Source: Flavobacteriaceae bacterium
GTDB taxonomy: Bacteria; Bacteroidota; Bacteroidia; Flavobacteriales; Flavobacteriaceae
Length of the DNA: 64,000 nt
NCBI GenBank assembly: GCA_017852075.1
Contig: JAFMLQ010000002.1
Coordinates: 1-64,000, forward strand
Reading direction: 5' to 3'
Below the pieces are notes generated by a model, which had not been told where the DNA came from, ran no database searches, and worked only from the letters and a program-made list of their open reading frames with translations. Position numbers and translations under genes: made by a program. Of the stretch, positions 1 through 64,000 are shown piece by piece. Within the stretch, counting starts at the first letter, position 1; each line of letters opens with the position of its first letter.

Positions 1-1
1 T

Positions 2-922
2 TTATCAGCGCAAAATAAAATTAAAGAAACACTACCTGGCACAAGCCAATCTTTGGATCTTGTTTATATCAAAGGGGGTACATTTACTATGGGAAGTCCC
101 AAGTCTGAAGCGGGACATTTTGGAGATGAAGGTCCCTCTCATGAAGTGACTGTAGAGGACTTTTGGATGGGGCAATATGAAATAACTTGGGATCTGTATA
201 ATTTGTTTGTAAGCAGAGAAATAGACGCATTTCAAAGTAAGAAAAATCCTACAAGCGAAGTGCAAATTGATGTAGATGCGGTTTCTGGCGCTACGACTCC
301 TTATGTAGAAATGAGTTTTGGAATGGGAACCGAAGGCTATCCCGCCATTTGCATGACTCAATTAGCTGCAGTAAAATTTTGTGAATGGTTGTCAGCTATG
401 ACAGGGCATTTTTACCGTTTACCCACAGAAGCAGAATGGGAATATGCATGTCGTGCAGGGAGTACCACCTCCTATTCTTTTGGAAATGAGGTTGAGGACC
501 TAGACGAATACGCTTGGTATGCTTCCAATAGCAATGAAAAATATCAACTTGTAGGGACTAAAAAACCCAATGCTTGGGGTCTGTATGACATGCATGGCAA
601 TGTAACCGAATGGACCCTAGATCAATACGTGCCTACTGCCTACAAATCGAGGAAAGGAAACGTGAAAAACCCTTTTCAAGAACCGGATAAAGTCTATCCT
701 AAGGTAGTAAGAGGAGGTTCATGGATGGACGCACCAAATCGCTTGCGGTCCGCTGCGCGAAGACCTTCTTCCAAAAAATGGAAAATGCGCGACCCTCAAA
801 TCCCAAAAAGCAAATGGTGGCATACCGATGCCCCTTTTGTAGGATTTAGAGTGGTACGTCCTGTAAAGACTCCTACAGAAGATCAACAAAGAAAATACTG
901 GAATTACGAATCAACCCAATAA
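2..922 (+). CDS. SUMF1/FGE-fold protein, 5' end outside window
   Basis: C-terminal part of a formylglycine-generating-enzyme (SUMF1, PF03781) fold protein. The frame is open from base 2, so the gene begins upstream of the window; the TTG at 53 is internal. Typical family motifs are an IKGGTFTMGS opening, an LPTEAEWEYACRAG segment, GNVTEW and VVRGGSW, ending in GFRVV. Genuine sulfatase-activating FGEs carry two catalytic cysteines just after the RGGS motif; here that segment reads RGGSWMDAPNRLRSAARR with no cysteine. I infer it is not a sulfatase activator but one of the many FGE-fold proteins of Bacteroidota with other or unknown roles. It lies 8 bp before the Gfo/Idh gene and looks like part of the same operon. 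Confidence 0.85.
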   Translation, partial: LSAQNKIKETLPGTSQSLDLVYIKGGTFTMGSPKSEAGHFGDEGPSHEVTVEDFWMGQYEITWDLYNLFVSREIDAFQSKKNPTSEVQIDVDAVSGATTPYVEMSFGMGTEGYPAICMTQLAAVKFCEWLSAMTGHFYRLPTEAEWEYACRAGSTTSYSFGNEVEDLDEYAWYASNSNEKYQLVGTKKPNAWGLYDMHGNVTEWTLDQYVPTAYKSRKGNVKNPFQEPDKVYPKVVRGGSWMDAPNRLRSAARRPSSKKWKMRDPQIPKSKWWHTDAPFVGFRVVRPVKTPTEDQQRKYWNYESTQ

Positions 923-930
923 ACTCAAAA

Positions 931-2268
931 ATGATGAAACACAAACACACCTTAAAGAATTATGAGTCCTCTCGTCGTTCTTTTGTACAAAAAACAGCTT
1001 TAGCTACGAGTGGCCTTTTGACCGTTCCTTTATCCGTGGAGGCGATGGCAAATGTACACGGAGCAAAAAAATTGAAACTAGCTCTAGTAGGCTGCGGAGG
1101 AAGAGGTTCCGGAGCAGCCGTACAAGCACTTACTGCAGATGAAAATGTAGAGCTGGTTGCCATGGCCGATGCTTTTGCCGATCGTATCGAAAGCAGTTTG
1201 AAGGGTATTCAAGAACATTTTGACGGTGAAAAAAAGATTGATGTCAAGGAAAAAAATCGTTTTGTAGGTTTTGATGCCTATAAAAAAGCCATTGATCTGG
1301 CAGACGTTGTGATCTTGACCACTCCTCCAGGTTTCCGACCTTATCATTTCGAATATGCGATTGATAATGACAAACACGTCTTTATGGAAAAGCCAGTCGC
1401 TACAGATCCTGTGGGAATCCGCAAGGTTTTGGCTACTGCAAAAATAGCCCAAGCCAAAAAACTAAATGTAGTAGTAGGTTTACAACGCCACTATCAATCG
1501 AAATACATCGACTTAAAACAACGTATCGATCAGGGAGCCATTGGGAAGATTCGCAGCGGTCAGGTCTATTGGAATGATGCAGGTGTCTGGGTGAAAAAAC
1601 GTCAGCCGGGACAATCCGAATTGGAATATCAAATGCGCAATTGGTACTATTTTAATTGGCTTTGTGGAGATCATATTTTGGAACAGCACATCCATAACAT
1701 TGACGTTGCCAACTGGTTTATTGGTGATTATCCTGTTTCTGCACAGGGCATGGGAGGACGTCAGGTGCGAAATGGGAAAGACCACGGTGAAATTTTTGAT
1801 CATCACTTTGTGGAATTTACCTACGCTAGTGGTGCCGTAATTTCAAGTCAATGTAGGCATATTCCAGGCACTATGAATCGTGTGGATGAGGTGTTCCAAG
1901 GAACAAAAGGAAGTGTAGAAATTGGGAAAGGACAGATTTCAGACTTAGAAGGAAATAGTCAATACAAGTACCCAAGAAAATGGGGAGAAGATCGAAATCC
2001 TTATCAAGTAGAACACGATCGATTGTTTGCTTCCATACGCAGCGGAGGTGTAATTGCAGATGCGGAAAACGGAGCAATGAGTACACTTACTGCAATCTTG
2101 GGAAGAATGGCTACCTACACAGGAAAAAAAATCACTCTGGATGAAGCTTTAAACTCCAAACTTCACTTGATGCCCGAAACGGTTACTTGGGATACGACCC
2201 CTCCTTCATTACCCGATTCAGATGGGAATTATCCCATACCTACTCCTGGTAAAACAAAAATGATTTAA
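931..2268 (+). CDS. Gfo/Idh/MocA family oxidoreductase with Tat signal
   Basis: Predicted NAD(P)-dependent sugar or polyol oxidoreductase of 445 residues. The N-terminus holds a twin-arginine signal (SRRSFVQK, Arg15-Arg16) followed by a hydrophobic stretch, so export to the periplasm is likely. After it comes the Rossmann dinucleotide loop GCGGRGSG (about residues 54-61) and the family EKPVATDP motif (about 153-160). The C-terminal half is the alpha/beta dimerisation and substrate domain. ATG occurs twice in a row at 931 and 934. The stop is one base from the next start, indicating translational coupling to the isomerase. Exported Gfo/Idh proteins are common in Bacteroidota carbohydrate loci; the substrate cannot be told from the sequence. 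Confidence 0.92.
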   Translation: MMKHKHTLKNYESSRRSFVQKTALATSGLLTVPLSVEAMANVHGAKKLKLALVGCGGRGSGAAVQALTADENVELVAMADAFADRIESSLKGIQEHFDGEKKIDVKEKNRFVGFDAYKKAIDLADVVILTTPPGFRPYHFEYAIDNDKHVFMEKPVATDPVGIRKVLATAKIAQAKKLNVVVGLQRHYQSKYIDLKQRIDQGAIGKIRSGQVYWNDAGVWVKKRQPGQSELEYQMRNWYYFNWLCGDHILEQHIHNIDVANWFIGDYPVSAQGMGGRQVRNGKDHGEIFDHHFVEFTYASGAVISSQCRHIPGTMNRVDEVFQGTKGSVEIGKGQISDLEGNSQYKYPRKWGEDRNPYQVEHDRLFASIRSGGVIADAENGAMSTLTAILGRMATYTGKKITLDEALNSKLHLMPETVTWDTTPPSLPDSDGNYPIPTPGKTKMI

Positions 2269-2269
2269 G

Positions 2270-3184
2270 ATGAACCGAAGAAATTTCACTAAAGCCTCTA
2301 TGTTAGGAGGGATAGGACTTGCGAGTACCCCGCTTTGGGCAGCCTCTAATGCAACTACAGCCGCTTATAAATATAATTTACACTACGCCCCTCATTTGGG
2401 AATGTTTCGTCATCATGCAGGGGAGGATCCTATAGATCAGCTTAATTTTATGGCAGATCAAGGTTTTACCGCTTTTGAAGACAACGATATGCGGAATAGG
2501 GAAGTGGGGCTTCAAGAAAAAATGGCAGTTACCATGAAGCAAAGAGGTCTTCGTATGGGTGTGTTTGTTGCACATCAGATTTATTGGCAAAAACCTAATC
2601 TGGCTAGTGGAGATGCTGCGTTACGTACCGAGTTTTTGGAATATATCAAAAAAGCCATTCCGGTAGCCAAACGAGTCAATGCCAAATGGATGACTGTTGT
2701 TCCAGGACATGTAGATTTACGTCAGAACATGGCCTACCAAACAGCTCACGTTATAGAAAGCTTAAAACAAGCATCTGCTTTGTTGGAGCCCCACGGGCTT
2801 GTGATGGTTTTAGAGCCTCTAAATTTCAGAAATCACCCCGGTTTGTTTTTGTCTGAAAGTCCTCAGGCCTATGAAATTTGCAAAGCCGTAGATTCTCCCT
2901 CCTGTAAAATTTTGTTTGACATCTACCATCAGCAAATCCAGGAAGGTAACCTTATCCCAAATATAGAACAGTGCTGGGATGAAATCGGTTATTTTCAAAT
3001 AGGCGATAATCCAGGAAGAAAAGAGCCTACTACAGGAGAAATCAATTATACCAATGTGTTTAAATACATTCACGGTAGAGGTTATCAAGGAATTTTAGGA
3101 ATGGAACACGGTAATTTCAATTCGGGAAAAGAAGGAGAATTGGCGGTGATCAAAGCCTACCAAAAAGTAGACCAGTTTCTTTAA
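2270..3184 (+). CDS. Tat-signal sugar phosphate isomerase/epimerase family protein
   Basis: TIM-barrel protein of the xylose isomerase-like / hydroxypyruvate isomerase family (AP endonuclease 2 fold), 304 residues. It starts MNRRNFTKASMLGG, a Tat signal with a hydrophobic tail, so it is probably periplasmic like its neighbour. Metal-binding-type segments of the fold are visible: VLEPLNFRNHPG, ILFDIYHQQI, FQIGDNPGRKEP and LGMEHGNF. The pairing with an exported Gfo/Idh oxidoreductase suggests consecutive steps on one sugar-derived substrate. The stop overlaps the next ATG by one base (TAATG). Substrate unknown. Confidence 0.88.
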   Translation: MNRRNFTKASMLGGIGLASTPLWAASNATTAAYKYNLHYAPHLGMFRHHAGEDPIDQLNFMADQGFTAFEDNDMRNREVGLQEKMAVTMKQRGLRMGVFVAHQIYWQKPNLASGDAALRTEFLEYIKKAIPVAKRVNAKWMTVVPGHVDLRQNMAYQTAHVIESLKQASALLEPHGLVMVLEPLNFRNHPGLFLSESPQAYEICKAVDSPSCKILFDIYHQQIQEGNLIPNIEQCWDEIGYFQIGDNPGRKEPTTGEINYTNVFKYIHGRGYQGILGMEHGNFNSGKEGELAVIKAYQKVDQFL

Positions 3185-4128
3185 TGGAAAATTCGATTGG
3201 CAAATTGCTGGGAATCCAATATCCGATTATCCAAGCGGGTATGGTATGGGCTAGCGGTTGGCGATTGGCTTCAGCGGTAAGTAATGCAGGTGGTTTAGGA
3301 TTGTTGGGGGCAGGGTCCATGTATCCTGAAATCCTTCAGGAGCACATCCAAAAATGCAAATCTGCCACTTCAAAACCTTTTGGGGTCAATGTACCTTTAT
3401 TATATCCCGATATTGACAAACTTATGGAGGTCATTATTCAAGAAAAGGTAAGGATAGTATTTACCGCTGCGGGAAATCCAAAATTATGGACAGAGCATTT
3501 AAAATCACATGGCTGCACCGTGGTACATGTGGTAAGTTCTGTAAAATTTGCATTAAAAGCTCAGGCCTGTGGTGTAGATGCTATTGTTGCAGAGGGTTTC
3601 GAAGCAGGGGGGCATAACGGAAGAGAAGAAACAACCACGATGACCCTTATCCCCTTGGTAAAAAAAGCAATAGATATCCCACTGATTGCTGCAGGAGGAA
3701 TAGGCTCTGGACCCGCCATGTTGGCCGCTATGGCTTTAGGGGCGGACGGAGTGCAGGTGGGATCACGTTTTGTGGCTACTCCAGAAGCCTCTTCACACCC
3801 TAATTTTAAATCCGAAATACTAAAAGCGGAACAAGGAAGTACAGAGTTGACTTTAAAAGAGTTGACCCCCGTACGATTGCTCAAAAACCCATTTTATCAT
3901 CAAATTAAAAAACTCTATACTGAGGGAGCAAGTCCAGAAAAATTAAAAGAAACTTTAGGAAGGGGACGTGCAAAAAAAGGAATGTTTGAGGGTGATTTAG
4001 TTGATGGAGAACTGGAAATTGGACAAGTAGCTGCTCAAATAAACGATATAATTCCTGCTGCTGAGATTGTTTCTGAATTTATACAGACCTACAATGGGGC
4101 TTTAGAAAATTTAAAAAAAATTAGTTAG
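3184..4128 (+). CDS. nitronate monooxygenase-like NAD(P)H-dependent flavin oxidoreductase
   Basis: FMN-binding TIM-barrel protein of the 2-nitropropane dioxygenase family (PF03060), 314 residues. Family landmarks are IQYPIIQAGM at the N-terminus, SNAGGLGLLGAG, the EGFEAGGHNGR segment with the active-site region, AAGGIGSG for phosphate binding, and GADGVQVGSRF. There is no signal peptide, unlike the two genes before it, so it acts in the cytoplasm. The family includes nitronate monooxygenases and FabK-type enoyl-ACP reductases; sequence alone does not decide between them, though genes like this are usually annotated as nitronate monooxygenase. Its 3' end overlaps the convergent lysA by 8 bp. 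Confidence 0.88.
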   Translation: MENSIGKLLGIQYPIIQAGMVWASGWRLASAVSNAGGLGLLGAGSMYPEILQEHIQKCKSATSKPFGVNVPLLYPDIDKLMEVIIQEKVRIVFTAAGNPKLWTEHLKSHGCTVVHVVSSVKFALKAQACGVDAIVAEGFEAGGHNGREETTTMTLIPLVKKAIDIPLIAAGGIGSGPAMLAAMALGADGVQVGSRFVATPEASSHPNFKSEILKAEQGSTELTLKELTPVRLLKNPFYHQIKKLYTEGASPEKLKETLGRGRAKKGMFEGDLVDGELEIGQVAAQINDIIPAAEIVSEFIQTYNGALENLKKIS

Positions 4129-5347
4129 CGGCAACTTTTTCTTTAAAATCTAAGAGTATTTGATTCCGTAATAAATCTTCAAATTGCTCTTCCTTTCTTA
4201 TTAAATGGGCTTTGTCTTCGTGCCACAGCACTTCTGCCGGACGGTAACGAGAGTTGTAATTGCTTGCCATTGTAAAGCAGTAAGCTCCAGCGTTTTTGAA
4301 AGCCAGAACATCACCTTCAGAAATCTCAGCAATTTTGCGATTGCTACCAAAGGTATCTGTTTCACAGATATAGCCCACTACAGTATAAAAGCGCTCTTTC
4401 CCCTTGGGGTTTGAAACGTTTTGAATCTCGTGATGCGAACCATATAGCATAGGACGAATCAGGTGATTAAAGCCTGAATCCACTTGTGCAAAAACAGTGG
4501 AAGTTGTTTGTTTTACAGTGTTGACTTTGGTTAAAAAATAGCCTGCTTCACTCACCAAAAACTTACCTGGCTCAAAGGCCAATTCCAAGTCTTTACCGTA
4601 AGTTGTACAAAAACGATGAAAACGTTCGGTAAGTTTTTCACCCAGTTCCTCGATATTAGTTTCAATATCCCCAGGTCGATAAGGGACTTTAAAGCCACTT
4701 CCAAAATCTAAAAAGTCTAAATTTTTAAATTTCAGTGCAGCATCAAACAAAATTTCCGCAGCATACAAAAAGACTTCAATGTCCAGTATATCGCTTCCCG
4801 TATGCATGTGGACACCATTAATGTGCATTTGTGTATTTTCTACAATACGAAGCACTAAAGGAATTTGATGAATGGAAATCCCAAATTTAGAATCGATGTG
4901 TCCCACAGAGATGTTGTTGTTTCCTCCTGCCATGACATGTGGGTTGATCCGAATACAAACCGGAATATTGGGGTGTTTAGTGCCAAACTGTTCTAGTGTC
5001 GAAAGATTATCAATATTGATTTGAACCCCCATTGCAGCTACTTCCTCTATTTCTTCTATAGAAACCCCATTGGGTGTAAAAATGATATCTTCTGCTCGAA
5101 AACCTGCTTTGATCCCTAGCTGTACTTCCTGAATGGAAACCGTATCCAACCCCGAACCCATGGACCGTATGAGGCTGAGGATAGATAAGTTAGACAAGGC
5201 TTTACAGGCGTAATTAATGCGTAATTTTTCTACACCACTAAATGCGTTTTTAAGTCGTGTGTATTGCTGTTGAATTTTCGCACCCTCATATACATATACG
5301 GATCCTTGGTGTTGCGCTGCTATGGATTTTAAAATTGAGTCCTTCAT
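4121..5347 (-). CDS. lysA: diaminopimelate decarboxylase
   Basis: PLP-dependent fold-III decarboxylase converting meso-diaminopimelate to lysine, 408 residues from the chosen ATG. The PLP lysine lies in the motif YACKALSN (Lys49); HMHTGSDI, FGSGFKVPY and EPGKFLV are family segments, and the C-terminal GAYCFTMASNYNSR region completes the site. An upstream TTG at 5368 gives seven more residues, but it lies inside a -7 promoter box, so I choose the ATG at 5347. Two other pathway genes, dapD and dapB, are elsewhere in the window. Confidence 0.93.
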   Translation of the reverse strand: MKDSILKSIAAQHQGSVYVYEGAKIQQQYTRLKNAFSGVEKLRINYACKALSNLSILSLIRSMGSGLDTVSIQEVQLGIKAGFRAEDIIFTPNGVSIEEIEEVAAMGVQINIDNLSTLEQFGTKHPNIPVCIRINPHVMAGGNNNISVGHIDSKFGISIHQIPLVLRIVENTQMHINGVHMHTGSDILDIEVFLYAAEILFDAALKFKNLDFLDFGSGFKVPYRPGDIETNIEELGEKLTERFHRFCTTYGKDLELAFEPGKFLVSEAGYFLTKVNTVKQTTSTVFAQVDSGFNHLIRPMLYGSHHEIQNVSNPKGKERFYTVVGYICETDTFGSNRKIAEISEGDVLAFKNAGAYCFTMASNYNSRYRPAEVLWHEDKAHLIRKEEQFEDLLRNQILLDFKEKVAAN

Positions 5348-5365
5348 CGATTTAATAAGTTGGCA

Positions 5366-5395
5366 CAAAAATAGTTAGTAAAACCCATAGAACAA
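5366..5395 (-). promoter_or_regulatory. lysA promoter
   Basis: On the minus strand there is TTG (5395-5393), a 19-bp spacer, then TATTTTTG (5373-5366). This matches the Bacteroidota consensus of TTG and TAnnTTTG. The box ends 18 bp before the lysA ATG and rules out the TTG start inside it. Confidence 0.7.
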
Positions 5396-5489
5396 AGGAA
5401 ACTCTGTTTCCGTATCAAAATATAAGATAATGTTATATTTATAACAAAAGTTTTAACTCCTTCCCTTTAGTATTCCGCTTCGGTTTGAC

Positions 5490-5497
5490 TATTTTTG
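5490..5497 (+). promoter_or_regulatory. sucC -7 promoter element
   Basis: TATTTTTG matches TAnnTTTG and lies 23 bp before the sucC ATG. No clean TTG is seen at the expected upstream distance, so only the -7 element is claimed. Confidence 0.55.
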
Positions 5498-5520
5498 CAC
5501 AGAGATTTTAGAAAATAAGT

Positions 5521-6714
5521 ATGAATTTACACGAATATCAAGGAAAAGAACTGTTAGCACGTTTCGGAGTTACTGTGCAACGTGGAATTGTAGCCAAAAC
5601 TGCTGAAGAAGCGGTTGCCGCAGGAAAAGAACTGACTGAAACCACAGGAACTTCTTGGCATGTGATTAAAGCCCAAATTCACGCCGGTGGGCGTGGAAAA
5701 GGTGGTGGGGTAAAATTAGCAAAAAGCTTAGAAGAGCTCAAAACCATCGCAGGAGAAATTATTGGTATGCAACTCATCACCCCACAGACTCCACCCGAGG
5801 GGAAGAAGGTTAGCCAAGTCTTGGTAGCAGAGGATGTGTATTATCCTGGAGCATCAGAGCCAAGTGAGTTTTATATTTCTGTTCTTTTGAATCGTGCAAA
5901 CGGCAAGAATATGATCATGTATTCTACAGAAGGAGGAATGGACATAGAAGCGGTTGCAGAAGCCACTCCACATTTGATTTTTACCGAAGATGTGGATCCT
6001 GCTTTAGGCTTACAGCCTTTTCAGGCTCGAAAAGTTGCCTTTAATTTAGGTCTTTCCGGAGCAGCCTTTAAATCCATGACCCAGTTTGTAAGTGCATTGT
6101 ACAAAGCTTATGTGGGTTCGGACGCTTCGTTGTTTGAAATCAATCCCGTATTGAAAACTTCTGACGATCGCATCATTGCGGTAGATGCCAAAGTGACCTT
6201 GGATGACAATAGCCTCTTCCGTCATAAAGATTTTGAAGCAATGCGAGATCTTAGTGAAGAAAATCCAGTTGAGGTTGAAGCCCGTGAAGTAGGTTTAAAT
6301 TATGTTGATCTCGACGGTAATGTAGGATGTATGGTTAATGGTGCAGGTTTAGCCATGGCAACCATGGATTTGATCAAACAAGCTGGAGGAGATCCCGCCA
6401 ACTTCCTTGATGTAGGAGGTACTGCAGATGCCGCTCGTGTGGAAACAGCATTCCGTTTAATTTTAAAAGATCCTAACGTCAAAGCTATTTTGGTAAATAT
6501 TTTTGGAGGAATAGTGCGTTGTGATCGTGTGGCTCAAGGAATTGTTGATGCTTATAAAAACATGGGAGATGCCATTAAAGTGCCTATAATCGTCCGATTG
6601 CAAGGCACCAATGCCGATATAGCAAAAGATTTGATCGATTCCTCTGGATTGAACGTCCTCTCTGCTACTGCGTTTCAAGAAGCAGCCGATAAAGTACAAG
6701 AAGCAATAGCTTAG
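5521..6714 (+). CDS. sucC: succinyl-CoA ligase (ADP-forming) subunit beta
   Basis: TCA-cycle enzyme subunit that carries the ATP-grasp nucleotide domain and, with SucD, interconverts succinyl-CoA and succinate with ATP formation. 397 residues, the usual size. Seen: MNLHEYQGKELL start, KAQIHAGGRGKGGGVKLA in the ATP-grasp domain, FEINPV, VNGAGLAMATMDLI, NFLDVGG and VNIFGGIVRCD in the C-terminal CoA-ligase domain. No sucD is adjacent; separate sucC and sucD are common in flavobacteria. It is transcribed alone, and hsp20 follows after 110 bp with its own control region. Confidence 0.97.
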   Translation: MNLHEYQGKELLARFGVTVQRGIVAKTAEEAVAAGKELTETTGTSWHVIKAQIHAGGRGKGGGVKLAKSLEELKTIAGEIIGMQLITPQTPPEGKKVSQVLVAEDVYYPGASEPSEFYISVLLNRANGKNMIMYSTEGGMDIEAVAEATPHLIFTEDVDPALGLQPFQARKVAFNLGLSGAAFKSMTQFVSALYKAYVGSDASLFEINPVLKTSDDRIIAVDAKVTLDDNSLFRHKDFEAMRDLSEENPVEVEAREVGLNYVDLDGNVGCMVNGAGLAMATMDLIKQAGGDPANFLDVGGTADAARVETAFRLILKDPNVKAILVNIFGGIVRCDRVAQGIVDAYKNMGDAIKVPIIVRLQGTNADIAKDLIDSSGLNVLSATAFQEAADKVQEAIA

Positions 6715-6727
6715 CGACATTATGTCA
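6715..6727 (+). promoter_or_regulatory. palindromic site 1 upstream of hsp20
   Basis: CGACA-TTA-TGTCA is a near-perfect copy of an inverted repeat TGACA-N3-TGTCA. A second copy follows 32 bp downstream (centre to centre), about three helical turns. Spacing and position upstream of a sigma-54-like promoter suggest an activator-binding site; this is inference. Confidence 0.5.
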
Positions 6728-6746
6728 GCTTTTTTATCAAAATAAC

Positions 6747-6759
6747 TGACATAGTGACA
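6747..6759 (+). promoter_or_regulatory. palindromic site 2 upstream of hsp20
   Basis: TGACA-TAG-TGACA matches the inverted repeat TGACA-N3-TGTCA at 9 of 10 positions. It lies between site 1 and the GG-N10-GC promoter-like element. Confidence 0.5.
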
Positions 6760-6770
6760 AAAAAATTATA

Positions 6771-6785
6771 TGGTCTTGATTTTGC
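6771..6785 (+). promoter_or_regulatory. candidate sigma-54 (-24/-12) promoter of hsp20
   Basis: TGG at 6771-6773 and TTGC at 6782-6785 give the GG-N10-GC spacing that RpoN holoenzyme requires; the -12 part (TTGCT) matches well and the -24 part (TGGTCT versus TGGCAC) only partly. It lies 39 bp before the hsp20 ATG, and no TAnnTTTG box is seen in this gap. Confidence 0.45.
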
Positions 6786-6824
6786 TTTAAGGAAGACAAT
6801 AAAAATTGTTAACCTTAATACATT

Positions 6825-7253
6825 ATGATTATGAATTTAATACGCAAACAAACTCCTTTTTTCCCTTCTTTAATTGATGATTTTATCAATCACGATTGGA
6901 ATCTTAAAGCCCCAAGTTCTTCTACCTTACCCGCAGTAAATATCAAAGATTTGGAAACCCAATTTGAAATTTCACTCGCGGCACCAGGGATGAATAAAAG
7001 CGATTTTGAAATTGAAATAGAAGACGGACTATTGTCCATCTCCTCATCATCAGAAGAAGAGCAGCTGTCAGAAAATGGTAAATTCACAAGACGTGAGTTC
7101 AGTTACCAAAGTTTCAAAAGAACCTTCACTATCCCAGATAGTGTGGAACCTACAAATATTGAGGCACAGTATTCGGATGGAGTGTTACAGCTTCATTTGC
7201 CAAAGCGCAAAGAAGCCTTACCACAGCCTAAAAAGCGAATTAAAATCCGATAA
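6825..7253 (+). CDS. small heat-shock protein, Hsp20/alpha-crystallin family
   Basis: ATP-independent chaperone that holds unfolding proteins, 142 residues. The alpha-crystallin domain spans about residues 38-130: PAVNIKDLETQFEISLAAPG at its start and the family signature GVLQLHLPK near its end. It ends in a basic tail with an IKIR sequence, like the I-x-I tail that small Hsps use for oligomer contacts. ATG codons occur at 6825 and 6831; either could start translation. The gene stands alone between a sigma-54-like control region and an intrinsic terminator, so it is probably a stress-induced monocistron. Confidence 0.93.
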   Translation: MIMNLIRKQTPFFPSLIDDFINHDWNLKAPSSSTLPAVNIKDLETQFEISLAAPGMNKSDFEIEIEDGLLSISSSSEEEQLSENGKFTRREFSYQSFKRTFTIPDSVEPTNIEAQYSDGVLQLHLPKRKEALPQPKKRIKIR

Positions 7254-7279
7254 CTAAATCAATTATTTGTTTTTGTTTG

Positions 7280-7309
7280 AATCGGTCTCTTCGGAGACCG
7301 ATTTTTTTT
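7280..7309 (+). terminator. intrinsic terminator of hsp20
   Basis: A perfect 10-bp stem (AATCGGTCTC with GAGACCGATT) closed by a TTCG tetraloop on a C-G pair, followed at once by a run of T. The C(UUCG)G loop is extra stable in RNA. The T run overlaps the stop codon of the convergent acyltransferase gene. Confidence 0.92.
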
Positions 7310-8411
7310 ACAATTTGATGAAGATTTTCTTTTTAAATAAATAATAGGTTGGAATCCAAATTACTACAACATAACAGAGTGCATAGAGTAGCGAACCCAA
7401 TTTTAAGGGAAGTCCAATACGATCCCAGAGTCCCATAAATTCTTGATTCAAAGCAAATCCCCACCATTTGGAACTGTAAAACACTACGGTGAGAAGGCTT
7501 GAAAGGGCATAGGAAAAAATCGAGTTAATCCCAAACACATGGGCAAATTTGAATCGGTATTGAGAATCTTTTAAGTCAAAAATATAGACTGCAGCAGCCA
7601 GACCCAGTGCAGTAACACCTCCCATAAACAAACTAAAGGAAGAGCTCCATAGGTTTTTATTTAGAGGGAAAAACCATTGCATGACATCACCTAAAAGAAG
7701 CAAGAGGAAACCGAAAAAGAACAATTGATTGATTCGGTGACTCAATTCCTTTTTTTTCAGTAGTATATATCCTGCCATCATTCCCATAATACCTGTAGCA
7801 ATGGCTGGAAGTGTACTGAGAATACCTTCAGGATCCCATGTATGTTTCCAAAGTCTTCCTGGGAGTAAAAGATTGTCGAGATAATGGGCCCAATTTTTTT
7901 CGGGGACACTTAAATCAGGGCTTCCTATACCTGGGACAGGAACATAAGCCATAACGATCCAGTAGAAGAGTAGGAGTGCAATTCCTAGATATAATTGTAC
8001 TTTGCGGGAGGTGTATAAAAATAAAAGCGCACAGGCTAAAAAGACAAAAGCAATTCGAGGTAATACGCCTACCCATCGGATTCCTTCAAAGTTAAAACTA
8101 GGCCATAACCATAAAAAAACACCTACTACATAAATTTTTAAGGAACGAATTAAGACTTTTTGAGTCATTTCAGATCGGCTTTTTCCCTGTTCCTTTTGCT
8201 TACTAAAAGAAAGGGCGATAGAAACACCAACAATAAAAAGGAAGGAAGGGAAGACATAGTCTGTGGGGGTAATTCCATTCCAATCTGCATGGAGTAAGGG
8301 AGCATATACATGGCTCCAAGAACCTGGAGAATTTACTACAATCATTAAGATGATAGTCAAGCCTCTTAATATGTCCAGCGCGTGTAAACGTTTGTTTTCT
8401 ATGCTTGCCAT
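7308..8411 (-). CDS. HGSNAT/NagX-like transmembrane acyltransferase
   Basis: Multi-pass membrane protein of 367 residues in the heparan-alpha-glucosaminide N-acetyltransferase-like family (DUF5009/DUF1624 group), with about ten hydrophobic segments. The N-terminal signature is RLHALDILRGLTI, followed by LLHADWNGITPTDYVFPSF, where the conserved histidine before DWNG corresponds to the acetyl-carrying histidine region of human HGSNAT. It follows the GH20 hexosaminidase with no gap (8411/8412), so the two are surely co-transcribed. Inference: it acetylates or otherwise modifies aminosugars or glycans released by the hexosaminidase. The reaction is not proven for bacterial members. Confidence 0.85.
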   Translation of the reverse strand: MASIENKRLHALDILRGLTIILMIVVNSPGSWSHVYAPLLHADWNGITPTDYVFPSFLFIVGVSIALSFSKQKEQGKSRSEMTQKVLIRSLKIYVVGVFLWLWPSFNFEGIRWVGVLPRIAFVFLACALLFLYTSRKVQLYLGIALLLFYWIVMAYVPVPGIGSPDLSVPEKNWAHYLDNLLLPGRLWKHTWDPEGILSTLPAIATGIMGMMAGYILLKKKELSHRINQLFFFGFLLLLLGDVMQWFFPLNKNLWSSSFSLFMGGVTALGLAAAVYIFDLKDSQYRFKFAHVFGINSIFSYALSSLLTVVFYSSKWWGFALNQEFMGLWDRIGLPLKLGSLLYALCYVVVIWIPTYYLFKKKIFIKL

Positions 8412-10913
8412 TTAGTCTATTTTTAAAGAATTACCACCTCTTCCGTTGGGATCAAAAACACGCACTACAATTTGGTCTGTGGATTGTATGTTTACTGGAG
8501 TAGAATATTTTTCATCTGAAAGCGTGGGAGTTTTCCCGTCACGAGTAAAGCGAATTTCTAAGCCAGGGAATTGCTGTCTTATATGAAGGGTATTGCCCTT
8601 TATCATCGCGCCCGGTTTGGGTAAATCATAAAGAAGTTCAGCATGAAAGTCAGAAAGCATAGGGAGATGTCGCTGACCAATGGTATTTACAAAAGTGTTC
8701 CAACGTGCGTTCCATTGGGGTTTTTGTAACTCGGCTGTGGGCTCTTCAAGCCAAGGTTCTTTTGGACTCCAAGCCCGCTCGGCAAAAACAATCAGGTTTG
8801 GCATAAGCATCCGATCCCATTCATAGGCGTTGGCTGCGGTTTCCGTCCACAGTTGTGCTTGAATTCCTAGGAAGTTAGATTGGGCATTTTCATTCAATTT
8901 CACTTTGTCTTTAAGATCCTTTTCATCGATTCCCAAACTTTTGAGTTTAACTTTATTGGCAAAAACATCTAAGGGTTCGGTACCCCAGCTGTCTTTATAG
9001 TTTACATATCCTGACCAGCTCAAGCCTGAATTTTCGAGATCCTTATCGTCTGTCATGTCAAAATAAAAAGCAGAGGAATTGCTCATAACAGATCTAAAAC
9101 CCTGATTGGCAAGTTTGTATATCATGTCTTCACGTCCACCCCCCCAAGTGTTGTTCCAAACACTTGGAATGAAATCCAGATCCATTAAATTTTCGTTGAT
9201 CTCTATTTCAGATTGACTTTTTTCGCTATGCGTTAAGAGTACATCTTCCCAACCCGCCATTTGCGCTCCCGATGCAGTTACAATTTCATTTAAACGTTTT
9301 ACACTAGCATTATAAAGCGATTGGTAGTCATTGATATCAGAAGATGTCTTTAAATAGTCTTCACACAGGGGCGATTTTTGCCATACGCCATAAGGTAATT
9401 CATCAGCACCTATATTAAAGGTCTTCATGGGCAATTTTGCATCGGTGTACATGGATTTGATTTCGTCAAATACTTTTTCGAAAAATCGAAAAGCACCAGG
9501 ATCACAAATACAAATGGTATTGTCTTTGAACTGTTGTGCCGAAGTGTATTCGCTTTTGTCATTGGGATCATGTAATCGATACTGGTTTGCAGCTTCTACT
9601 TCCCCTTTTGCGAGTAAGTTTTCATAGCGAGCTTTCATTGCGATTACCGCTGCACGCGCATGGGAGGGGAAACTTACCTGAGGCACTACCCGGATATTTC
9701 TTTGAGTCGCAGCTTGGAGGATTTCTACAAAATCTGCGCGTGTGAGATAACCGTTACCTTGACTTTTCTTTTCACCAGAACCCGAACCGTACATGGGAAA
9801 CAGACGGTCCTTTTCATCTCGGGTAAATCCGCGTTTGCTTCCAATTTCTGTCAGCTCTTCCAATCCTGGAATTTCTATACGCCAACCCTCGTCATCGGAA
9901 AGTTTAAGATCGAATAGATTCAGTTTGTAATACGCCATATAGTCTAAGGTCTCGAGGATTTTTTCTTTGGAGAAAAAGTTTCGAGACAGATCCAACATAA
10001 AGCCTCGATGTCCAAATCTAGGGCCATCTTCAATTTGAAGCAAGGGAATGCCATTACCTTCTCTTTGGGCATTGATTAATATTTGGTGAAGAGAACCCAT
10101 TCCGTAGAACAATCCACTGTAGTCTGAGGCAGTGATAGTAATGTGTTCCTGATCGATTTCTAACAGATAGGCTTCTTCTTCCAATTTGGAGTCCTTTTGA
10201 ATTTGAATTGATGCGTTGTCTGTAGCTGAGGTCAAAGGGCTATTCAAGCCTTTTTGTATTCGTTCACTTAAAAAAGTAGTATGTGATTTAAACTCTCCAA
10301 AGTCAATAGTTAAAGATTTTGGGAAATCCCGATAGTTATTTTGTAACTCAATTTTTTGAGGAGTAGGGAGCACCCAGTGCAAGTCCTTTTTTGGGAGTTT
10401 GGAAATGCCTTCATAGGCAGCATAACGATCTGCAGCGGTGGGCAGGTCTAGATCTGTAACACCCCGAGCCGTTTCCCAATGGATTTGACTTTCTAAGTCA
10501 TGCAATTGATCACGCTCTGCATCATGTACAAAAAAACCAATGGGGCCCATCACCAGCCGGGACATGATCCCTTTTTGAATTGCAGAAAACTTTAGTGTTT
10601 CCCCGGGATTAAGGGTAAACGAAGTGCCAAAATGCAACTGCCAATATTGATTGTTTTGGGTAGTAATAATGTGAATGTCCTCAGGGAGGCTCTCTTGTTG
10701 CAAGGAGCCGCTAAACTGGTTCCAGTGCAGGGTCCATTGTCCGCCTTGCCAAATTTCCTCAGATGGATTGGTCACTTCAAAAGTGACCTCCATTTGATTC
10801 TGTGACATATCAAATGCATCGATCGTAAAGTGAAGGGGAGGGGTATTTTCATTTGGTTTTTGGCATGCTGTTAAAACGAGAAGTGCCATGAATAAGAGGT
10901 TGTAAGTTTTCAT
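8412..10913 (-). CDS. beta-N-acetylhexosaminidase lipoprotein, GH20
   Basis: Glycoside hydrolase family 20 enzyme that removes terminal N-acetylglucosamine or -galactosamine, 833 residues. Lipobox LTAC with Cys17 predicts a lipoprotein. Order: a CHB_HEX-type carbohydrate-binding domain (about 28-150), GH20b (about 180-295), the GH20 catalytic barrel (about 300-700) opening with HRGFMLDLSRNFF, and a CHB_HEX C-terminal-type domain (about 755-830). The catalytic Asp-Glu pair is in IGADELPYGVW (Asp504, Glu505), and substrate assistance by the acetamido group is the known mechanism. Together with the acyltransferase downstream it suggests use of chitin or other GlcNAc-containing glycans. Confidence 0.95.
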   Translation of the reverse strand: MKTYNLLFMALLVLTACQKPNENTPPLHFTIDAFDMSQNQMEVTFEVTNPSEEIWQGGQWTLHWNQFSGSLQQESLPEDIHIITTQNNQYWQLHFGTSFTLNPGETLKFSAIQKGIMSRLVMGPIGFFVHDAERDQLHDLESQIHWETARGVTDLDLPTAADRYAAYEGISKLPKKDLHWVLPTPQKIELQNNYRDFPKSLTIDFGEFKSHTTFLSERIQKGLNSPLTSATDNASIQIQKDSKLEEEAYLLEIDQEHITITASDYSGLFYGMGSLHQILINAQREGNGIPLLQIEDGPRFGHRGFMLDLSRNFFSKEKILETLDYMAYYKLNLFDLKLSDDEGWRIEIPGLEELTEIGSKRGFTRDEKDRLFPMYGSGSGEKKSQGNGYLTRADFVEILQAATQRNIRVVPQVSFPSHARAAVIAMKARYENLLAKGEVEAANQYRLHDPNDKSEYTSAQQFKDNTICICDPGAFRFFEKVFDEIKSMYTDAKLPMKTFNIGADELPYGVWQKSPLCEDYLKTSSDINDYQSLYNASVKRLNEIVTASGAQMAGWEDVLLTHSEKSQSEIEINENLMDLDFIPSVWNNTWGGGREDMIYKLANQGFRSVMSNSSAFYFDMTDDKDLENSGLSWSGYVNYKDSWGTEPLDVFANKVKLKSLGIDEKDLKDKVKLNENAQSNFLGIQAQLWTETAANAYEWDRMLMPNLIVFAERAWSPKEPWLEEPTAELQKPQWNARWNTFVNTIGQRHLPMLSDFHAELLYDLPKPGAMIKGNTLHIRQQFPGLEIRFTRDGKTPTLSDEKYSTPVNIQSTDQIVVRVFDPNGRGGNSLKID

Positions 10914-11001
10914 TCAAAAGGTTTTTACTAAAATAGGAATTTTTTTGAGGAAGAAATTTTAAAACAGAGGTTCAACAAATGAATTGATAGAAACCGTCTC
11001 A

Positions 11002-12492
11002 TTATTTTTTTACCCGAAAAGCCTTTATTGCAGTATTGGGTTCTATGATCGAATAGCCTTCCCAAAAGGAGGGATCGTATTGAGTTAAGTTGACTGGTAA
11101 AACCCGGGCAGTTTCTTCAAGGTCTTCAAATTCTTTTTGGGTAAGGGGGAGAGTCTCAAAGACAACAATTTGATATTTGTTGTATTGTTCATTGGTCATT
11201 TTCAGATCCATTTTCAGTTGATTCTGCTTGTTTCTTCCTTTAACTTTTTTATTCTTTTCAGTGATGACAATGGGTCTGTCAACACCTGAATCAAAGCGAG
11301 AGGCATATTCCATATATTCAAGAGTATATTTTTCAGATTCCATTTTTTTAAATTGGAGAACAACTTCTCTGAGAGAGAGTTTAAATGAAAGCCCCAATAG
11401 ACTAAAGTCCCGTATGATTTTTATGTTTTTGTATTCGATTCGGATCAAAGCCATTTGATCGGCATCCACAAAAAGTTTTCCCTGATAATCGGCATTGCCT
11501 TTGGGCGAAAACGAGAGAATATAAACCGGAGTGGCTCCCATATAGGTAAAATCAGTAATTTCAAATAGGTATTTGGACGCTTTTTTAAGAATGCTGAGAT
11601 TAAGTTTTTCATCTTCAAAAAGACGGAACTGACTGGTAAGGACTCTCTTTCTCCAATTGGAAAAATTCACTTTTTTAATACTGTCTTTTTGATGGGTGGT
11701 GAGGGTATCTTTTTCTGTATTACCGATCACTTCATCTGCTTCAATTTTGGTTCCCAACAGACCCGTTCTTACTTTTAGGTACGAATTGGTTTTTACATTT
11801 TCTTTAAGAATGGTGTCAAAGAGTTTTTCAATATTTTCAAAAACAGCCGTCGTTTTTTTATCCTCCAATTCCAAGGCTTTCTCCAATATCAATTTATGTT
11901 TTTTATCTCGCATACTCCCGTACCAAGAACCCAATACCTCGGTGTACCATTCGTTGTATTTGGGAACCATTCGAAGCGTACTGTCCCAAAAGGCTTGATT
12001 GAATTCGGGTATGGAGGATTTTTTGATAGTAACATTGAGTTGATCGAATTTTTGAGAACCAGATTCTCTAAAAAACATTTTTTTTTGGGTGTAGTCTAGT
12101 TCGTATTTATCCGAAATATTTTTTTTGATGGCTTTTACGATTTCATCCGCTTCGATGTTTTTGTTGGATAAGACAATGGTGTTTAGGGCGATAGACTGGG
12201 AGGGAAGATACACCACGCTGTCCTTTAATTGTTCTAACGGAAAACCAATGGTTTTATAACCCATAGAGGAAAAGAAGAGGGAATCTGTTTTTAGAGAAGT
12301 GGAATCGTATGGCATCCGAAAAAAACCTTCTTCATTGGCAATTACACCCTTTCCCTTTTTAAAATAGATGCTGGCAAAGGTTACGGGCTCTAGAGTAAGG
12401 CTGTCTAGGATTACTGCATTAAATTCTTGAGCTTTAATAGAAGAACTAACCAGTAGAAAAATAGATACTAATATACTTGGGACTTTTTTCAT
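11002..12492 (-). CDS. secreted carboxypeptidase-regulatory-like domain protein
   Basis: 496 residues with an N-terminal signal peptide (cleavage likely after KAQ, near residue 22). Residues about 25-105 form a CarboxypepD_reg-like beta-sandwich (LEPVTFASIYFKKGKGVIAN and an EEGFF turn), the plug-like domain found in many Bacteroidota surface proteins. The rest resembles the large uncharacterised periplasmic or outer-membrane-associated proteins that accompany it, with no TonB-dependent barrel. It begins 12 bp after the uvrB stop and may be co-transcribed with it. Function unknown. Confidence 0.75.
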   Translation of the reverse strand: MKKVPSILVSIFLLVSSSIKAQEFNAVILDSLTLEPVTFASIYFKKGKGVIANEEGFFRMPYDSTSLKTDSLFFSSMGYKTIGFPLEQLKDSVVYLPSQSIALNTIVLSNKNIEADEIVKAIKKNISDKYELDYTQKKMFFRESGSQKFDQLNVTIKKSSIPEFNQAFWDSTLRMVPKYNEWYTEVLGSWYGSMRDKKHKLILEKALELEDKKTTAVFENIEKLFDTILKENVKTNSYLKVRTGLLGTKIEADEVIGNTEKDTLTTHQKDSIKKVNFSNWRKRVLTSQFRLFEDEKLNLSILKKASKYLFEITDFTYMGATPVYILSFSPKGNADYQGKLFVDADQMALIRIEYKNIKIIRDFSLLGLSFKLSLREVVLQFKKMESEKYTLEYMEYASRFDSGVDRPIVITEKNKKVKGRNKQNQLKMDLKMTNEQYNKYQIVVFETLPLTQKEFEDLEETARVLPVNLTQYDPSFWEGYSIIEPNTAIKAFRVKK

Positions 12493-12504
12493 GGATGAGA
12501 AGTT

Positions 12505-14493
12505 TTATAACTGCTCCTGTAAATTTTTAATTTCGTCTCGGTATTTTGCTGCTTCGATAAAGTCCAGGGACTTTGCTGCTTGTTCCATTGCTTTTCGCAC
12601 TTCGCGAATTTTCTTTTCAATTTGGGGTTTGGTCAAATAGCGGTTTACTTCTTCCGCAACTTTTCGTGCTTCCAACTCTTGGGCGTGGGTGGCTACAGAA
12701 TTCTTTGCCAAAGCACTATCCAGCGACTTGTTTAAGGCCTTGGGTTCTAATTGATGCTTTTTGTTGTAGGCCATTTGTTTGTCTCTGCGATAATTGGTTT
12801 GATCTATGGTTTTTTGAATGCTTTTGGTTATAGTGTCGGCATACATAATGGCTTTTCCATTTACGTTTCGAGCAGCTCTTCCTACCGTCTGTGTAAGGGA
12901 ACGATTGGAACGTAAAAACCCTTCTTTATCCGCATCTAAAATCGCAACTAAAGAAACTTCGGGTAAATCTAACCCTTCCCGTAAAAGGTTTACCCCAATT
13001 AATACATCAAAAATTCCTTTTCGTAAATCCTGCATGATTTCCACCCGTTCCAGTGTATCTACATCACTATGGATGTAGCGACAACGAATTTGTGCCCGAC
13101 TTAGGTATTGGGTAAGCTCCTCTGCCATACGCTTGGTTAAGGTTGTCACTAAAGTTCGTTCGTCTTTTTCAGTACGTTGCTGAATCTCTTCTATCAAATC
13201 GTCAATTTGATCTTGACTTGGGCGTACTTCAATTACAGGATCTAGTAAACCCGTGGGACGAATGATTTGTTCTACATAAGCTCCTTCTGTCTTTTCCAAT
13301 TCATAATCTGCTGGGGTTGCACTGACATAAAGTACTTGATTTTGTAGGGCCTCAAATTCTTCAAATTTTAAGGGACGATTGTCCATTGCTGCGGGTAAAC
13401 GAAAGCCGTATTCCACCAGATTTTCTTTTCTACTACGATCTCCACCATACATGGCGTGCACTTGAGAAATAGTGACATGACTCTCATCAACAATCATCAA
13501 ATAATCTTTAGGGAAATAGTCCAACAGACAAAATGGACGAGTACCTGGCGCGCGACCATCCAAATAGCGGGAATAATTTTCAATCCCCGAACAGTAGCCT
13601 AATTCTCGGATCATTTCCAGATCAAACTCGGTGCGTTCTTCGAGGCGCTTGGCTTCCAAAAACTTTCCTACTTCTTTAAAGTAATCCACTTGTTTGACCA
13701 AATCGTCTTGGATTTGGTGGATGGCATTTTGGAGATTTTCAGGCGAGGTAACAAAAATGTTAGCAGGGTAGATGTTGACCTTTTCGTATTGTTCTATTTT
13801 TTGATTATTGATAGGATCAAAAGCTTCGATCATTTCAATTTCATCGCCAAAAAAATGCACTTTAAACGCAATATCAGCATAGCCCGGAAAAATATCGATG
13901 ATGTCTCCTAGTACTCTAAAATTTCCCCTACTAAATTCTGCTGTGGTTCGGGAATATAAACTTTGTACCAAGCGGTGCATTAACTGGGTTCTAGAAATGA
14001 GTTGATCTCGTTCCAATTCAATGACATTTTTTTCAAATTCTGCGGGGTTTCCGATTCCATACAAACACGAAACAGACGCGACAACCAAGACATCTCTACG
14101 TCCCGAAAGGAGCGATGAAGTGGTACTCAATCGGAGTTTCTCGATTTCCTCATTTATGGATAAGTCTTTTTCGATATAGGTTCCTGTTGTGGGAATGTAG
14201 GCCTCAGGTTGGTAATAGTCGTAATACGAAACGAAATACTCCACGGCATTGTGGGGAAAAAATTGTTTGAATTCAGAATACAGCTGTGCTGCCAAAGTTT
14301 TGTTATGAGCTAAAACGAGCGTGGGACGTTGTAATTCTTTCACTGCATTAGCCATAGTAAAAGTCTTACCTGAGCCCGTCACACCTTGAAGTGTAACAAA
14401 GGGATCATGGTTTCGAAATTGGCTTACGATTTCTTCAATCGCCTTGGGTTGATCTCCAGTAGGCTGAAAGTCCGAAACAAGTTGAAACTCCAT
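12505..14493 (-). CDS. uvrB: excinuclease ABC subunit B
   Basis: DNA-damage recognition helicase-like subunit of nucleotide excision repair; it receives DNA from UvrA and positions UvrC. 662 residues, the normal length. Seen: Walker A GVTGSGKT (37-44), the beta-hairpin region with YYDYYQPEAYIP, DESH box in MIVDESHVT, helicase motif VTTLTKRMAEEL, QTVGRAARN (motif VI), and a C-terminal UVR domain (about 622-660) that contacts UvrC. uvrA and uvrC are not in the window. Confidence 0.98.
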   Translation of the reverse strand: MEFQLVSDFQPTGDQPKAIEEIVSQFRNHDPFVTLQGVTGSGKTFTMANAVKELQRPTLVLAHNKTLAAQLYSEFKQFFPHNAVEYFVSYYDYYQPEAYIPTTGTYIEKDLSINEEIEKLRLSTTSSLLSGRRDVLVVASVSCLYGIGNPAEFEKNVIELERDQLISRTQLMHRLVQSLYSRTTAEFSRGNFRVLGDIIDIFPGYADIAFKVHFFGDEIEMIEAFDPINNQKIEQYEKVNIYPANIFVTSPENLQNAIHQIQDDLVKQVDYFKEVGKFLEAKRLEERTEFDLEMIRELGYCSGIENYSRYLDGRAPGTRPFCLLDYFPKDYLMIVDESHVTISQVHAMYGGDRSRKENLVEYGFRLPAAMDNRPLKFEEFEALQNQVLYVSATPADYELEKTEGAYVEQIIRPTGLLDPVIEVRPSQDQIDDLIEEIQQRTEKDERTLVTTLTKRMAEELTQYLSRAQIRCRYIHSDVDTLERVEIMQDLRKGIFDVLIGVNLLREGLDLPEVSLVAILDADKEGFLRSNRSLTQTVGRAARNVNGKAIMYADTITKSIQKTIDQTNYRRDKQMAYNKKHQLEPKALNKSLDSALAKNSVATHAQELEARKVAEEVNRYLTKPQIEKKIREVRKAMEQAAKSLDFIEAAKYRDEIKNLQEQL

Positions 14494-14561
14494 AGCATTT
14501 TATCAGGCTCTAAATTTACAAAATAGATAGGTGAGTAAAGCGAAACAGGAGTAAAGTTCTA

Positions 14562-15401
14562 TTATAAATCGCGTTTTTTGAGAAGTAACAAAGACCACCA
14601 CAGAAAAAGGCTAGACCAAGCTAAAACAATGCAAAGGTTTAATGTAGAAACTCCGTAATCTTTAGTAAAGCCTTCTCCAATTTGATCAGCAATATTTTGA
14701 ATAGCGGAAAGTCGCGAAAAAGGTTCCTTAATCAAATTACCCATAGCATTTAAAGGAAAAAATCGAAAGATTTGTTCTGCAGAATGGGAAGGGATAAGGT
14801 CGGAAAGTTTCCATTTCATGAGCCCAAAACAGATTCCTTCAATAATTTGCCACAGCGCCAGGAATCCCAAAGCAAAGGCCGAACGCTTGATGAGTAATCC
14901 TAAAAACAAGCACAAACTAAAGAATCCAAAAAGTTTTATCGCATAAGCCAAAAGATATTCTAAATCAGAAAATACGATTTGAAGTTCGTTGTAATCTGAA
15001 TAAATTCCACCGAGAACTAACGAAATGAGAAAAACTAGCAAGGTAGAAATTCCAACAAAGGCAAGAATAGCATAGACTTTAGAGCGTAAAAATTCTTCTT
15101 TACTCAGTCCGTCAATCAGATTCTGTTTTAAGGTTTTATAGGAATATTCATTTCCTATCATGGCTACAATGATGACAGCAAAAAAGATTTTTAATAACCC
15201 GATCATAAAGCTATTGAAATGCCAGATGTAGGGAAAGTTAAAAATCCCCTGATCTGCAAGATGAAAATTGATAGGACCAATCTCAACTTTGATGGTACTC
15301 AGTATAGCAATACTAAAGATTAGAATAAAATAACTGAATATGAGTATTTTAGAGATTCTGTTGTGCCAAAGTTTATAAAGTTCTATGGAGAGGAGACGCA
15401 T
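14562..15401 (-). CDS. ABC transporter permease, ABC-2 type
   Basis: 279 residues with about six hydrophobic segments and the ABC-2 layout: a short cytosolic start (MRLLSIELYKLWHNRISK), a first membrane helix, and a conserved NEYSYKTLKQNLIDGLSKEE segment between helices 2 and 3, typical of gliding/ABC-2 permeases. It lies 4 bp after the ATPase gene. The substrate is unknown; family members export antibiotics, lipids or peptides, or serve in gliding (GldF-type), but nothing here picks one. Confidence 0.88.
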   Translation of the reverse strand: MRLLSIELYKLWHNRISKILIFSYFILIFSIAILSTIKVEIGPINFHLADQGIFNFPYIWHFNSFMIGLLKIFFAVIIVAMIGNEYSYKTLKQNLIDGLSKEEFLRSKVYAILAFVGISTLLVFLISLVLGGIYSDYNELQIVFSDLEYLLAYAIKLFGFFSLCLFLGLLIKRSAFALGFLALWQIIEGICFGLMKWKLSDLIPSHSAEQIFRFFPLNAMGNLIKEPFSRLSAIQNIADQIGEGFTKDYGVSTLNLCIVLAWSSLFLWWSLLLLKKRDL

Positions 15402-15405
15402 TCTA

Positions 15406-16302
15406 TCAGGATTGGGTTAATGTTAAAAACTGATCTTCTAGGGAAGGATGTTTTTTTACAAAATGAGTACAATAGATATTGGCCTCTGCGAGTTTTTTTG
15501 AAAGTACTTCTTCCGAGAGCTCCGCTTTGAGAAATACCTTTAAGTGATTGCTTTCTAGTTTCATTTCTTTGACTTCGGGTAACGTTTTAATGAAGTCAGT
15601 AAGGATTTTTCGGTCTGTAGCTTTCAATTCAAAAAAGCCAAAACTTTGAGAAATTTCATCGACAGGGCCTTCGTAAAACTTGACTCCTTCTTTCAATACA
15701 ATTACGTGATTGCATACTTTTTCTACTTCATCCAAAAGGTGCGACGCCAAAAGTATGGTGGTGCCCAATTCTGCAATGCTCGTGATCAATTTACGAATCT
15801 GATGAATTCCTTCAGGATCTAAGCCATTAGTAGGCTCATCCAGTATGAGTAAATCAGGATTGTTGACCAAAGCCGCAGCAATGGCTAGCCGTTGCTTCAT
15901 CCCTAAAGAGAAGGTTTTAAACTTGCTGTGTCTCCGCTCCCAAAGTCCTACAAGGATTAACTTTTCTTCAATGGATTCGTGGGAGCACTGTTTTATTTTG
16001 CAGATCAATTTTAGATTTTGACTGGCAGTCATGTAGGGGTAAAAGTTGGGACGCTCAATGATAGCTCCAATTTTTTTTAGGGCTTGATGGGTAGTCAATG
16101 CTCCTTGATACCAAGAAAAGCTTCCGCTAGTCGGGTTTATCACATTTAAAATCATGCCTAGGGTAGTGGACTTTCCACTGCCATTGGGACCTAAAAGACC
16201 ATAAACATTTCCTTTTTCTAAAGTGAGAGAAAGCTGATCTACAGCCTTGAGATTTCCAAAGGATTTACTCAATTGATCCAATTGAAGGAGGATATTTGAC
16301 AT
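15406..16302 (-). CDS. ABC transporter ATP-binding protein
   Basis: 298-residue ATPase partner of the downstream permease. Walker A is GPNGSGKST (38-46), the signature is degenerate (FSLGMKQRL in place of LSGGQ, usual for the ABC-2 exporter class), Walker B with D-loop is LLILDEPTNGLDP, and the switch histidine is in LASHLLDE. A C-terminal extension of about 90 residues follows, as in DrrA-type ATPases. Transcribed divergently from the kinase-like gene at 16369. Confidence 0.93.
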   Translation of the reverse strand: MSNILLQLDQLSKSFGNLKAVDQLSLTLEKGNVYGLLGPNGSGKSTTLGMILNVINPTSGSFSWYQGALTTHQALKKIGAIIERPNFYPYMTASQNLKLICKIKQCSHESIEEKLILVGLWERRHSKFKTFSLGMKQRLAIAAALVNNPDLLILDEPTNGLDPEGIHQIRKLITSIAELGTTILLASHLLDEVEKVCNHVIVLKEGVKFYEGPVDEISQSFGFFELKATDRKILTDFIKTLPEVKEMKLESNHLKVFLKAELSEEVLSKKLAEANIYCTHFVKKHPSLEDQFLTLTQS

Positions 16303-16347
16303 AGTACTATAACGATTGAGGAACTTATTTGTTACACAAAAGATAAG

Positions 16348-16355
16348 TACATTTG
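16348..16355 (+). promoter_or_regulatory. -7 promoter element of the gene at 16369
   Basis: TACATTTG fits TAnnTTTG and ends 13 bp before the ATG at 16369. A TTG at 16329-16331 is 16 bp upstream, slightly short of the usual spacing. Confidence 0.5.
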
Positions 16356-16368
16356 AATAAACGCATGT

Positions 16369-17430
16369 ATGAAAGAAAAGTTAATATCTCAAAAAAAACC
16401 GTTTTTCCCAATTACATCAAATCTAGCTCAGTTTTTGAAGTCTTACGATCGTTGGGTAGACACGCCAATCTATTACAGTGATCTACTTCGTTTTTCAGGC
16501 TCCGTGGTAGTCTATGATAAAAACGATCAGGATACACTTTGGGTTAGTGTTTATTTTTCGGATACGGAGCGAAGGGAAATCGATTATAACTTAAAGAAAA
16601 TTTACACCCTGCTTCATTCTGACGGAAACGAATCCGGGATCCAGTACCTCAATGTTGATGCAATAGACTACTGTACTTTTGGAAACTCAAAACCCTTTCG
16701 TATAAAGATTCGAAATATTTTAAATGATAATTTCACTTACTATTACATTAAGCAAACCGATGCTTCTCGAATATATGGTTTGGAATATGAGCATATGTTG
16801 TCACCTTACAACCTCAATTTTTTAGTCAACGACAATACTCTTATTGAGGAACATATCGCAGGAATTCCTGGGGACACTTTCATTAAAGATTTTCTGCCCA
16901 ATTGTAACGATTCTGAAAAAGCTCAAATTGCAAAAGAATATGTAAAATTTAATGAACGGAGTATGATTCGTTTATTGGGTGATATGCGCGCATACAATTA
17001 TGTGGTAGTTCCCACCCATGATTTTGATCAGGTGGTTTATAAAATCCGCCCTATTGATTTTGATCAGCAGTCCTTTGAAGGAAAACTATCTGTGTATCGT
17101 CCACAGTTTTTTAAAGAAAACATTCCTATTATGGACTTGGTGCGTTCTAAACTCACGCACAATTCAATCAATCAATACAAAATAGAAGAACGCTCAATTG
17201 TTGCCCGTCGTATCATTAGTTCAGGCAATCGTTTGAATAAATTATTGACCATTATGCAAGAAGATGTAGTCAGTACGGATGCCAATCTGGAACGCCTTCG
17301 AAAGGAGATTTTCAAGTTTACCAAGGACCGGGCTTTTTTAGACAGTAAATCCATGGGAGATGTAATGCGTGCTGCACTCAATTATGTTCGTTTCACTTAT
17401 GAAAAAGTGAATATGTACGACTTGTTTTAA
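16369..17430 (+). CDS. conserved hypothetical protein with kinase-like motifs
   Basis: 353 residues, no signal peptide or membrane segment. I do not recognise a named family; similar proteins are known to me only as hypotheticals of Bacteroidota. Several segments fall in the order of the protein-kinase/aminoglycoside-phosphotransferase fold: YYYIKQTD (Lys128, a beta-3-like lysine), a glutamate-bearing helix EYEHM, a hinge-like IEEHIAGIPGD, then GDMRAYN (Asp205, Asn210, the D-N5 spacing of the HGDxxxxN catalytic loop, with Leu-Gly in front instead of His-Gly), and RPIDFD (Asp230), like the metal-binding IDF motif. The assignment is inference. It converges on the next gene with a 4-bp overlap. 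Confidence 0.8.
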   Translation: MKEKLISQKKPFFPITSNLAQFLKSYDRWVDTPIYYSDLLRFSGSVVVYDKNDQDTLWVSVYFSDTERREIDYNLKKIYTLLHSDGNESGIQYLNVDAIDYCTFGNSKPFRIKIRNILNDNFTYYYIKQTDASRIYGLEYEHMLSPYNLNFLVNDNTLIEEHIAGIPGDTFIKDFLPNCNDSEKAQIAKEYVKFNERSMIRLLGDMRAYNYVVVPTHDFDQVVYKIRPIDFDQQSFEGKLSVYRPQFFKENIPIMDLVRSKLTHNSINQYKIEERSIVARRIISSGNRLNKLLTIMQEDVVSTDANLERLRKEIFKFTKDRAFLDSKSMGDVMRAALNYVRFTYEKVNMYDLF

Positions 17431-17924
17431 TAAAATTCGCTTTCGTCATAATCGGAATCCAAATCAGACGTTTCTTCATCGTCTGGATTCGCATCAAAGA
17501 GGTCCTCTCCTTCTGCCTCAAAAAATTTTTCAGGAGCTTCTTCGGGTACCTCTCCTTGACTGTGAATTAAGTTGGGGTAGCTCATTCCTGATAAGGCTTC
17601 GCCTACCTCTTTGCGTTCTACAAAAAAGGTCCAAAGTTTGAGGAAATCATAGACATAAATGAGATGGTGTAAGGAGGGTGTAAAAACTGTATTTAAAGGT
17701 TCGTTTCTCATATTAGGTCCCTGTTCCATTGATTCCAAAGGAAGCTCTTCACCTTGTTGCCAAGATTCATCTGATTGGTAAAAAGAAGCCATCTCATTTC
17801 CTAAAAACCCAAAGGATTGGGTTATGGCAAGATGTAACTCTTCCAAAGTAGCGGTCTCTTCGATTTCAATATCTCGAAGTACATCATCCTCTACGTCTAA
17901 AATTATTCGAATTCTATAAATCAT
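17427..17924 (-). CDS. pRiA4b ORF-3-like domain protein
   Basis: 165 residues. The N-terminal two thirds (MIYRIRIILD, TLEELHLAITQSFGF, TPSLHHLIYVYDF) match the PRiA4_ORF3 / IS1096 TnpR-like fold (PF07929), which despite its name is found in many chromosomal proteins without transposons. The last 45 residues are very acidic (Asp/Glu-rich, ending in DSDYDESEFY). No mobile element surrounds it. It overlaps ctaA by 4 bp at its start, so it is the last gene of the cca-ctaA unit. Function unknown. Confidence 0.78.
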   Translation of the reverse strand: MIYRIRIILDVEDDVLRDIEIEETATLEELHLAITQSFGFLGNEMASFYQSDESWQQGEELPLESMEQGPNMRNEPLNTVFTPSLHHLIYVYDFLKLWTFFVERKEVGEALSGMSYPNLIHSQGEVPEEAPEKFFEAEGEDLFDANPDDEETSDLDSDYDESEFY

Positions 17925-18937
17925 TTTTGTTGAATTAAGCGGATCATAAAATAGCTTTGCGCTCCAAATAGCAAGGAAGCGAAAATCAAATGTAGGGGTT
18001 GTGAAGAAAAGGGGAAATCAAAATAGAACATTAAAATACCACTGAGTATCTCTAGCCCAATTAAAAAAAGGATACTGAGAAAGACAGGAGGTAGGTATTG
18101 GGTTTGCCACAATCGGTAAAAAAGAAGTCCGTGAACTGCAAAGACAAGTAGCGAAAAGCTTCTGTGAAAATAAAAAAGAAAGGGCGCTTCTGACAGCCAT
18201 TTTGAAGCGGCATCGAGTCCCCAAAGGTGCATTTGATCGTCTACAAATTGACGTACCTGGGTACCCATCCCTATTTGAACTAGGGTTAAAAGAAGTCCTA
18301 CAGCTACCCAAACTTTGAATGAAAAAGAGCCAGGTAGGGTGGGTTTGGAGTCGTTTACTCTAGCCAAAAGATATACTAGTAATAACACCAAGAGAAGTGC
18401 CATTCCCATATGAATGGTGATTTTAAAAGGCAATAGGTTGGAATCCACAACAGTTTTTCCCAACCATGCCTGGAAACCCATTCCAAGTATTATTAAAAAG
18501 GAAATTAAGCTCGCAAGTCGATCTCTTTTAAATCGAAAAATCGAGGAAATAAAAAGTAATAAAGTAGCCAATCCGGCAAGTGCGCCCAAGAGTCGGTTAA
18601 TGAATTCAATCCAGGTGTGGGTGGGATTAAAAATGGCGTAGTCATGTCGGGTGTATGCTTCCCAATTTTCAGCTTGAAATTCAGTACCGCTTATAAAGTC
18701 TTTTGGGGCTACACGAAGGGACTCCTCTACAATAATTACCTGCCCTTTTTCATATGGATGTTGGGCTTTCCAATCCAGTTGGGCGCGTTCTGTAGGAGGG
18801 ATAAGATAGCCAAAACACTTGGGCCAGTCGGGACATCCCATACCACTGCCTGTCATTCGGACGATGGAACCTGCAGCAATGACCAAATAGACCAAAACCA
18901 AGCTGGTACGTAAAAAAAGGTTATAGCGTTTTTTCAT
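17921..18937 (-). CDS. ctaA: heme A synthase, COX15/CtaA family
   Basis: Inner-membrane enzyme that oxidises heme O to heme A for cytochrome oxidase, 338 residues, about eight transmembrane segments. The family N-terminal signature is VRMTGSGMGCPDWPKCFGY (about residues 27-45); heme-ligand histidines are expected in THTWIEFINR, TIHMGMALL, FHRSFS and HLIFASLLF, all visible. Its start overlaps the cca gene by 17 bp, showing tight coupling in an otherwise unrelated operon. The partner ctaB is not nearby. Confidence 0.94.
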   Translation of the reverse strand: MKKRYNLFLRTSLVLVYLVIAAGSIVRMTGSGMGCPDWPKCFGYLIPPTERAQLDWKAQHPYEKGQVIIVEESLRVAPKDFISGTEFQAENWEAYTRHDYAIFNPTHTWIEFINRLLGALAGLATLLLFISSIFRFKRDRLASLISFLIILGMGFQAWLGKTVVDSNLLPFKITIHMGMALLLVLLLVYLLARVNDSKPTLPGSFSFKVWVAVGLLLTLVQIGMGTQVRQFVDDQMHLWGLDAASKWLSEAPFLFYFHRSFSLLVFAVHGLLFYRLWQTQYLPPVFLSILFLIGLEILSGILMFYFDFPFSSQPLHLIFASLLFGAQSYFMIRLIQQK

Positions 18938-20360
18938 AAGGTTTTAAACCTAGTTTTTTCCCTTCTTCTTTCATTCGTTCAAATGCGGCTTCAAATTCAT
19001 TGGGAATCTCACCTTCTAAAATTGCTTCTTTAATGGCCTCTTTGATGACTCCTATTTCTTTGGAAGGCTTTAACCCAAAAAAACGCATTATGGCTTCTCC
19101 ACTCACAGGAGGTTGAAAATTTCGTAAATGGTCTTTTTCTTCTACCGCAATTATTTTTTCACGAACAATTTTAAAGTTATTATGGTAGCGTTCAAATCGT
19201 TTTGGATTTTTTGTTGTAATGTCTGCCTCACATAAGGTGATTAGGTCATCAATATACGGACCTGCGTCAAAAACTAGACGACGAACTGCAGCGTCGCTCA
19301 CGTGGTCTTCGGCAATTATGATGGGTCGTGAACTCATGAAAACCAATTTTTGAACGTATTTCATTTTATCATTGAGGGGCATTTTTAAGCGTTTGAAGAT
19401 TTTATAAATCATTTTGGCACCTACAAATTCATGATTGTGAAAAGTCCATCCGGTGGGCGGCTTAAATTTTTTTGTAGGTGCTTTTCCTATATCGTGAAAT
19501 AATGCGGCCCAACGCAACCAAATATCATCGGAATGAGGACAGAGATTGTCCACTACTTCAAGCGTGTGGTAAAAGTTGTCCTTATGTCGTTGTCCTTCGA
19601 CTTCTTCCACTCCTTTGAGTGCAATTAGTTCTGGAAGAATATGATTTAGAAGGCCCGTTTTTTCAAGCAAAACAAACCCTTTTGAAGGTTTTTCTGTGGC
19701 GAGTATTTTAGTAATTTCATCTACAATCCGTTCTTTTGAGATAATCTCAATTCGTGCAGCATTTTTGGAAATTGCGGCAAGGGAATCTTCTTCGATTTTA
19801 AAATCAAGTTGTGAGGCAAAACGAATGGCTCTGAGCATTCGCAAGGGGTCGTCAGAATAAGTAATATCAGGGTCTAATGGTGTTTTTAGTATTTTTGTTT
19901 TTAAATCAGAAATACCATTAAATGGATCTAAGAGCTTACCAAAATCATTCTTATTCAAACTTACAGCCAACGCATTGATAGTGAAATCTCTTCGGTTTTG
20001 ATCGTCTTCCAATGTGCCCGGTACTACCTCTGGATTTCGACTGCTTTCAGAATAAGATTCTTTTCTGGCACCTACAAATTCAATATCCATTTCTTTCCAT
20101 TGAATCATAGCTGTGCCATAGGTTTTAAAAACTTGAACTGGTTTGGCTCCTTTCAATTTTTTTTGAACGGCTTGGGCTAACTCAATACCTGAGCCTAAAG
20201 CTACAATGTCGATGTCTTTTTTCTGTCCTCGACCCAATAAGTGATCTCGGACAAAACCTCCGATCACATAGGCATCAAGCTCTAGATCTGAAACGACCTC
20301 TCGCACCACCTTAAAAAGTGGAGATGATAGCGATTTCGAAAAGTCCTCCTGTAGTTCCAC
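18921..20360 (-). CDS. CCA tRNA nucleotidyltransferase / poly(A) polymerase family, HD domain
   Basis: 479-residue class-II nucleotidyltransferase that repairs or adds the tRNA 3' CCA. Residues about 20-150 form the head domain (YVIGGFVRDHLLG, KDIDIVALG with the catalytic aspartates, RRDFTINALAV); the RNA-binding domain has DPLRMLRAIRFASQL; residues about 250-400 are an HD domain (LFHDIGKAPTK). The start is GTG: no upstream ATG is available before a stop, and the first in-frame ATG is far inside the domain. The HD domain suggests additional 2',3'-phosphatase or phosphodiesterase activity, as in family members. Confidence 0.9.
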   Translation of the reverse strand: MELQEDFSKSLSSPLFKVVREVVSDLELDAYVIGGFVRDHLLGRGQKKDIDIVALGSGIELAQAVQKKLKGAKPVQVFKTYGTAMIQWKEMDIEFVGARKESYSESSRNPEVVPGTLEDDQNRRDFTINALAVSLNKNDFGKLLDPFNGISDLKTKILKTPLDPDITYSDDPLRMLRAIRFASQLDFKIEEDSLAAISKNAARIEIISKERIVDEITKILATEKPSKGFVLLEKTGLLNHILPELIALKGVEEVEGQRHKDNFYHTLEVVDNLCPHSDDIWLRWAALFHDIGKAPTKKFKPPTGWTFHNHEFVGAKMIYKIFKRLKMPLNDKMKYVQKLVFMSSRPIIIAEDHVSDAAVRRLVFDAGPYIDDLITLCEADITTKNPKRFERYHNNFKIVREKIIAVEEKDHLRNFQPPVSGEAIMRFFGLKPSKEIGVIKEAIKEAILEGEIPNEFEAAFERMKEEGKKLGLKPYEKTL

Positions 20361-20432
20361 TTTTATGTTTCTTAATTATCTATTTTTTATTGTAGCTTTT
20401 ATTTTCTAAGATTCATTTAGAATCTTTATCTG

Positions 20433-21239
20433 CTAAACTGCCACATCGTGGTTTCTTAATGCCTCGTTTAGTGAAGTTTTTTTGTCTGTACTTTCTTTTC
20501 TCTTTCCGATGATCAAAGCACAGGGGACTTGAAATTCTCCAGCGGGAAAACTTTTGGTATAACTTCCAGGAATCACCACAGAACGAGAAGGTACAAACCC
20601 TTTGTGTTCTTTTGGGGACGTTCCTGTAACATCTATAATTTTAGTAGAAGCAGTAAGAACCACATTGGCACCTAAAACAGCTTCTTTTTCCACACGTACA
20701 CCTTCTACCACGATACAACGGGATCCAATAAAAGCATTGTCTTCTATAATGACAGGGGCGGCTTGAAGGGGCTCTAAAACACCTCCAATTCCTACGCCTC
20801 CGCTGAGGTGAACATTTTTGCCTATCTGAGCACAACTACCCACAGTAGCCCAAGTATCTACCATAGTCCCTTCGTCTACATAAGCCCCAATATTGACAAA
20901 GCTGGGCATTAGAATGACCCCTTTTGAAATATAGGCACCGTGTCTTGATACGGCGTGAGGAACTACACGGATTCCTTTTTCTTGATATCCTGTTTTAAGA
21001 GGTATTTTGTCATGAAATTCTAAGGGTCCCGCTTCCAAAGTTTCCATTTTTTGGATGGGAAAATACAATACAACGGCTTTTTTTATCCATTCATTTACTT
21101 TCCATCCTGTTTCACTAGGTTCGGCAACACGGAGTTTACCTTCATCCAATTGACGGATTACAGTCCGTATGGTCTCTTGTACGGTTGCATCTTCTAGTAA
21201 GGATCGGTTTTCCCAAGCGGATTCTATAAGTTCCTTCAT
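20433..21239 (-). CDS. dapD: 2,3,4,5-tetrahydropyridine-2,6-dicarboxylate N-succinyltransferase
   Basis: Lysine/diaminopimelate pathway enzyme with a left-handed beta-helix, 268 residues from the ATG at 21239 (MKELIESAWENR). Seen: hexapeptide repeats through GAYISKGVILMPSFVNIGAY, MVDTWATVGSCAQIG, HLSGGVGIGGVLEP and AFIGSRCIVVEGV. A longer frame from 21317 exists but its extra 26 residues are unlike the family, and a -7 promoter box at 21254-21261 lies inside it. It succinylates tetrahydrodipicolinate, the product of DapB, also in this window. Confidence 0.95.
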   Translation of the reverse strand: MKELIESAWENRSLLEDATVQETIRTVIRQLDEGKLRVAEPSETGWKVNEWIKKAVVLYFPIQKMETLEAGPLEFHDKIPLKTGYQEKGIRVVPHAVSRHGAYISKGVILMPSFVNIGAYVDEGTMVDTWATVGSCAQIGKNVHLSGGVGIGGVLEPLQAAPVIIEDNAFIGSRCIVVEGVRVEKEAVLGANVVLTASTKIIDVTGTSPKEHKGFVPSRSVVIPGSYTKSFPAGEFQVPCALIIGKRKESTDKKTSLNEALRNHDVAV

Positions 21240-21253
21240 TTCCAAATTTTTGT

Positions 21254-21261
21254 CAAAGGTA
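21254..21261 (-). promoter_or_regulatory. dapD -7 promoter element
   Basis: On the minus strand TACCTTTG fits TAnnTTTG and ends 14 bp before the dapD ATG at 21239. No clear TTG is present at the usual distance. Confidence 0.55.
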
Positions 21262-21306
21262 AAGAATTCGAAACGATTGAAATGAAGCAGATCTGAACGA
21301 AAAAGG

Positions 21307-21314
21307 TATATTTG
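21307..21314 (+). promoter_or_regulatory. ruvX -7 promoter element
   Basis: TATATTTG fits TAnnTTTG and lies 13 bp before the ruvX ATG, divergent from the dapD element about 50 bp away. Confidence 0.55.
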
Positions 21315-21327
21315 CAAAAAAATAATT

Positions 21328-21750
21328 ATGGGCTGTTTGGTAGGGATTGATTATGGAACAAAACGGACTGGATTGGCCTGTACCGATCCGAATCAACTCA
21401 TTGCAAGCGGTCTTAAAAACCTTCCTACCCACGAAGTAATTCCTTTTTTAAAAGTCTTTTTTGAAAAAGAAAAAGTAGCCGGTTTTGTTGTAGGTAAACC
21501 CCTTCAGAAAGACGGTACTCCTGCTCCTGTAGAGGAACATATCAAAGTTTTTTTGAAGTCCCTTGAAGCACAATTCCCGGATTGTAAAATCAATAGACAT
21601 GACGAACGTTATACTTCTAAAATGGCTCTACAAGCTATGATCGATGGGGGATTAAAGAAAAAACAACGCGCAGACAAGGGTATGGTAGATCAGGTAAGTG
21701 CCACCTTGATTCTGCAATCTTTTTTGAACTATAAAATGAATGTACTATGA
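21328..21750 (+). CDS. ruvX: putative Holliday junction resolvase, YqgF/RuvX family
   Basis: 140-residue RNase H-fold nuclease. The first acidic active-site residue is in VGIDYGTKRTGLA (Asp8), the second region is HDERYTSKMA, and DKGMVDQVSATLIL carries the third. The family acts on Holliday junctions and in 16S rRNA 5'-end maturation. It overlaps def by 4 bp (ATGA), so the two are translationally coupled. Confidence 0.93.
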   Translation: MGCLVGIDYGTKRTGLACTDPNQLIASGLKNLPTHEVIPFLKVFFEKEKVAGFVVGKPLQKDGTPAPVEEHIKVFLKSLEAQFPDCKINRHDERYTSKMALQAMIDGGLKKKQRADKGMVDQVSATLILQSFLNYKMNVL

Positions 21751-22334
21751 TATTACCCATAGTAGCTTATGGCAGTCCTGTTTTAAAACGAGTAGCCGAT
21801 ACAATTACTCCTGATTATCCCAATTTAGAAACACTTATTGAGAACATGTGGGAAACCATGTATGCATCTCATGGGGTGGGTCTCGCCGCCCCTCAAATTG
21901 GTTTATCCATTCGACTTTTTGTCATTGACGCATCCCCTTTTGTGGATGAAGAGGAAATGGATCAAGAAGAAATTCAGACTTTGAAGGATTTTAAAAAAGT
22001 ATTTATCAATCCAACAATCATAGATGAAGAGGGATCATTTTGGGCTTTTAATGAAGGTTGTTTAAGTATACCTGAAGTTAGGGAAGATGTGTCACGAAGA
22101 GAACAAATTTCTATTTCGTACTTCGACGAAAATTTCACACCTCAAAGGCTCCAGTTAAATGGACTTGCAGCCCGTGTGGTCCAACACGAATACGATCACA
22201 TTGAGGGGGTATTGTTTACAGATCATCTGTCACCTCTAAAAAAAAGAATAATTAAAAATAGACTTATCGCAATTTCAAAAGGAGCCATCTCAGTGGATTA
22301 CCTGATGAAGTTTCCTAAAAAATCAAGAAGATAA
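21747..22334 (+). CDS. def: peptide deformylase
   Basis: Metal-dependent enzyme removing the formyl group from nascent proteins, 195 residues. All three motifs are present: GVGLAAPQIG (43-52), EGCLSIPEV with metal ligand Cys105, and HEYDH (147-151) with two histidine ligands and the catalytic glutamate. The DEEEMDQEE insertion around residue 70 is a length feature of the Bacteroidota type. It sits in the ruvX-def-DUF5606-mazG unit. Confidence 0.97.
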   Translation: MILPIVAYGSPVLKRVADTITPDYPNLETLIENMWETMYASHGVGLAAPQIGLSIRLFVIDASPFVDEEEMDQEEIQTLKDFKKVFINPTIIDEEGSFWAFNEGCLSIPEVREDVSRREQISISYFDENFTPQRLQLNGLAARVVQHEYDHIEGVLFTDHLSPLKKRIIKNRLIAISKGAISVDYLMKFPKKSRR

Positions 22335-22336
22335 TA

Positions 22337-22777
22337 ATGGATTTAAAAAAAATACTTTCGATTTCTGGACGACCAGGTTTGTACCAGATGAATGCGCAAA
22401 CTAGAGGTGGTGTGGTGGCTACTTCTCTCTTAGATGGGAAAAGAATAGTGACTTCGCCTGCACAGCAAATCAGTATTTTGGGTGAAATTCAGATTTACTG
22501 CATCGGAAAAGAAGTTCCCTTAACGGAAGTTTTTGAAAAAATCCTAGCTCTTGAACAAGGAGGTATCGCTAGGGTAAAACCCAAAGCTCCCGTTACAGAT
22601 CTGGAGGCTTATTTTTTTGAGGTACTTGAGGATTATGATGAAGATCGAGTGTACCCTAGTGATATTAAAAAAATCATTCAGTGGTATAATTTATTGGTAG
22701 AACAAAAAATCATTTCACTTTCAAAGCCAAAGACCCCTCCAAAAAAGGAATCGAATCCCAAGGCAGAGAAAGAATGA
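22337..22777 (+). CDS. DUF5606 domain protein
   Basis: 146 residues, cytosolic, of the DUF5606 family known from Bacteroidota. The start MDLKKILSISGRPGLYQMN and the segment GGVVATSLLDGKRIVTS are typical. The C-terminus is a lysine- and proline-rich tail (SKPKTPPKKE). It lies 2 bp after def and overlaps mazG by 4 bp. No function is known. Confidence 0.88.
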   Translation: MDLKKILSISGRPGLYQMNAQTRGGVVATSLLDGKRIVTSPAQQISILGEIQIYCIGKEVPLTEVFEKILALEQGGIARVKPKAPVTDLEAYFFEVLEDYDEDRVYPSDIKKIIQWYNLLVEQKIISLSKPKTPPKKESNPKAEKE

Positions 22778-23565
22778 GTTCAAAAGCAGAAAAGTTAGAA
22801 GCTTTTGGACGTTTGTTGGATATTATGGACAGGCTCAGAGCAGAATGTCCTTGGGATAAGAAGCAAACCTTTGAAAGTTTACGGCATTTAACTATAGAAG
22901 AGACCTATGAGCTAGGAGATGCTATTTTATCGGGCAATCGTTCAGAGATAAAAAAGGAGCTAGGTGATTTATTACTTCACATTGTTTTTTATTCCAAATT
23001 AGGCAGTGAAGAAAAGGCCTTTGATATTTCAGATGTAGCTCATGAAATTTGTGAAAAGCTGATTTATCGACACCCTCATATTTACGGAGATGTCAAAGTT
23101 CAAGATGAAGCTGAAGTTAAAAAGAACTGGGAAGCTCTAAAGCTGAAAGAAGGTAAAAAAACAGTTTTGGGAGGCGTACCAAAAGGTTTGCCTGCCTTGG
23201 TCAAAGCACAACGTATCCAGGATAAAGTAGCGGGAGTGGGATTTGATTGGGACACCACAGACCAAGTCTGGGAAAAGGTGCAAGAAGAATTGAGGGAATT
23301 TCAAGAAGAGATAGCAAAAGGGGATTCCAATAAAAGCGAAGAGGAATTTGGCGATGTATTATTTTCTTTGATCAATTACGCTCGATTTTTAAAAATCAAT
23401 CCTGACACCGCACTTGAACGAACCAATCAAAAATTTATTCAGCGATTCAACTACTTGGAAACCAAAGCTCAAGAAATGGGAAAAACAATTGGCGCAATGT
23501 CGCTAAAAGAAATGGAAGCGCTTTGGATGGAATCAAAAAATCATTCTTCTTCTCCAGGTTCTTGA
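22774..23565 (+). CDS. mazG: nucleoside triphosphate pyrophosphohydrolase
   Basis: All-alpha NTP pyrophosphohydrolase that hydrolyses (d)NTPs to NMPs and so cleans the pool, 263 residues. Two MazG domains are seen: the first opens with ECPWDKKQTFESL and has EETYELGDAI and KKELGDLLLHIVFY, the second has EFGDVLFSLINYARF. The ExxE and ExxD metal sites are intact in both. It is the last gene of its unit and its 3' end overlaps the convergent DUF349 gene by 25 bp. Confidence 0.95.
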   Translation: MSSKAEKLEAFGRLLDIMDRLRAECPWDKKQTFESLRHLTIEETYELGDAILSGNRSEIKKELGDLLLHIVFYSKLGSEEKAFDISDVAHEICEKLIYRHPHIYGDVKVQDEAEVKKNWEALKLKEGKKTVLGGVPKGLPALVKAQRIQDKVAGVGFDWDTTDQVWEKVQEELREFQEEIAKGDSNKSEEEFGDVLFSLINYARFLKINPDTALERTNQKFIQRFNYLETKAQEMGKTIGAMSLKEMEALWMESKNHSSSPGS

Positions 23566-25604
23566 TCTTGAGGATCAGTATTGTTTTCTGCGGCAGCTGC
23601 TTCTCGAACTAATTTTTCCTGTGCATTTTTAATTTGCTTTAGGCGAATGTATTCCTCTTTTGTTTTGTCGATTTTGTTCTGACAACTAAGAATTTGTTTT
23701 TCTACGTTTTTATACAGAGGGTTCTCACTACTTGAGTTAGAGAAAAATTCCAAATTATTTTCTAGCTGGGTTAATTCTGCCTTTAAATTTGAGAGATTGT
23801 TTCGTACCGATTGAAATTCTTTATCGAGACGCTCTGGGTCGTTCTGAAGTAAATTTGCTTGCAAAGCTTTAAGAACCTCGTTTAGGTCATTTTTCTCCAA
23901 TCCTGCACTTTTGATTTGCTGTATGAGTGCATTGGAGAAAGATTGATTCATTTTAGATTCATTGCTTGAATCTAAACTTCCCAGTTGATTCCAAGCTTCC
24001 CACTGATCGAAATATTCATTTTTAAGTGTTTCTTTCTCAGGAGTAAATTGGTGTGTCTTAACTTTCTCTAAAAGTGCAGTTTTTTCCTTCAACACATTTT
24101 CTTGCTCAGCAGTAAGGCGTTGATATCCTGATTTTAATCGGTCAAAATATTCTTTCTGAAAGTCAGAAAATTCTTTCCAAAGTTTATTGTCCAATTTTCG
24201 GGGAACAAAACCTATGCTTTTCCATTCTTTTTGAATGTCTTTCATGTCTTGCACCTTGGTGTCCCAATTTTCAAGCTCTAAAATTTCTTTTGACCGTTCA
24301 ATCAGTGCTTTCTTGGATTCAATATTGGTATTGAAGGCTTTTTTCTGTTCTTTGTAAAAAAGATTCTTTAAGCGCATGAATTCTGTACCGATTTCTCTAA
24401 AACTTTTCCAAGAAGCCTTACTTTCCTTTGCAGGGACAAATCCAATAGCTTTGAATGCATCTCTTAAAGAATTAAATTTTTTAAGTGCATTTTGCCAAGC
24501 GTTATGAGTTTCAGGTGTTTGTTCGATTAAGGATCGCATTTCTTTAAGAAGGGCTTCTTTTTTTGCGAGGTTTTCTTTCATCGCCCCAACCACATCTTTT
24601 TGGTACTCTTGTCTTCGTGATTGGATGATTTTAGATGCATTTTGAAAACGAGTCCATAGGTCTTCACGATGTTCTTTGGCTACGGGACCTAAATCGTTTT
24701 TCCACTGTTGGTGAAGGATATTTAAATCTCTACTGGCTTTGATAATGTCAGGGTATTCTTGCAAAGCCTCTGCACGTTCTATAATTTTGAGCTTCTCTTC
24801 GTAATTGTGTTTGAAGTCGAGCTCTCTAAACTCCCTATCCAAATGCAAAAAGGCATAAAAGCGCTCAACATGGTGCTTAAAAGTTTCCCAAAGGTTTTGA
24901 CTTTCACTTCTTGGAACCTGCCCTGTGTTGTACCAACTTTCCTGTAAGGTTCTAAAAGTTTTATAGGTTGTTGAATTGATTTGGTTTTGATCGATGAGGT
25001 TTTTTATTTCAGTAATTATGGCATTTCTGCGCTCCAAATTTACTTTCTGTATAGCCTCTTGATCTTTGAAATGGGTACGTCTTTTCTTCCGATATTCGAA
25101 GGTAATTTGGTCAAATCGTTTTTTGTATTCGGGCTTGAAAAAGAAATCAATTTCATTTCCCCCTTCCTCTATAAAACGTTTTTTTTGTTGCTCAACGTCG
25201 ACTTTAAATTTTTCTTCAAAGAGCGTATTAATGGTTTGGAGGCTTTTATGATTTTTTAACCACCGCTCGTCAGTGGATAGGTTTTGGTAAGCTTCGATGA
25301 GTTCTTCTATGCTTAGCTCAGTATAATCAACCTCTTTTTCATGAGTTTCTTCTTCTTCTTCTTCTTCCTGATTTTTTTCAGTTTTTTTGGCTTCGGTCTC
25401 TTCCTCTGAAGTGTTCTCTTGAGGAGAAATAATTTCTTTTTCTATTACCTCTTGCTTTGTTTTTTCAGATTTATCTAGGCCTTTAGCAGGACTTTCAATA
25501 GGGACTACTTCTTCTTTCGTTTGTGCTTCTTCTGAAGTTTCGTCTATTGTGTTTTGCGGCTTCTTTTGTTCCTCCGCACCAGGTTGTAGAGTATGCTCTT
25601 CCAT
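23541..25604 (-). CDS. DUF349 repeat protein
   Basis: 687 residues, without signal or membrane segment. The first 90 residues are a low-complexity acidic region (runs of Glu with Lys and Thr); the rest is predominantly helical with several DUF349 units, recognisable by repeated WKSIGFVPRK-, FKAIGFVPAKES- and WKNDLGPVAKE-like turns after W-x-x-G. The C-terminus is coiled coil. DUF349 proteins are widespread in Bacteroidota; I know no firm function. A likely promoter lies at 25667-25698. Confidence 0.88.
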   Translation of the reverse strand: MEEHTLQPGAEEQKKPQNTIDETSEEAQTKEEVVPIESPAKGLDKSEKTKQEVIEKEIISPQENTSEEETEAKKTEKNQEEEEEEETHEKEVDYTELSIEELIEAYQNLSTDERWLKNHKSLQTINTLFEEKFKVDVEQQKKRFIEEGGNEIDFFFKPEYKKRFDQITFEYRKKRRTHFKDQEAIQKVNLERRNAIITEIKNLIDQNQINSTTYKTFRTLQESWYNTGQVPRSESQNLWETFKHHVERFYAFLHLDREFRELDFKHNYEEKLKIIERAEALQEYPDIIKASRDLNILHQQWKNDLGPVAKEHREDLWTRFQNASKIIQSRRQEYQKDVVGAMKENLAKKEALLKEMRSLIEQTPETHNAWQNALKKFNSLRDAFKAIGFVPAKESKASWKSFREIGTEFMRLKNLFYKEQKKAFNTNIESKKALIERSKEILELENWDTKVQDMKDIQKEWKSIGFVPRKLDNKLWKEFSDFQKEYFDRLKSGYQRLTAEQENVLKEKTALLEKVKTHQFTPEKETLKNEYFDQWEAWNQLGSLDSSNESKMNQSFSNALIQQIKSAGLEKNDLNEVLKALQANLLQNDPERLDKEFQSVRNNLSNLKAELTQLENNLEFFSNSSSENPLYKNVEKQILSCQNKIDKTKEEYIRLKQIKNAQEKLVREAAAAENNTDPQDQEPGEEE

Positions 25605-25666
25605 GAGTAAATGTTGTATTGTTACAAATAATATACATTTTTTTTGAATTCTAAAAAAGAATTGTC

Positions 25667-25698
25667 CAAAATTAAGCTATTGATTCCAAAGCTCCCAA
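25667..25698 (-). promoter_or_regulatory. candidate promoter of the DUF349 gene
   Basis: Minus strand: TTG (25698-25696), 21 bp, TAATTTTG (25674-25667). It overlaps the end of aroE and would give a leader of roughly 55 bases. Confidence 0.42.
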
Positions 25699-26429
25699 GA
25701 TTTTTCCGCTTGATATACAAGCATTGAGTAGCCATTGCAGGTTATAGATCCTCGAGACTTTCCCTCTTTTAAAAATCTAGTTTCCTCAGGATTGTAAATT
25801 AAATCAAAAAGAAAATGTCTGGAATCTAAGTGTTCATATGGAATGGGAGGGGCTTCTTCTATATTTGGAAAAGTACCTACAGGAGTGGTGTTGACAATCA
25901 AATCGACCTTTTCTATAATTTCTTTGGTCAGGTCACCATAAGCAAGTTGGTTTTTCTGTGGGGTTCTCGACACAAACTGGTATTTACATTTTATTTGGTC
26001 CAAAACGTATTGAACAGCACCAGAAGCGCCTCCCGTGCCCAAAATCAATGCCTGTTTTGGGATTTTTTGATTGTGTTCCAATAAGGCTTTTTGAAAACCA
26101 ACGTGATCTGTATTGTGACCTACAGTTTTTCCTGAAGATTCGATCACAATGGTGTTTACGGCTTGAATGGTTGAGGCATCTTTGGTGAGTTGATCCAAAT
26201 AAGGAATCACAGTTTTTTTATAGGGAATGGTAACGTTCAGCCCAGAGGGTGTAACGCTACTGTTAAAGATTTCTTTAATATTATCAATAGATTGCAGGTC
26301 AAAATTGACGTAGCTATATCCTACCTTGTTTTCACTATCAAATTTATTCTTAAAATAAGTTCTCGAAAAAGAATAATCGATGTTCTTACCTACAAGGCCA
26401 AATTGTTTAGTCCGTTCTTTTTTTGTCAT
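25677..26429 (-). CDS. aroE: shikimate dehydrogenase
   Basis: NADP-dependent reduction of 3-dehydroshikimate in aromatic amino acid synthesis, 250 residues. Seen: FGLVGKNIDYSFSRTYF substrate-binding N-terminus, NVTIPYKK with the catalytic lysine, NTDHVGF with the catalytic aspartate, the Rossmann loop GTGGASGAV, NTTPVG and GYSMLVYQAE at the C-terminus. Its start overlaps the upstream DUF368 gene by 23 bp, so the two share a transcript. Confidence 0.94.
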   Translation of the reverse strand: MTKKERTKQFGLVGKNIDYSFSRTYFKNKFDSENKVGYSYVNFDLQSIDNIKEIFNSSVTPSGLNVTIPYKKTVIPYLDQLTKDASTIQAVNTIVIESSGKTVGHNTDHVGFQKALLEHNQKIPKQALILGTGGASGAVQYVLDQIKCKYQFVSRTPQKNQLAYGDLTKEIIEKVDLIVNTTPVGTFPNIEEAPPIPYEHLDSRHFLFDLIYNPEETRFLKEGKSRGSITCNGYSMLVYQAEKSWELWNQ

Positions 26430-27429
26430 AAAAATCTAATAAGAAAAGAAGACTAGCTCCTAATACAATCGTCAAAAATACACCATAGGTATCAATTTCA
26501 TGCATCTTTGGGAGGTAATAATTATAGTTAGAGAAGATTGGATTGCCAACGGAATTTAGTATTAGATTTCCATTTTCTGTGTATAAATATACTTTTGTTT
26601 TCCAGGGGTATACAAGCATTAGTGTTCCTGTGATAAAACCGATAATTGTTGCCAAGGTTTGTTTTGGAAATTTTTCCAATACCCATTTGAGAAGGTTTGA
26701 AAATAAAATCAATCCAACGAGCGAACCCAACGCAAATACACCCATAATGATAAGAAGTCTTTGTATGACTGGATCTGAAAGGGAATCAAGGTCAAGAAAT
26801 AGCGCTTCAGAAAGGACGAGGAAAAGCGCATTAACAGCATCTACTAAAAGGAGGTTGTAGTTTCCTAAAATCAAAAGTAAAAAAGATCCTGAAAGACCAG
26901 GTATAGTCATTCCCGATACACTGATAATTCCGCAGAAGAAAACAAAAAGCAATTGATCATTTTCTGCTACAGGGCGGGCAAAGCTGAGCGTCAGGCCTAT
27001 TGTGAGTCCTATCAGCAAGGCTAGGAGAGTTGTTTTTCCCCAAGTTTTAACTTGCCTAAAAACAAGGTATAATGAAGCGAGAATCATTCCAAAAAAAGCT
27101 CCTAAAACAAGGTTTTCATACTGATTAAGTAAATAATCCAACAGTAATGAAACACTGAAATAACTTAGGATGACCCCCCCAAAAAGTAAGCAGAGAAAAC
27201 GTCCATTAACATATTGCCAAAAACTGTGAAAACGACCGTTAATTAATAATTTTAGGGCTTTGCCATTGAGATGTTGAAAAGAATAAATAAGGGTTTTGTA
27301 AAATCCACCTACAAGTGCTACAATCCCTCCTGAAACCCCAGGGACTTTGTTGGCGGCACCCATTGCGATTCCTTTTAAAACAAGTAAAAATGCGGCTTTA
27401 GAAGAGGAGTTTGTTTTAATAGGTTTCAT
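26407..27429 (-). CDS. DUF368 polyprenyl-phosphate transporter family protein, copy 2
   Basis: 340-residue inner-membrane protein with about nine hydrophobic segments. DUF368 (PF04018) members have been shown in recent work to help recycle undecaprenyl phosphate across the membrane, for cell-wall and glycan synthesis. The signature is GAANKVPGVSGGIVALVGGFY near residue 20, and a second conserved loop, GMTIPGLSGSFLLLILG, lies mid-protein: two re-entrant-like PGxSG loops. It overlaps the other copy by 4 bp. Confidence 0.88.
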   Translation of the reverse strand: MKPIKTNSSSKAAFLLVLKGIAMGAANKVPGVSGGIVALVGGFYKTLIYSFQHLNGKALKLLINGRFHSFWQYVNGRFLCLLFGGVILSYFSVSLLLDYLLNQYENLVLGAFFGMILASLYLVFRQVKTWGKTTLLALLIGLTIGLTLSFARPVAENDQLLFVFFCGIISVSGMTIPGLSGSFLLLILGNYNLLLVDAVNALFLVLSEALFLDLDSLSDPVIQRLLIIMGVFALGSLVGLILFSNLLKWVLEKFPKQTLATIIGFITGTLMLVYPWKTKVYLYTENGNLILNSVGNPIFSNYNYYLPKMHEIDTYGVFLTIVLGASLLFLLDFYDKKRTD

Positions 27430-28367
27430 TTTTTAAACAAAGCTTTACTTTTTTCTAGGAGGAAAAGCATAGCAAACCCTAGTAACATTAAGAAAATAGC
27501 TGTACCTATTTCAGGTGAGCCACCTTCAAAATGTTGTGGTAATACAGCCACAGTAATTTCTGGGGCTTCTTCGCTGGCTTTGGGCAGAGGGTTTTGCCAA
27601 GGCCACACTTTGTTCAATGCCCCCAACATCAAACCGATGAGTACAGCAATACTCTTTTTGGGATATCGATTTAAAAGCCAAGATAAAAATTTCGCAAAAA
27701 CTTTGATTCCCACTAGAATCCCCAAGATAAATACACCCAAAACAGACGTTACCTGAATAAATTGTTCTTGGCTAAAGTGCATTAACAAATCTTGGGCTTG
27801 ACGCACATTAGAGACTACGGTCTGATAGACGCCCATGACAAAAAGAATGTATGCACCTGAAAGACCAGGAAGGATCATTGCTGAGATCCCTATAAAACCT
27901 GCAAGAAACAAATACCACAATGGAACTTCATTTGATACTGAAGTCAATTGGGTGATGAAATACGATACAATTGCACCCAAAAAAAGAGCGAGAATTGCAG
28001 ATAGATTAAATTGTAATTCGGTTTGAATCAAAAACAAAATACTCGCGACCAGTAAGCCAAAGAAAAATGACCACAGACCGATAGGTTCATTGATAAGTAA
28101 CCACTCTAAAACTCGAGAAAAAAGAAGAATACTGCTAAGAATACCCCCAAAAAGGGCTAGGAGAAAGGGGCCATTGAGTTGTTTCCAAACTCCCTTAAAA
28201 CCAGCAGTCTTGAATTGTTTTAAGTTGCTCCAAGATACAGCATTGATGCTATCCAAAAGTTCTTTATACACTCCAGAAATTAATGCAATGGTACCTCCCG
28301 ATACTCCAGGTACAAGATCTGCAGCTCCCATTAACATGCCCTTTAAATACAAAAGTACGTATCGCAT
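27426..28367 (-). CDS. DUF368 polyprenyl-phosphate transporter family protein, copy 1
   Basis: 313 residues from the ATG at 28367 (MRYVLLYLKG). Same family and layout as its neighbour: GAADLVPGVSGGTIALISG at the N-terminus and SAMILPGLSGAYILFVMG mid-protein. A GTG start at 28388 would add seven residues but lies on the -7 promoter box, so I reject it. The two copies are diverged relatives rather than a recent duplication; both keep the PGxSG loops, so both may be active, possibly with different lipid or tissue-of-use preferences within the envelope. Confidence 0.88.
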   Translation of the reverse strand: MRYVLLYLKGMLMGAADLVPGVSGGTIALISGVYKELLDSINAVSWSNLKQFKTAGFKGVWKQLNGPFLLALFGGILSSILLFSRVLEWLLINEPIGLWSFFFGLLVASILFLIQTELQFNLSAILALFLGAIVSYFITQLTSVSNEVPLWYLFLAGFIGISAMILPGLSGAYILFVMGVYQTVVSNVRQAQDLLMHFSQEQFIQVTSVLGVFILGILVGIKVFAKFLSWLLNRYPKKSIAVLIGLMLGALNKVWPWQNPLPKASEEAPEITVAVLPQHFEGGSPEIGTAIFLMLLGFAMLFLLEKSKALFKK

Positions 28368-28387
28368 AATTGGGTATTGATTCTTCA

Positions 28388-28415
28388 CAAAGGTAGAGAA
28401 CCGATTTTAAATCAA
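28388..28415 (-). promoter_or_regulatory. promoter of the DUF368-DUF368-aroE unit
   Basis: Minus strand: TTG (28415-28413), 17 bp, TACCTTTG (28395-28388). It ends 20 bp before the ATG at 28367 and excludes the upstream GTG start. Confidence 0.7.
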
Positions 28416-28426
28416 TCACATCTTAT

Positions 28427-29791
28427 TTAACTGTGACTTACAAGATTTTTCAATTTTGGGAAAAGTGTTTGAAACGAGACTTTCTCTTCCACACTTAATT
28501 TTTTTGGATTTAACAAAAACATTCCTTCTTCTGTCCGTTCCAAAATTAGACAACAGCCCGCTACTCTAAGAGATAAGTCTCGGTTTTCTGGAAAGGCAGC
28601 AAACGCTTCCTCTGCAATATTATGAGCTTTTTCCCAATCCTTTTTCTCAAGGAATAAATCGATCAGTTGAATCAATACTTCAGGGTAATAATGCCCCAAC
28701 TCAAGAATTTTGTTACTAGCAGCAATAGCCAAATCTTTTTTATTCATTTGAATATACAAGTCTACACTACATTTCCACAATTCAAGGGAATCGCTATTGT
28801 TTTCCAATGCACATTCTAGATAGTGCCGGGCTTTCTTATAGTTCTTTTGAGAAATCAAGAAATAAATCAAAGATTCCCAGCCTTTTTCATTGCTGGGTTC
28901 TAATTGTACACTTTTGAGATAAAATTGTTGAGCCAAATCAAAATTCCCCAATCGTTCGTGACAACGCCCGATACATTTGTGAATAAAAGCGGTAGGTTCT
29001 GTGGTATTTAATGCTACCTCATAATTATCTATTGCTTCATTTAATTTGCCTGTGGATTCCAAAAGCTTACCTTTTTCGATATATGCACCAGTGAAAGTGT
29101 CGTCACTTATGATTGCAAAATCCAATGCAGAAAGTGCCTCTTTGGTTCTCCCCGATTTCATTAAAATTTTACCCAACTGATGCCAAGCTACTTCGCAATA
29201 TGGGTCGAATTCTAAAACTTCATTCAAACATTCAATGGCGGGTTCGATTTGTTCTAGCTGATCGTAACAATAAATAAGGTTGTAAAGTGAGGGATAGTCA
29301 TCAGGGTTGTCTCCCAAACAATTTTTGAAGAAATAGGCTGCCTCTTCAAATTCTTCTGCGAGAAGGTGTTCCATTCCCAATAAATTCCATATTTCACTGG
29401 GCTCTTCAGAAATTTCAAGAGCCTTATGAAGATGTGAAATTGAGGTTTTATGATCTCCTTGCTTGGAGGCAATGCTAGCCTTTTGCAAAGCGATTTCTTC
29501 GTCAAATGGGTTTAATTTTTCAATGTACTCGAGGAGTTGTAAAGCCATTTCAAATTTTTCATCCAAAATGAAAATCTCACTTTGCAAAAGCATTAAACCA
29601 TGGCTACTAGGGTGTTGTTCAAGTCCCATTTTTAGTGCTTTTTTAGCTAATTGGTGTTCTCCAAAACTGAGATAGTGTACTATGATGTCTTCAAACTCTT
29701 GCGCATCGAAGAAATAAATTAGATTGGTCTTGAGCATTTGCTCAAATTTAGTGACGGATGATTGTGTTTCTTCCGAGTTGAAATTTAGCAT
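28427..29791 (-). CDS. tetratricopeptide repeat protein
   Basis: 454 residues made almost wholly of TPR-like 34-residue helical hairpins (for example residues about 60-330, with repeated A-x-x-x-Y/F-x-x-A-L and P-x-x-x-x-a-W patterns such as LNPFDEEIAL, NPDDYPSLYNL and FDPYCEVAWHQLG). No signal peptide or membrane segment, so it is a cytosolic protein-interaction scaffold. The gene stands apart from the aminotransferase operon by 100 bp. Partner unknown. Confidence 0.9.
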   Translation of the reverse strand: MLNFNSEETQSSVTKFEQMLKTNLIYFFDAQEFEDIIVHYLSFGEHQLAKKALKMGLEQHPSSHGLMLLQSEIFILDEKFEMALQLLEYIEKLNPFDEEIALQKASIASKQGDHKTSISHLHKALEISEEPSEIWNLLGMEHLLAEEFEEAAYFFKNCLGDNPDDYPSLYNLIYCYDQLEQIEPAIECLNEVLEFDPYCEVAWHQLGKILMKSGRTKEALSALDFAIISDDTFTGAYIEKGKLLESTGKLNEAIDNYEVALNTTEPTAFIHKCIGRCHERLGNFDLAQQFYLKSVQLEPSNEKGWESLIYFLISQKNYKKARHYLECALENNSDSLELWKCSVDLYIQMNKKDLAIAASNKILELGHYYPEVLIQLIDLFLEKKDWEKAHNIAEEAFAAFPENRDLSLRVAGCCLILERTEEGMFLLNPKKLSVEEKVSFQTLFPKLKNLVSHS

Positions 29792-29891
29792 AGATAGGTT
29801 CTAAGTACTTCTTTAAAATTAAGAGACTCTTCAGGAGAAAAAGGGTAACAATCGATATTGTTTTTAACAAATTAATTAACACTTTAAGGAT

Positions 29892-31076
29892 TTAGAGTGT
29901 ATCCAAAACCTTACGAATTACGGCACATCCTTTGCGAATTTCTTTTTCTGTAATCGTAAGTGGTGGTGAAATTCTAAGGGCTTTCTTTTCCCAAAGGAGC
30001 CAAAACAGCAAAAGTCCATGTTCCATACATTTAAAGATCACTTGATCCACCAGCTCGGGGTTTTCCAATAGGGGAGCCAACATCAATCCTTTACCTCTAA
30101 TTTCTTTTATTTGTTTGTGTTTCAATTCACTTCTAAAAAGGGCTTCTTTTTTTGGAATTTCAGCGATGAGCTTAGAATCTCTCAATTCTCTAAGGGTTGC
30201 CAAACAGGCTGCAGCTACTACAGGATTTCCTCCAAAGGTGGTAATATGACCCAGTTTGGGACGATCTTCAAATACTTCCATCAGTTCTCGAGAAGCGCTA
30301 AAAGCACCAACAGGAAGTCCACCTCCCATGCCTTTCCCCATCACAATGATGTCGGGTTCTACACCGAAATGTTCAAACCCAAAAAACTTCCCTGTACGTC
30401 CAAACCCTGGTTGGATTTCGTCCAAAATGAGTAAAGCTCCTACTTGCTCACATCGATATTTCACCTTTTGCAAATACTCTTTTTTAGGTAGAATAAAACC
30501 TGCACCTCCTTGAATGGTTTCAAGAAGTACAGCCGCAGTTTTGGAGGTAATTGCTTCTAAATCTTTTTCGTCATTAAAACGGATAAATTTCGTATCGGGT
30601 AGTAAAGGGCGATATCCTTTTTTTTGGTGTTCGGAGCCCAATAGACTCAATGCGCCTTGGGTACTCCCATGGTAGCTGAAATGTGCACCTATAAGCTCGC
30701 TTCTCCCTGTGGCTCTCTTCGCTAATTTAAGGGCTCCTTCTATGGCTTCAGTACCTGAGTTAGTTAAATAGACCCGTTCTTGATTGTTGGGTAATAATGC
30801 GACAAGCTCTTTACAGAGTTGTACAGCGGGGGCTTGTGCAAATTCTCCATACACCATCACGTGAAGGTATTTTTTAGTTTGGTTTCTAATAGCCCTCACC
30901 ACTTTAGGATGGCGATGCCCCAGGCTACAGGCGGAGACCCCTGCTATAAAATCTAAATATGTTTTGTTGTCCGTTGTAGTTATGTAAGCTCCTTTCGCTT
31001 TTTTTACGGAAAGAGCTAAAGGATGTGGAGTCGTTTTTGCTTGAAATTCTAAAAAGTCTTCTTTTAAAGCATCCAT
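29892..31076 (-). CDS. class III aminotransferase (aspartate aminotransferase family)
   Basis: PLP-dependent fold-I aminotransferase of the acetylornithine/ornithine group, 394 residues. Seen: YLDFIAGVSACSLGHRHPKV, YLTNSGTEAIEGALKLA, LILDEIQPGFGRTG, the PLP lysine in VMGKGMGGGLPVGAF, and HITTFGGNPVVAAA. The family spans acetylornithine, GABA and lysine aminotransferases; no other arginine genes are nearby to say which. It starts 3 bp after the OstA-like gene and ends the six-gene minus-strand run from 37526. Confidence 0.9.
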   Translation of the reverse strand: MDALKEDFLEFQAKTTPHPLALSVKKAKGAYITTTDNKTYLDFIAGVSACSLGHRHPKVVRAIRNQTKKYLHVMVYGEFAQAPAVQLCKELVALLPNNQERVYLTNSGTEAIEGALKLAKRATGRSELIGAHFSYHGSTQGALSLLGSEHQKKGYRPLLPDTKFIRFNDEKDLEAITSKTAAVLLETIQGGAGFILPKKEYLQKVKYRCEQVGALLILDEIQPGFGRTGKFFGFEHFGVEPDIIVMGKGMGGGLPVGAFSASRELMEVFEDRPKLGHITTFGGNPVVAAACLATLRELRDSKLIAEIPKKEALFRSELKHKQIKEIRGKGLMLAPLLENPELVDQVIFKCMEHGLLLFWLLWEKKALRISPPLTITEKEIRKGCAVIRKVLDTL

Positions 31077-31079
31077 GAC

Positions 31080-32741
31080 TTATTGTTTTTTCTCGACCAA
31101 ATCAATTTCAGGATATTTAAATTGTAGTATTTCGGGAAAATTTTCTTCTTTATCGTTTTTATCAAATAGGTCGTTTAGCGTTTCTGGACGCTCTTCCTGT
31201 CGCCAAACAAATCCCTTTAAAGTCCTATCATTTTCTGGCAGCTCTTCTTCTGGATATACATTGCCTGTAGGAGCTACAAGAAAGGTAATGTCGTTAATTT
31301 CTCCATCTAAAAATTTCATTTTTAGTGCACTACATGTTGTTTTGTCGATGCCTATCAACTGTAAATCTTCATCGTTATAGAGGTAATACACCATTTCTGT
31401 ATTTTTAGTGATAACGATATTGTCTAATTTCCCTTCTTCAAAAGCTCCGTTAAGTACTCCTCCTTTTATTTGATTGTATCCTTGCGCACTCAAAGTGTCT
31501 TTTTCAATGATAAAGACGTTCCCTTTGATTTTTAGAGAATCTAATTTATTTGTTTGGGTGTCTGAAATCAAAAGAATTTCGTTTCCAGACATTTGACTTT
31601 TATCAAACCAAAGGACTGGATTGTTTTTATTCCGGTCTGCTTCGGTGAAAATTTGTTCTTGTTGTTTAGTCAAAGGTTTGTTAAGTAGTTTTGTAAGACC
31701 TATGGATTCATCGAGATAAAGTGAATCTGAACGGCCTCTAAGATCACTTTTTAGTATACGCACATCGTAATAGGCTCTTAGAATTCTTCGTTCTTCCGGC
31801 CCTGTGGCTACTAGAGTGTCTGCATGAATAAAAAGCGAATCTTGATCGATAATATTTATTGCCAACGCGTGACGAGTAATAATAGCAGAATCTTGAGCTT
31901 TAAAAATTTCTCCATAGTGGCCTGTGATTATAGAATTATTCAATGAATCTACAATGCTCACATTTTTTGTGGCGGCAGCATAGTCTTTTTCACTTTCAAA
32001 ATACAGACTATCTCCGCGAATGATTTTATTGTCGTAATACAAGGTTGCATTTTTTTTAAACACACCTTTTTCGCGATCCAAATCGTAAAATCCTCTTTCA
32101 CATTCTATGGTATAGGCTTCTCCTTCAATTTTAGAATTTCCATATAAATAAGCTTGATTGAGTTCGGTATAATAATCCAGTTGGTCTGAATTCACTTGAT
32201 ATTCGGGGTTGTCAATGACCACATTAGATGTGAAACGGTATTTTTTTTGATTCATAAAATACCTTCCCCGATTGCTGGTAAGCGTACTGGCACTGTCTAT
32301 AATTACCCCTTTGGTGTTGTAAAAAGCTTCGTTACTTATACGGTCTAAATTTAATTTTTCTGTCTTTAAAGACATGTCTGGCCGGATTAAAAACACATCT
32401 CCGTCTGCTACTGCGATTTGTGTTTTTCCATCGTATTCAATGGTTTTACAAGTCATTTTTAAACTATCTCCTTGAGTAAAAACCACATCACCTACGGCTT
32501 TAAAATAATTGTCTTTGGAATAGAAATAGGCGAGATCCGACTCAATGAGTGCCCCTTCATGAAAAAGCAAAACTCTTGTTTCAGAATTTTTAAAGAGAAT
32601 ATTGGCACCAGGAAAAGCGTCTTGGTCTTGTGAAGATCCTCCAGCTTTTCGGATTTCAATGATTTTAGGTTCCTGTGCTACAATCGAAAAAGTCGCAAGT
32701 GAAGCAATAAAATATGCTAGAATACGAAACGACAATTGCAT
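31080..32741 (-). CDS. OstA-like protein (LptA/OstA family)
   Basis: 553 residues, N-terminal signal peptide (cleavage likely after VAQ, about residue 23). The body is a long beta-jellyroll of the OstA/LptA type: residues about 35-150 give the N-terminal domain (FEHEGALIESDLAYFY-like run, AVGDVVFTQGDSLKMTC), and the repeats continue to about residue 480 with many SDxLxYF-, GDSLYFE- and TKNVSIV-like strands. Such proteins bridge lipopolysaccharide transport in the periplasm. Bacteroidota have large OstA proteins that are still poorly studied. It follows purA by 10 bp. Confidence 0.87.
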   Translation of the reverse strand: MQLSFRILAYFIASLATFSIVAQEPKIIEIRKAGGSSQDQDAFPGANILFKNSETRVLLFHEGALIESDLAYFYSKDNYFKAVGDVVFTQGDSLKMTCKTIEYDGKTQIAVADGDVFLIRPDMSLKTEKLNLDRISNEAFYNTKGVIIDSASTLTSNRGRYFMNQKKYRFTSNVVIDNPEYQVNSDQLDYYTELNQAYLYGNSKIEGEAYTIECERGFYDLDREKGVFKKNATLYYDNKIIRGDSLYFESEKDYAAATKNVSIVDSLNNSIITGHYGEIFKAQDSAIITRHALAINIIDQDSLFIHADTLVATGPEERRILRAYYDVRILKSDLRGRSDSLYLDESIGLTKLLNKPLTKQQEQIFTEADRNKNNPVLWFDKSQMSGNEILLISDTQTNKLDSLKIKGNVFIIEKDTLSAQGYNQIKGGVLNGAFEEGKLDNIVITKNTEMVYYLYNDEDLQLIGIDKTTCSALKMKFLDGEINDITFLVAPTGNVYPEEELPENDRTLKGFVWRQEERPETLNDLFDKNDKEENFPEILQFKYPEIDLVEKKQ

Positions 32742-32751
32742 AAGTAATTTC

Positions 32752-34023
32752 TTATCTGAAGAGGGTTTGTTTTCTATCTGGACCTACAGAAACAATCTTG
32801 ATAGGTGTTTCCAAAGCATTTTCTAAATAGGCAATGTAGTTTTTGAAATTTTCTGGAAATGCGTTGACATCTGTTATTTGAGTAAGATCTTCTTTCCAAC
32901 CGGGGAGTTCCTCATACATTGGAGTGATGTTTTGTGAAGCAATATCATAGGGTAGGTAATCCATGATTCCTTGATCTGTTTGATATGCGGTACATACTTT
33001 AATAGTGTCAAACCCAGAGAGCACGTCTCCTTTCATCATCATTAATTGAGTAACTCCGTTGATGTGAATACTGTATTTTAAGGTGATCAAATCAATCCAT
33101 CCACAACGTCTTGCTCTTCCTGTGGTGGCTCCAAATTCATTTCCTACCTTGGCCATTTTCATTCCATCTTCATCGAAAAGTTCTGTGGGAAAAGGACCAC
33201 TCCCTACTCGGGTTGCATACGCTTTGAAAATTCCAAATACGTCTTTGATTTGATTGGGAGCAACCCCCAATCCGGTACAAGCGCCAGCAGCTGTGGTAGT
33301 GGATGAAGTGACATATGGGTAGGTTCCAAAGTCAATGTCTAACAAAGATCCTTGTGCTCCTTCCGCAAGAATTTTCTTTCCTTTTTTTTGGGCTTCTATC
33401 AGGTATTGTTCACTGTCTACCAACTTAAATTTTCTCAATGCTGAAATACTACTAAAAAAGCTGTTTTCAAGATCTTTTAAATCGTATTCTACAGTGGCAT
33501 CGTAACTTTGGAGCATAGCGAGATGTTTCTGTGTCAAACGGCGGTATTTGTCTTCCCAGTTGGGAGCTAGAATATCTCCTACTCGTATTCCGTTTCTTCC
33601 AGTTTTATCCATATAGGTAGGTCCAATGCCTTTGAGGGTTGAGCCAATTTTTGCTTTGCCTTTGGCTGCTTCGGATGCAGCATCTAAAAGACGGTGAGTG
33701 GGTAGAATGAGGTGTGCTTTTTTAGAGATTAGCAATTTTGTATTGAAATCAATTTCATAGGGTACCAAATTTTCGATTTCTTTCATAAAAATGACAGGGT
33801 CGATGACCACTCCATTACCAATCAAATTAATTGCTTGAGGATGGAAAATACCAGATGGGATGGTATGAAGAACATGTTTATTTCCTTCAAATTCCAGCGT
33901 ATGTCCTGCATTGGGCCCCCCTTGAAACCGTGCAATAATATCATAGGAACTCGTCAGAACATCTACTATTTTTCCTTTTCCTTCATCGCCCCATTGGAGT
34001 CCAAGTAATAAGTCAACCGCCAT
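32752..34023 (-). CDS. purA: adenylosuccinate synthetase
   Basis: GTP-dependent conversion of IMP and aspartate to adenylosuccinate, the first step to AMP, 423 residues. Seen: [15 protein letters not shown] (P-loop and catalytic Asp), [37 protein letters not shown], and [12 protein letters not shown] near the C-terminus. It overlaps the upstream Fur-family gene by 11 bp and follows rel, linking purine synthesis with (p)ppGpp on one transcript. Confidence 0.97.
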
Positions 34024-34471
34024 TTATTTCAGATTTTTTTTTAGTACCGTAAAAGTATAAAGAATGATTGTGTATATCGACATCAAAAACTTCTTCAATG
34101 GTTTTTTTTATTTGTTGGATTCTGGGGTCACAAAACTCTTTGACCTCTCCAGTATCAGTATAGATAAAATGATCGTGTTGGTGGTCAAAATAGGATTTTT
34201 CGTATTGTGCTTGATTTGTTCCAAACTGATGCTTTCGAACCAAACCAGACTCTAATAAAAGCTCAATTGTATTGTAGAGAGTTGCTCTACTGACACGGTA
34301 ATTTTTATTTTTCATTTTGATGTAAAGAGACTCTATGTCAAAGTGCTCCTTACTGTCATAAATTTCAAATAAAATGGCAAATCGCTCAGGAGTTTTACGG
34401 TGCCCCTTTAGATCTAGAAAGTTGATAAAAACTTCCTTTACAATGTCTTGGTTTGATTTTTTTGCTTGCAT
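34013..34471 (-). CDS. Fur-family transcriptional regulator
   Basis: 152-residue winged-helix metalloregulator. The DNA-binding domain spans about residues 15-85 ([37 protein letters not shown]); the metal/dimerisation part has [19 protein letters not shown], with the HDH pair and Cys of the Fur class. It lacks the second CxxC zinc pair of E. coli Fur. Members include Fur, Zur and PerR; the sequence here does not settle which metal or signal. Its stop overlaps purA by 11 bp, and rel lies 26 bp upstream. Confidence 0.88.
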
Positions 34472-34497
34472 CCAAACGCAAATATAGGTATTCGGGA

Positions 34498-36699
34498 CTA
34501 TTCTCTAACAATTTTGTCGATTCCATTCACCCTAGAAAGATTATTCACCAATTTGTTCAATACGTTTTTGTTGGGAACACTTACATGGATCAATCCGGTA
34601 AAGAAAGAATCTTCAGAGTCAAAATTGATCTTGTTGATATTGACACTCGTATTATTTGATATCAAACGAGTGACTTCGTTGACCAATCCTTTTTTGTCAA
34701 TTCCAGTAAGTTTCAAAACTGCGTTGTATTCTTCTGTGCTAGAATCCATCCACTTGGCGGAGATCACTCGATAGGCAAAGTTGGACTGAAGCGACAGCGC
34801 ATTGGGACACTCGTTATGATGAACTTTGATTCCTTCATTCACAGTGATGAATCCAAAAACAGCATCGCCAGGAATAGGGCGACAACAACTGGCAAAACTA
34901 TGAGCCAAGGGCTCTTTTTCTTTTCCAAAAACAAGTTTGTCAAATTTCTCTGTGATTTTATCTTCTTCGTTTTGAGTCTGGGGTTTGCTTTTTCGAACTC
35001 TTCTTTTAAAGAAATTCAACAGGGTGTTGTGGTATTCGTTGGCAAACTCTTTTAATTTTTTATTGTCAAGCGTTCCGATTCCAATACGATAAAACAAATC
35101 TTGACTGTTTTCAAATTTGAAATAGTGCAACATTTGTTGAATGCTTTTGTCGTTTAAGGTTATTTTAAGTGGTTTAAGTTTACGCCTCAAAATTTCTTTT
35201 CCTTCTTCAGCATGTGCTTTTTTCTCATCGTTGATGGAGGATTTTATGATGGATCTGGCACGTGAGGTTACCACAAAGTCCAACCAGTTGCTTGAGGGTT
35301 TTATGTTGTCTGATGTTATGACCTCAATCTGATCTCCGCTTTTTAGCACCTTACTTAAAGGAACTAGTTTGTCATTTACCCGAACTCCACGTGTTTTTTT
35401 TCCAATTTCTGAATGAATAAAAAAAGCAAAATCTAGCGCAGTTGATCCTTGGGGAAGTGATTTAAGATCCCCTTTAGGGGTAAATACAAAGATCTCTTTG
35501 GCGTATAGATTAAGTTTAAAATCCTCTACAAAGTCTACAGCATTTCCTGTATTGTTTTCTAACACTTCTTGAAGCCTATTGAGCCAACTTTCAATACCAA
35601 TATCTTTTTGATTTCCTTGCTTGTATTTGTAATGTGCAGCATATCCTTTTTCAGCAATTTCATGCATACGTTCTGATCGTATTTGGATTTCTATCCACTT
35701 ATTTGAAGGCCCCATAATGGTAATGTGTAGTGCCTCATAACCTGTAGATTTGGGAGCTGAAATCCAATCTCTGAGTCGGGTAGGGTTCGGAGTAAAATGA
35801 TCGGTAACGATGGAGTAAATTTTCCATGCCAAAAACTTTTCATTGTTGCGATTGGCTTTGTAGATGATTCGAAGGGCAAATTTGTCATAAATTTTTTCAA
35901 AAGGAACATTCTGAGTCAGCATTTTTCGATGAATGGAGTAAATGGACTTACTCCTCCCTTTGATTTCGAATTTAAACCGTTCTTTACTCAACTCTTGGGT
36001 CAAAAATTTAGAGAACGATTTGATATAAGATTCTTGAGCTTCTTTGGTCTCTTCGATTTTTTCCTTGATGGATTCATACCGTTGAGGTTCGGTGTATTTT
36101 AAACTGAGGTCTTCCAGCTCGGTTTTTACGTTATAGAGTCCAATGCGATGAGCTAGAGGAGCATAAATGTACAGGGTTTCTGAGGCAATTTTTACTTGTT
36201 TGTACTCGGGCATGGCATCCATAGTCTGCATATTGTGCAAACGGTCTGCAATTTTAATGATGATGACGCGAACATCATCGTTTAGAGTCAACAACATTTT
36301 TCTAAAATTCTCTGCTTGAAGAGAAATGTTCTTATCTTTTTTTAGGCTAGAAATTTTTGTAAGTCCATGTACAATTTTTGCTACAGTAACGCCCAATAAA
36401 CGCTCGATATCTTCCAAAGAAAATCGAGTATCTTCCACCACATCATGCAATAAAGCTGCGCATATTGAGGTGGCATCAAGTCCAATCTGTTGGGCAACAA
36501 TTTTAGCGACACTGATAGGATGAAAAATATAAGCCTCCCCTGATTTTCTTCTTTGATCACTATGCGCTTCAACTGCCATGTCAAAAGCTAAGCGAATCAT
36601 TTTTTTATCTGAATCACTTAAGGTTTGATAGCTGATACGAAGCAACTCTTTGTATTGCTTTGCAATTTCTTTATTTTCTTTTTCTTGATCTACAATCAT
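34498..36699 (-). CDS. bifunctional (p)ppGpp synthetase/hydrolase, RelA/SpoT
   Basis: 733-residue stringent-response enzyme. Order: HD hydrolase (about 45-190) with YIFHPISVA and [10 protein letters not shown]; synthetase (about 240-370) with [30 protein letters not shown] and [23 protein letters not shown] domain (about 405-465) with [20 protein letters not shown]; a zinc-finger/helical region with [11 protein letters not shown]; and a C-terminal ACT domain (about 660-733). HD residues look intact, so both activities are expected. The RNA methyltransferase gene lies 29 bp upstream. Confidence 0.96.
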
Positions 36700-36728
36700 A
36701 TTACCGTAAGGTACTAAAGAATAAGGTT

Positions 36729-37526
36729 CTATTCAAGTCTCTTGTTTTTGCGTTGTGCTTCATACATCAAAATCCCTGCCGAAACTGACAAATTCAATGA
36801 GTCAACAGTTTTTGCCATAGGGATGATCAGGGATTGATGAGCAGCTTGAAGCCAATTTGCTTCCAATCCTGTGCTTTCAGTACCAAGTACTAGAGCACAA
36901 GGGGTGTTGTATTTGTATTGGTCGTAGGGGATTGCATTTGGTTCTATTGCTGCGGCTACTATAGCAAAGGACTTTGTATTCAAATAGGAAATTACCTCGG
37001 AAGATGGAGCTAGGGCAGAGGGAAGTAAAAAGATGCTGCCTAAACTGGAACGAATGCTGTTCGGGTTATAAAAATCAGTTTTTGGATTTGCAATGATTAC
37101 AGCATCCATTTTTGCGGCCGCAGCAGTACGAAATAGAGCTCCAATATTCCCGGGTTTCTCTGGGGCTTCAATAACGAGAACCAGTGCTTGGTCTGTAAGG
37201 GTTAAATCTCCTAATTCATGTGATTTAATCTGTGCCACTGCCATAATCTTTTCGGATCCTGACCGCTTACTAATACGTTCAAATGCTTTTCTTTCTACTC
37301 GAAAAGCAGGAGTGTGCAGTGCTAACGTTTGAACCTCTGGCTCAACAGGAGCACTCCCGTCTTCCATAAAAACTTGTGTAAAGCTATAGTCGCTTAGAAT
37401 CGCTTTTTTTATTTCTCGTTCCCCTTCTATCACGAAGAGCTTCTTTTTTTTGCGTTCTCTTGCTTTTTCAAAAAGGAGTCGCAACTGTTTTAATTCTGGA
37501 TTTTTGGTGCTTTGGATTAGTTTCAA
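36729..37526 (-). CDS. TrmH/SpoU-family RNA methyltransferase
   Basis: 265-residue SPOUT-class enzyme that 2'-O-methylates tRNA or rRNA. N-terminal RNA-binding part: LRLLFEKARERKKKKLFVIEGE; catalytic knot: EAPEKPGNIGALFRTAAAA (motif 1), ALVLGTESTGLE (motif 2), and SLNLSVSAGILMYEA (motif 3). The target cannot be told. It is the first gene of the rel/fur/purA run. Confidence 0.92.
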   Translation of the reverse strand: MKLIQSTKNPELKQLRLLFEKARERKKKKLFVIEGEREIKKAILSDYSFTQVFMEDGSAPVEPEVQTLALHTPAFRVERKAFERISKRSGSEKIMAVAQIKSHELGDLTLTDQALVLVIEAPEKPGNIGALFRTAAAAKMDAVIIANPKTDFYNPNSIRSSLGSIFLLPSALAPSSEVISYLNTKSFAIVAAAIEPNAIPYDQYKYNTPCALVLGTESTGLEANWLQAAHQSLIIPMAKTVDSLNLSVSAGILMYEAQRKNKRLE

Positions 37527-37562
37527 AATGAGGGTTTAAATGGCGGTGTTTTTTTATGAAAA

Positions 37563-38633
37563 TTAATCAATTAAATTCAGATTGAAAGAGTCATTTTGAG
37601 TATAAGCAATGACATAGCCTACAAGAGCGCTATAACTTTGAATGCCTTGGGCTTGTCCATTGGCTTTGAGATAAGAATCGTAGCCTTTTTTGAGTAAGGG
37701 TTCAAATGGGTTTTGATATTGTTTCCAAAATTCGGAGAACGCCCTGTAATTTTTTATGATTCCGGGATGAAGGCTTTTTATTTTTTCTTTTGCAAGTTCT
37801 GGATTTGCCTTAAACAGTTCGCTATAACTATATTGTAATGCAAAGGTGTAGCCAGCATATTGCACAAATGGATCTGAATGTTTTATACTGGTATAAAATG
37901 CGATGAAATTGGCTTCTCCTTCAGAAGCTATTCCCAACTGATGTGCCATTTCGTGAGCCGCAGTAACGATAAAATTTAATTTAGGAATTTTGCTATTGGC
38001 TTGAGATTCCAAAGTAAAAGGATTTAAGTATCCTGAATACCCCATATAACTTAGCAAGGTGCTCCAAAGGGATTGTTTTAAGTAGGGTTGGGGCTTCATT
38101 TTTTTTAGATCAAAATCAAACTCTTTTTCGATCAATTCAGCGATTTTGTCTTTTGAATATTGAATTTTAACGGCCGTGGTGTCATTGATGCTTAACTGAG
38201 AGTGCAATTGATTCGAGATTAAAATAAGTTTTGATAAGGTATTTTCTAGTTCAGTTTCGTTATATGTCATCTTATATTTCAAATCTTGATGCAAGGGAGT
38301 TCGATAGTAATTAAGACCCCAGCTTACATTAAAAAAAAGGACTACCAAAGAGATCAAAGACAAGCTATTTCCCAAAATCAACTTCCATGCGACCATTCTT
38401 TTTTTGAAAAACAAGACACCGCTTTTTACAATTAAAAGAATTGCAATAGCATAAAAAAGATCTCCCAGAGAAAAAGAAAACTGCTGAAAGAAGAAACGGT
38501 GGGTTTCAAAAATAAATGGGTATAAACGTTGGCTGTAATACGTCTCAACCCAAGCAGGATGATTCTTAAGATAAGTTAGACCCCATAACTGTAATGGCAA
38601 TAAGCCGATAAGTAAGAAATGGATTTTTTTCAT
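37563..38633 (-). CDS. DUF3810 membrane protein with zincin-like HExxH motif
   Basis: 356 residues with three N-terminal hydrophobic segments and a large C-terminal domain outside the membrane. The C-terminal part contains AAHEMAHQLGIASEGEANFI, which has the HExxH zinc motif and a glutamate 14 residues on, as in gluzincin-type peptidases. It is of the DUF3810 family in Bacteroidota; peptidase activity is inference. It follows the terminator of the cyclophilin-FKBP gene and precedes the methyltransferase gene with 36 bp between. Confidence 0.83.
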   Translation of the reverse strand: MKKIHFLLIGLLPLQLWGLTYLKNHPAWVETYYSQRLYPFIFETHRFFFQQFSFSLGDLFYAIAILLIVKSGVLFFKKRMVAWKLILGNSLSLISLVVLFFNVSWGLNYYRTPLHQDLKYKMTYNETELENTLSKLILISNQLHSQLSINDTTAVKIQYSKDKIAELIEKEFDFDLKKMKPQPYLKQSLWSTLLSYMGYSGYLNPFTLESQANSKIPKLNFIVTAAHEMAHQLGIASEGEANFIAFYTSIKHSDPFVQYAGYTFALQYSYSELFKANPELAKEKIKSLHPGIIKNYRAFSEFWKQYQNPFEPLLKKGYDSYLKANGQAQGIQSYSALVGYVIAYTQNDSFNLNLID

Positions 38634-38638
38634 GAACT

Positions 38639-38665
38639 AAAAAAGCCAGGCTTTCACCTGGCTTT
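38639..38665 (-). terminator. intrinsic terminator after the cyclophilin-FKBP gene
   Basis: A 9-bp perfect stem (AAAGCCAGG with CCTGGCTTT) around a 6-base loop, followed on the minus strand by TTTTTT. It separates the nrnA-gldI-ppi unit from DUF3810, whose ATG begins only 6 bp later. Confidence 0.85.
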
Positions 38666-38673
38666 ATGCAATG

Positions 38674-39750
38674 TTATTGTTCTACGCTGGTAACTTCCAC
38701 TTCAAAAATCAAATCTGATTGTGGAGGGATGCCTCGAGATCCTTCTTCGCCATAAGCAAGCGTATAGGGAAGGAATAAAGTAGCTCGATCTCCTTCATTA
38801 AGTAAACGAATCCCCTCCTTAAAACCATCAATCATTCGGTCTTCAGGTCCTACTTTTGCCATGATGGGTGAATACATGCCTGCGTTGAGTTTTTGAAGAT
38901 TGAATATATCGTTTTGCTTTGCAATTTCTTCATTACTGGTTTCTAATAGTGTACCGTCTGCAAAATATACTGCGTAGTGCACCATTGCTTTGTTGGTAGA
39001 GGTAACTGTTTTTCCTTTGCCGGAGGTGGTTATGATGTACTGCAAGCCTGTTTTGGTCAAAGTTGAGGTTTCTTTTAAAGAATCAAATTTTGCAATATTT
39101 TTTGCTCTAATTTTTACCTGTTTTGCTTCTTTTTCTTTAGCGATAGCTTCTCTGTTATCAAAGTAGTTTTTGAAGATTTCGGGAGCATCAAATTTGCGTG
39201 CATCACTCCCTTTTCTAATGATGTTGATTTCATTGATCAAGTCATCTTGTGCAATACTATCCACCACCTCTTGCCCTTGAACGACGGCTCCAAATACAGT
39301 GTGTTTTCCATCCAACCAAGGAGTAGCCTTGTGGGTGATAAAAAATTGACTTCCGTTTGTGGCAGGCCCACTATTGGCCATTGATAAAATGCCAGGTCCC
39401 TTATGAGTAAGCTCGCTGAATTCGTCATCAAATCGGTAGCCTGGTCCTCCAGAGCCAACTCCCAAAGGATCTCCACCTTGAATCATAAAGTCCGCTATGA
39501 CTCGGTGAAATTTAAGTCCATTGTAAAACTTTTTAGATTTAAATTCATCACTGACCATAGGGTTGTTTCCCTCACTTAGAGAGATGAAATTTGCCACAGT
39601 AATTGGAGCTTCTACATGAGCCAATTTTATGAGAATGGTACCCTTGTCGGTTTGTATATCAGCATAAAGTCCAGCGTCCAAGTCGGGATATTGAGACTTA
39701 CATGCTAATAAAAGGGTAACTGTTAGAATTGAGAGGAAAATTTTTTTCAT
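38674..39750 (-). CDS. dual peptidyl-prolyl isomerase lipoprotein (cyclophilin plus FKBP)
   Basis: 358 residues; lipobox LLAC with Cys17 predicts a membrane-anchored periplasmic lipoprotein. Residues about 28-185 are a cyclophilin domain (FHRVIADFMIQGGDP, MANSGPATNGSQFFI, LDGKHTVFG); residues about 255-358 are an FKBP domain (MVHYAVYFADGTLLETS, GFKEGIRLLNEGDRATLFLP, YGEEGSRGIPPQSDLIFEVE). Two unrelated prolyl isomerase folds in one chain, a dual-family immunophilin (CFBP type) as reported from Flavobacterium. It follows gldI by 18 bp and probably helps fold exported proteins with it. Confidence 0.93.
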   Translation of the reverse strand: MKKIFLSILTVTLLLACKSQYPDLDAGLYADIQTDKGTILIKLAHVEAPITVANFISLSEGNNPMVSDEFKSKKFYNGLKFHRVIADFMIQGGDPLGVGSGGPGYRFDDEFSELTHKGPGILSMANSGPATNGSQFFITHKATPWLDGKHTVFGAVVQGQEVVDSIAQDDLINEINIIRKGSDARKFDAPEIFKNYFDNREAIAKEKEAKQVKIRAKNIAKFDSLKETSTLTKTGLQYIITTSGKGKTVTSTNKAMVHYAVYFADGTLLETSNEEIAKQNDIFNLQKLNAGMYSPIMAKVGPEDRMIDGFKEGIRLLNEGDRATLFLPYTLAYGEEGSRGIPPQSDLIFEVEVTSVEQ

Positions 39751-39768
39751 GTTTTGTGTTTAAAGTGA

Positions 39769-40296
39769 TTATTTATTAGGTAGGCGTTCAATAGTGAAAC
39801 GAAGGGGCTGATTTCCGCCAATTTTTTCTCCATCTCCCTGATAACCAAAGCAAAGGTAGGAAGGAAAAAGAAATACGACAACTTCCTCGGGTCGTATCAT
39901 ACGAATCCCTTCTCTAAGCGCGGGTAATAATTCTTCTTGATCAACCAAATAGTCCACGATCCCTAAATCGGACATACTGTAAAGAAGCTTGTTTTCAAGA
40001 TTTTCAATTTGATATTGAAAACGGACTTTTGTCCCTTTTTGAGGAAGTGGGATTGAAGTTGATGCTTTTTTGATATAGGCAAATAAAAATCCGAGTTCAG
40101 AGGGTTGAAAGTCTAAGGCAGTATCTTTTTTTGCTGCTTTTTTTAGCAACACTTCTTCGCGAGCTAAAAGCATCTTATTTCGTTCTGCAGAACTGTTTAA
40201 AAAAACTTGTTTTTTCTTATTAAGCGGATAGCGAGCAGTGCTTTCTTTACAAGAAAGACAGGAGCAAAAGATTATTAAAAGTAGAAAGAACCTCAT
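39769..40296 (-). CDS. gldI: gliding motility-associated peptidyl-prolyl isomerase GldI
   Basis: 175-residue FKBP-type lipoprotein (lipobox LSC, Cys16). The FKBP domain spans about residues 75-172, with KVRFQYQIENL, LLPALREGIRMIRPEEVVVFLFP and SYLCFGYQGDG. GldI is required for gliding and type IX secretion in Flavobacterium. I choose the ATG at 40296 because the upstream ATG at 40341 overlaps nrnA and adds residues unlike a signal peptide. It lies between nrnA and the dual immunophilin, its usual place in flavobacteria. Confidence 0.82.
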   Translation of the reverse strand: MRFFLLLIIFCSCLSCKESTARYPLNKKKQVFLNSSAERNKMLLAREEVLLKKAAKKDTALDFQPSELGFLFAYIKKASTSIPLPQKGTKVRFQYQIENLENKLLYSMSDLGIVDYLVDQEELLPALREGIRMIRPEEVVVFLFPSYLCFGYQGDGEKIGGNQPLRFTIERLPNK

Positions 40297-40306
40297 TATA
40301 TACTCT

Positions 40307-41317
40307 TTATTGAAATTGATCAGCAACTTCTTTAACGGCATTTTTAAATCGCGCTACGGTATCTTCCATGCTGTCCATGGACATACCGCCTGCGGCGTTG
40401 TGGTGACCTCCCCCATTGAAGTAGGTCCGAGCGAAGTCATTGACTGAAAAAGTTCCTTTTGAACGGAAAGACATCTTGATTTTCCCTTCATTTTTATTTT
40501 CGATTAGAATACACGAAAAAACAATGCCTTCCAGCGAAAGACCATAATTCACAAAGCCTTCTGTATCGCCTTTTTGATAATCACAGGAAATCAATTCTTC
40601 CTGGTTTAGGGTCATAAACACAATGGGCAAATCCGGAAATTGTTGCAGATTCGAAAGTGTAATTCCCAACAGTTTTAATCGATTAAAAGATGCACTGTCA
40701 TAAATTTTTTGGTGAATTTCAGTTCCATCTGCACCTGCTTGGATGAGATGTGAAATGGCTTGATGGGTTTCTGAGGTGGTAGCAGAATAGCGGAAGGATC
40801 CTGTGTCGGTCATGATACCGGTGTATAAACAGCTCGCAATTTCTTTATTTATGGCGGTTTCATCCAAAGCTTTGATGACGTTATAAATCATTTCACATGT
40901 TGAGCTCATAGAGGTATCAGAATATCGTAAAACTGCATAATCCTCTGGTGCTTCGTGATGATCAATCATGATTTTATGTCCTGGAGCTTTACTCACAATA
41001 TCGGTGAGTTCTTGAATCCGATCTAATGCATTGAAGTCTAAGGTGAAAATCATGTCAGCATGACGTATTTTTTCTTGAACTTCTGATGGATTCTGAGTGT
41101 ATTTTAAAATTTTATTTTCTCCTGGGAGCCATTTTAAAAATGAAGGATATTCATTGGGAGAAATCACCACGGCTTCATGTCCTTTTTGAGAGAGGAAGTG
41201 ATACCATGCCAAGGTGCTTCCCAAGGCGTCTCCATCTGCATTCCTATGGGGAAGGATTACAATTTTTTTTGGACTTATTAAGTACTTTTTTAAATCGGTA
41301 ATAAAGCTCTTTTCCAT
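40307..41317 (-). CDS. nrnA: bifunctional oligoribonuclease/PAP phosphatase, DHH family
   Basis: 336 residues. The DHH domain holds PHRNADGDALGS (metal-binding aspartates), FTLDFNALDRI and the signature MIDHHEAPEDY; the DHHA1 domain near the C-terminus has GGGHHNAAGGMS. NrnA-type enzymes degrade short oligoribonucleotides and 3'-phosphoadenosine 5'-phosphate. Some DHH/DHHA1 relatives are cyclic-dinucleotide phosphodiesterases, so the exact substrate is uncertain. The -7 box just before the ATG implies a very short leader. Confidence 0.88.
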   Translation of the reverse strand: MEKSFITDLKKYLISPKKIVILPHRNADGDALGSTLAWYHFLSQKGHEAVVISPNEYPSFLKWLPGENKILKYTQNPSEVQEKIRHADMIFTLDFNALDRIQELTDIVSKAPGHKIMIDHHEAPEDYAVLRYSDTSMSSTCEMIYNVIKALDETAINKEIASCLYTGIMTDTGSFRYSATTSETHQAISHLIQAGADGTEIHQKIYDSASFNRLKLLGITLSNLQQFPDLPIVFMTLNQEELISCDYQKGDTEGFVNYGLSLEGIVFSCILIENKNEGKIKMSFRSKGTFSVNDFARTYFNGGGHHNAAGGMSMDSMEDTVARFKNAVKEVADQFQ

Positions 41318-41324
41318 ATCAAGA

Positions 41325-41332
41325 CAAAGATA
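41325..41332 (-). promoter_or_regulatory. nrnA -7 promoter element
   Basis: Minus strand TATCTTTG fits TAnnTTTG and ends 7 bp before the nrnA ATG at 41317. No TTG is seen at the expected upstream distance. Confidence 0.5.
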
Positions 41333-41444
41333 CTATTTTACAAAGAGTAGTCTTATCGCGAATTGGATTTTTAAAAGGGTTCAAAATCTTTCTACTAGTG
41401 AGCGGGTGGCATTTAATAACATTTAGTATTTTCGCCAAAAAAAA

Positions 41445-41861
41445 ATGGCACACACTACACTAATGATGATCAAGCCCGACGCAGTTGAAAACGGGCATAT
41501 CGGTAGAATACTTGAAAAAGTAACAGCTGCAGGATTTCAGATTAAGGGTTTAAAACTAACCCAACTTTCAAAAAATGACGCAGAGCGTTTTTATGAAGTA
41601 CACCAAGAACGTCCTTTCTTCGGAGAGTTAGTCGCTTTTATGTCCAGAGGACCTATTGTAGCTGCTGTTTTGGAAAAAGAGAATGCTGTGAGTGATTTCA
41701 GAACGCTAATCGGTGCAACCAATCCTGCTGAAGCTGCAGAAGGGACTATTCGAAAGTTGTATGCAACCTCCATAGGAGAAAATGCAGTACACGGTTCGGA
41801 TAGTGACGAAAATGCGGAAATTGAAGCGGCCTTTCATTTCGCAGGACGCGAGCGATTCTAA
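41445..41861 (+). CDS. ndk: nucleoside-diphosphate kinase
   Basis: Transfers the gamma-phosphate between nucleotides through a phosphohistidine, 138 residues. Seen: [13 protein letters not shown] at the start and [16 protein letters not shown] with the active-site histidine (His116). A near-match to the -7 element (TATTTTCG, one mismatch) lies about 10 bp before the ATG. The 3' end overlaps the convergent DUF721 gene by 4 bp. Confidence 0.97.
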
Positions 41862-42160
41862 TTCAAGACAACTTTACGAATACAAGTTTCGCCTAGGTGA
41901 TTGTTTAGCCGCTCTTTAATCATTTCTAGTTGATAACTCAACTCCATTTTTAATGCAGCCGAACGAATACTCACATACAAGATGTTGTGAGAAAACCGAA
42001 CTTGTAGGGTGTATTGCATAATATGGGTGCCCATAACTTCTTCCCACGAATTGCAAATCCGAACGTTTTGCACTCCTTTTTGAAGAGGCTTTTGAGCAAC
42101 AACCTCTTTCAAAACTTCTTTTAAGGGCTTGGTTCCGAATTTGTTTTTAGCATTTTTCAT
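41858..42160 (-). CDS. DUF721/DciA-like protein
   Basis: 100 residues with the DUF721 fold ([10 protein letters not shown]-like segment, [24 protein letters not shown] in two pieces). DciA, a DUF721 protein, is known as the ancestral loader of replicative helicase DnaB in bacteria lacking DnaC/DnaI; flavobacteria lack DnaC. It lies downstream of recF and a lipoprotein gene in one unit. A helicase-loading role is inference. Confidence 0.82.
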
Positions 42161-42161
42161 T

Positions 42162-42593
42162 TTAAAACTTTACTAGGAGTGGACGTTTGTAATAAAAAAC
42201 CCTGTCATTGTTTTCGAGAATTAATTTTTGACTATCTAAAAAAATGATTTTACGAGACCATTCATCCCAACGGGACTGGAATCTAATGTAATAGTTTTTG
42301 TCGAGTTTTTCAATTTGAAATGGGACAGCGTCCTCCGAAGAGGTAAAACTCCCATCAACACGAGGAGCAACTTTGTTTAGAATTCCTTCTGGATATTTCA
42401 TTTGGTAATGATCGTATAAAGGTGCGCTAGCTTTTGGCTTAAATTCTTCGCCTTTCTGACGTATGAAATCAATCTCCCAGTAGCCCGAAAGATATTTAAT
42501 TTCAGTATCAGGAGAAGTGGAACAGCCCAAAAGGAAAAGACAGATTCCAATTCTAACTAAGTTTCGAAATACCTTAAAGCTTAAATAGTTCAT
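42162..42593 (-). CDS. hypothetical lipoprotein
   Basis: 143 residues; lipobox LLGC with Cys24 after a basic and hydrophobic N-terminus. The remainder (YLSGYWEIDFIRQKGEEF, YYIRFQSRWDEWSRKIIFLD) is beta-rich and lipocalin-like, with a W-E-I-D start of a barrel strand. Its start overlaps the recF 3' end by 20 bp and it ends one base before DUF721, so it is co-transcribed with both. Conserved next to recF in flavobacteria from general recollection; function unknown. Confidence 0.78.
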   Translation of the reverse strand: MNYLSFKVFRNLVRIGICLFLLGCSTSPDTEIKYLSGYWEIDFIRQKGEEFKPKASAPLYDHYQMKYPEGILNKVAPRVDGSFTSSEDAVPFQIEKLDKNYYIRFQSRWDEWSRKIIFLDSQKLILENNDRVFYYKRPLLVKF

Positions 42594-43653
42594 AGGTTGA
42601 TTTTAAGGTTTGTAAAGCATTTACGGTGCGTTCTTCGTGTGTATCTGTTAAGAAAATTTGACCAAAATCATTTTGATCGACCAAAGAAATGATTTGCGTC
42701 ACTCTTTTTTGATCGAGCTTGTCGAAGGCATCGTCTAAAAGAAGTATGGGTGCTCCGCCAGTTTGCTTTTTAAGAAAGTCAAATTGAGCCAGTTTTAAAG
42801 CAATCAAAAAGGTTTTTTGTTGCCCTTGACTACCAAACTTTTTGATGGGTTGCGTTTCCAAAAGAAAGTTAATATCGTCTTTATGGATTCCTGTAGAGGT
42901 GTATTGTAGCACCTTATCTTTTTCAAAACTATTTTCAAGAAGGTCTTGATGTGAATTTTCGTGCAATTGACTCTCGTATTCCAAATCAACCCTTTCATTC
43001 CCTTCACTTATGTCATGATATCGGGCATTGAAGACAGGAATAAATGTCTCCATAAATGCCTTCCTTTTTTCATAAAGAGCAGTACTGCGTTGTACGAGTT
43101 GGATATTGTAAATAGCTAAGGTTTCGGGTTCAAAAGTATTGTTTAATGCAAAAAACTTTAGTAACGCATTGCGCTGCGAAAGAATTTTTTGGTATTCGAT
43201 TAAATTTTTAAGAAATAACGCATCTGTTTGTCCGATTACTCCGTCCATAAATTTTCTTCGGGTGCTACTTCCTTCCGAAATCAAGTCGCGATCTGCAGGG
43301 GATATGATGACCGTAGGAATTAGACCAATGTGGTCTGTGAGTTTTTCATACTCTTTACCGTTGCGTTTCATCACTTTTTTCTGTCCTTTTTTCAGATTGC
43401 AAACAATTTTTTCTTCTCGATTCTCCCTTTCATAACGTCCTTCAATAACAAAGAATTCTTCTCCCAACTGGATGTTTTGGGTTGCGATGGGATTAAAATA
43501 ACTTTTTCCAAAAGCGAGATGATAAATAGCGTCGAGGATGTTGGACTTTCCTTTGCCGTTGTCACCGATAAAACAATTTATTTTAGGATTAAAATCAAAT
43601 GTTTTGGAACGGATGTTCTTATATTGAGTAAGGGTAATTTGTTTTAAATACAT
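42574..43653 (-). CDS. recF: DNA replication and repair protein RecF
   Basis: SMC-like ATPase that loads RecA at single-strand gaps with RecOR, 359 residues from the ATG at 43653. Seen: Walker A GDNGKGKSNILDA (from residue 30), a signature region GSQGQQKTFLIALKLAQ, Walker B LLLDDAFDKLDQKR and the DTHEERT end. A TTG-initiated extension of three residues at 43662 lies inside the -7 box and is rejected. Confidence 0.95.
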   Translation of the reverse strand: MYLKQITLTQYKNIRSKTFDFNPKINCFIGDNGKGKSNILDAIYHLAFGKSYFNPIATQNIQLGEEFFVIEGRYERENREEKIVCNLKKGQKKVMKRNGKEYEKLTDHIGLIPTVIISPADRDLISEGSSTRRKFMDGVIGQTDALFLKNLIEYQKILSQRNALLKFFALNNTFEPETLAIYNIQLVQRSTALYEKRKAFMETFIPVFNARYHDISEGNERVDLEYESQLHENSHQDLLENSFEKDKVLQYTSTGIHKDDINFLLETQPIKKFGSQGQQKTFLIALKLAQFDFLKKQTGGAPILLLDDAFDKLDQKRVTQIISLVDQNDFGQIFLTDTHEERTVNALQTLKSTYELFKL

Positions 43654-43659
43654 AGAACA

Positions 43660-43667
43660 CAAAAATA
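43660..43667 (-). promoter_or_regulatory. recF -7 promoter element
   Basis: Minus strand TATTTTTG fits TAnnTTTG and ends 6 bp before the recF ATG, so transcription would begin within a few bases of the start codon. Confidence 0.55.
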
Positions 43668-43694
43668 ATAAGTTAGAAGCTAGCTTAGGGTTTT

Positions 43695-43722
43695 TTGAAT
43701 TAGAATAAAAAGACTAATTTTG
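43695..43722 (+). promoter_or_regulatory. promoter of the TPR-ribH unit
   Basis: TTG (43695-43697), 17 bp, TAATTTTG (43715-43722), ending 19 bp before the ATG at 43742. Divergent from the recF promoter. Confidence 0.65.
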
Positions 43723-43741
43723 GGCGCTTAATCATTTTATA

Positions 43742-44509
43742 ATGGCAACATACAAAAAACGCGGAGCAAAAAAGTCAATAGCTCCTTCGAAACAGGCTGA
43801 AGTTATCGAAGAAAGCACAACTGCTGAAGTATTTGAAACCTTAGATACAACGGCATCCAAAACAGAAGAATGGGTTGTAAAATACCAAAATGTGATTTTA
43901 ACTGTAATTGGAGTTGTAGCGATTGGTGTTTTAGGTTTCTTAGGATATGAAAATTTTGTTTCTAAACCCAAAGCACAAGAGGCGATTAGTGAACTCAATC
44001 AAGCACAGTATTACTTTGATTTAGCCGTAAACAGTGTAAAATCTGACTCCTTATACCGAAGAGCGTTGAACGGAGGTGAGGGAAAGTATGGATTTTTGGA
44101 TATCATTTCAAATTATGAAGGCACACCTGCAGCAAAATTGGCTACTTACAGCGCTGGCATGGCATATCTAAACCTTAAGGATTATCAAAATGCCATTCAA
44201 TATTTAGATCGATTCACTTCTGATGACGTACTGTTGGGAGCACTTTCTAAAGGAGCCATTGGAGACGCCTTTGCACAATTGGGTCAGCCAAACGATGCCT
44301 ATGACTATTACGTAGCTGCATCCAAAATGAATAACAACGACTATAGTACGCCAAAATATTTATACAAAGCTGCAATGACTGGTGCTGAAATAGGAAAAAA
44401 TAGTCAAGCGTTAGCCTTTTTAAAACGAATAGAAAAAGAATTTCCTAAATCTGCTGAGGCTTCTTTGGTCGCAGTACAAATTGCTAAACTCGAAACCTTA
44501 ATGCAGTAA
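43742..44509 (+). CDS. membrane-anchored tetratricopeptide repeat protein
   Basis: 255 residues. A basic and acidic N-terminal tail (about 1-45), one transmembrane helix (NVILTVIGVVAIGVLGFLGY, about 56-75), and a periplasmic part with TPR-like hairpins (about 110-250: LATYSAGMAYLNLKDYQNAIQYL, GAIGDAFAQLGQPNDAYDYY in two pieces). It resembles YfgM/UPF0070-type proteins, which act with the SecYEG-linked chaperone PpiD. The 2-bp gap to ribH implies co-transcription. Confidence 0.87.
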   Translation: MATYKKRGAKKSIAPSKQAEVIEESTTAEVFETLDTTASKTEEWVVKYQNVILTVIGVVAIGVLGFLGYENFVSKPKAQEAISELNQAQYYFDLAVNSVKSDSLYRRALNGGEGKYGFLDIISNYEGTPAAKLATYSAGMAYLNLKDYQNAIQYLDRFTSDDVLLGALSKGAIGDAFAQLGQPNDAYDYYVAASKMNNNDYSTPKYLYKAAMTGAEIGKNSQALAFLKRIEKEFPKSAEASLVAVQIAKLETLMQ

Positions 44510-44511
44510 AA

Positions 44512-44994
44512 ATGGCTACGGCTTTAGGCAATCTTTCTGAATACAATGCCGATGCTTTGCCAGATGGTAGCCCCTTCAAAATACATTTGGTAGTTTCTGA
44601 ATGGAATAACAACATCACGGAAGCACTGCTTCAGGGTGCGCAAACGACTCTAGTACAATTAGGGGTTCGTCCAGAACACCTGAAAATCTGGAAAGTTCCA
44701 GGTAGTTTTGAGTTGATTTACGGAGCCAAAAAGGCCCAGCAACAAAAACCCGATGCAGTAATTGCCATTGGAAGTTTAATTCAGGGTGAAACCCAACACT
44801 TTGATTTTGTTTGCCAGGCAGTTTCCCAAGGGATAAAAGATCTAAATGTACAGTCTGATGTCCCAGTGATTTTCTGTGTTTTGACAGATAATACCTTGGA
44901 ACAAGCTCAGGACCGCAGTGGTGGAAGGCATGGCAACAAGGGAGTCGAAGCCGCGGTCGCTGCACTTCAGATGGCAAATTTAAATTCAAAGTAA
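44512..44994 (+). CDS. ribH: 6,7-dimethyl-8-ribityllumazine synthase
   Basis: Penultimate step of riboflavin synthesis, forming 6,7-dimethyl-8-ribityllumazine, 160 residues. Seen: VVSEWNNNITEALLQGA, the phosphate- and substrate-binding VPGSFELIYGAKK, IAIGSLIQGETQHFD with the catalytic histidine, and the DRSGGRHGNKG segment near the C-terminus. Other rib genes are not here. No FMN riboswitch is visible upstream. Confidence 0.96.
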   Translation: MATALGNLSEYNADALPDGSPFKIHLVVSEWNNNITEALLQGAQTTLVQLGVRPEHLKIWKVPGSFELIYGAKKAQQQKPDAVIAIGSLIQGETQHFDFVCQAVSQGIKDLNVQSDVPVIFCVLTDNTLEQAQDRSGGRHGNKGVEAAVAALQMANLNSK

Positions 44995-45039
44995 GTGTAA
45001 CTTTCTGACTGAAGAATTTTTCCTTTTACCGCTTTCTCG

Positions 45040-45047
45040 TACCTTTG
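45040..45047 (+). promoter_or_regulatory. -7 promoter element of the gene at 45052
   Basis: TACCTTTG fits TAnnTTTG and ends only 4 bp before the ATG at 45052, implying a leaderless or nearly leaderless message for this gene and mutL. Confidence 0.5.
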
Positions 45048-45051
45048 GGTT

Positions 45052-45348
45052 ATGTTGAAATCAAACCTATTCAAACTCCGTAAAAACAGAAGGTACAACT
45101 ACACACCTCGCTATTACAAAGGGAAAGATGCGGGTAATATTTATGACTTTGACTCCAAGTTTTCTAAATATAGAGACACCTACAACAGCAATGATTTTGG
45201 ACAGCAATGGAGTGATATGCGTTTGCAAATGCGCAAGCGTAAAAACCGCTCCGTATCAATGCGTTTGTTGTTGATCATACTCGCTTTGGTATTGGTTTGT
45301 CTTTACATTTTAGATTTTGATTTGAGCATTTTTATGCAACCGAATTGA
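45052..45348 (+). CDS. small single-span membrane protein
   Basis: 98 residues. The first 70 are very basic (KLRKNRRYNYTPRYY, RLQMRKRKNRS), followed by one membrane helix (MRLLLIILALVLVCLYIL) and a short tail, so the charged part faces the cytoplasm. I do not recognise a function; homologues in flavobacteria stand between ribH and mutL and are sometimes mislabelled as a riboflavin synthase subunit. The stop overlaps the mutL ATG (TGATG). Confidence 0.8.
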   Translation: MLKSNLFKLRKNRRYNYTPRYYKGKDAGNIYDFDSKFSKYRDTYNSNDFGQQWSDMRLQMRKRKNRSVSMRLLLIILALVLVCLYILDFDLSIFMQPN

Positions 45349-47135
45349 TGGCTTCAAGAATCGCACTTTTACCGGATCACGTTGCCAATCAAATTGCTGC
45401 TGGAGAAGTCATTCAGCGACCTGCTTCTGTGGTCAAAGAACTATTGGAAAACGCAGTTGATGCGCAAGCACAAACGGTACAACTCATTATCAAAGACGCT
45501 GGAAAAACCTTGATTCAAGTGATTGATGACGGTATGGGTATGAATAGTACAGACATTCGTTTGGCCTTCGAAAGGCACGCTACTTCGAAAATCAATATTG
45601 CAGAAGATTTATTTGCACTCAGCACCAAGGGGTTTCGTGGGGAAGCACTTGCTTCCATCGCTGCCATTGCACACGTAGAAACACATACCCGAACCGAAGA
45701 GGATGAGGTTTCTCATTGTTTGAAAATTGAAGGGAGTAAAGTAATCGATCAGACCTTGTCTACACAGCCTAAAGGAACTTCCATTGCTGTAAAAAGCCTA
45801 TTTTACAACATTCCTGCTCGTAGAAATTTTTTAAAATCAGACACCGTTGAACTGCGTCATATAATTGATGAATTTCAGCGTGTAGCGCTTGCACATCCTG
45901 AGATTAAATTTTTATTTTTCAATAACGGCAGTGAATTATTTGATTTACCTCCTGTAGGATTGAGAAAAAGAATTAGCGGTATTTTTGGAGCAAAATGGGA
46001 TAACCATCTGGTTCCTACTGAAGAAACAACATCTCTTGCTAGGTTGACTGGGTTCGTGCTTAAGCCAGAATTTGCGAAGAAAACGAGAGGACATCAATTT
46101 TTCTTTGTAAACTCCCGTTTCATAAGAAGTCCTTTTTTGCATCATGCGGTCAGTAATGCTTTTGAAGGTTTGTTAAAACCGGGATTTCATCCGGGGTATT
46201 TTTTATATCTGTCTGTTGATCCTAAAACAATTGACATCAATATTCATCCTACAAAAACTGAAATTAAGTTTGAAGAAGAACAAAGTATCTATGCCATTTT
46301 AAGGTCAGCTGTAAAACACAGTTTAGGTGTATTTCAAGTAGCGCCGACTTTAGATTTTGAACAAAACACAGCCTTCGATGTGCCTTATTCTTTTAAAGAA
46401 AAAACACCTATACCTCCCCCCATTGAAGTAGACTCTAGTTTCAACCCATTTCATTCCTCTTCCCAGCCCTCAAAACCCAAAAAAGAAGAGTGGGAGGGGA
46501 TACTTTCTGGGATTCAACTGGATGATCCTGTTATAGAAAATGATGAAATTGAATCTTTGGTTGCTGTTCCTCAAACTACGCGTTTGTTTCAATTGTTTCA
46601 TAAATACATTGTCTGCCCTTTGCAAACCAGTATGCTGCTCATTGATCAAAACCGAGCGCATCAACGGATTCTATATGAGCGTTTTTTAGGTTCGATAACT
46701 GCCAAAAAAGGAGTGAGTCAACAGTTGCTTTTTCCTTTGAAGATTGCTTTAAATCCAAGACAAATAGAAGAATATAAACAGACAAAAGATATTTTAGAAG
46801 CCTTAGGATTTCAAATTGAATTAAAAAAAGATGCAATGCTAGAAGTCACGGGAAGTCCGGATCACTGTCCACCTACTAAAATTGAATCTGTACTCGAACA
46901 TTTGCTTTCTGGGGAAAACACAGACCGTTCTATAGAACATTTTAGTCAAGCTGATCAAATTGCAAAAGCCATGGCGAAAAGTTTGGCAATTAAAACAGGA
47001 GACCTACTTCAGTTGGAAGAGCAACAAGTGTTGCTGGATGATTTTTTTGGGTGTAAAGAAACCAGTGTTTCTCCTTTCAATAAACCTATTTTTATTACTT
47101 TAGATAAGCGTGAAATTGAACAAAAATTAAGTTAA
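45348..47135 (+). CDS. mutL: DNA mismatch repair protein MutL
   Basis: 595 residues from the ATG at 45348; a TTG three bases earlier is not needed. The N-terminal GHKL ATPase has LPDHVANQIAAGEVIQRPAS, ELLENAVDA, IDDGMGMN and KGFRGEALASIA. The C-terminal domain should carry the endonuclease motif DQHA(X)2E(X)4E; here it reads DQNRAHQRILYE (from Asp433), and the late CPHGRP-type motif reads SPFNKP (about residue 575). Both look degenerate, so nicking activity is uncertain. No mutH or mutS is in the window. Confidence 0.95.
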   Translation: MASRIALLPDHVANQIAAGEVIQRPASVVKELLENAVDAQAQTVQLIIKDAGKTLIQVIDDGMGMNSTDIRLAFERHATSKINIAEDLFALSTKGFRGEALASIAAIAHVETHTRTEEDEVSHCLKIEGSKVIDQTLSTQPKGTSIAVKSLFYNIPARRNFLKSDTVELRHIIDEFQRVALAHPEIKFLFFNNGSELFDLPPVGLRKRISGIFGAKWDNHLVPTEETTSLARLTGFVLKPEFAKKTRGHQFFFVNSRFIRSPFLHHAVSNAFEGLLKPGFHPGYFLYLSVDPKTIDINIHPTKTEIKFEEEQSIYAILRSAVKHSLGVFQVAPTLDFEQNTAFDVPYSFKEKTPIPPPIEVDSSFNPFHSSSQPSKPKKEEWEGILSGIQLDDPVIENDEIESLVAVPQTTRLFQLFHKYIVCPLQTSMLLIDQNRAHQRILYERFLGSITAKKGVSQQLLFPLKIALNPRQIEEYKQTKDILEALGFQIELKKDAMLEVTGSPDHCPPTKIESVLEHLLSGENTDRSIEHFSQADQIAKAMAKSLAIKTGDLLQLEEQQVLLDDFFGCKETSVSPFNKPIFITLDKREIEQKLS

Positions 47136-47875
47136 TGCGAAACATTACAGAGACCGTTAAGCATCTTTTGATAATTAACATCATCTTCTTTATTGCCTCT
47201 TTATCATTAGGAGATCTCGTTTATGATTTGTTCGCACTTCATTATCCTTCCAATCCTAAATTTCAATATTGGCAGCCGTTGACACATATGTTTATGCATG
47301 GTGATTTGAGCCATATTTTCTTCAATATGTTTGGACTTTATATGTTTGGAACCCCAATTGAGCAAATGTGGGGTAAAAAGAAGTTTATATTCTTTTACTT
47401 GTCCACTGGTTTTGGTGCTGCAGCACTCCAGTTGTTACTTTATTATTTTCAAATAAGCAGTGTTACAGAGCTTTTATTCGCAGAAGGTCTTAGTGTATCT
47501 GAAGTTAGCCGTTTTTTCCAAACCAGTGATCTTTCGTATACATTGGTGGATCGTATTGGGAGAGAGGAGTTAGTTTCGAGTTTGTCAGCATTCAACGGGG
47601 TAATGGTAGGTGCATCAGGGGCTTTGTATGGGGTATTAGTTGCCTTTGCAATTCTTTTTCCCAATGCGCGTTTGATGTTGCTTTTTCCTCCCATTCCCGT
47701 TAAGGCCAAAGTTCTTGTCCCTTTATTGATTTTAGGAGACTTGTTTTTTGGGTTTACTTCATATTCTATTGGTCCCATTGCACATTTTGCACATGTAGGA
47801 GGTGCCATCACAGGATTACTGATGATGTGGTATTGGAAGAAGAATCAATTTGATCAAAACCGTTGGGATTTATGA
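47135..47875 (+). CDS. rhomboid family intramembrane serine protease, copy 1
   Basis: 246 residues, six or seven membrane segments. The catalytic serine is in VGASGALYG (Ser161), the catalytic histidine in HFAHVGGAITG (His220), and HIFFNMFGLYMFG holds the conserved asparagine. About 50 residues are inserted between the second and third helices (residues 108-155). Rhomboids cleave membrane-anchored proteins within the bilayer. It starts at the mutL stop (1-bp overlap) and overlaps the second copy. Confidence 0.92.
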   Translation: MRNITETVKHLLIINIIFFIASLSLGDLVYDLFALHYPSNPKFQYWQPLTHMFMHGDLSHIFFNMFGLYMFGTPIEQMWGKKKFIFFYLSTGFGAAALQLLLYYFQISSVTELLFAEGLSVSEVSRFFQTSDLSYTLVDRIGREELVSSLSAFNGVMVGASGALYGVLVAFAILFPNARLMLLFPPIPVKAKVLVPLLILGDLFFGFTSYSIGPIAHFAHVGGAITGLLMMWYWKKNQFDQNRWDL

Positions 47876-48747
47876 CCTTTAAAGACCAACTCCGTTATCG
47901 AATTCAGCAATTGAATGGAGCAGAAAAGCTCATTCTCATCAATGTCATTTGTTTTGTGTTGCCTTTGTTCATCAAGACTCTTTTGTTTTTGTTCAATTTT
48001 CCTTCGGCTATGTTTTTCGGTTGGTTTGAGCTTTCTTCATCCTGGAGTGATTTGCTTTATAAACCTTGGACACTTTTCACGTATAGCTTTTTACATTCGG
48101 GATTTTTTCACCTTTTTTGGAATATGTACCTGCTCTATTTTGCTTCGAGGTTATTCTTAAATTTATTCTCTCCCAAAACTTTTTTTAATGTATATTTTTT
48201 AGGAGTGCTTGTAGGTGGTTTCACATTTATGGCGAGTTATTCATTATTTCCCGCGTTTCAAAACAGTTCGCCTGTTATGATTGGTGCCTCCGCAGGGGTT
48301 ATGGCGGTTTTGATTTTCATGTCTACCTATTCCCCAGACTTTGAAGTACGTCTTATCTTATTTAATGTAAAACTTCGGTATATAGGTCTTGCTTTTGTGC
48401 TGATTGACATCATTCAAATTCCCTATGGTAATGCAGGAGGTCACCTTGCCCATTTAGGTGGTGCTGGGTTGGGCTTTTTCTATGTTCAAAGGTTAAATCA
48501 AGGAACCGATATTGGGTTGCCTTTTGAAAGATTTATAGATTCTGTTTTAAAATTATTTCAAAGAAACTCATCACTAAAGACTGTTTATAAAAACACTTCG
48601 AACAAAAAGTCTTCGGATCGCTCTTCTAAGAAGGATGCTGATTTGCAACACCGTATCGATGAGATTTTAGATAAAATTAGCTCCTCAGGTTACGAAAGTC
48701 TTTCAAAAGATGAAAAGGATTTTCTTTTTCGTGCAGGTAAAAAATAG
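47872..48747 (+). CDS. rhomboid family intramembrane serine protease, copy 2
   Basis: 291 residues from the ATG at 47872 (MTFKDQLRYR), overlapping the first copy by 4 bp (ATGA). Seen: FLHSGFFHLFWNMYLLYF, the serine motif IGASAGVMAV (Ser140) and GGHLAHLGGAG (His194), the same dyad as copy 1. The last 70 residues are a charged cytosolic tail (SSDRSSKKDADLQHRIDEIL, helical). The two copies are only distantly alike; they may form a pair or have separate substrates. Confidence 0.92.
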   Translation: MTFKDQLRYRIQQLNGAEKLILINVICFVLPLFIKTLLFLFNFPSAMFFGWFELSSSWSDLLYKPWTLFTYSFLHSGFFHLFWNMYLLYFASRLFLNLFSPKTFFNVYFLGVLVGGFTFMASYSLFPAFQNSSPVMIGASAGVMAVLIFMSTYSPDFEVRLILFNVKLRYIGLAFVLIDIIQIPYGNAGGHLAHLGGAGLGFFYVQRLNQGTDIGLPFERFIDSVLKLFQRNSSLKTVYKNTSNKKSSDRSSKKDADLQHRIDEILDKISSSGYESLSKDEKDFLFRAGKK

Positions 48748-48756
48748 GGTTGTTTA

Positions 48757-49764
48757 GTGAAGAATAAGTCATTTTTATTCAAAGTAGCTTTAGCAATTAA
48801 TTTTATATTGCTCTTGCTTCAGTTGGTTGCCTTAGATTCTATGGGTTTGGGGCTCGAGATTCCGATGCTAACTTTGGGAGCTCCATTATTGTGCCTGATC
48901 AATTTCATTTTTTTTATTTTTTGGGTACTTCGCTTTAAATGGCCTGTCCTACTTTTTATAATTGCATTTGTATTGAGTTTTGACTCTTGGCAGTTATTCT
49001 ATCAATTTAAGTCCAACACAATCCCTACTTCAAAGGGACTTCACGTAATGAGCTATAATGTACGTTCTTTCAATCGTTTTAAATGGTTGGATGTCGAAGA
49101 CGTTCCCGCAGCTATTGCCAATTTTGTTTCTACTATAGATCCAGATGTAATTTGCTTTCAAGAATATGCCAAGGACAATGCGCCCTTTTTTGAAAAGTAT
49201 CCCTACCAGGTTTTTTTGCCTTATGTTTCCAACGGTAGAATTGGATCTTGTATCATTTCTAAGTATCCCATCATGAATTCCAAAAAAATCACATTTAAAG
49301 CTTCTAGAAATGGAGGAATGCAAAGCGATTTGGTTTGGAAACGAGATACACTCAGACTTTATAATATTCATTTTGAATCCTTGCGAATCAATTCAAAAGA
49401 CACCTTATTTTCTGCAGAATACTCAAAGAAATTTAACACAAAATTACAGCGTGTTTTTGACATTCAGAAAAAACAAGTAGCTCAATTTGAAGCTTTGGCT
49501 TCAACCAACCGTTTCCCTGATATTCTTTGTACGGATTTAAATAACAATGCCTTCTCTAAGAGCTACAAAACACTTGTTTCTACCCGTACAGACTCTTTTA
49601 AGGAAAAAGGAAAAGGGTTTGGTGCCACCTATCAGTTTCCTTATTTTCCTTTGAGAATTGATTATATTCTTACTGCCCCAAATATAAAAGTTATAGACTT
49701 TCAAACCCATGACATAGCACTCTCAGACCACAAACCAATCACAGCATTGTTGCAATGGCCCTAA
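48757..49764 (+). CDS. endonuclease/exonuclease/phosphatase family protein
   Basis: 335 residues, GTG start (no ATG at the expected place). Three N-terminal membrane segments (about 5-90) carry the catalytic EEP domain (about 98-335) on the periplasmic side: MSYNVRSFNRF, VICFQEYAK, YNIHFES, LCTDLNNNAFS and SDHKPITALLQ, with the catalytic Asn, Glu, Asp and His. The family includes DNases, phosphatases and sphingomyelinase-like enzymes; the substrate is not clear. It follows rhomboid copy 2 by 9 bp. Confidence 0.87.
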   Translation: MKNKSFLFKVALAINFILLLLQLVALDSMGLGLEIPMLTLGAPLLCLINFIFFIFWVLRFKWPVLLFIIAFVLSFDSWQLFYQFKSNTIPTSKGLHVMSYNVRSFNRFKWLDVEDVPAAIANFVSTIDPDVICFQEYAKDNAPFFEKYPYQVFLPYVSNGRIGSCIISKYPIMNSKKITFKASRNGGMQSDLVWKRDTLRLYNIHFESLRINSKDTLFSAEYSKKFNTKLQRVFDIQKKQVAQFEALASTNRFPDILCTDLNNNAFSKSYKTLVSTRTDSFKEKGKGFGATYQFPYFPLRIDYILTAPNIKVIDFQTHDIALSDHKPITALLQWP

Positions 49765-49771
49765 GTTATTT

Positions 49772-50377
49772 TTAGCGAGTTGTTTTTAAATAGGAGCTAG
49801 TATTGGGACCTAAATTGAACATCACATCTAGAATACTTAAGTTTGGTATAAAGCCAAACTTGGTTCCAAAGACTTGGGTGTAGTTTTCAAAACCGGTGGT
49901 TACTTTCTGCTTTGCATCGATAAGATGATCCATGCGCTTATGTACATTTGGATTCCAACTTACAATTTTATAAGTAAAAGAGACTTCTAGTAGTTGCATC
50001 ACCTGAGAAAGTAATTTGAGGTTGAATTCAAATAGTGAGATTATTTTTTCTTGATAAAAAGGTTCCAAATCTGCCTCATAAAACTCAAAATAGGGAGCAG
50101 ATCGATATGCTGCGCAAATCGATTTCCAATGTTGCTTTTGCCAGTCAGTATCATAAGCAATGGACACTTCTTGATCTAATGATTTTTGAATACCATGGGT
50201 ATGCCTTATGGGAACGGTTAGTTTGAGTTTTCCATTGGCTCCGTAAATTTCGCTTCGGTTTCTAAAAGTTTGTTTTTGGTAAGTGGTCGATCCAGTAAAA
50301 TGAATTTGTTGTTGTTGGAGGATCCAATTACAGTACTGTACATTAGGAAGATAGGCGGGACAGACTATCGGTATCAT
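49772..50377 (-). CDS. WbqC family protein
   Basis: 201 residues, cytosolic, of the WbqC-like family (PF08889), found in glycan and O-antigen loci but also, in Bacteroidota, next to lepB. Seen: CPAYLPNVQYCNWILQQQQI, the pattern YGANGKLKLTVPI, and the C-terminal VFGTKFGFIPNLSILDVMFN in two pieces. Function is uncertain. It overlaps lepB by 4 bp. Confidence 0.87.
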   Translation of the reverse strand: MIPIVCPAYLPNVQYCNWILQQQQIHFTGSTTYQKQTFRNRSEIYGANGKLKLTVPIRHTHGIQKSLDQEVSIAYDTDWQKQHWKSICAAYRSAPYFEFYEADLEPFYQEKIISLFEFNLKLLSQVMQLLEVSFTYKIVSWNPNVHKRMDHLIDAKQKVTTGFENYTQVFGTKFGFIPNLSILDVMFNLGPNTSSYLKTTR

Positions 50378-52077
50378 GCCGCCGTTTTTCTTTTTCTTCT
50401 CCTATACACAACAATACCTTGCCAAATTACAACAAAACCAACAAAGTAAGGGAAATATGAAATTCGCTCTCCAGATCCTCCCACGGTCGTGAACACACGA
50501 TTCCAGCGGATACTCCAGTTTTTAATTCCATCATTAATTCCTTTGATGCTAAACCAGATAAAAATGGGCTTACCAACAATGTGGTCATCAGGAACAAAGC
50601 CCCAAAATCTGCTATCTTCCGATTTATGTCGGTTATCTCCCATCATCCAGTAGTAATCCTTTTTAAAAGTGTATTGATTACTAGGGTTTCCGTTGATTTT
50701 AATTCCAGAAGGGGAGGTTTCTAAAACATTTGCTTCGTATTCAGCAATAATTTTTTTATACAAGGAAAGGTTTTCTTTGTTAAGGTTTATTGTCATCCCC
50801 TTTTTGGGGATCACAATCGGACCAAAGTTGTCCTCATTCCAATCGAATGGAATTTTATTGGGGAAAAATACCTCATTGGGAACCTTATTTTTGCTAACCC
50901 TACGAACCACACTATCTATTCCAGTAACTTTTCTCAAAACGTTTGCCTCTTCTAGTGTAAGGGTCATTTCTTTTTTCAGTTCAAGAATTTCACTTACTCG
51001 AAGTCCCGTTCTACGAACTACGTCGGCAGGAAGCCCTTTTGCAGTTGTGAGGACTTTAAAATTCTCAATAGTGTTGCCCATTCTACCAATGATGTAGGGA
51101 ATAATCTGCTGGTAAGAACTTTCGGTAATATTTTCAATCTTGTAGGTTCGATTAAAATCCTCAAAGCCTTCTGCAAGTAGTTTCCGAGAAGAAACCCCTT
51201 TTTGGGCATAAGCGAAATGGGTATATTGAACCCGTGCACGATCGGGGAGCTTGTTTTTGGAATTGTTGGTATGTACAATACCATCAATAATTTCTAGAGT
51301 ATCTCCCGGGATTCCAACACAGCGTTTTACATAGTTTGATTTTTTATCAATGGGTTTGTCCACTCGTTTTTCACGAACAAAAAACTGACGTACAGTATCA
51401 GCAGGCCAGCTGAAAACTACGATTTCATTCCGATTGATTTTTTGTAATCCAGGCAACCTTAGATACGGGAGTTGTGGTTTTTTGAGATAAGAACGTATTT
51501 TTAGACCAGGAACAGTATCATGTACCATAGGAACAGATACAGCTGTCATAGGTGCACGAGCACCATAATGAAACTTACTGACAAAAAGGAAATCCCCAAT
51601 CAATAAAGACTTTTCTAAAGAACCTGTGGGGATAATGTAGGGTTGTATAAAATAATTGTGAACTAGGGTAGCGGCTACTACCGCAAAAAGTATGGAGCTT
51701 ACGGTTTCCCCAAAGCCAGTTTTGGGTCGTAGGCTTCTGTCTGGAAGGTGAATGGGGTTGTTACTGTAATTAATTGTGTATATATAGAGTCCAAAAGTCA
51801 GAAGAACTAAAGCGGTGTCTTTCATCGAATTTTTACCAAAACTCCGAAGGGTTTCCACCCAGATGACACCGAAGAGAATCAAATTTATCGTGGGAATAAA
51901 TAACAAAATGACCCACCAAGTAGGACGCTTTATGATTTTCATCAAAATAAATGCGTTATAAACGGGTACAGCAGCCTGCCATGCTTGAAACCCAGCCGCT
52001 TTATAGAGTTTCCAGGTTCCTAAAAAATGAACTCCTTGGAGGATAAAAAAGAATAAAATCCACTCTGTAGTTGTCAT
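50374..52077 (-). CDS. lepB: signal peptidase I
   Basis: 567 residues, nearly twice the size of the E. coli enzyme's catalytic part. N-terminus: four membrane segments (about 7-105) from a DUF5684-like region. Catalysis: Ser153 in IIPTGSLEKSLLIGDFLFVS and Lys251 in NYVKRCVGIPGDTLEI, then a large insertion (about 275-470) with helical and charged sequence, then box E MMGDNRHKSEDSRFWGFVP (about 478-497) and a last membrane segment near 545. Both catalytic residues and all boxes are intact. The insertion is typical of Bacteroidota. Its own promoter lies at 52091-52118. Confidence 0.94.
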   Translation of the reverse strand: MTTTEWILFFFILQGVHFLGTWKLYKAAGFQAWQAAVPVYNAFILMKIIKRPTWWVILLFIPTINLILFGVIWVETLRSFGKNSMKDTALVLLTFGLYIYTINYSNNPIHLPDRSLRPKTGFGETVSSILFAVVAATLVHNYFIQPYIIPTGSLEKSLLIGDFLFVSKFHYGARAPMTAVSVPMVHDTVPGLKIRSYLKKPQLPYLRLPGLQKINRNEIVVFSWPADTVRQFFVREKRVDKPIDKKSNYVKRCVGIPGDTLEIIDGIVHTNNSKNKLPDRARVQYTHFAYAQKGVSSRKLLAEGFEDFNRTYKIENITESSYQQIIPYIIGRMGNTIENFKVLTTAKGLPADVVRRTGLRVSEILELKKEMTLTLEEANVLRKVTGIDSVVRRVSKNKVPNEVFFPNKIPFDWNEDNFGPIVIPKKGMTINLNKENLSLYKKIIAEYEANVLETSPSGIKINGNPSNQYTFKKDYYWMMGDNRHKSEDSRFWGFVPDDHIVGKPIFIWFSIKGINDGIKNWSIRWNRVFTTVGGSGERISYFPYFVGFVVIWQGIVVYRRRKRKTAA

Positions 52078-52090
52078 GCTGTGTTTTTTT

Positions 52091-52118
52091 CAAAGATAAG
52101 GGTATCGGGTAAAATCAA
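52091..52118 (-). promoter_or_regulatory. lepB promoter
   Basis: Minus strand: TTG (52118-52116), 17 bp, TATCTTTG (52098-52091), ending 13 bp before the lepB ATG. It lets lepB-wbqC be transcribed apart from the parAB-dapB genes upstream. Confidence 0.68.
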
Positions 52119-52125
52119 ACGAGAA

Positions 52126-52830
52126 TTATGAAATTTTTAGAACATCTTCCATACTGAAAATTCCTTCTTTTCCTGCCAGCCATTCCGCTGCAATAATCGC
52201 ACCTAGAGCAAATCCATCTCTTTTAAAAGCTTCGTGCTTGATGCTGATTTCATCAATTTCTGATCGATAATGTACCGTATGAGTTCCAGGGACTTCTCCT
52301 TCTCTAATTGCCTGTATTGGGATTTTTTCCTGAATGGTTTCATTGAGTTTCCAACCTGTGAAGTCCGTTTCGGCTAAAATTCCTTCGGCAATACTAATTG
52401 CAGTTCCGCTGGGGGCATCCAACTTGTGAATGTGATGAATTTCCTGAATTTCAGTTTGATAATCATTTTTATGTGGGTACATCAACTTTGCCACAAACTG
52501 ATTGATTTTAAAAAATAAATTTACCCCAATACTAAAGTTCGAGGCATATAAAAAACCACTTTGATATGTTTTACAAAAAGCGACGACCTCTTCATAGTTC
52601 TCTAACCAGCCGGTGGTTCCTGAGACAACAGGAATTTTTTGTGCCAAGGCTGTTTTGATGTTAGAAACTGCTGCTTCAGGCACACTGAAATTGATGGCTA
52701 CTTCTGCATCTAAGAGACTACCTTCTTCGCGTTCTTTGTCTAGAATATATACGATTTGATGATTACGTTGTTGTGCATAGGAAGCAATCGTTTTTCCCAT
52801 CCGACCATATCCGAGTAGTGCAATTTTCAT
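52126..52830 (-). CDS. dapB: 4-hydroxy-tetrahydrodipicolinate reductase
   Basis: 234 residues; reduces 4-hydroxy-tetrahydrodipicolinate with NAD(P)H in lysine and meso-DAP synthesis. Seen: Rossmann loop ALLGYGRMGKTI, VVSGTTGWL, and the catalytic IQEIHHIHKLDAPSGTA with the histidine and lysine. Shorter than the E. coli protein by about 40 residues. The downstream gene lepB has its own promoter. Confidence 0.95.
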   Translation of the reverse strand: MKIALLGYGRMGKTIASYAQQRNHQIVYILDKEREEGSLLDAEVAINFSVPEAAVSNIKTALAQKIPVVSGTTGWLENYEEVVAFCKTYQSGFLYASNFSIGVNLFFKINQFVAKLMYPHKNDYQTEIQEIHHIHKLDAPSGTAISIAEGILAETDFTGWKLNETIQEKIPIQAIREGEVPGTHTVHYRSEIDEISIKHEAFKRDGFALGAIIAAEWLAGKEGIFSMEDVLKIS

Positions 52831-52836
52831 AGTTTC

Positions 52837-53424
52837 TTAAAATTTTACAGCCAAGCGTAACCCACGGATTTGCTGATCTACAATTATATTTGGGGTTACC
52901 GATAAATCATCACTCACATTGAATTGGAGTAGATGAGCACTCACATTGGCTTCTAAAATATTGAGCATGTATGCTGCTGCTGCCAAAACAATGGCGATGT
53001 CTCTGTAATTTTTATGAAATTCTACACCGATCAACAATTGCTCGGTGCTGATTGGGATTGCTTTTTCCAGAAATTCATCATCAAAATACCCGTTAAGCCT
53101 TCTTTTATATGCTGTTCTGTAGGAATTCATGATTTTATTGTTCTGGTCGAAGTAATACAACGAAGCCCCCAATGCTGCGTAAATTATAGGCACTTTCCAG
53201 GCTTTCCCAAGATAGGCTTGTCCCAATCCAGGTACAACAGCAGAATAAAAAGCTGCTTTAGAAGGAGTCAGGGGATCATTTATTAAACGTTGTATTCTAA
53301 GGGAGTATTTGGGATTAACTTTAATACTGTCTGGCGCAGTAAAAGTCTGGGGTTCTTTCTCCTGTGCATAAATTGGGATATTGAGTAGAAATAAAAATAG
53401 TAAGGCCAGTTGTTTAGTCTTCAC
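52837..53424 (-). CDS. DUF5683 domain protein
   Basis: 195 residues; N-terminal signal peptide ending near residue 20 (IPIYAQEKE). Contains PSKAAFYSAVVPGLGQAYLGKAW, the DUF5683 family core, with two hydrophobic segments after it. It is always next to parB in flavobacteria, from general recollection. The 3' end is 6 bp from dapB and its start overlaps parB by 11 bp. Function unknown. Confidence 0.83.
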   Translation of the reverse strand: MKTKQLALLFLFLLNIPIYAQEKEPQTFTAPDSIKVNPKYSLRIQRLINDPLTPSKAAFYSAVVPGLGQAYLGKAWKVPIIYAALGASLYYFDQNNKIMNSYRTAYKRRLNGYFDDEFLEKAIPISTEQLLIGVEFHKNYRDIAIVLAAAAYMLNILEANVSAHLLQFNVSDDLSVTPNIIVDQQIRGLRLAVKF

Positions 53425-54304
53425 TTTTGATTTTATTTAAAATGCGTTGCAATTTTTCTTGGGAATCAAAAGCAATTTTTAAAACTCCTTTTCCTTGGTC
53501 ATTTGCAGAGACATTGACAGGGGTTTCAAAAAAGGATTCTAAATCTGCGGCGGCTTGTTTGATAAATGGGGAAGCATAGGATGACGGCCCAGCTTTAGGA
53601 TTTTTCAATTTGCGAACCAAAACCTCTACTGCACGGACGGAAAGCCCTTTTTTTACTATTTGCTTATACAGATCCAATTGTGTCTTTGTGTCTTCTATAT
53701 TGACCAGTGCACGTCCATGCCCCATCGATATGAATTGATCTCGTATCCCAGTTTGGACAATAGGATCTAATTTCAGCAACCTCATGTAATTGGTAATGGT
53801 TGATCGTTTTTTACCCACACGTTCACTTAGCTGATCCTGTGTTAGGTTGATTTCCTCAATGAGACGTTGGTAGGAGAGACCAATCTCAATGGGATCTAAG
53901 TCTTGTCTTTGAATATTCTCAACTAATGCCATTTCTAGAGACTGCTGGTCATTAGCGAGTCGCACATAAGCGGGGATATTCTCTAGTCCCGCCATTTTGG
54001 ATGCGCGAAGGCGGCGTTCTCCAGAGACCAACTGATATTGATTTCCCTTCATTTTTCGAACCGTAACGGGCTGGATTACCCCGAGTTCTTTAATTGAAAT
54101 ACTGAGTTCTTTTAGCGCATCTTCATTGAAATGTGTACGGGGTTGAAAGGGATTATTACTGATGTTTTCTAACGGTAGATCTATAATGTTACCAATTACT
54201 TGTGCTGCATTTTTATCTTCAGCAGAATCGATATTATGATCGGGATCATTGAGTAAAGCAGAAAGACCTCTTCCTAAAACTTGCTTTCGATTTGATTTTG
54301 CCAT
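53414..54304 (-). CDS. parB: ParB/RepB/Spo0J family partition protein
   Basis: 296 residues from the ATG at 54304, preceded by AGAGGA. CTP- and DNA-binding protein of the chromosome partition system. N-terminal segments: LGRGLSALLND, ISNNPFQPRTHF, QYQLVSGERRLRASKMAG (the GxxRxxA nucleotide box); HTH: LTQDQLSERVGKKRSTITNYM; and a C-terminal dimer domain. parS sites were not found by eye in this window. The upstream in-frame ATG at 54334 overlaps parA and is rejected. Confidence 0.93.
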   Translation of the reverse strand: MAKSNRKQVLGRGLSALLNDPDHNIDSAEDKNAAQVIGNIIDLPLENISNNPFQPRTHFNEDALKELSISIKELGVIQPVTVRKMKGNQYQLVSGERRLRASKMAGLENIPAYVRLANDQQSLEMALVENIQRQDLDPIEIGLSYQRLIEEINLTQDQLSERVGKKRSTITNYMRLLKLDPIVQTGIRDQFISMGHGRALVNIEDTKTQLDLYKQIVKKGLSVRAVEVLVRKLKNPKAGPSSYASPFIKQAAADLESFFETPVNVSANDQGKGVLKIAFDSQEKLQRILNKIKSED

Positions 54305-54308
54305 TCCT

Positions 54309-55073
54309 CTATTTATTTCTTTTGATAATTTCACTTCCTAAGGAGAGGTAGCTTTTGGCACCTCTGCTTGAAGCGTCGTAGGTGATGATGTCTTCACCAA
54401 AACTCGGTGCTTCACTCAGCCTGATGTTTCTTTGGATAATGGTTTTGAATACCATTTTTCCAAAGTGTTTTTTTACTTCTTCTACTACTTGATTTGATAA
54501 ACGAAGACGAGTGTCATACATGGTGAGTAACAGACCTTCAATATCCAGTTCTTTATTGTGAATTTTTTGGACACTTTTTATGGTATTCAAAAGTTTACCC
54601 AATCCTTCTAAAGCAAAATATTCACATTGAATGGGAATAATCACAGCATGTGCAGCAACCAAAGCGTTTAGTGTTATAAGTCCTAATGAAGGTGCACAGT
54701 CTATTAGAATATAGTCGTATTGATTTTGAATTTCTTTCAGAGCGTTTTTTAGCCGGTATTCCCTTTCTTTAAGATCCACCAATTCAATTTCGGAGGCAAC
54801 CAGATCAATGTGGGAGGGGATCAAATCTACATTGGCGCTTTTGGTCTGATGAATGGCTTCAGAAACTTTGATACTGTGATCCAAAAGTTGATAGGTGCCG
54901 TTTTTTACTTCGTTCAGTTCTACACCTAATCCAGATGTGGCATTGGCTTGTGGATCAGCATCAATCAATAGAATCTTTTTTTCTAAAATTCCTAATGCAG
55001 CTGCCAGATTGATCGCTGTGGTGGTTTTTCCTACACCCCCTTTTTGATTTGCAATTGCTATGATTTTGCCCAT
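54309..55073 (-). CDS. parA: ParA/Soj family chromosome partition ATPase
   Basis: 254 residues. Deviant Walker A NQKGGVGKTTT (KGGVGKT at 11-17), ILLIDADPQANATSGL, and DYILIDCAPSLG. ParA forms gradients on the nucleoid that move ParB-bound origins. Its stop is 4 bp before parB. No origin or DnaA boxes were seen nearby. Confidence 0.95.
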   Translation of the reverse strand: MGKIIAIANQKGGVGKTTTAINLAAALGILEKKILLIDADPQANATSGLGVELNEVKNGTYQLLDHSIKVSEAIHQTKSANVDLIPSHIDLVASEIELVDLKEREYRLKNALKEIQNQYDYILIDCAPSLGLITLNALVAAHAVIIPIQCEYFALEGLGKLLNTIKSVQKIHNKELDIEGLLLTMYDTRLRLSNQVVEEVKKHFGKMVFKTIIQRNIRLSEAPSFGEDIITYDASSRGAKSYLSLGSEIIKRNK

Positions 55074-55176
55074 TGGATTGACTAATAAAAACGGTTAAAA
55101 ATACAATTATTTAACTCCTTAGAAAAAGATTCTTTTATCCAATTCCAAGGTATCATATTCTGACTCCTTGGCACCA

Positions 55177-55503
55177 CTAGGGGATGTCAATGGAATCTTG
55201 AATTTCAATGATAAAAACAGTTTCGTTATCTTTTTTGTGACCGTATTGTTCTCTGGCAAAACGTTCTAAACTGTCTCGGTTTTGTAATTGATCGATTATT
55301 TTTTGATCTGATTTAATGACGACTTTGAGGGCCTCTTTTTCGAGTTCTAGTTTTTCGATTTCACGGTTCAGTTCCGAATGTAGGGTCCAGGAGTGGGTAT
55401 CTATTAAAAGCATCCAAAAAATAAAACCCAGCAAAATTCCCCCATAGAGATAATAGCTGCGTTTTATTGATTTTAATTTATTCCAATCCAAACCTTGTTT
55501 CAT
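55177..55503 (-). CDS. DivIC/FtsB-like septum formation initiator
   Basis: 108 residues: a short cytosolic start, one membrane helix (YYLYGGILLGFIFWMLLI, about 18-35), and a periplasmic leucine-zipper-like coiled coil (about 45-80), ending in ARFAREQYG-like and KKDNETVFII segments. These features fit the FtsB/DivIC family, a subcomplex partner in the divisome. Its start shares one base with the stop of the cytochrome gene, so it is translationally coupled to it, an unusual partner. Confidence 0.83.
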   Translation of the reverse strand: MKQGLDWNKLKSIKRSYYLYGGILLGFIFWMLLIDTHSWTLHSELNREIEKLELEKEALKVVIKSDQKIIDQLQNRDSLERFAREQYGHKKDNETVFIIEIQDSIDIP

Positions 55504-55916
55504 TAGTTTAAAGTAGATTTGGAAACTTCAGCCACTTGCTGAGGGGTTATAAATTCTTCTGATTGATTACCCCATTGGTTTAAAATGTAGTTCATAACGT
55601 CAGCAATTTCTTCATTGTCCAAACCTTGGCTCACCATTACACCATCGTAGTTTTCATCATTGACGGTAATTTCTCCTTTTAACCCATATTTGATCCCTTT
55701 AATCGATCGATTGATATCCTCAAATAAATAATCAGAAGCCTTAAGAGGGGGGAAAACACCCGAAACGCCTTCTCCATTTGATAAATGACATTGCACACAA
55801 AAGTCTTGATAAATTTCCTGACCCGCGGCAATGCTTTCTGCCTTACTTTTTTGTGGCCGAAGTGCTATTGAAAGCAGTGACAAAAACAACAGATAAAAAG
55901 GTATCAAAATTCTCAT
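55503..55916 (-). CDS. c-type cytochrome
   Basis: 137 residues with an N-terminal signal anchor or peptide (about 1-20). One heme site CVQCH (Cys40, Cys43, His44) and a likely methionine ligand in the GVMVSQGLDNEEIADVM stretch. It overlaps the sugar dehydrogenase gene by 4 bp; I infer that it takes electrons from that enzyme in the periplasm. Confidence 0.9.
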   Translation of the reverse strand: MRILIPFYLLFLSLLSIALRPQKSKAESIAAGQEIYQDFCVQCHLSNGEGVSGVFPPLKASDYLFEDINRSIKGIKYGLKGEITVNDENYDGVMVSQGLDNEEIADVMNYILNQWGNQSEEFITPQQVAEVSKSTLN

Positions 55917-57034
55917 GATTCGGGAACGATTTTTACGATCCCTTTTCCTTCAACGCCCAAGTATAAATATCCATCTGGGCCTTCTACAACATTTCGTACT
56001 CTTCCAATTTTTTCTAAAACTTTTTCTCTTTTGACTACTTTGTTTCTTTTGATCACAATACGCTCCAAATATTCAAACTTTAAAGATCCTACAAACAAGT
56101 TGTCCTTCCATTTTTTGTAAACCCCTGAGGTTGAAAATGCCATTCCGCTAGGAGCAATTGAAGGTACCCAGTAATAAAACGGTTGTTCCATATCTGGTTT
56201 GGATGTTTTGTTTGTAATTGGGGTACCACTGTAGTTGACTCCGTAGGTAATCTCTGGCCATCCGTAGTTGACCCCTTTTTTGATGATGTTGATTTCGTCC
56301 CCACCTTTTGGGCCGTGTTCGTTTTCCCAAACTTGACCTGTTTTGGGGTGGATTACCATTCCTTGTGGGTTGCGGTGTCCGTAAGAAAAAATAGCTTTTT
56401 TAGCTTCAGAATTGTTCACAAAAGGGTTGTCTTCGGGTATAGATCCATCTAAGTTGAGACGATATATTTTCCCACCATCTCTGGTAAGATCTTGCGGATT
56501 GACATCTCTATTTCCACGATCTCCAACTCCAAAATACACATGTCCCTCTTGGTCAAATACAATTCTGGAACCCCAGTGTTGTCCTTTTTTTGAGTTGGGA
56601 GAAGCTTTGTAAAGTAGATTGACATTACTCAATTCTGTTCCATTTAGTGTAGCATGGTATAATGCGGTGTTTCCTCCTTCTTCATTTTCTCCTGCGCTGA
56701 TCCCCATGGTCATGTAAATGACATTGTTTTTTGAAAAGTTGGGATGTAGCGCTACATCCAAAAGTCCTCCTTGACCTCTTACGTAAATATCTGGGAGCCC
56801 TTTGACGGCTGTTTTTTGTCCATCTTTGACATAGTATAGTGTCCCAGACTTTTCTGTAACCAATAATTCATTGGAGTTGATGATGGCCATGCCCCACGGT
56901 ATGTCAATACCTTCGACAACTACCTCATAAGAATAGTTGGTTTCTGTCGGAGTTTCAATCATGGGGGGGTTGTCCTGAGCGCAACCCAATTGAATGGTTA
57001 GTGAGAATGCAAAAATTAAAGTAAGATTTTTCAT
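55913..57034 (-). CDS. PQQ-dependent sugar (aldose) dehydrogenase lipoprotein
   Basis: 373 residues from the ATG at 57034; lipobox LGC with Cys18. Six-bladed beta-propeller of the soluble glucose dehydrogenase family (GSDH): WGMAIINSNELLVTEKSGTL, KKGQHWGSRIVFDQEGHVYF with the active-site histidine, SYGHRNPQGMV, WENEHGPKGGDEINII and NYGWPEITYG. It oxidises aldoses and passes electrons to the cytochrome c encoded next. PQQ genes are not in the window, so external PQQ may be used. Confidence 0.9.
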   Translation of the reverse strand: MKNLTLIFAFSLTIQLGCAQDNPPMIETPTETNYSYEVVVEGIDIPWGMAIINSNELLVTEKSGTLYYVKDGQKTAVKGLPDIYVRGQGGLLDVALHPNFSKNNVIYMTMGISAGENEEGGNTALYHATLNGTELSNVNLLYKASPNSKKGQHWGSRIVFDQEGHVYFGVGDRGNRDVNPQDLTRDGGKIYRLNLDGSIPEDNPFVNNSEAKKAIFSYGHRNPQGMVIHPKTGQVWENEHGPKGGDEINIIKKGVNYGWPEITYGVNYSGTPITNKTSKPDMEQPFYYWVPSIAPSGMAFSTSGVYKKWKDNLFVGSLKFEYLERIVIKRNKVVKREKVLEKIGRVRNVVEGPDGYLYLGVEGKGIVKIVPES

Positions 57035-57148
57035 GGATAGGAACATTTGTTTTTAATGTAAAATTTTCACTAACATAATAAATTTAAAATATAAAAATAG
57101 AGAAAGCCGATCTTTTGTTTTAAAGCTAAGCTATTGGTGTATTTGGAA

Positions 57149-59587
57149 TTACATGTGCAATTCAATTCTCATTTTTTCACCCGGTATTCTTGTTTCTATT
57201 TTTAAACTCGCTTCATTGGTAGAATTGTCAAAACGGCAATTGATACTAATGTTGTTGTCACCAGTTATAGTTTGGATAGCGGTAGATTCCATTTTGATTG
57301 TTTTAATTTGTTGCCAATTTGAGTTGTACACAACGGCTTCTTTGTCTCCTGTATACTTTAAAATCTGACCTTTCTTTAGGGATATTGGTAACTTAATTTC
57401 TTTATAGTTATTGAGTTCAAGTGTTATTTCACTGACATCTGTATTTATTGCGCTTAACACAAAGTGTAATGCTTGTGATTTTTCTGGATTATTAAATATA
57501 AAATTCGAATTTAGGGGCTCTCCAGGTTGTCTTACTTTTTTATTATGAGTAAAGATATTGGAGTGTATTTCCCACCAATTCCAAACCTTTTCTTCTACTT
57601 TTTCAATAGAAAATTCTTTAGAATTGTCACGCATGATTTCTTTCTGAGCTTCACTAAAACTATTTGAAATTCTTAACTTTTCCCAATCTCCGATCAATTC
57701 CAAAATCTGATCTGATTTTTTGTTTTGACTAATGCTTTTAGGATCCGCAACAAGGGCATATCCTGCGCTGTAACCTGCCGAGCGGGCAAGCAACCACTCA
57801 ATATCTTCCACACTAGTGTTTGGAGTCATACGAAACCACCCCAGCATACCAGGCATATAGTTCCTTTGAAAGTAGGCTTGATTGTTAAATCGATACTCAG
57901 TTTGACTTTCTCTAAACCCTGCATACCAAGGCTCACCCCAATTCATTCTTGAATAAATATGCCAGAAAAAATGAGTAGTACGACTAGCATCAATGATGAG
58001 ATGTTCTTTTAGTTCGGGTGTCAGGGTATTGTACCAGGTGTAAGGCATTAAAGACTCTCCGTATGTGCCTAGGCCTGTAGATCGGTTGCCTTCCAAGCCA
58101 TCGAATGAAATTTGACGCATTCCTGTTTGGTTGTACAATTCTGCCAAGCGTTCTGACATTTCTATTGTAAGCTCGGCATTAGTTAAAAACACCTTATATG
58201 AATGGTCTAGGAGTTTTGAAATCTCTTGTTCTTTGTTGTGTGAACTAGGAGTGGTGTTGAATGCACCACGTTGACAATCCAATAAGCGCCAGGGTGCTTT
58301 GTCAGAAACCCTGCTGTAGCGAATCAATTCGTCTCCAATCATTACTGTTTTTAAGTTGTTGTTTTCTATAGCATTAAAAAAATCTGGTGCTGCTATAGGG
58401 ATTTCAATTGCTTTGGAGTCAATTGCTTCCGTGATTACAGTACTTCCTGCTTTGGCAAGTCTTTGGTCAGGAATAGGAGTGACATACGGATCGTTTGTAG
58501 TGATAAAATTCGACAAACAATGCGTTCCTAACTTAACGCCTTGTAGTTCGGCTTTGTCAACACAGTTTTTCAACCCTTGAATCCCATTAGGAAATTCTTG
58601 TTTATTCAAGCCAAAATGTCCCCAACTTTCAAAAGTATCGCCATAGTGATATAAGTATTTTAGACCTGCTTTTTTTGTCAATGCAATGGCTTGGTCAATG
58701 GTTTTTTCTGTGAACGAAGTGATTAGATAGGCGGCATTGGCTTGAGGGGAAATTTTACCCCATTCGCCTTCAATAATGGGGTGGGGAAGTCCTTCATCAA
58801 GTTCTATTTTTCCAATATATTCCAATGCGTTTTGAACTGGAGCTCCAAAAAGTGCAATTTTAGAACCAATAACGCCACCGTCATCATAGGCAGGAGCAAT
58901 TATTTTTTCTAGTTTGAAATCACTGATAAGGCGATCGGTTGTTCGGTTTCGGGAATACGCCTGAAGACTGCTTCCAAATTTTGTTGGTTTGGCAGCCTCC
59001 ACCCGATATAGTACACTTCCGTCAGATTGGGGATGCATGTCTTTTAAATTTCCTTCTCTAAAAATATCAAAAGCAGGCATACGGTCACTTTCGTTCCAAG
59101 GATACCCTCCAAGTGTTTTGATGTTTAGTGATTGAATTCCTATAGCAAAACTGTCATCGCGAACAACACCTACGGTTTCCCCAATGGTTTTGTAAATTTC
59201 TGTTTGATAAGGTCCCCATTGAATCAAATCAATTTGATCATTGGAGGTAAGTGAACGTAACTCAAAGCTAACGTGAGTTTCTTTTTCAAGCACATCAATG
59301 AGAGCAATGTGATTGTTTTCGAATTGAATTTCCAATTGTCCTGAACTAAAGTTTGCTTTTTCTGCAAAGAGCCATTTTCCTTTAGACCGCAAAGAGAGTA
59401 ATGGACTTATAGTATCTAGAGCGAGATGGTTTTTTCCTGTTTTTACTTCCAGAAGTTCATTGACGAATCCTTTATTATCTATGCTGATTTTAAATTCTGA
59501 GGTCTGAAAGCTAGCAACTGTAGGATTTTTGGTGCACGATGCTGTTAAGAGAAGGTAAGTAAAAAGGAGAAATAGCGATTTTTTCAT
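57149..59587 (-). CDS. large lipoprotein of unknown activity, glycoside-hydrolase-like
   Basis: 812 residues; lipobox TASC with Cys18. I do not recognise a confirmed family. Residues 25-270 look like a beta-sandwich; residues about 280-640 look like a barrel domain: AYLITSFTEKTIDQAIALT, YHYGDTFESWG, GTHCLSNFITTNDPYVTP, RLLDCQRGAFNTTPSSHNKE, RQISFDGLEGNRSTGLGTYG and YSRMNWGEPW; the rest is beta-rich. The RGAFNTTPSSH loop and the acidic FDGLE motif recall glycoside hydrolases. A role on polysaccharides is inference. Confidence 0.75.
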   Translation of the reverse strand: MKKSLFLLFTYLLLTASCTKNPTVASFQTSEFKISIDNKGFVNELLEVKTGKNHLALDTISPLLSLRSKGKWLFAEKANFSSGQLEIQFENNHIALIDVLEKETHVSFELRSLTSNDQIDLIQWGPYQTEIYKTIGETVGVVRDDSFAIGIQSLNIKTLGGYPWNESDRMPAFDIFREGNLKDMHPQSDGSVLYRVEAAKPTKFGSSLQAYSRNRTTDRLISDFKLEKIIAPAYDDGGVIGSKIALFGAPVQNALEYIGKIELDEGLPHPIIEGEWGKISPQANAAYLITSFTEKTIDQAIALTKKAGLKYLYHYGDTFESWGHFGLNKQEFPNGIQGLKNCVDKAELQGVKLGTHCLSNFITTNDPYVTPIPDQRLAKAGSTVITEAIDSKAIEIPIAAPDFFNAIENNNLKTVMIGDELIRYSRVSDKAPWRLLDCQRGAFNTTPSSHNKEQEISKLLDHSYKVFLTNAELTIEMSERLAELYNQTGMRQISFDGLEGNRSTGLGTYGESLMPYTWYNTLTPELKEHLIIDASRTTHFFWHIYSRMNWGEPWYAGFRESQTEYRFNNQAYFQRNYMPGMLGWFRMTPNTSVEDIEWLLARSAGYSAGYALVADPKSISQNKKSDQILELIGDWEKLRISNSFSEAQKEIMRDNSKEFSIEKVEEKVWNWWEIHSNIFTHNKKVRQPGEPLNSNFIFNNPEKSQALHFVLSAINTDVSEITLELNNYKEIKLPISLKKGQILKYTGDKEAVVYNSNWQQIKTIKMESTAIQTITGDNNISINCRFDNSTNEASLKIETRIPGEKMRIELHM

Positions 59588-59741
59588 CCTTAAATTTAAA
59601 ATTTTTTGACAAAAGTGAATCTTTTTATAGGAGCAAATCTAACTGAGCTAGGTGTTTTAATTGGAATTTTCTTATTTGGTGCTAAAATCAGGAGATTCAA
59701 TGCTTGGGAAACACGTTTCGAAAATTTAGCAAAAGCTTTTA

Positions 59742-59759
59742 GGGAGTGTAGACACTCCC
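59742..59759 (-). terminator. hairpin after the tRNA-Pro genes
   Basis: GGGAGTG and CACTCCC form a 7-bp stem around TAGA, 23 bp downstream of the GGG tRNA on the minus strand. The following T run is broken (AAAAGCTTTT), so termination is plausible but not certain. Confidence 0.5.
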
Positions 59760-59778
59760 AAAAACAATGCTCTAAATT

Positions 59779-59855
<77 letters not shown>

Positions 59856-59875
59856 AATAAACTGGGTACTTTTTG

Positions 59876-59950
59876 TCGGGGTGGCAGGATTCGAACCTGC
59901 GACCTCCTGCTCCCAAAGCAGGCGCGATGACCGGGCTACGCTACACCCCG
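59876..59950 (-). tRNA. tRNA-Pro (anticodon TGG)
   Basis: 75 bases: acceptor CGGGGTG/CACCCCG, anticodon stem CCTGC/GCAGG around the loop TTTGGGA, anticodon TGG at 59915-59913, T arm GCAGGTTCGAATCCTGC. It is 20 bp upstream of the GGG tRNA, and both follow one promoter. Confidence 0.97.
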
Positions 59951-59962
59951 AAAAAGTGTGCG

Positions 59963-59992
59963 CAAATATAACATTTAATCGATTTACTACAA
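59963..59992 (-). promoter_or_regulatory. promoter of the tRNA-Pro pair
   Basis: Minus strand: TTG (59992-59990), exactly 19 bp, TATATTTG (59970-59963), 12 bp before the first tRNA base. One of the best consensus matches in the window. Confidence 0.8.
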
Positions 59993-60017
59993 ACCTCAAG
60001 CGGCCTTTCTTGAAATT

Positions 60018-61676
60018 TTATTGGGTTTTAATTTTAATCCCCTGAGAATCTATACTAAGTCTGAGTTTGTCTTCTCCTTCTTTTGATTTGTAATTCAGGC
60101 TGAATTCTCTTTGGTCGTCTTTACAGTTGAGACACTCCAACACTTCACTTCCCATAATCCATAGTCTCCCCGCAGTATCGTGACTTCGTAATTTTTGATC
60201 ATTTTTCACAGGAAAAGACAAGACTTCTCTAAGGTTTTCATCTAAATTTAAAACTTGCCCTTCTTTAACATTAAGCCTTAGTTGTACGGATTGATTTTGA
60301 AAACGTGATGAAGTGACTACTTTCCAAATGGGATCCAAAACAAGTTGATTTTCTTTTTGCTGCCAGTCATATATGATTTCTTTGGCATGATTTTGGGCTT
60401 TTTTCATATTTGAGCCATCTGCCTCATATTTGATTTCCAAATAGGAAGCGGGTGTCTTGCTTTTGAGAATGTTCAATTCAAAATTCTCCCCAATCCACCA
60501 ATGCTCTCCAGACTCGTCCGTTAATATTTCTGAACGATCATATTCCCAAAATGATTCTTGAGCAGCGATTGCATTTTCTTTTAGGGATACGAAAAGAGTG
60601 TCCGATTCAGAGAGGTTTAATTCGTATTTTTCTGTTTTGGTAGCAGAAACGCTATGACTGCGTAATTCGTTGACTCCAAACAGAAGTAGGCTAATTAATG
60701 CTAAAAACCAGACTCCCAAAAGCACAAATCGACTTACGGTACCAAAAGTGGAGCCTGTTCGATTTAAAAATCGCAATCCAAGAGAAAATAAAAAGAGAAA
60801 AGGAATGAAAATGAGGAGAAATAAAGCAGTGATGAGTAATAGACTTGGGAAGAGGTTGAAGTCAAAAAAGTTGAAATAAAAATTTAGAGGCCATTCAAGT
60901 GTACCAAAAATCAAAAATATGACTAGACCTATAAGTAACCCGAAAATACCACAAGTGGAGATAATCACTAAAATAACTCCTATTATTTTAACGATCAGTC
61001 TTGGAATCAGGCTTAGAACCCTTTCTAAAAAACCGAAAAAAGTCATAGATTTTTTTTTTAACGAAGTTTTTACTTCTTCATAATCGATGTCTTTAATTTT
61101 TGAAGAAACACCTTCAAATTCTTCTCGAATTTTTTTTTCAATATTGGCAATGTTTATGGGCTCACCTTTCATGCTAAGTTTGTCTGCGGTACTTTTAGCT
61201 TCTGGAATTAGCATCCATAAAATAAGGTATAAAACCGTAATTGTTCCTACAGAAAAAAGCCCAAAAACAAGCCATAAAAGACGTACCCATGTGGTGTCAA
61301 TTCCAAAATAATATCCCAACCCCGAAGCTACTCCACCGATGTATTTGTCGTCGGTATCGCGAAATAATTTTTTTCGTGCAGTTTGGGTTTGAGGTTCGTC
61401 CTCCAGATCTTCTTCCGAAACAAAGTCATTGGGTTCCCCCAGAATTTTAATTACCTCTTGAACATCGTCCATATTAATCACATAATCTGGATTCTTTTTG
61501 TGTTCTTGAAACAATTCTGCAATCCGAACTTCTACATCTCGCAGAATTTCCTCTTTCCCCTGAGATTTGGCAAAGGCTTTTTCAAGTTTGTTTAAATACG
61601 ATTTAAGTAATTCATAGGCATTTTCATCAATATGAAAAAAGGTACTTGCAAGGTTAATATTTATCGTTTTATTCAT
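60018..61676 (-). CDS. PspC domain membrane protein
   Basis: 552 residues. A cytosolic N-terminal region (about 1-105) starts with KTININLASTFFHIDENAY, then a PspC domain (KKLFRDTDDKYIGGVASGLGYYF and DTTWVRLLWLVFG), followed by four or more membrane segments and a C-terminal beta-rich domain (about 345-552). PspC senses membrane stress in enterobacteria; in Bacteroidota such proteins are commonly paired with a PadR regulator. It follows padR by 4 bp. Confidence 0.9.
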   Translation of the reverse strand: MNKTININLASTFFHIDENAYELLKSYLNKLEKAFAKSQGKEEILRDVEVRIAELFQEHKKNPDYVINMDDVQEVIKILGEPNDFVSEEDLEDEPQTQTARKKLFRDTDDKYIGGVASGLGYYFGIDTTWVRLLWLVFGLFSVGTITVLYLILWMLIPEAKSTADKLSMKGEPINIANIEKKIREEFEGVSSKIKDIDYEEVKTSLKKKSMTFFGFLERVLSLIPRLIVKIIGVILVIISTCGIFGLLIGLVIFLIFGTLEWPLNFYFNFFDFNLFPSLLLITALFLLIFIPFLFLFSLGLRFLNRTGSTFGTVSRFVLLGVWFLALISLLLFGVNELRSHSVSATKTEKYELNLSESDTLFVSLKENAIAAQESFWEYDRSEILTDESGEHWWIGENFELNILKSKTPASYLEIKYEADGSNMKKAQNHAKEIIYDWQQKENQLVLDPIWKVVTSSRFQNQSVQLRLNVKEGQVLNLDENLREVLSFPVKNDQKLRSHDTAGRLWIMGSEVLECLNCKDDQREFSLNYKSKEGEDKLRLSIDSQGIKIKTQ

Positions 61677-61680
61677 CTAA

Positions 61681-62010
61681 TTATTTTTTTGAGACAATGG
61701 TTTTTACAGCTTTATTTAAGTCATTCCAAGCGTTTTGAAGTTCTGCCAAAAATGCTTCTCCTTCCTTGGTGATTGAATAGTATTTTCTAGGAGGTCCAGA
61801 TGTGGATTCCTCCCAACGGTATTGTAATAAGTTTGCGTTCTTCAGTCGGGTTAAGAGTGGATAAACAGTTCCTTCAACCACCAACATTTTTCCCTTTTTC
61901 AATGCTTCAAGAATTTCAGAGGTGTATAAATCATCTCCTGAGATCAAAGAAAGAATACAAAATTCTAAAACTCCTTTTCGCATTTGTGCGGTTGTATTTT
62001 CAATTTTCAT
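61681..62010 (-). CDS. PadR-family transcriptional regulator
   Basis: 109 residues from the ATG at 62010 (MKIENTTAQMRKG). Winged helix: LEFCILSLISGDDLYTSEIL, MLVVEGTVYPLLTRLKNANLL, PPRKYYSITKEGEAFL. PadR proteins repress and often regulate themselves. The six-residue longer start at 62028 is not supported by the promoter, which lies at 62031-62062. It makes an operon with the PspC gene. Confidence 0.9.
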   Translation of the reverse strand: MKIENTTAQMRKGVLEFCILSLISGDDLYTSEILEALKKGKMLVVEGTVYPLLTRLKNANLLQYRWEESTSGPPRKYYSITKEGEAFLAELQNAWNDLNKAVKTIVSKK

Positions 62011-62018
62011 AAGCGAGT

Positions 62019-62063
62019 AACTATGCAATGCAAATATATAAACAAAAAATAGAACTATGCAAT
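62019..62063. promoter_or_regulatory. candidate operator pair at the padR promoter
   Basis: AACTATGCAAT occurs twice as direct repeats, at 62019-62029 and 62053-62063, 34 bp apart. The first lies just downstream of the -7 box and the second covers the -33 TTG. Placement on both sides of the promoter suggests sites for PadR autoregulation. Confidence 0.5.
62031..62062 (-). promoter_or_regulatory. padR promoter
   Basis: Minus strand: TTG (62062-62060), 21 bp, TATATTTG (62038-62031), ending 20 bp before the padR ATG. Confidence 0.65.
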
Positions 62064-62152
62064 ACCTAGTACTATTTTATTTTTTTAACATTTCTCCAAC
62101 ATATTCAGTTCTTGATTGTGCTTACTTTAGGATTCTATTTTAAATCAAAAGC

Positions 62153-62341
62153 ATGTCGAAAAACCTTAAATATTATCAGCAAATACTTCAAAAAGTAAGT
62201 TTTGATAGGCACCTTTTTTCAAAGGAACTGAAAAAGGCGTATGCTTTTTTAACTCCCAAAGATCGGGATCTATTGAGAAGTTGGGTTGCTGATTATGTGG
62301 AACATCGTTCTGATTTACAGTCCGTAGTTTTTTCTCTGTAA
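62153..62341 (+). CDS. small hypothetical protein
   Basis: 62 residues (MSKNLKYYQQILQKVSFDRH, then LSKELKKAYAFLT-like helix and a KDRDLLRSWVADYVEH end), helical and charged, no signal. The ATG follows a weak -7-like TACTTTAG some 35 bp upstream. It ends 3 bp before the convergent oxyR stop. Length and helical charge pattern resemble small conserved proteins of flavobacteria; function unknown. Confidence 0.6.
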   Translation: MSKNLKYYQQILQKVSFDRHLFSKELKKAYAFLTPKDRDLLRSWVADYVEHRSDLQSVVFSL

Positions 62342-62344
62342 GGT

Positions 62345-63271
62345 TTATTTGGGTGAGATTAACTGAATGTTTTCAAATTTAATAGCACCTCTCACAATCC
62401 CTTCAATGGACTGGGACAGTGCTTCAATAATGGGGTATTTTAATTGACTTTTGCTCGAGACTAAACTGATTTCTCTTGCAGGCGCAGGGCTTTCAAAACT
62501 TCTCAACTTTTTCTTGTTTTCGTTTGAAAGGTTCCGGGTCTGTAAATAGGGGAGGATGGTCATCCATGGGCCTTCATTTGCCAATTGAATTAAAGTTTCA
62601 AAACTACCACTCTTTAGGCTGAATGATTTAGAAATATTTGGAGTTTTACACAATTTTAATACGTGATTTCTGAAACAATGACCATCTTCTAGCACCAATA
62701 CTTCTAAATTTTCGACATCCTCTGGAGTTATTTTTTCAAGCTTAGACAAGGGGTGTGAGTTGGGGATGTAGCCATAGAAGGGTTCGTAATACAACGGCTT
62801 TTCAATAATCTTGGGATTTTCTAATGGGGTAGCTAAGATCCCTGCATCCAGCTTGCCTTCTATGATTCTATTGACGATAGAGGCTGTCGTTAAATCTTCT
62901 ATTTTTAAATTGACTCCAGGGTATTTTTTTATGAAAGTTTGAAGAAACAATGGAAGTAAGGTAGGCATGACCGTAGGTATTATTCCTAAGGTAAAATCTC
63001 CTTTCACCTCTCCTTTTTCCGTAGCTACGACATCTTGCATGCGTTTGGCCTCCTCTACGATTATTCGGGCTTGAGTAAGAATTTTCTTACCCACAGGGGT
63101 CATGGCTATCGGTTTGGTGTTTCGGTTGAATAGTTTTACCCCTAGCTCATCTTCCAATTTCTGAACTTGCATACTCAGTGTGGGTTGAGTAACAAAGCAT
63201 TTTTCAGCTGCTAAAGTAAAATTGCCCTCATCGGCTACAGCTAAGGTGTAAGTAAGTTGAGTTAAAGTCAT
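62345..63271 (-). CDS. oxyR: OxyR-type LysR-family peroxide regulator
   Basis: 308 residues. HTH: LTYTLAVADEGNFTLAAEKC and TQPTLSMQVQKLEDELG, followed by a substrate domain. The redox pair stands in LEDGHCFRNHVLKLC: Cys199 and Cys208, the same numbers as the E. coli OxyR disulfide pair, so peroxide sensing is likely. An ATAAG-N5-CTTAT palindrome is at 63296-63310 upstream. No katG or ahpC is adjacent. Confidence 0.9.
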   Translation of the reverse strand: MTLTQLTYTLAVADEGNFTLAAEKCFVTQPTLSMQVQKLEDELGVKLFNRNTKPIAMTPVGKKILTQARIIVEEAKRMQDVVATEKGEVKGDFTLGIIPTVMPTLLPLFLQTFIKKYPGVNLKIEDLTTASIVNRIIEGKLDAGILATPLENPKIIEKPLYYEPFYGYIPNSHPLSKLEKITPEDVENLEVLVLEDGHCFRNHVLKLCKTPNISKSFSLKSGSFETLIQLANEGPWMTILPYLQTRNLSNENKKKLRSFESPAPAREISLVSSKSQLKYPIIEALSQSIEGIVRGAIKFENIQLISPK

Positions 63272-63378
63272 TTTCTTATTGTTTTTTTAAAATTAATAAG
63301 AAATACTTATATAGCTTAGTGTAATTTGAAATAATTGCTGATTATTTGAATTTTAATTTAAGTTAATATAGAAAAAAC

Positions 63379-63999
63379 TTATTCTAAAATTGAAACTTTC
63401 ATAAAAACATTGGTTAGAGGCGCTTCTCGATTGTCAATTCGTTGTGTATTGATTTCATCAACAACTTCCATTCCAGCGATTACTTTTCCAAAGACTGTGT
63501 AGGAACCATCGAGATGATATGCTCCTGGAGCCTGCTTTACGATAAAAAACTCGTAAGGGGATGCTAGCTTATGGGGATTTTCTATTTCACTACTGGGCAT
63601 TGAAATGACACCTCTGTGGTGTTTGTGTCCTTTTCTGGTGTCGGGGGGGAGTAGGTAGGTCCCGATTTCACCTCTTTTTTTTGAGGTTTCAGATCGATCT
63701 GAATTTCCTCCTTGGATTACAAAACCTGGAACGACACGGTGAAAGGTAGTTCCGTTGAAATAACCTTTTTTAGTAAGATAGATAAAGTTCGCTCGATGGT
63801 AAGGTGTGTTTTTAAAAAGTTGAATATCTATGTTTCCAAATCGAGTTTCAATCCGAACTTTATCTTCGGGGTTTTGTTTCTGATATTCAAAGAAAAAAGG
63901 GATGGCATTCTGATCGTCCAGTACGAAAGGTTTTTCTTTTTCCACCTCTTTATTTTGAGAGGGGTTAGATTTTTTTGATATAGAATCTTTTGATTGGAT
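63379..63999 (-). CDS. cyclophilin-type peptidyl-prolyl isomerase, N-terminus outside window
   Basis: The frame remains open to the right edge, so the protein's start is cut off. The visible part begins with a Ser/Lys/Asn-rich linker (SKDSISKKSNPSQNKEVEKE), then the cyclophilin domain: FHRVVPGFVIQGGNSD, MPSSEIENPHKLASPYEFFI, LDGSYTVFGKV. Catalytic-type arginine, Phe and Gln residues are in place. A linker of this type suggests an exported protein. The GTG at 63945 is internal. Confidence 0.87.
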   Translation of the reverse strand: MQSKDSISKKSNPSQNKEVEKEKPFVLDDQNAIPFFFEYQKQNPEDKVRIETRFGNIDIQLFKNTPYHRANFIYLTKKGYFNGTTFHRVVPGFVIQGGNSDRSETSKKRGEIGTYLLPPDTRKGHKHHRGVISMPSSEIENPHKLASPYEFFIVKQAPGAYHLDGSYTVFGKVIAGMEVVDEINTQRIDNREAPLTNVFMKVSILE

Positions 64000-64000
64000 A

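Follow-up and report, generated by a model that had tools for sequence, protein, structure and literature searches.

A candidate sigma-54 operator-promoter unit upstream of hsp20 and other chaperone genes of Bacteroidia, and its probable activator

What controls the small heat-shock gene that follows sucC in this flavobacterium? The window, that is the whole stretch of 64,000 nucleotides analysed here, comes from a genome of 1.91 Mb that is 89% complete and distributed over 79 contigs. The gene of the succinyl-CoA ligase beta subunit, sucC (5521-6714, + strand, stop codon at 6712-6714), lies directly upstream of the presumed switch and is followed by hsp20, which encodes a small heat-shock protein of 142 aa (6825-7253, + strand; PF00011, E 4.9e-23); for this gene, the ATG at 6831 is the probable conserved start. 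Between the two genes, a first-pass annotation had described two near-copies of TGACA-N3-TGTCA followed by GG-N10-GC. The positions of both sites and their spacing of 32 bp, from centre 6721 to centre 6753, stand, but each copy deviates from that palindrome by one mismatch and the second is better seen as a TGACA direct repeat. Since the middle base of the half-site is free across relatives, the proper motif is TGNCA-N3-TGNCA. On direct reading, the distal site 1, CGACA-TTA-TGTCA (6715-6727, + strand), starts at the base right after the sucC stop codon and is one mismatch away from this motif; the proximal site 2, TGACA-TAG-TGACA (6747-6759, + strand), matches it exactly. Direct reading also confirms the GG (6772-6773) and the GC (6784-6785) of the annotated GG-N10-GC, in TGG and TTGC context, and together with the alignment it delimits a sigma-54 -24/-12 promoter of the form TGG-N8-TTGC, TGGTCTTGATTTTGC (6771-6785, + strand). 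When GC is taken as -13/-12, following the numbering of sigma-54 promoters, the predicted transcription start falls at 6797 (+ strand) and the sites are centred at about -76 (distal) and -44 (proximal). CIRCE, the inverted repeat of HrcA control, has the form TTAGCACTC-N9-GAGTGCTAA; by reading, it is absent from 6715-6824, which leaves this region outside the HrcA/CIRCE type.

Taken singly, these elements are within chance for the window: the palindrome with at most one mismatch is observed twice for 1.86 expected, and the looser TGG-N9-TTGC pattern 9 times for 8.9 expected. Their combination is not. When the 160-bp upstream region was shuffled 20000 times, no shuffle reached the full architecture, with two sites, fixed spacings and promoter. 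The first-pass annotation had made its reading depend on conservation across relatives, and the architecture is indeed kept in all 21 genomes in which hsp20 was found, out of a genus sample of 25 with the present genome included. The promoter is present upstream of hsp20 in 21/21; site 2 is exact, its gap to TGG is 11 bp and the distance between the site centres is 32 bp in 20/21 each. Site 1 shows at most one mismatch in 16 of these genomes and two in the other five (at most two in 21/21). Reversed half-sites, used as controls in the same search, gave 4-8 mismatches against the 0-2 observed. In the 21 upstream regions, the invariant columns are those of the half-sites and of TGG and TTTTG, joined by those of a leader element and of the first codons. 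An arrangement assembled by chance, or arising as a by-product of a constraint on the end of sucC, would agree with the frequency of each single element in the window, but it is contradicted by the shuffles and the 21 relatives, and the same operator-promoter unit is found at dnaK, grpE and htpG, far from sucC. Such an origin has a negligible probability; chance assembly was rejected on the shuffles, the controls and the conservation at unlinked genes.

The leader element, ATTGTTAACCTTAA (6805-6818, + strand), is situated in the predicted 5' leader and was delimited by the alignment of 21 sequences. Its consensus, TTGTTWAnCTTAAAA, is nearly invariant in the 21 genus genomes, about 20 bases before the hsp20 ATG, and nearly all of its TTGTT-A columns are invariant. 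A leader hairpin or RNA thermometer was considered and rejected, no consistent hairpin being found over the 21 leaders. The element resembles a leader in one other family (L030). In other families, five hsp20 matches (L029-L033) keep the layout only in part, as judged by eye, and may not be orthologues.

Alternatively, hsp20 could be transcribed from an unrecognised primary-sigma promoter, the -24/-12 look being accidental. The hsp20 start of this organism is predicted rather than mapped, which is compatible with such a promoter. On the other side, the TGG and TTTTG columns are invariant in 21 sequences, and the stretch 6715-6785 contains, by eye, no TAnnTTTG box, the -7 element of the primary sigma factor according to PMC9723704; the first-pass annotation was right on this absence. 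A primary-sigma promoter is thus very improbable at this place.

The sigma-54 unit is not confined to hsp20. A strict pattern, defined as the operator, 10-13 bp and TGG-N7-TTTG, was found in 31/31 genus genomes with 0 control matches. Of its 73 matches in all, 30 were examined (one locus per genome), and they lie before grpE (12), htpG (9), hsp20 (8) and clpB (1). In the present genome, units or near-units stand upstream of hsp20, htpG, grpE-dnaJ, dnaK and clpB. A scan of this genome with a gap of 12 and up to two mismatches gave 11 matches against 3 for the control; four are intergenic (htpG, dnaK, clpB and the operon of EBP2, a protein described below) and seven fall inside ORFs. Searching from the gene instead, the paired unit was found at dnaK in 28/28 genus genomes, against 0/28 for the control. 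The earlier claim that hsp20 is under alternative-sigma control gains support from conservation, but the unit turns out to be common to dnaK, grpE-dnaJ, htpG and others rather than special to hsp20.

Before clpB and groES the unit is weaker than before dnaK, grpE-dnaJ and htpG. Across the class, clpB is preceded by the strict operator in 2/24 cases, by the operator with at most one mismatch in 8/24 and by TGG-N8-TTG in 19/24. At groES the operator was counted in 50/78 loci, and TGG-N8-TTG in only 4/78. Those exact groES matches that were inspected fall within a hairpin where secG ends, so that a half-site is left near the promoter; because this hairpin confounds them, the groES operator counts are not given full weight. 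At several loci (L213 at 6406, L214 at 6836, and the named loci L245, L266 and L268) the distal groES operator is within this hairpin, which is followed by T's, and the -12 element reads CTGA instead of TTGC. The secG-end hairpin with its T's may act as terminator and operator at once.

The breadth of the unit was assessed in a phylum sample of 247 genomes of at least 90% completeness, except the present one at 89%. The strict pattern occurs in 27/27 genomes of the family (the present one included), 1/3 of the other families of the order and 17/31 of the rest of the class, being missing in the other 14. This amounts to 45/61 class genomes against 0/61 for the controls; outside the class, 9/186 genomes contain it, against 4 for the control. 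The 72 class matches outside the present genome precede grpE (23), htpG (20), dnaK (4) and hsp20 (1), 48 together, as well as the genes of a zinc peptidase (PF04298; 12), YidC (5), thioredoxin (2) and LemA (1), 20 together; four are without assignment. For zinc peptidase, YidC, LemA, thioredoxin, Lon and SecA, a single representative was scanned with Pfam in each case, and the remainder were assigned by like sequence. A looser scan, allowing one mismatch, gave matches in 11 of 14 chosen class genomes. The 30 loci examined from it added SecA as a new target and further cases of Lon, thioredoxin, GrpE, HtpG, DnaK and Hsp20, along with a few matches before unrelated genes. On the basis of these target genes, the regulon consists of protein quality control together with some membrane-protein biogenesis.

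Other genera of the family have the unit before the membrane zinc peptidase (PF04298) or YidC (L119-L121, L126, L131, L140-L142, L144-L146, L148; L133, L135, L152, L159, L168), which suggests a membrane-protein branch of the regulon. In one other family (L375-L378) it is found directly after rpoN and before secA. Outside the class, five of the nine strict matches lie before lon (3) or clpB (2) (L178-L182) and four are without assignment, at a match rate near that of the control; the circuit may predate the class and reach beyond it.

Which proteins could read these elements? RpoN is encoded in the present genome (PF04552 at G000:C52:46734-47210, E 1.1e-51) and was found in 116/119 class genomes. 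A search of the present genome with PF00158 (Sigma54_activat) returned two strong matches, that is two clear enhancer-binding proteins (EBPs). The first, a REC-AAA+ protein of 387 aa (L001, G000:C63, 1258-2421, - strand) beside what we take to be an MscS-like channel gene, ends without an HTH or any DNA-binding domain. The second, EBP2, is a protein of 421 aa with its AAA+ domain at the N-terminus, a C-terminal HTH_8 and no sensory domain (no receiver, PAS or GAF). Its domains (PF00158, E 4.4e-66; PF02954, E 1.2e-11) and the GAFTGA/GSFTGA loop seen in the alignment identify it as a bacterial EBP, and of the two it is the only clear one with a DNA-binding domain, with the reservation that, at 89% completeness, a third EBP may be missing from the assembly. 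The HTH core GISERTLYRKI is nearly invariant in the alignment, and an extra stretch of about 100 residues between lid and HTH is partly conserved. The AlphaFold model of EBP2 is poor (mean pLDDT 50) and no conclusions were drawn from it; the solved chains closest in sequence, the AAA+ domains of NtrC1, FleQ and NtrC, add only the family. With RpoN encoded, the operator and -24/-12 columns invariant in 21 sequences and an EBP with a DNA-binding domain at hand, the suggestion of an enhancer-binding protein acting on RpoN is supported.

EBP2 is nearly universal in the class. Best matches of orthologue grade (E at most 2e-95, some partial) were obtained in 116/119 class genomes, and the three misses are assembly gaps, so that no true loss was found among the 119. 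Indeed, two of the three genomes without EBP2 also lack miaB, its neighbour, which points to a region missing from the assembly, and in the third the gene is broken by a run of N. Two genomes (G332 and G371) have operator sites in common with their sister genomes, and a further one (G339) has only two one-mismatch matches, neither before a recognised target. Three genomes (G311, G383 and G356) gave no match at up to one mismatch although EBP2 is present. The first of them (G311, L230), of 0.49 Mb, keeps RpoN and EBP2, its only EBP match, and has no strict operator match.

The EBP2 locus, ordered miaB-EBP2-lptE-TPR-secG-groES, carries the operator itself. Eighty named EBP2 loci were collected, the best 80 of 592 candidates and consequently close relatives, the nearest being Flavobacteriaceae bacterium UBA980 with 97% identity; 79 were scored for an operator near miaB. 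Among these best 80 of 592, 75/79 loci have the exact operator no more than 200 bp from miaB, against 0/79 for the reversed control, and the whole 804 kb of the named loci contain 132 operator matches against 7 control matches. In a wider sample, it was found in 12/18 regions with miaB. Still among the best 80 of 592, a TAnnTTTG box follows the operator by 16-20 bp in 64 of the 75 named miaB-EBP2 loci, and the second half of the operator carries TTTG (29/75) or CTTG (25/75) at the place expected for the -33 box, an element of the primary-sigma promoter. The operator would thus overlie the presumed sigma-A promoter of the miaB-EBP2 operon, which is the position of a repressor and suggests autorepression. 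It is this operator at EBP2's own promoter that is regarded as decisive for assigning EBP2 as its reader.

The same observations bear on a different assignment, in which the promoter is a sigma-54 promoter but TGNCA-N3-TGNCA is bound by another regulator, a repressor or helper, and a different EBP activates, for instance the HTH-less REC-AAA+ protein, from solution. A second EBP does exist in this genome, and the operator overlies a sigma-A-type promoter as a repressor site would. The operator is also closer to the promoter than usual enhancers: EBP sites commonly stand at least some 80-150 bp ahead of the start, and here the centres are at about -44 and -76 from the predicted start, short of that distance. 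Opposed to this are the operator before EBP2's own operon in 75/79 loci (among the best 80 of 592) and the fact that, of the clear EBPs of this genome, only EBP2, near-universal in the class, has a DNA-binding domain; a division of labor between two regulators is accordingly unlikely. Moreover, the dyad half-sites are conserved upstream of the sigma-54 promoters of several genes, as expected of EBP sites. As a putative EBP2 site, the operator would function like an enhancer site, yet it is promoter-proximal. If true, this position would make EBP2 act in a way uncommon among sigma-54 activators.

A known precedent is PspF, the phage-shock activator of E. coli, which acts on an operator at its own promoter to repress its operon. 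EBP2 resembles it in having AAA+ from the N-terminus, a Fis-type HTH and no sensory domain. It scores 272.4 bits against the NCBIfam PspF equivalog, below the cut-off of 443.55 bits, and is therefore not classed as PspF; unlike PspF, it contains the extra stretch of about 100 residues between lid and HTH and would serve cytosolic chaperones. Small heat-shock genes with a sigma-54 promoter are known in E. coli ibpB and myxobacterial hspA. These are single genes of other phyla, whereas here a chaperone operator is common to many genes.

Closer to the present organism, sigma-54 (SM4) starts were mapped in F. psychrophilum before groESL, lon, dnaK, grpE-dnaJ, htpG, skp and clpB (Guerin et al. 2021, PMC9723704). 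In the sections of this account considered here, the species is reported with one sigma-54, three EBPs and, besides sigma-54, seven ECF factors only, and the activators are left open. As here, -24/-12 promoters stand at chaperone genes, and an EBP lies beside lptE, close to groESL by locus tag. The same sections give no operator and no assigned activator, and hsp20 is outside their printed selection; the operator with its geometry and a candidate activator are provided here. At the scale of Bacteroidota, sigma-54 promoters are enriched for GroEL, IbpA-type Hsp20, GroES, GrpE, DnaJ and DnaK, most highly in Flavobacteriia (PLoS One 2025, PMC12316311). As far as the consulted portion of that study goes, its regulons rest on promoter matrices, without a named operator, and EBP specificity is stated to be unavailable for some of the organisms. 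Sigma-54 control of flavobacterial chaperones, being already published, is not new. The present analysis adds an operator of defined geometry, the case of hsp20, a candidate for the activator and its feedback site; in the open-access literature searched, no account of the operator or the activator was found.

What is observed here is the set of elements, their fixed geometry and conservation, the target genes that they have in common, an encoded RpoN and EBP2, and an operator at the promoter of EBP2; from this we infer binding, activation and autorepression by EBP2. On these sequence grounds, the stretch is quite probably a sigma-54 promoter accompanied by two TGNCA-N3-TGNCA operators, with hsp20 belonging to a protein-quality-control regulon and EBP2 as the most likely activator. 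This protein would occupy the proximal site, around -44 of sigma-54 promoters, and, at hsp20, also the second site three helical turns upstream. There it would contact the sigma-54 RNA polymerase held at -24/-12, remodel the closed complex and open the promoter by ATP hydrolysis, leading to more chaperones. At its own operon, where the operator overlies the presumed sigma-A promoter, EBP2 would act as a repressor and limit its own synthesis. As it lacks an input domain, EBP2 probably has its activity set by a partner. In the most speculative part of this scheme, a guess, the partner is perhaps free chaperone, which unfolded protein would titrate away.

The same mechanism could respond to envelope, osmotic or surface-growth stress rather than to heat or unfolded protein. 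YidC, SecA and the membrane zinc peptidase are among the targets, and EBP2 is clustered with lptE and secG, both of which agree with an envelope signal; most targets are cytoplasmic chaperones and proteases, which agrees less well with it. In the part of the published F. psychrophilum account covered, heat is not mentioned as a signal. Such a stress is a serious possibility, if the less favored one.

The scheme can be carried to the level of the class. The chances are about even that in Bacteroidia EBP2 takes the place of sigma-32 as master activator of the chaperone (heat-shock) genes: an activator devoid of sensor, autorepressing and restrained by chaperones, which would work from a promoter-proximal site fixed at -44 and not by long looping. 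Bacteroidia are abundant in gut and ocean, and in the literature covered no regulator is named for the switching of their chaperones without sigma-32. Together, the specific operator, a candidate activator present almost throughout the class and the predicted site of feedback would offer a testable answer to how chaperones are controlled in this large class.
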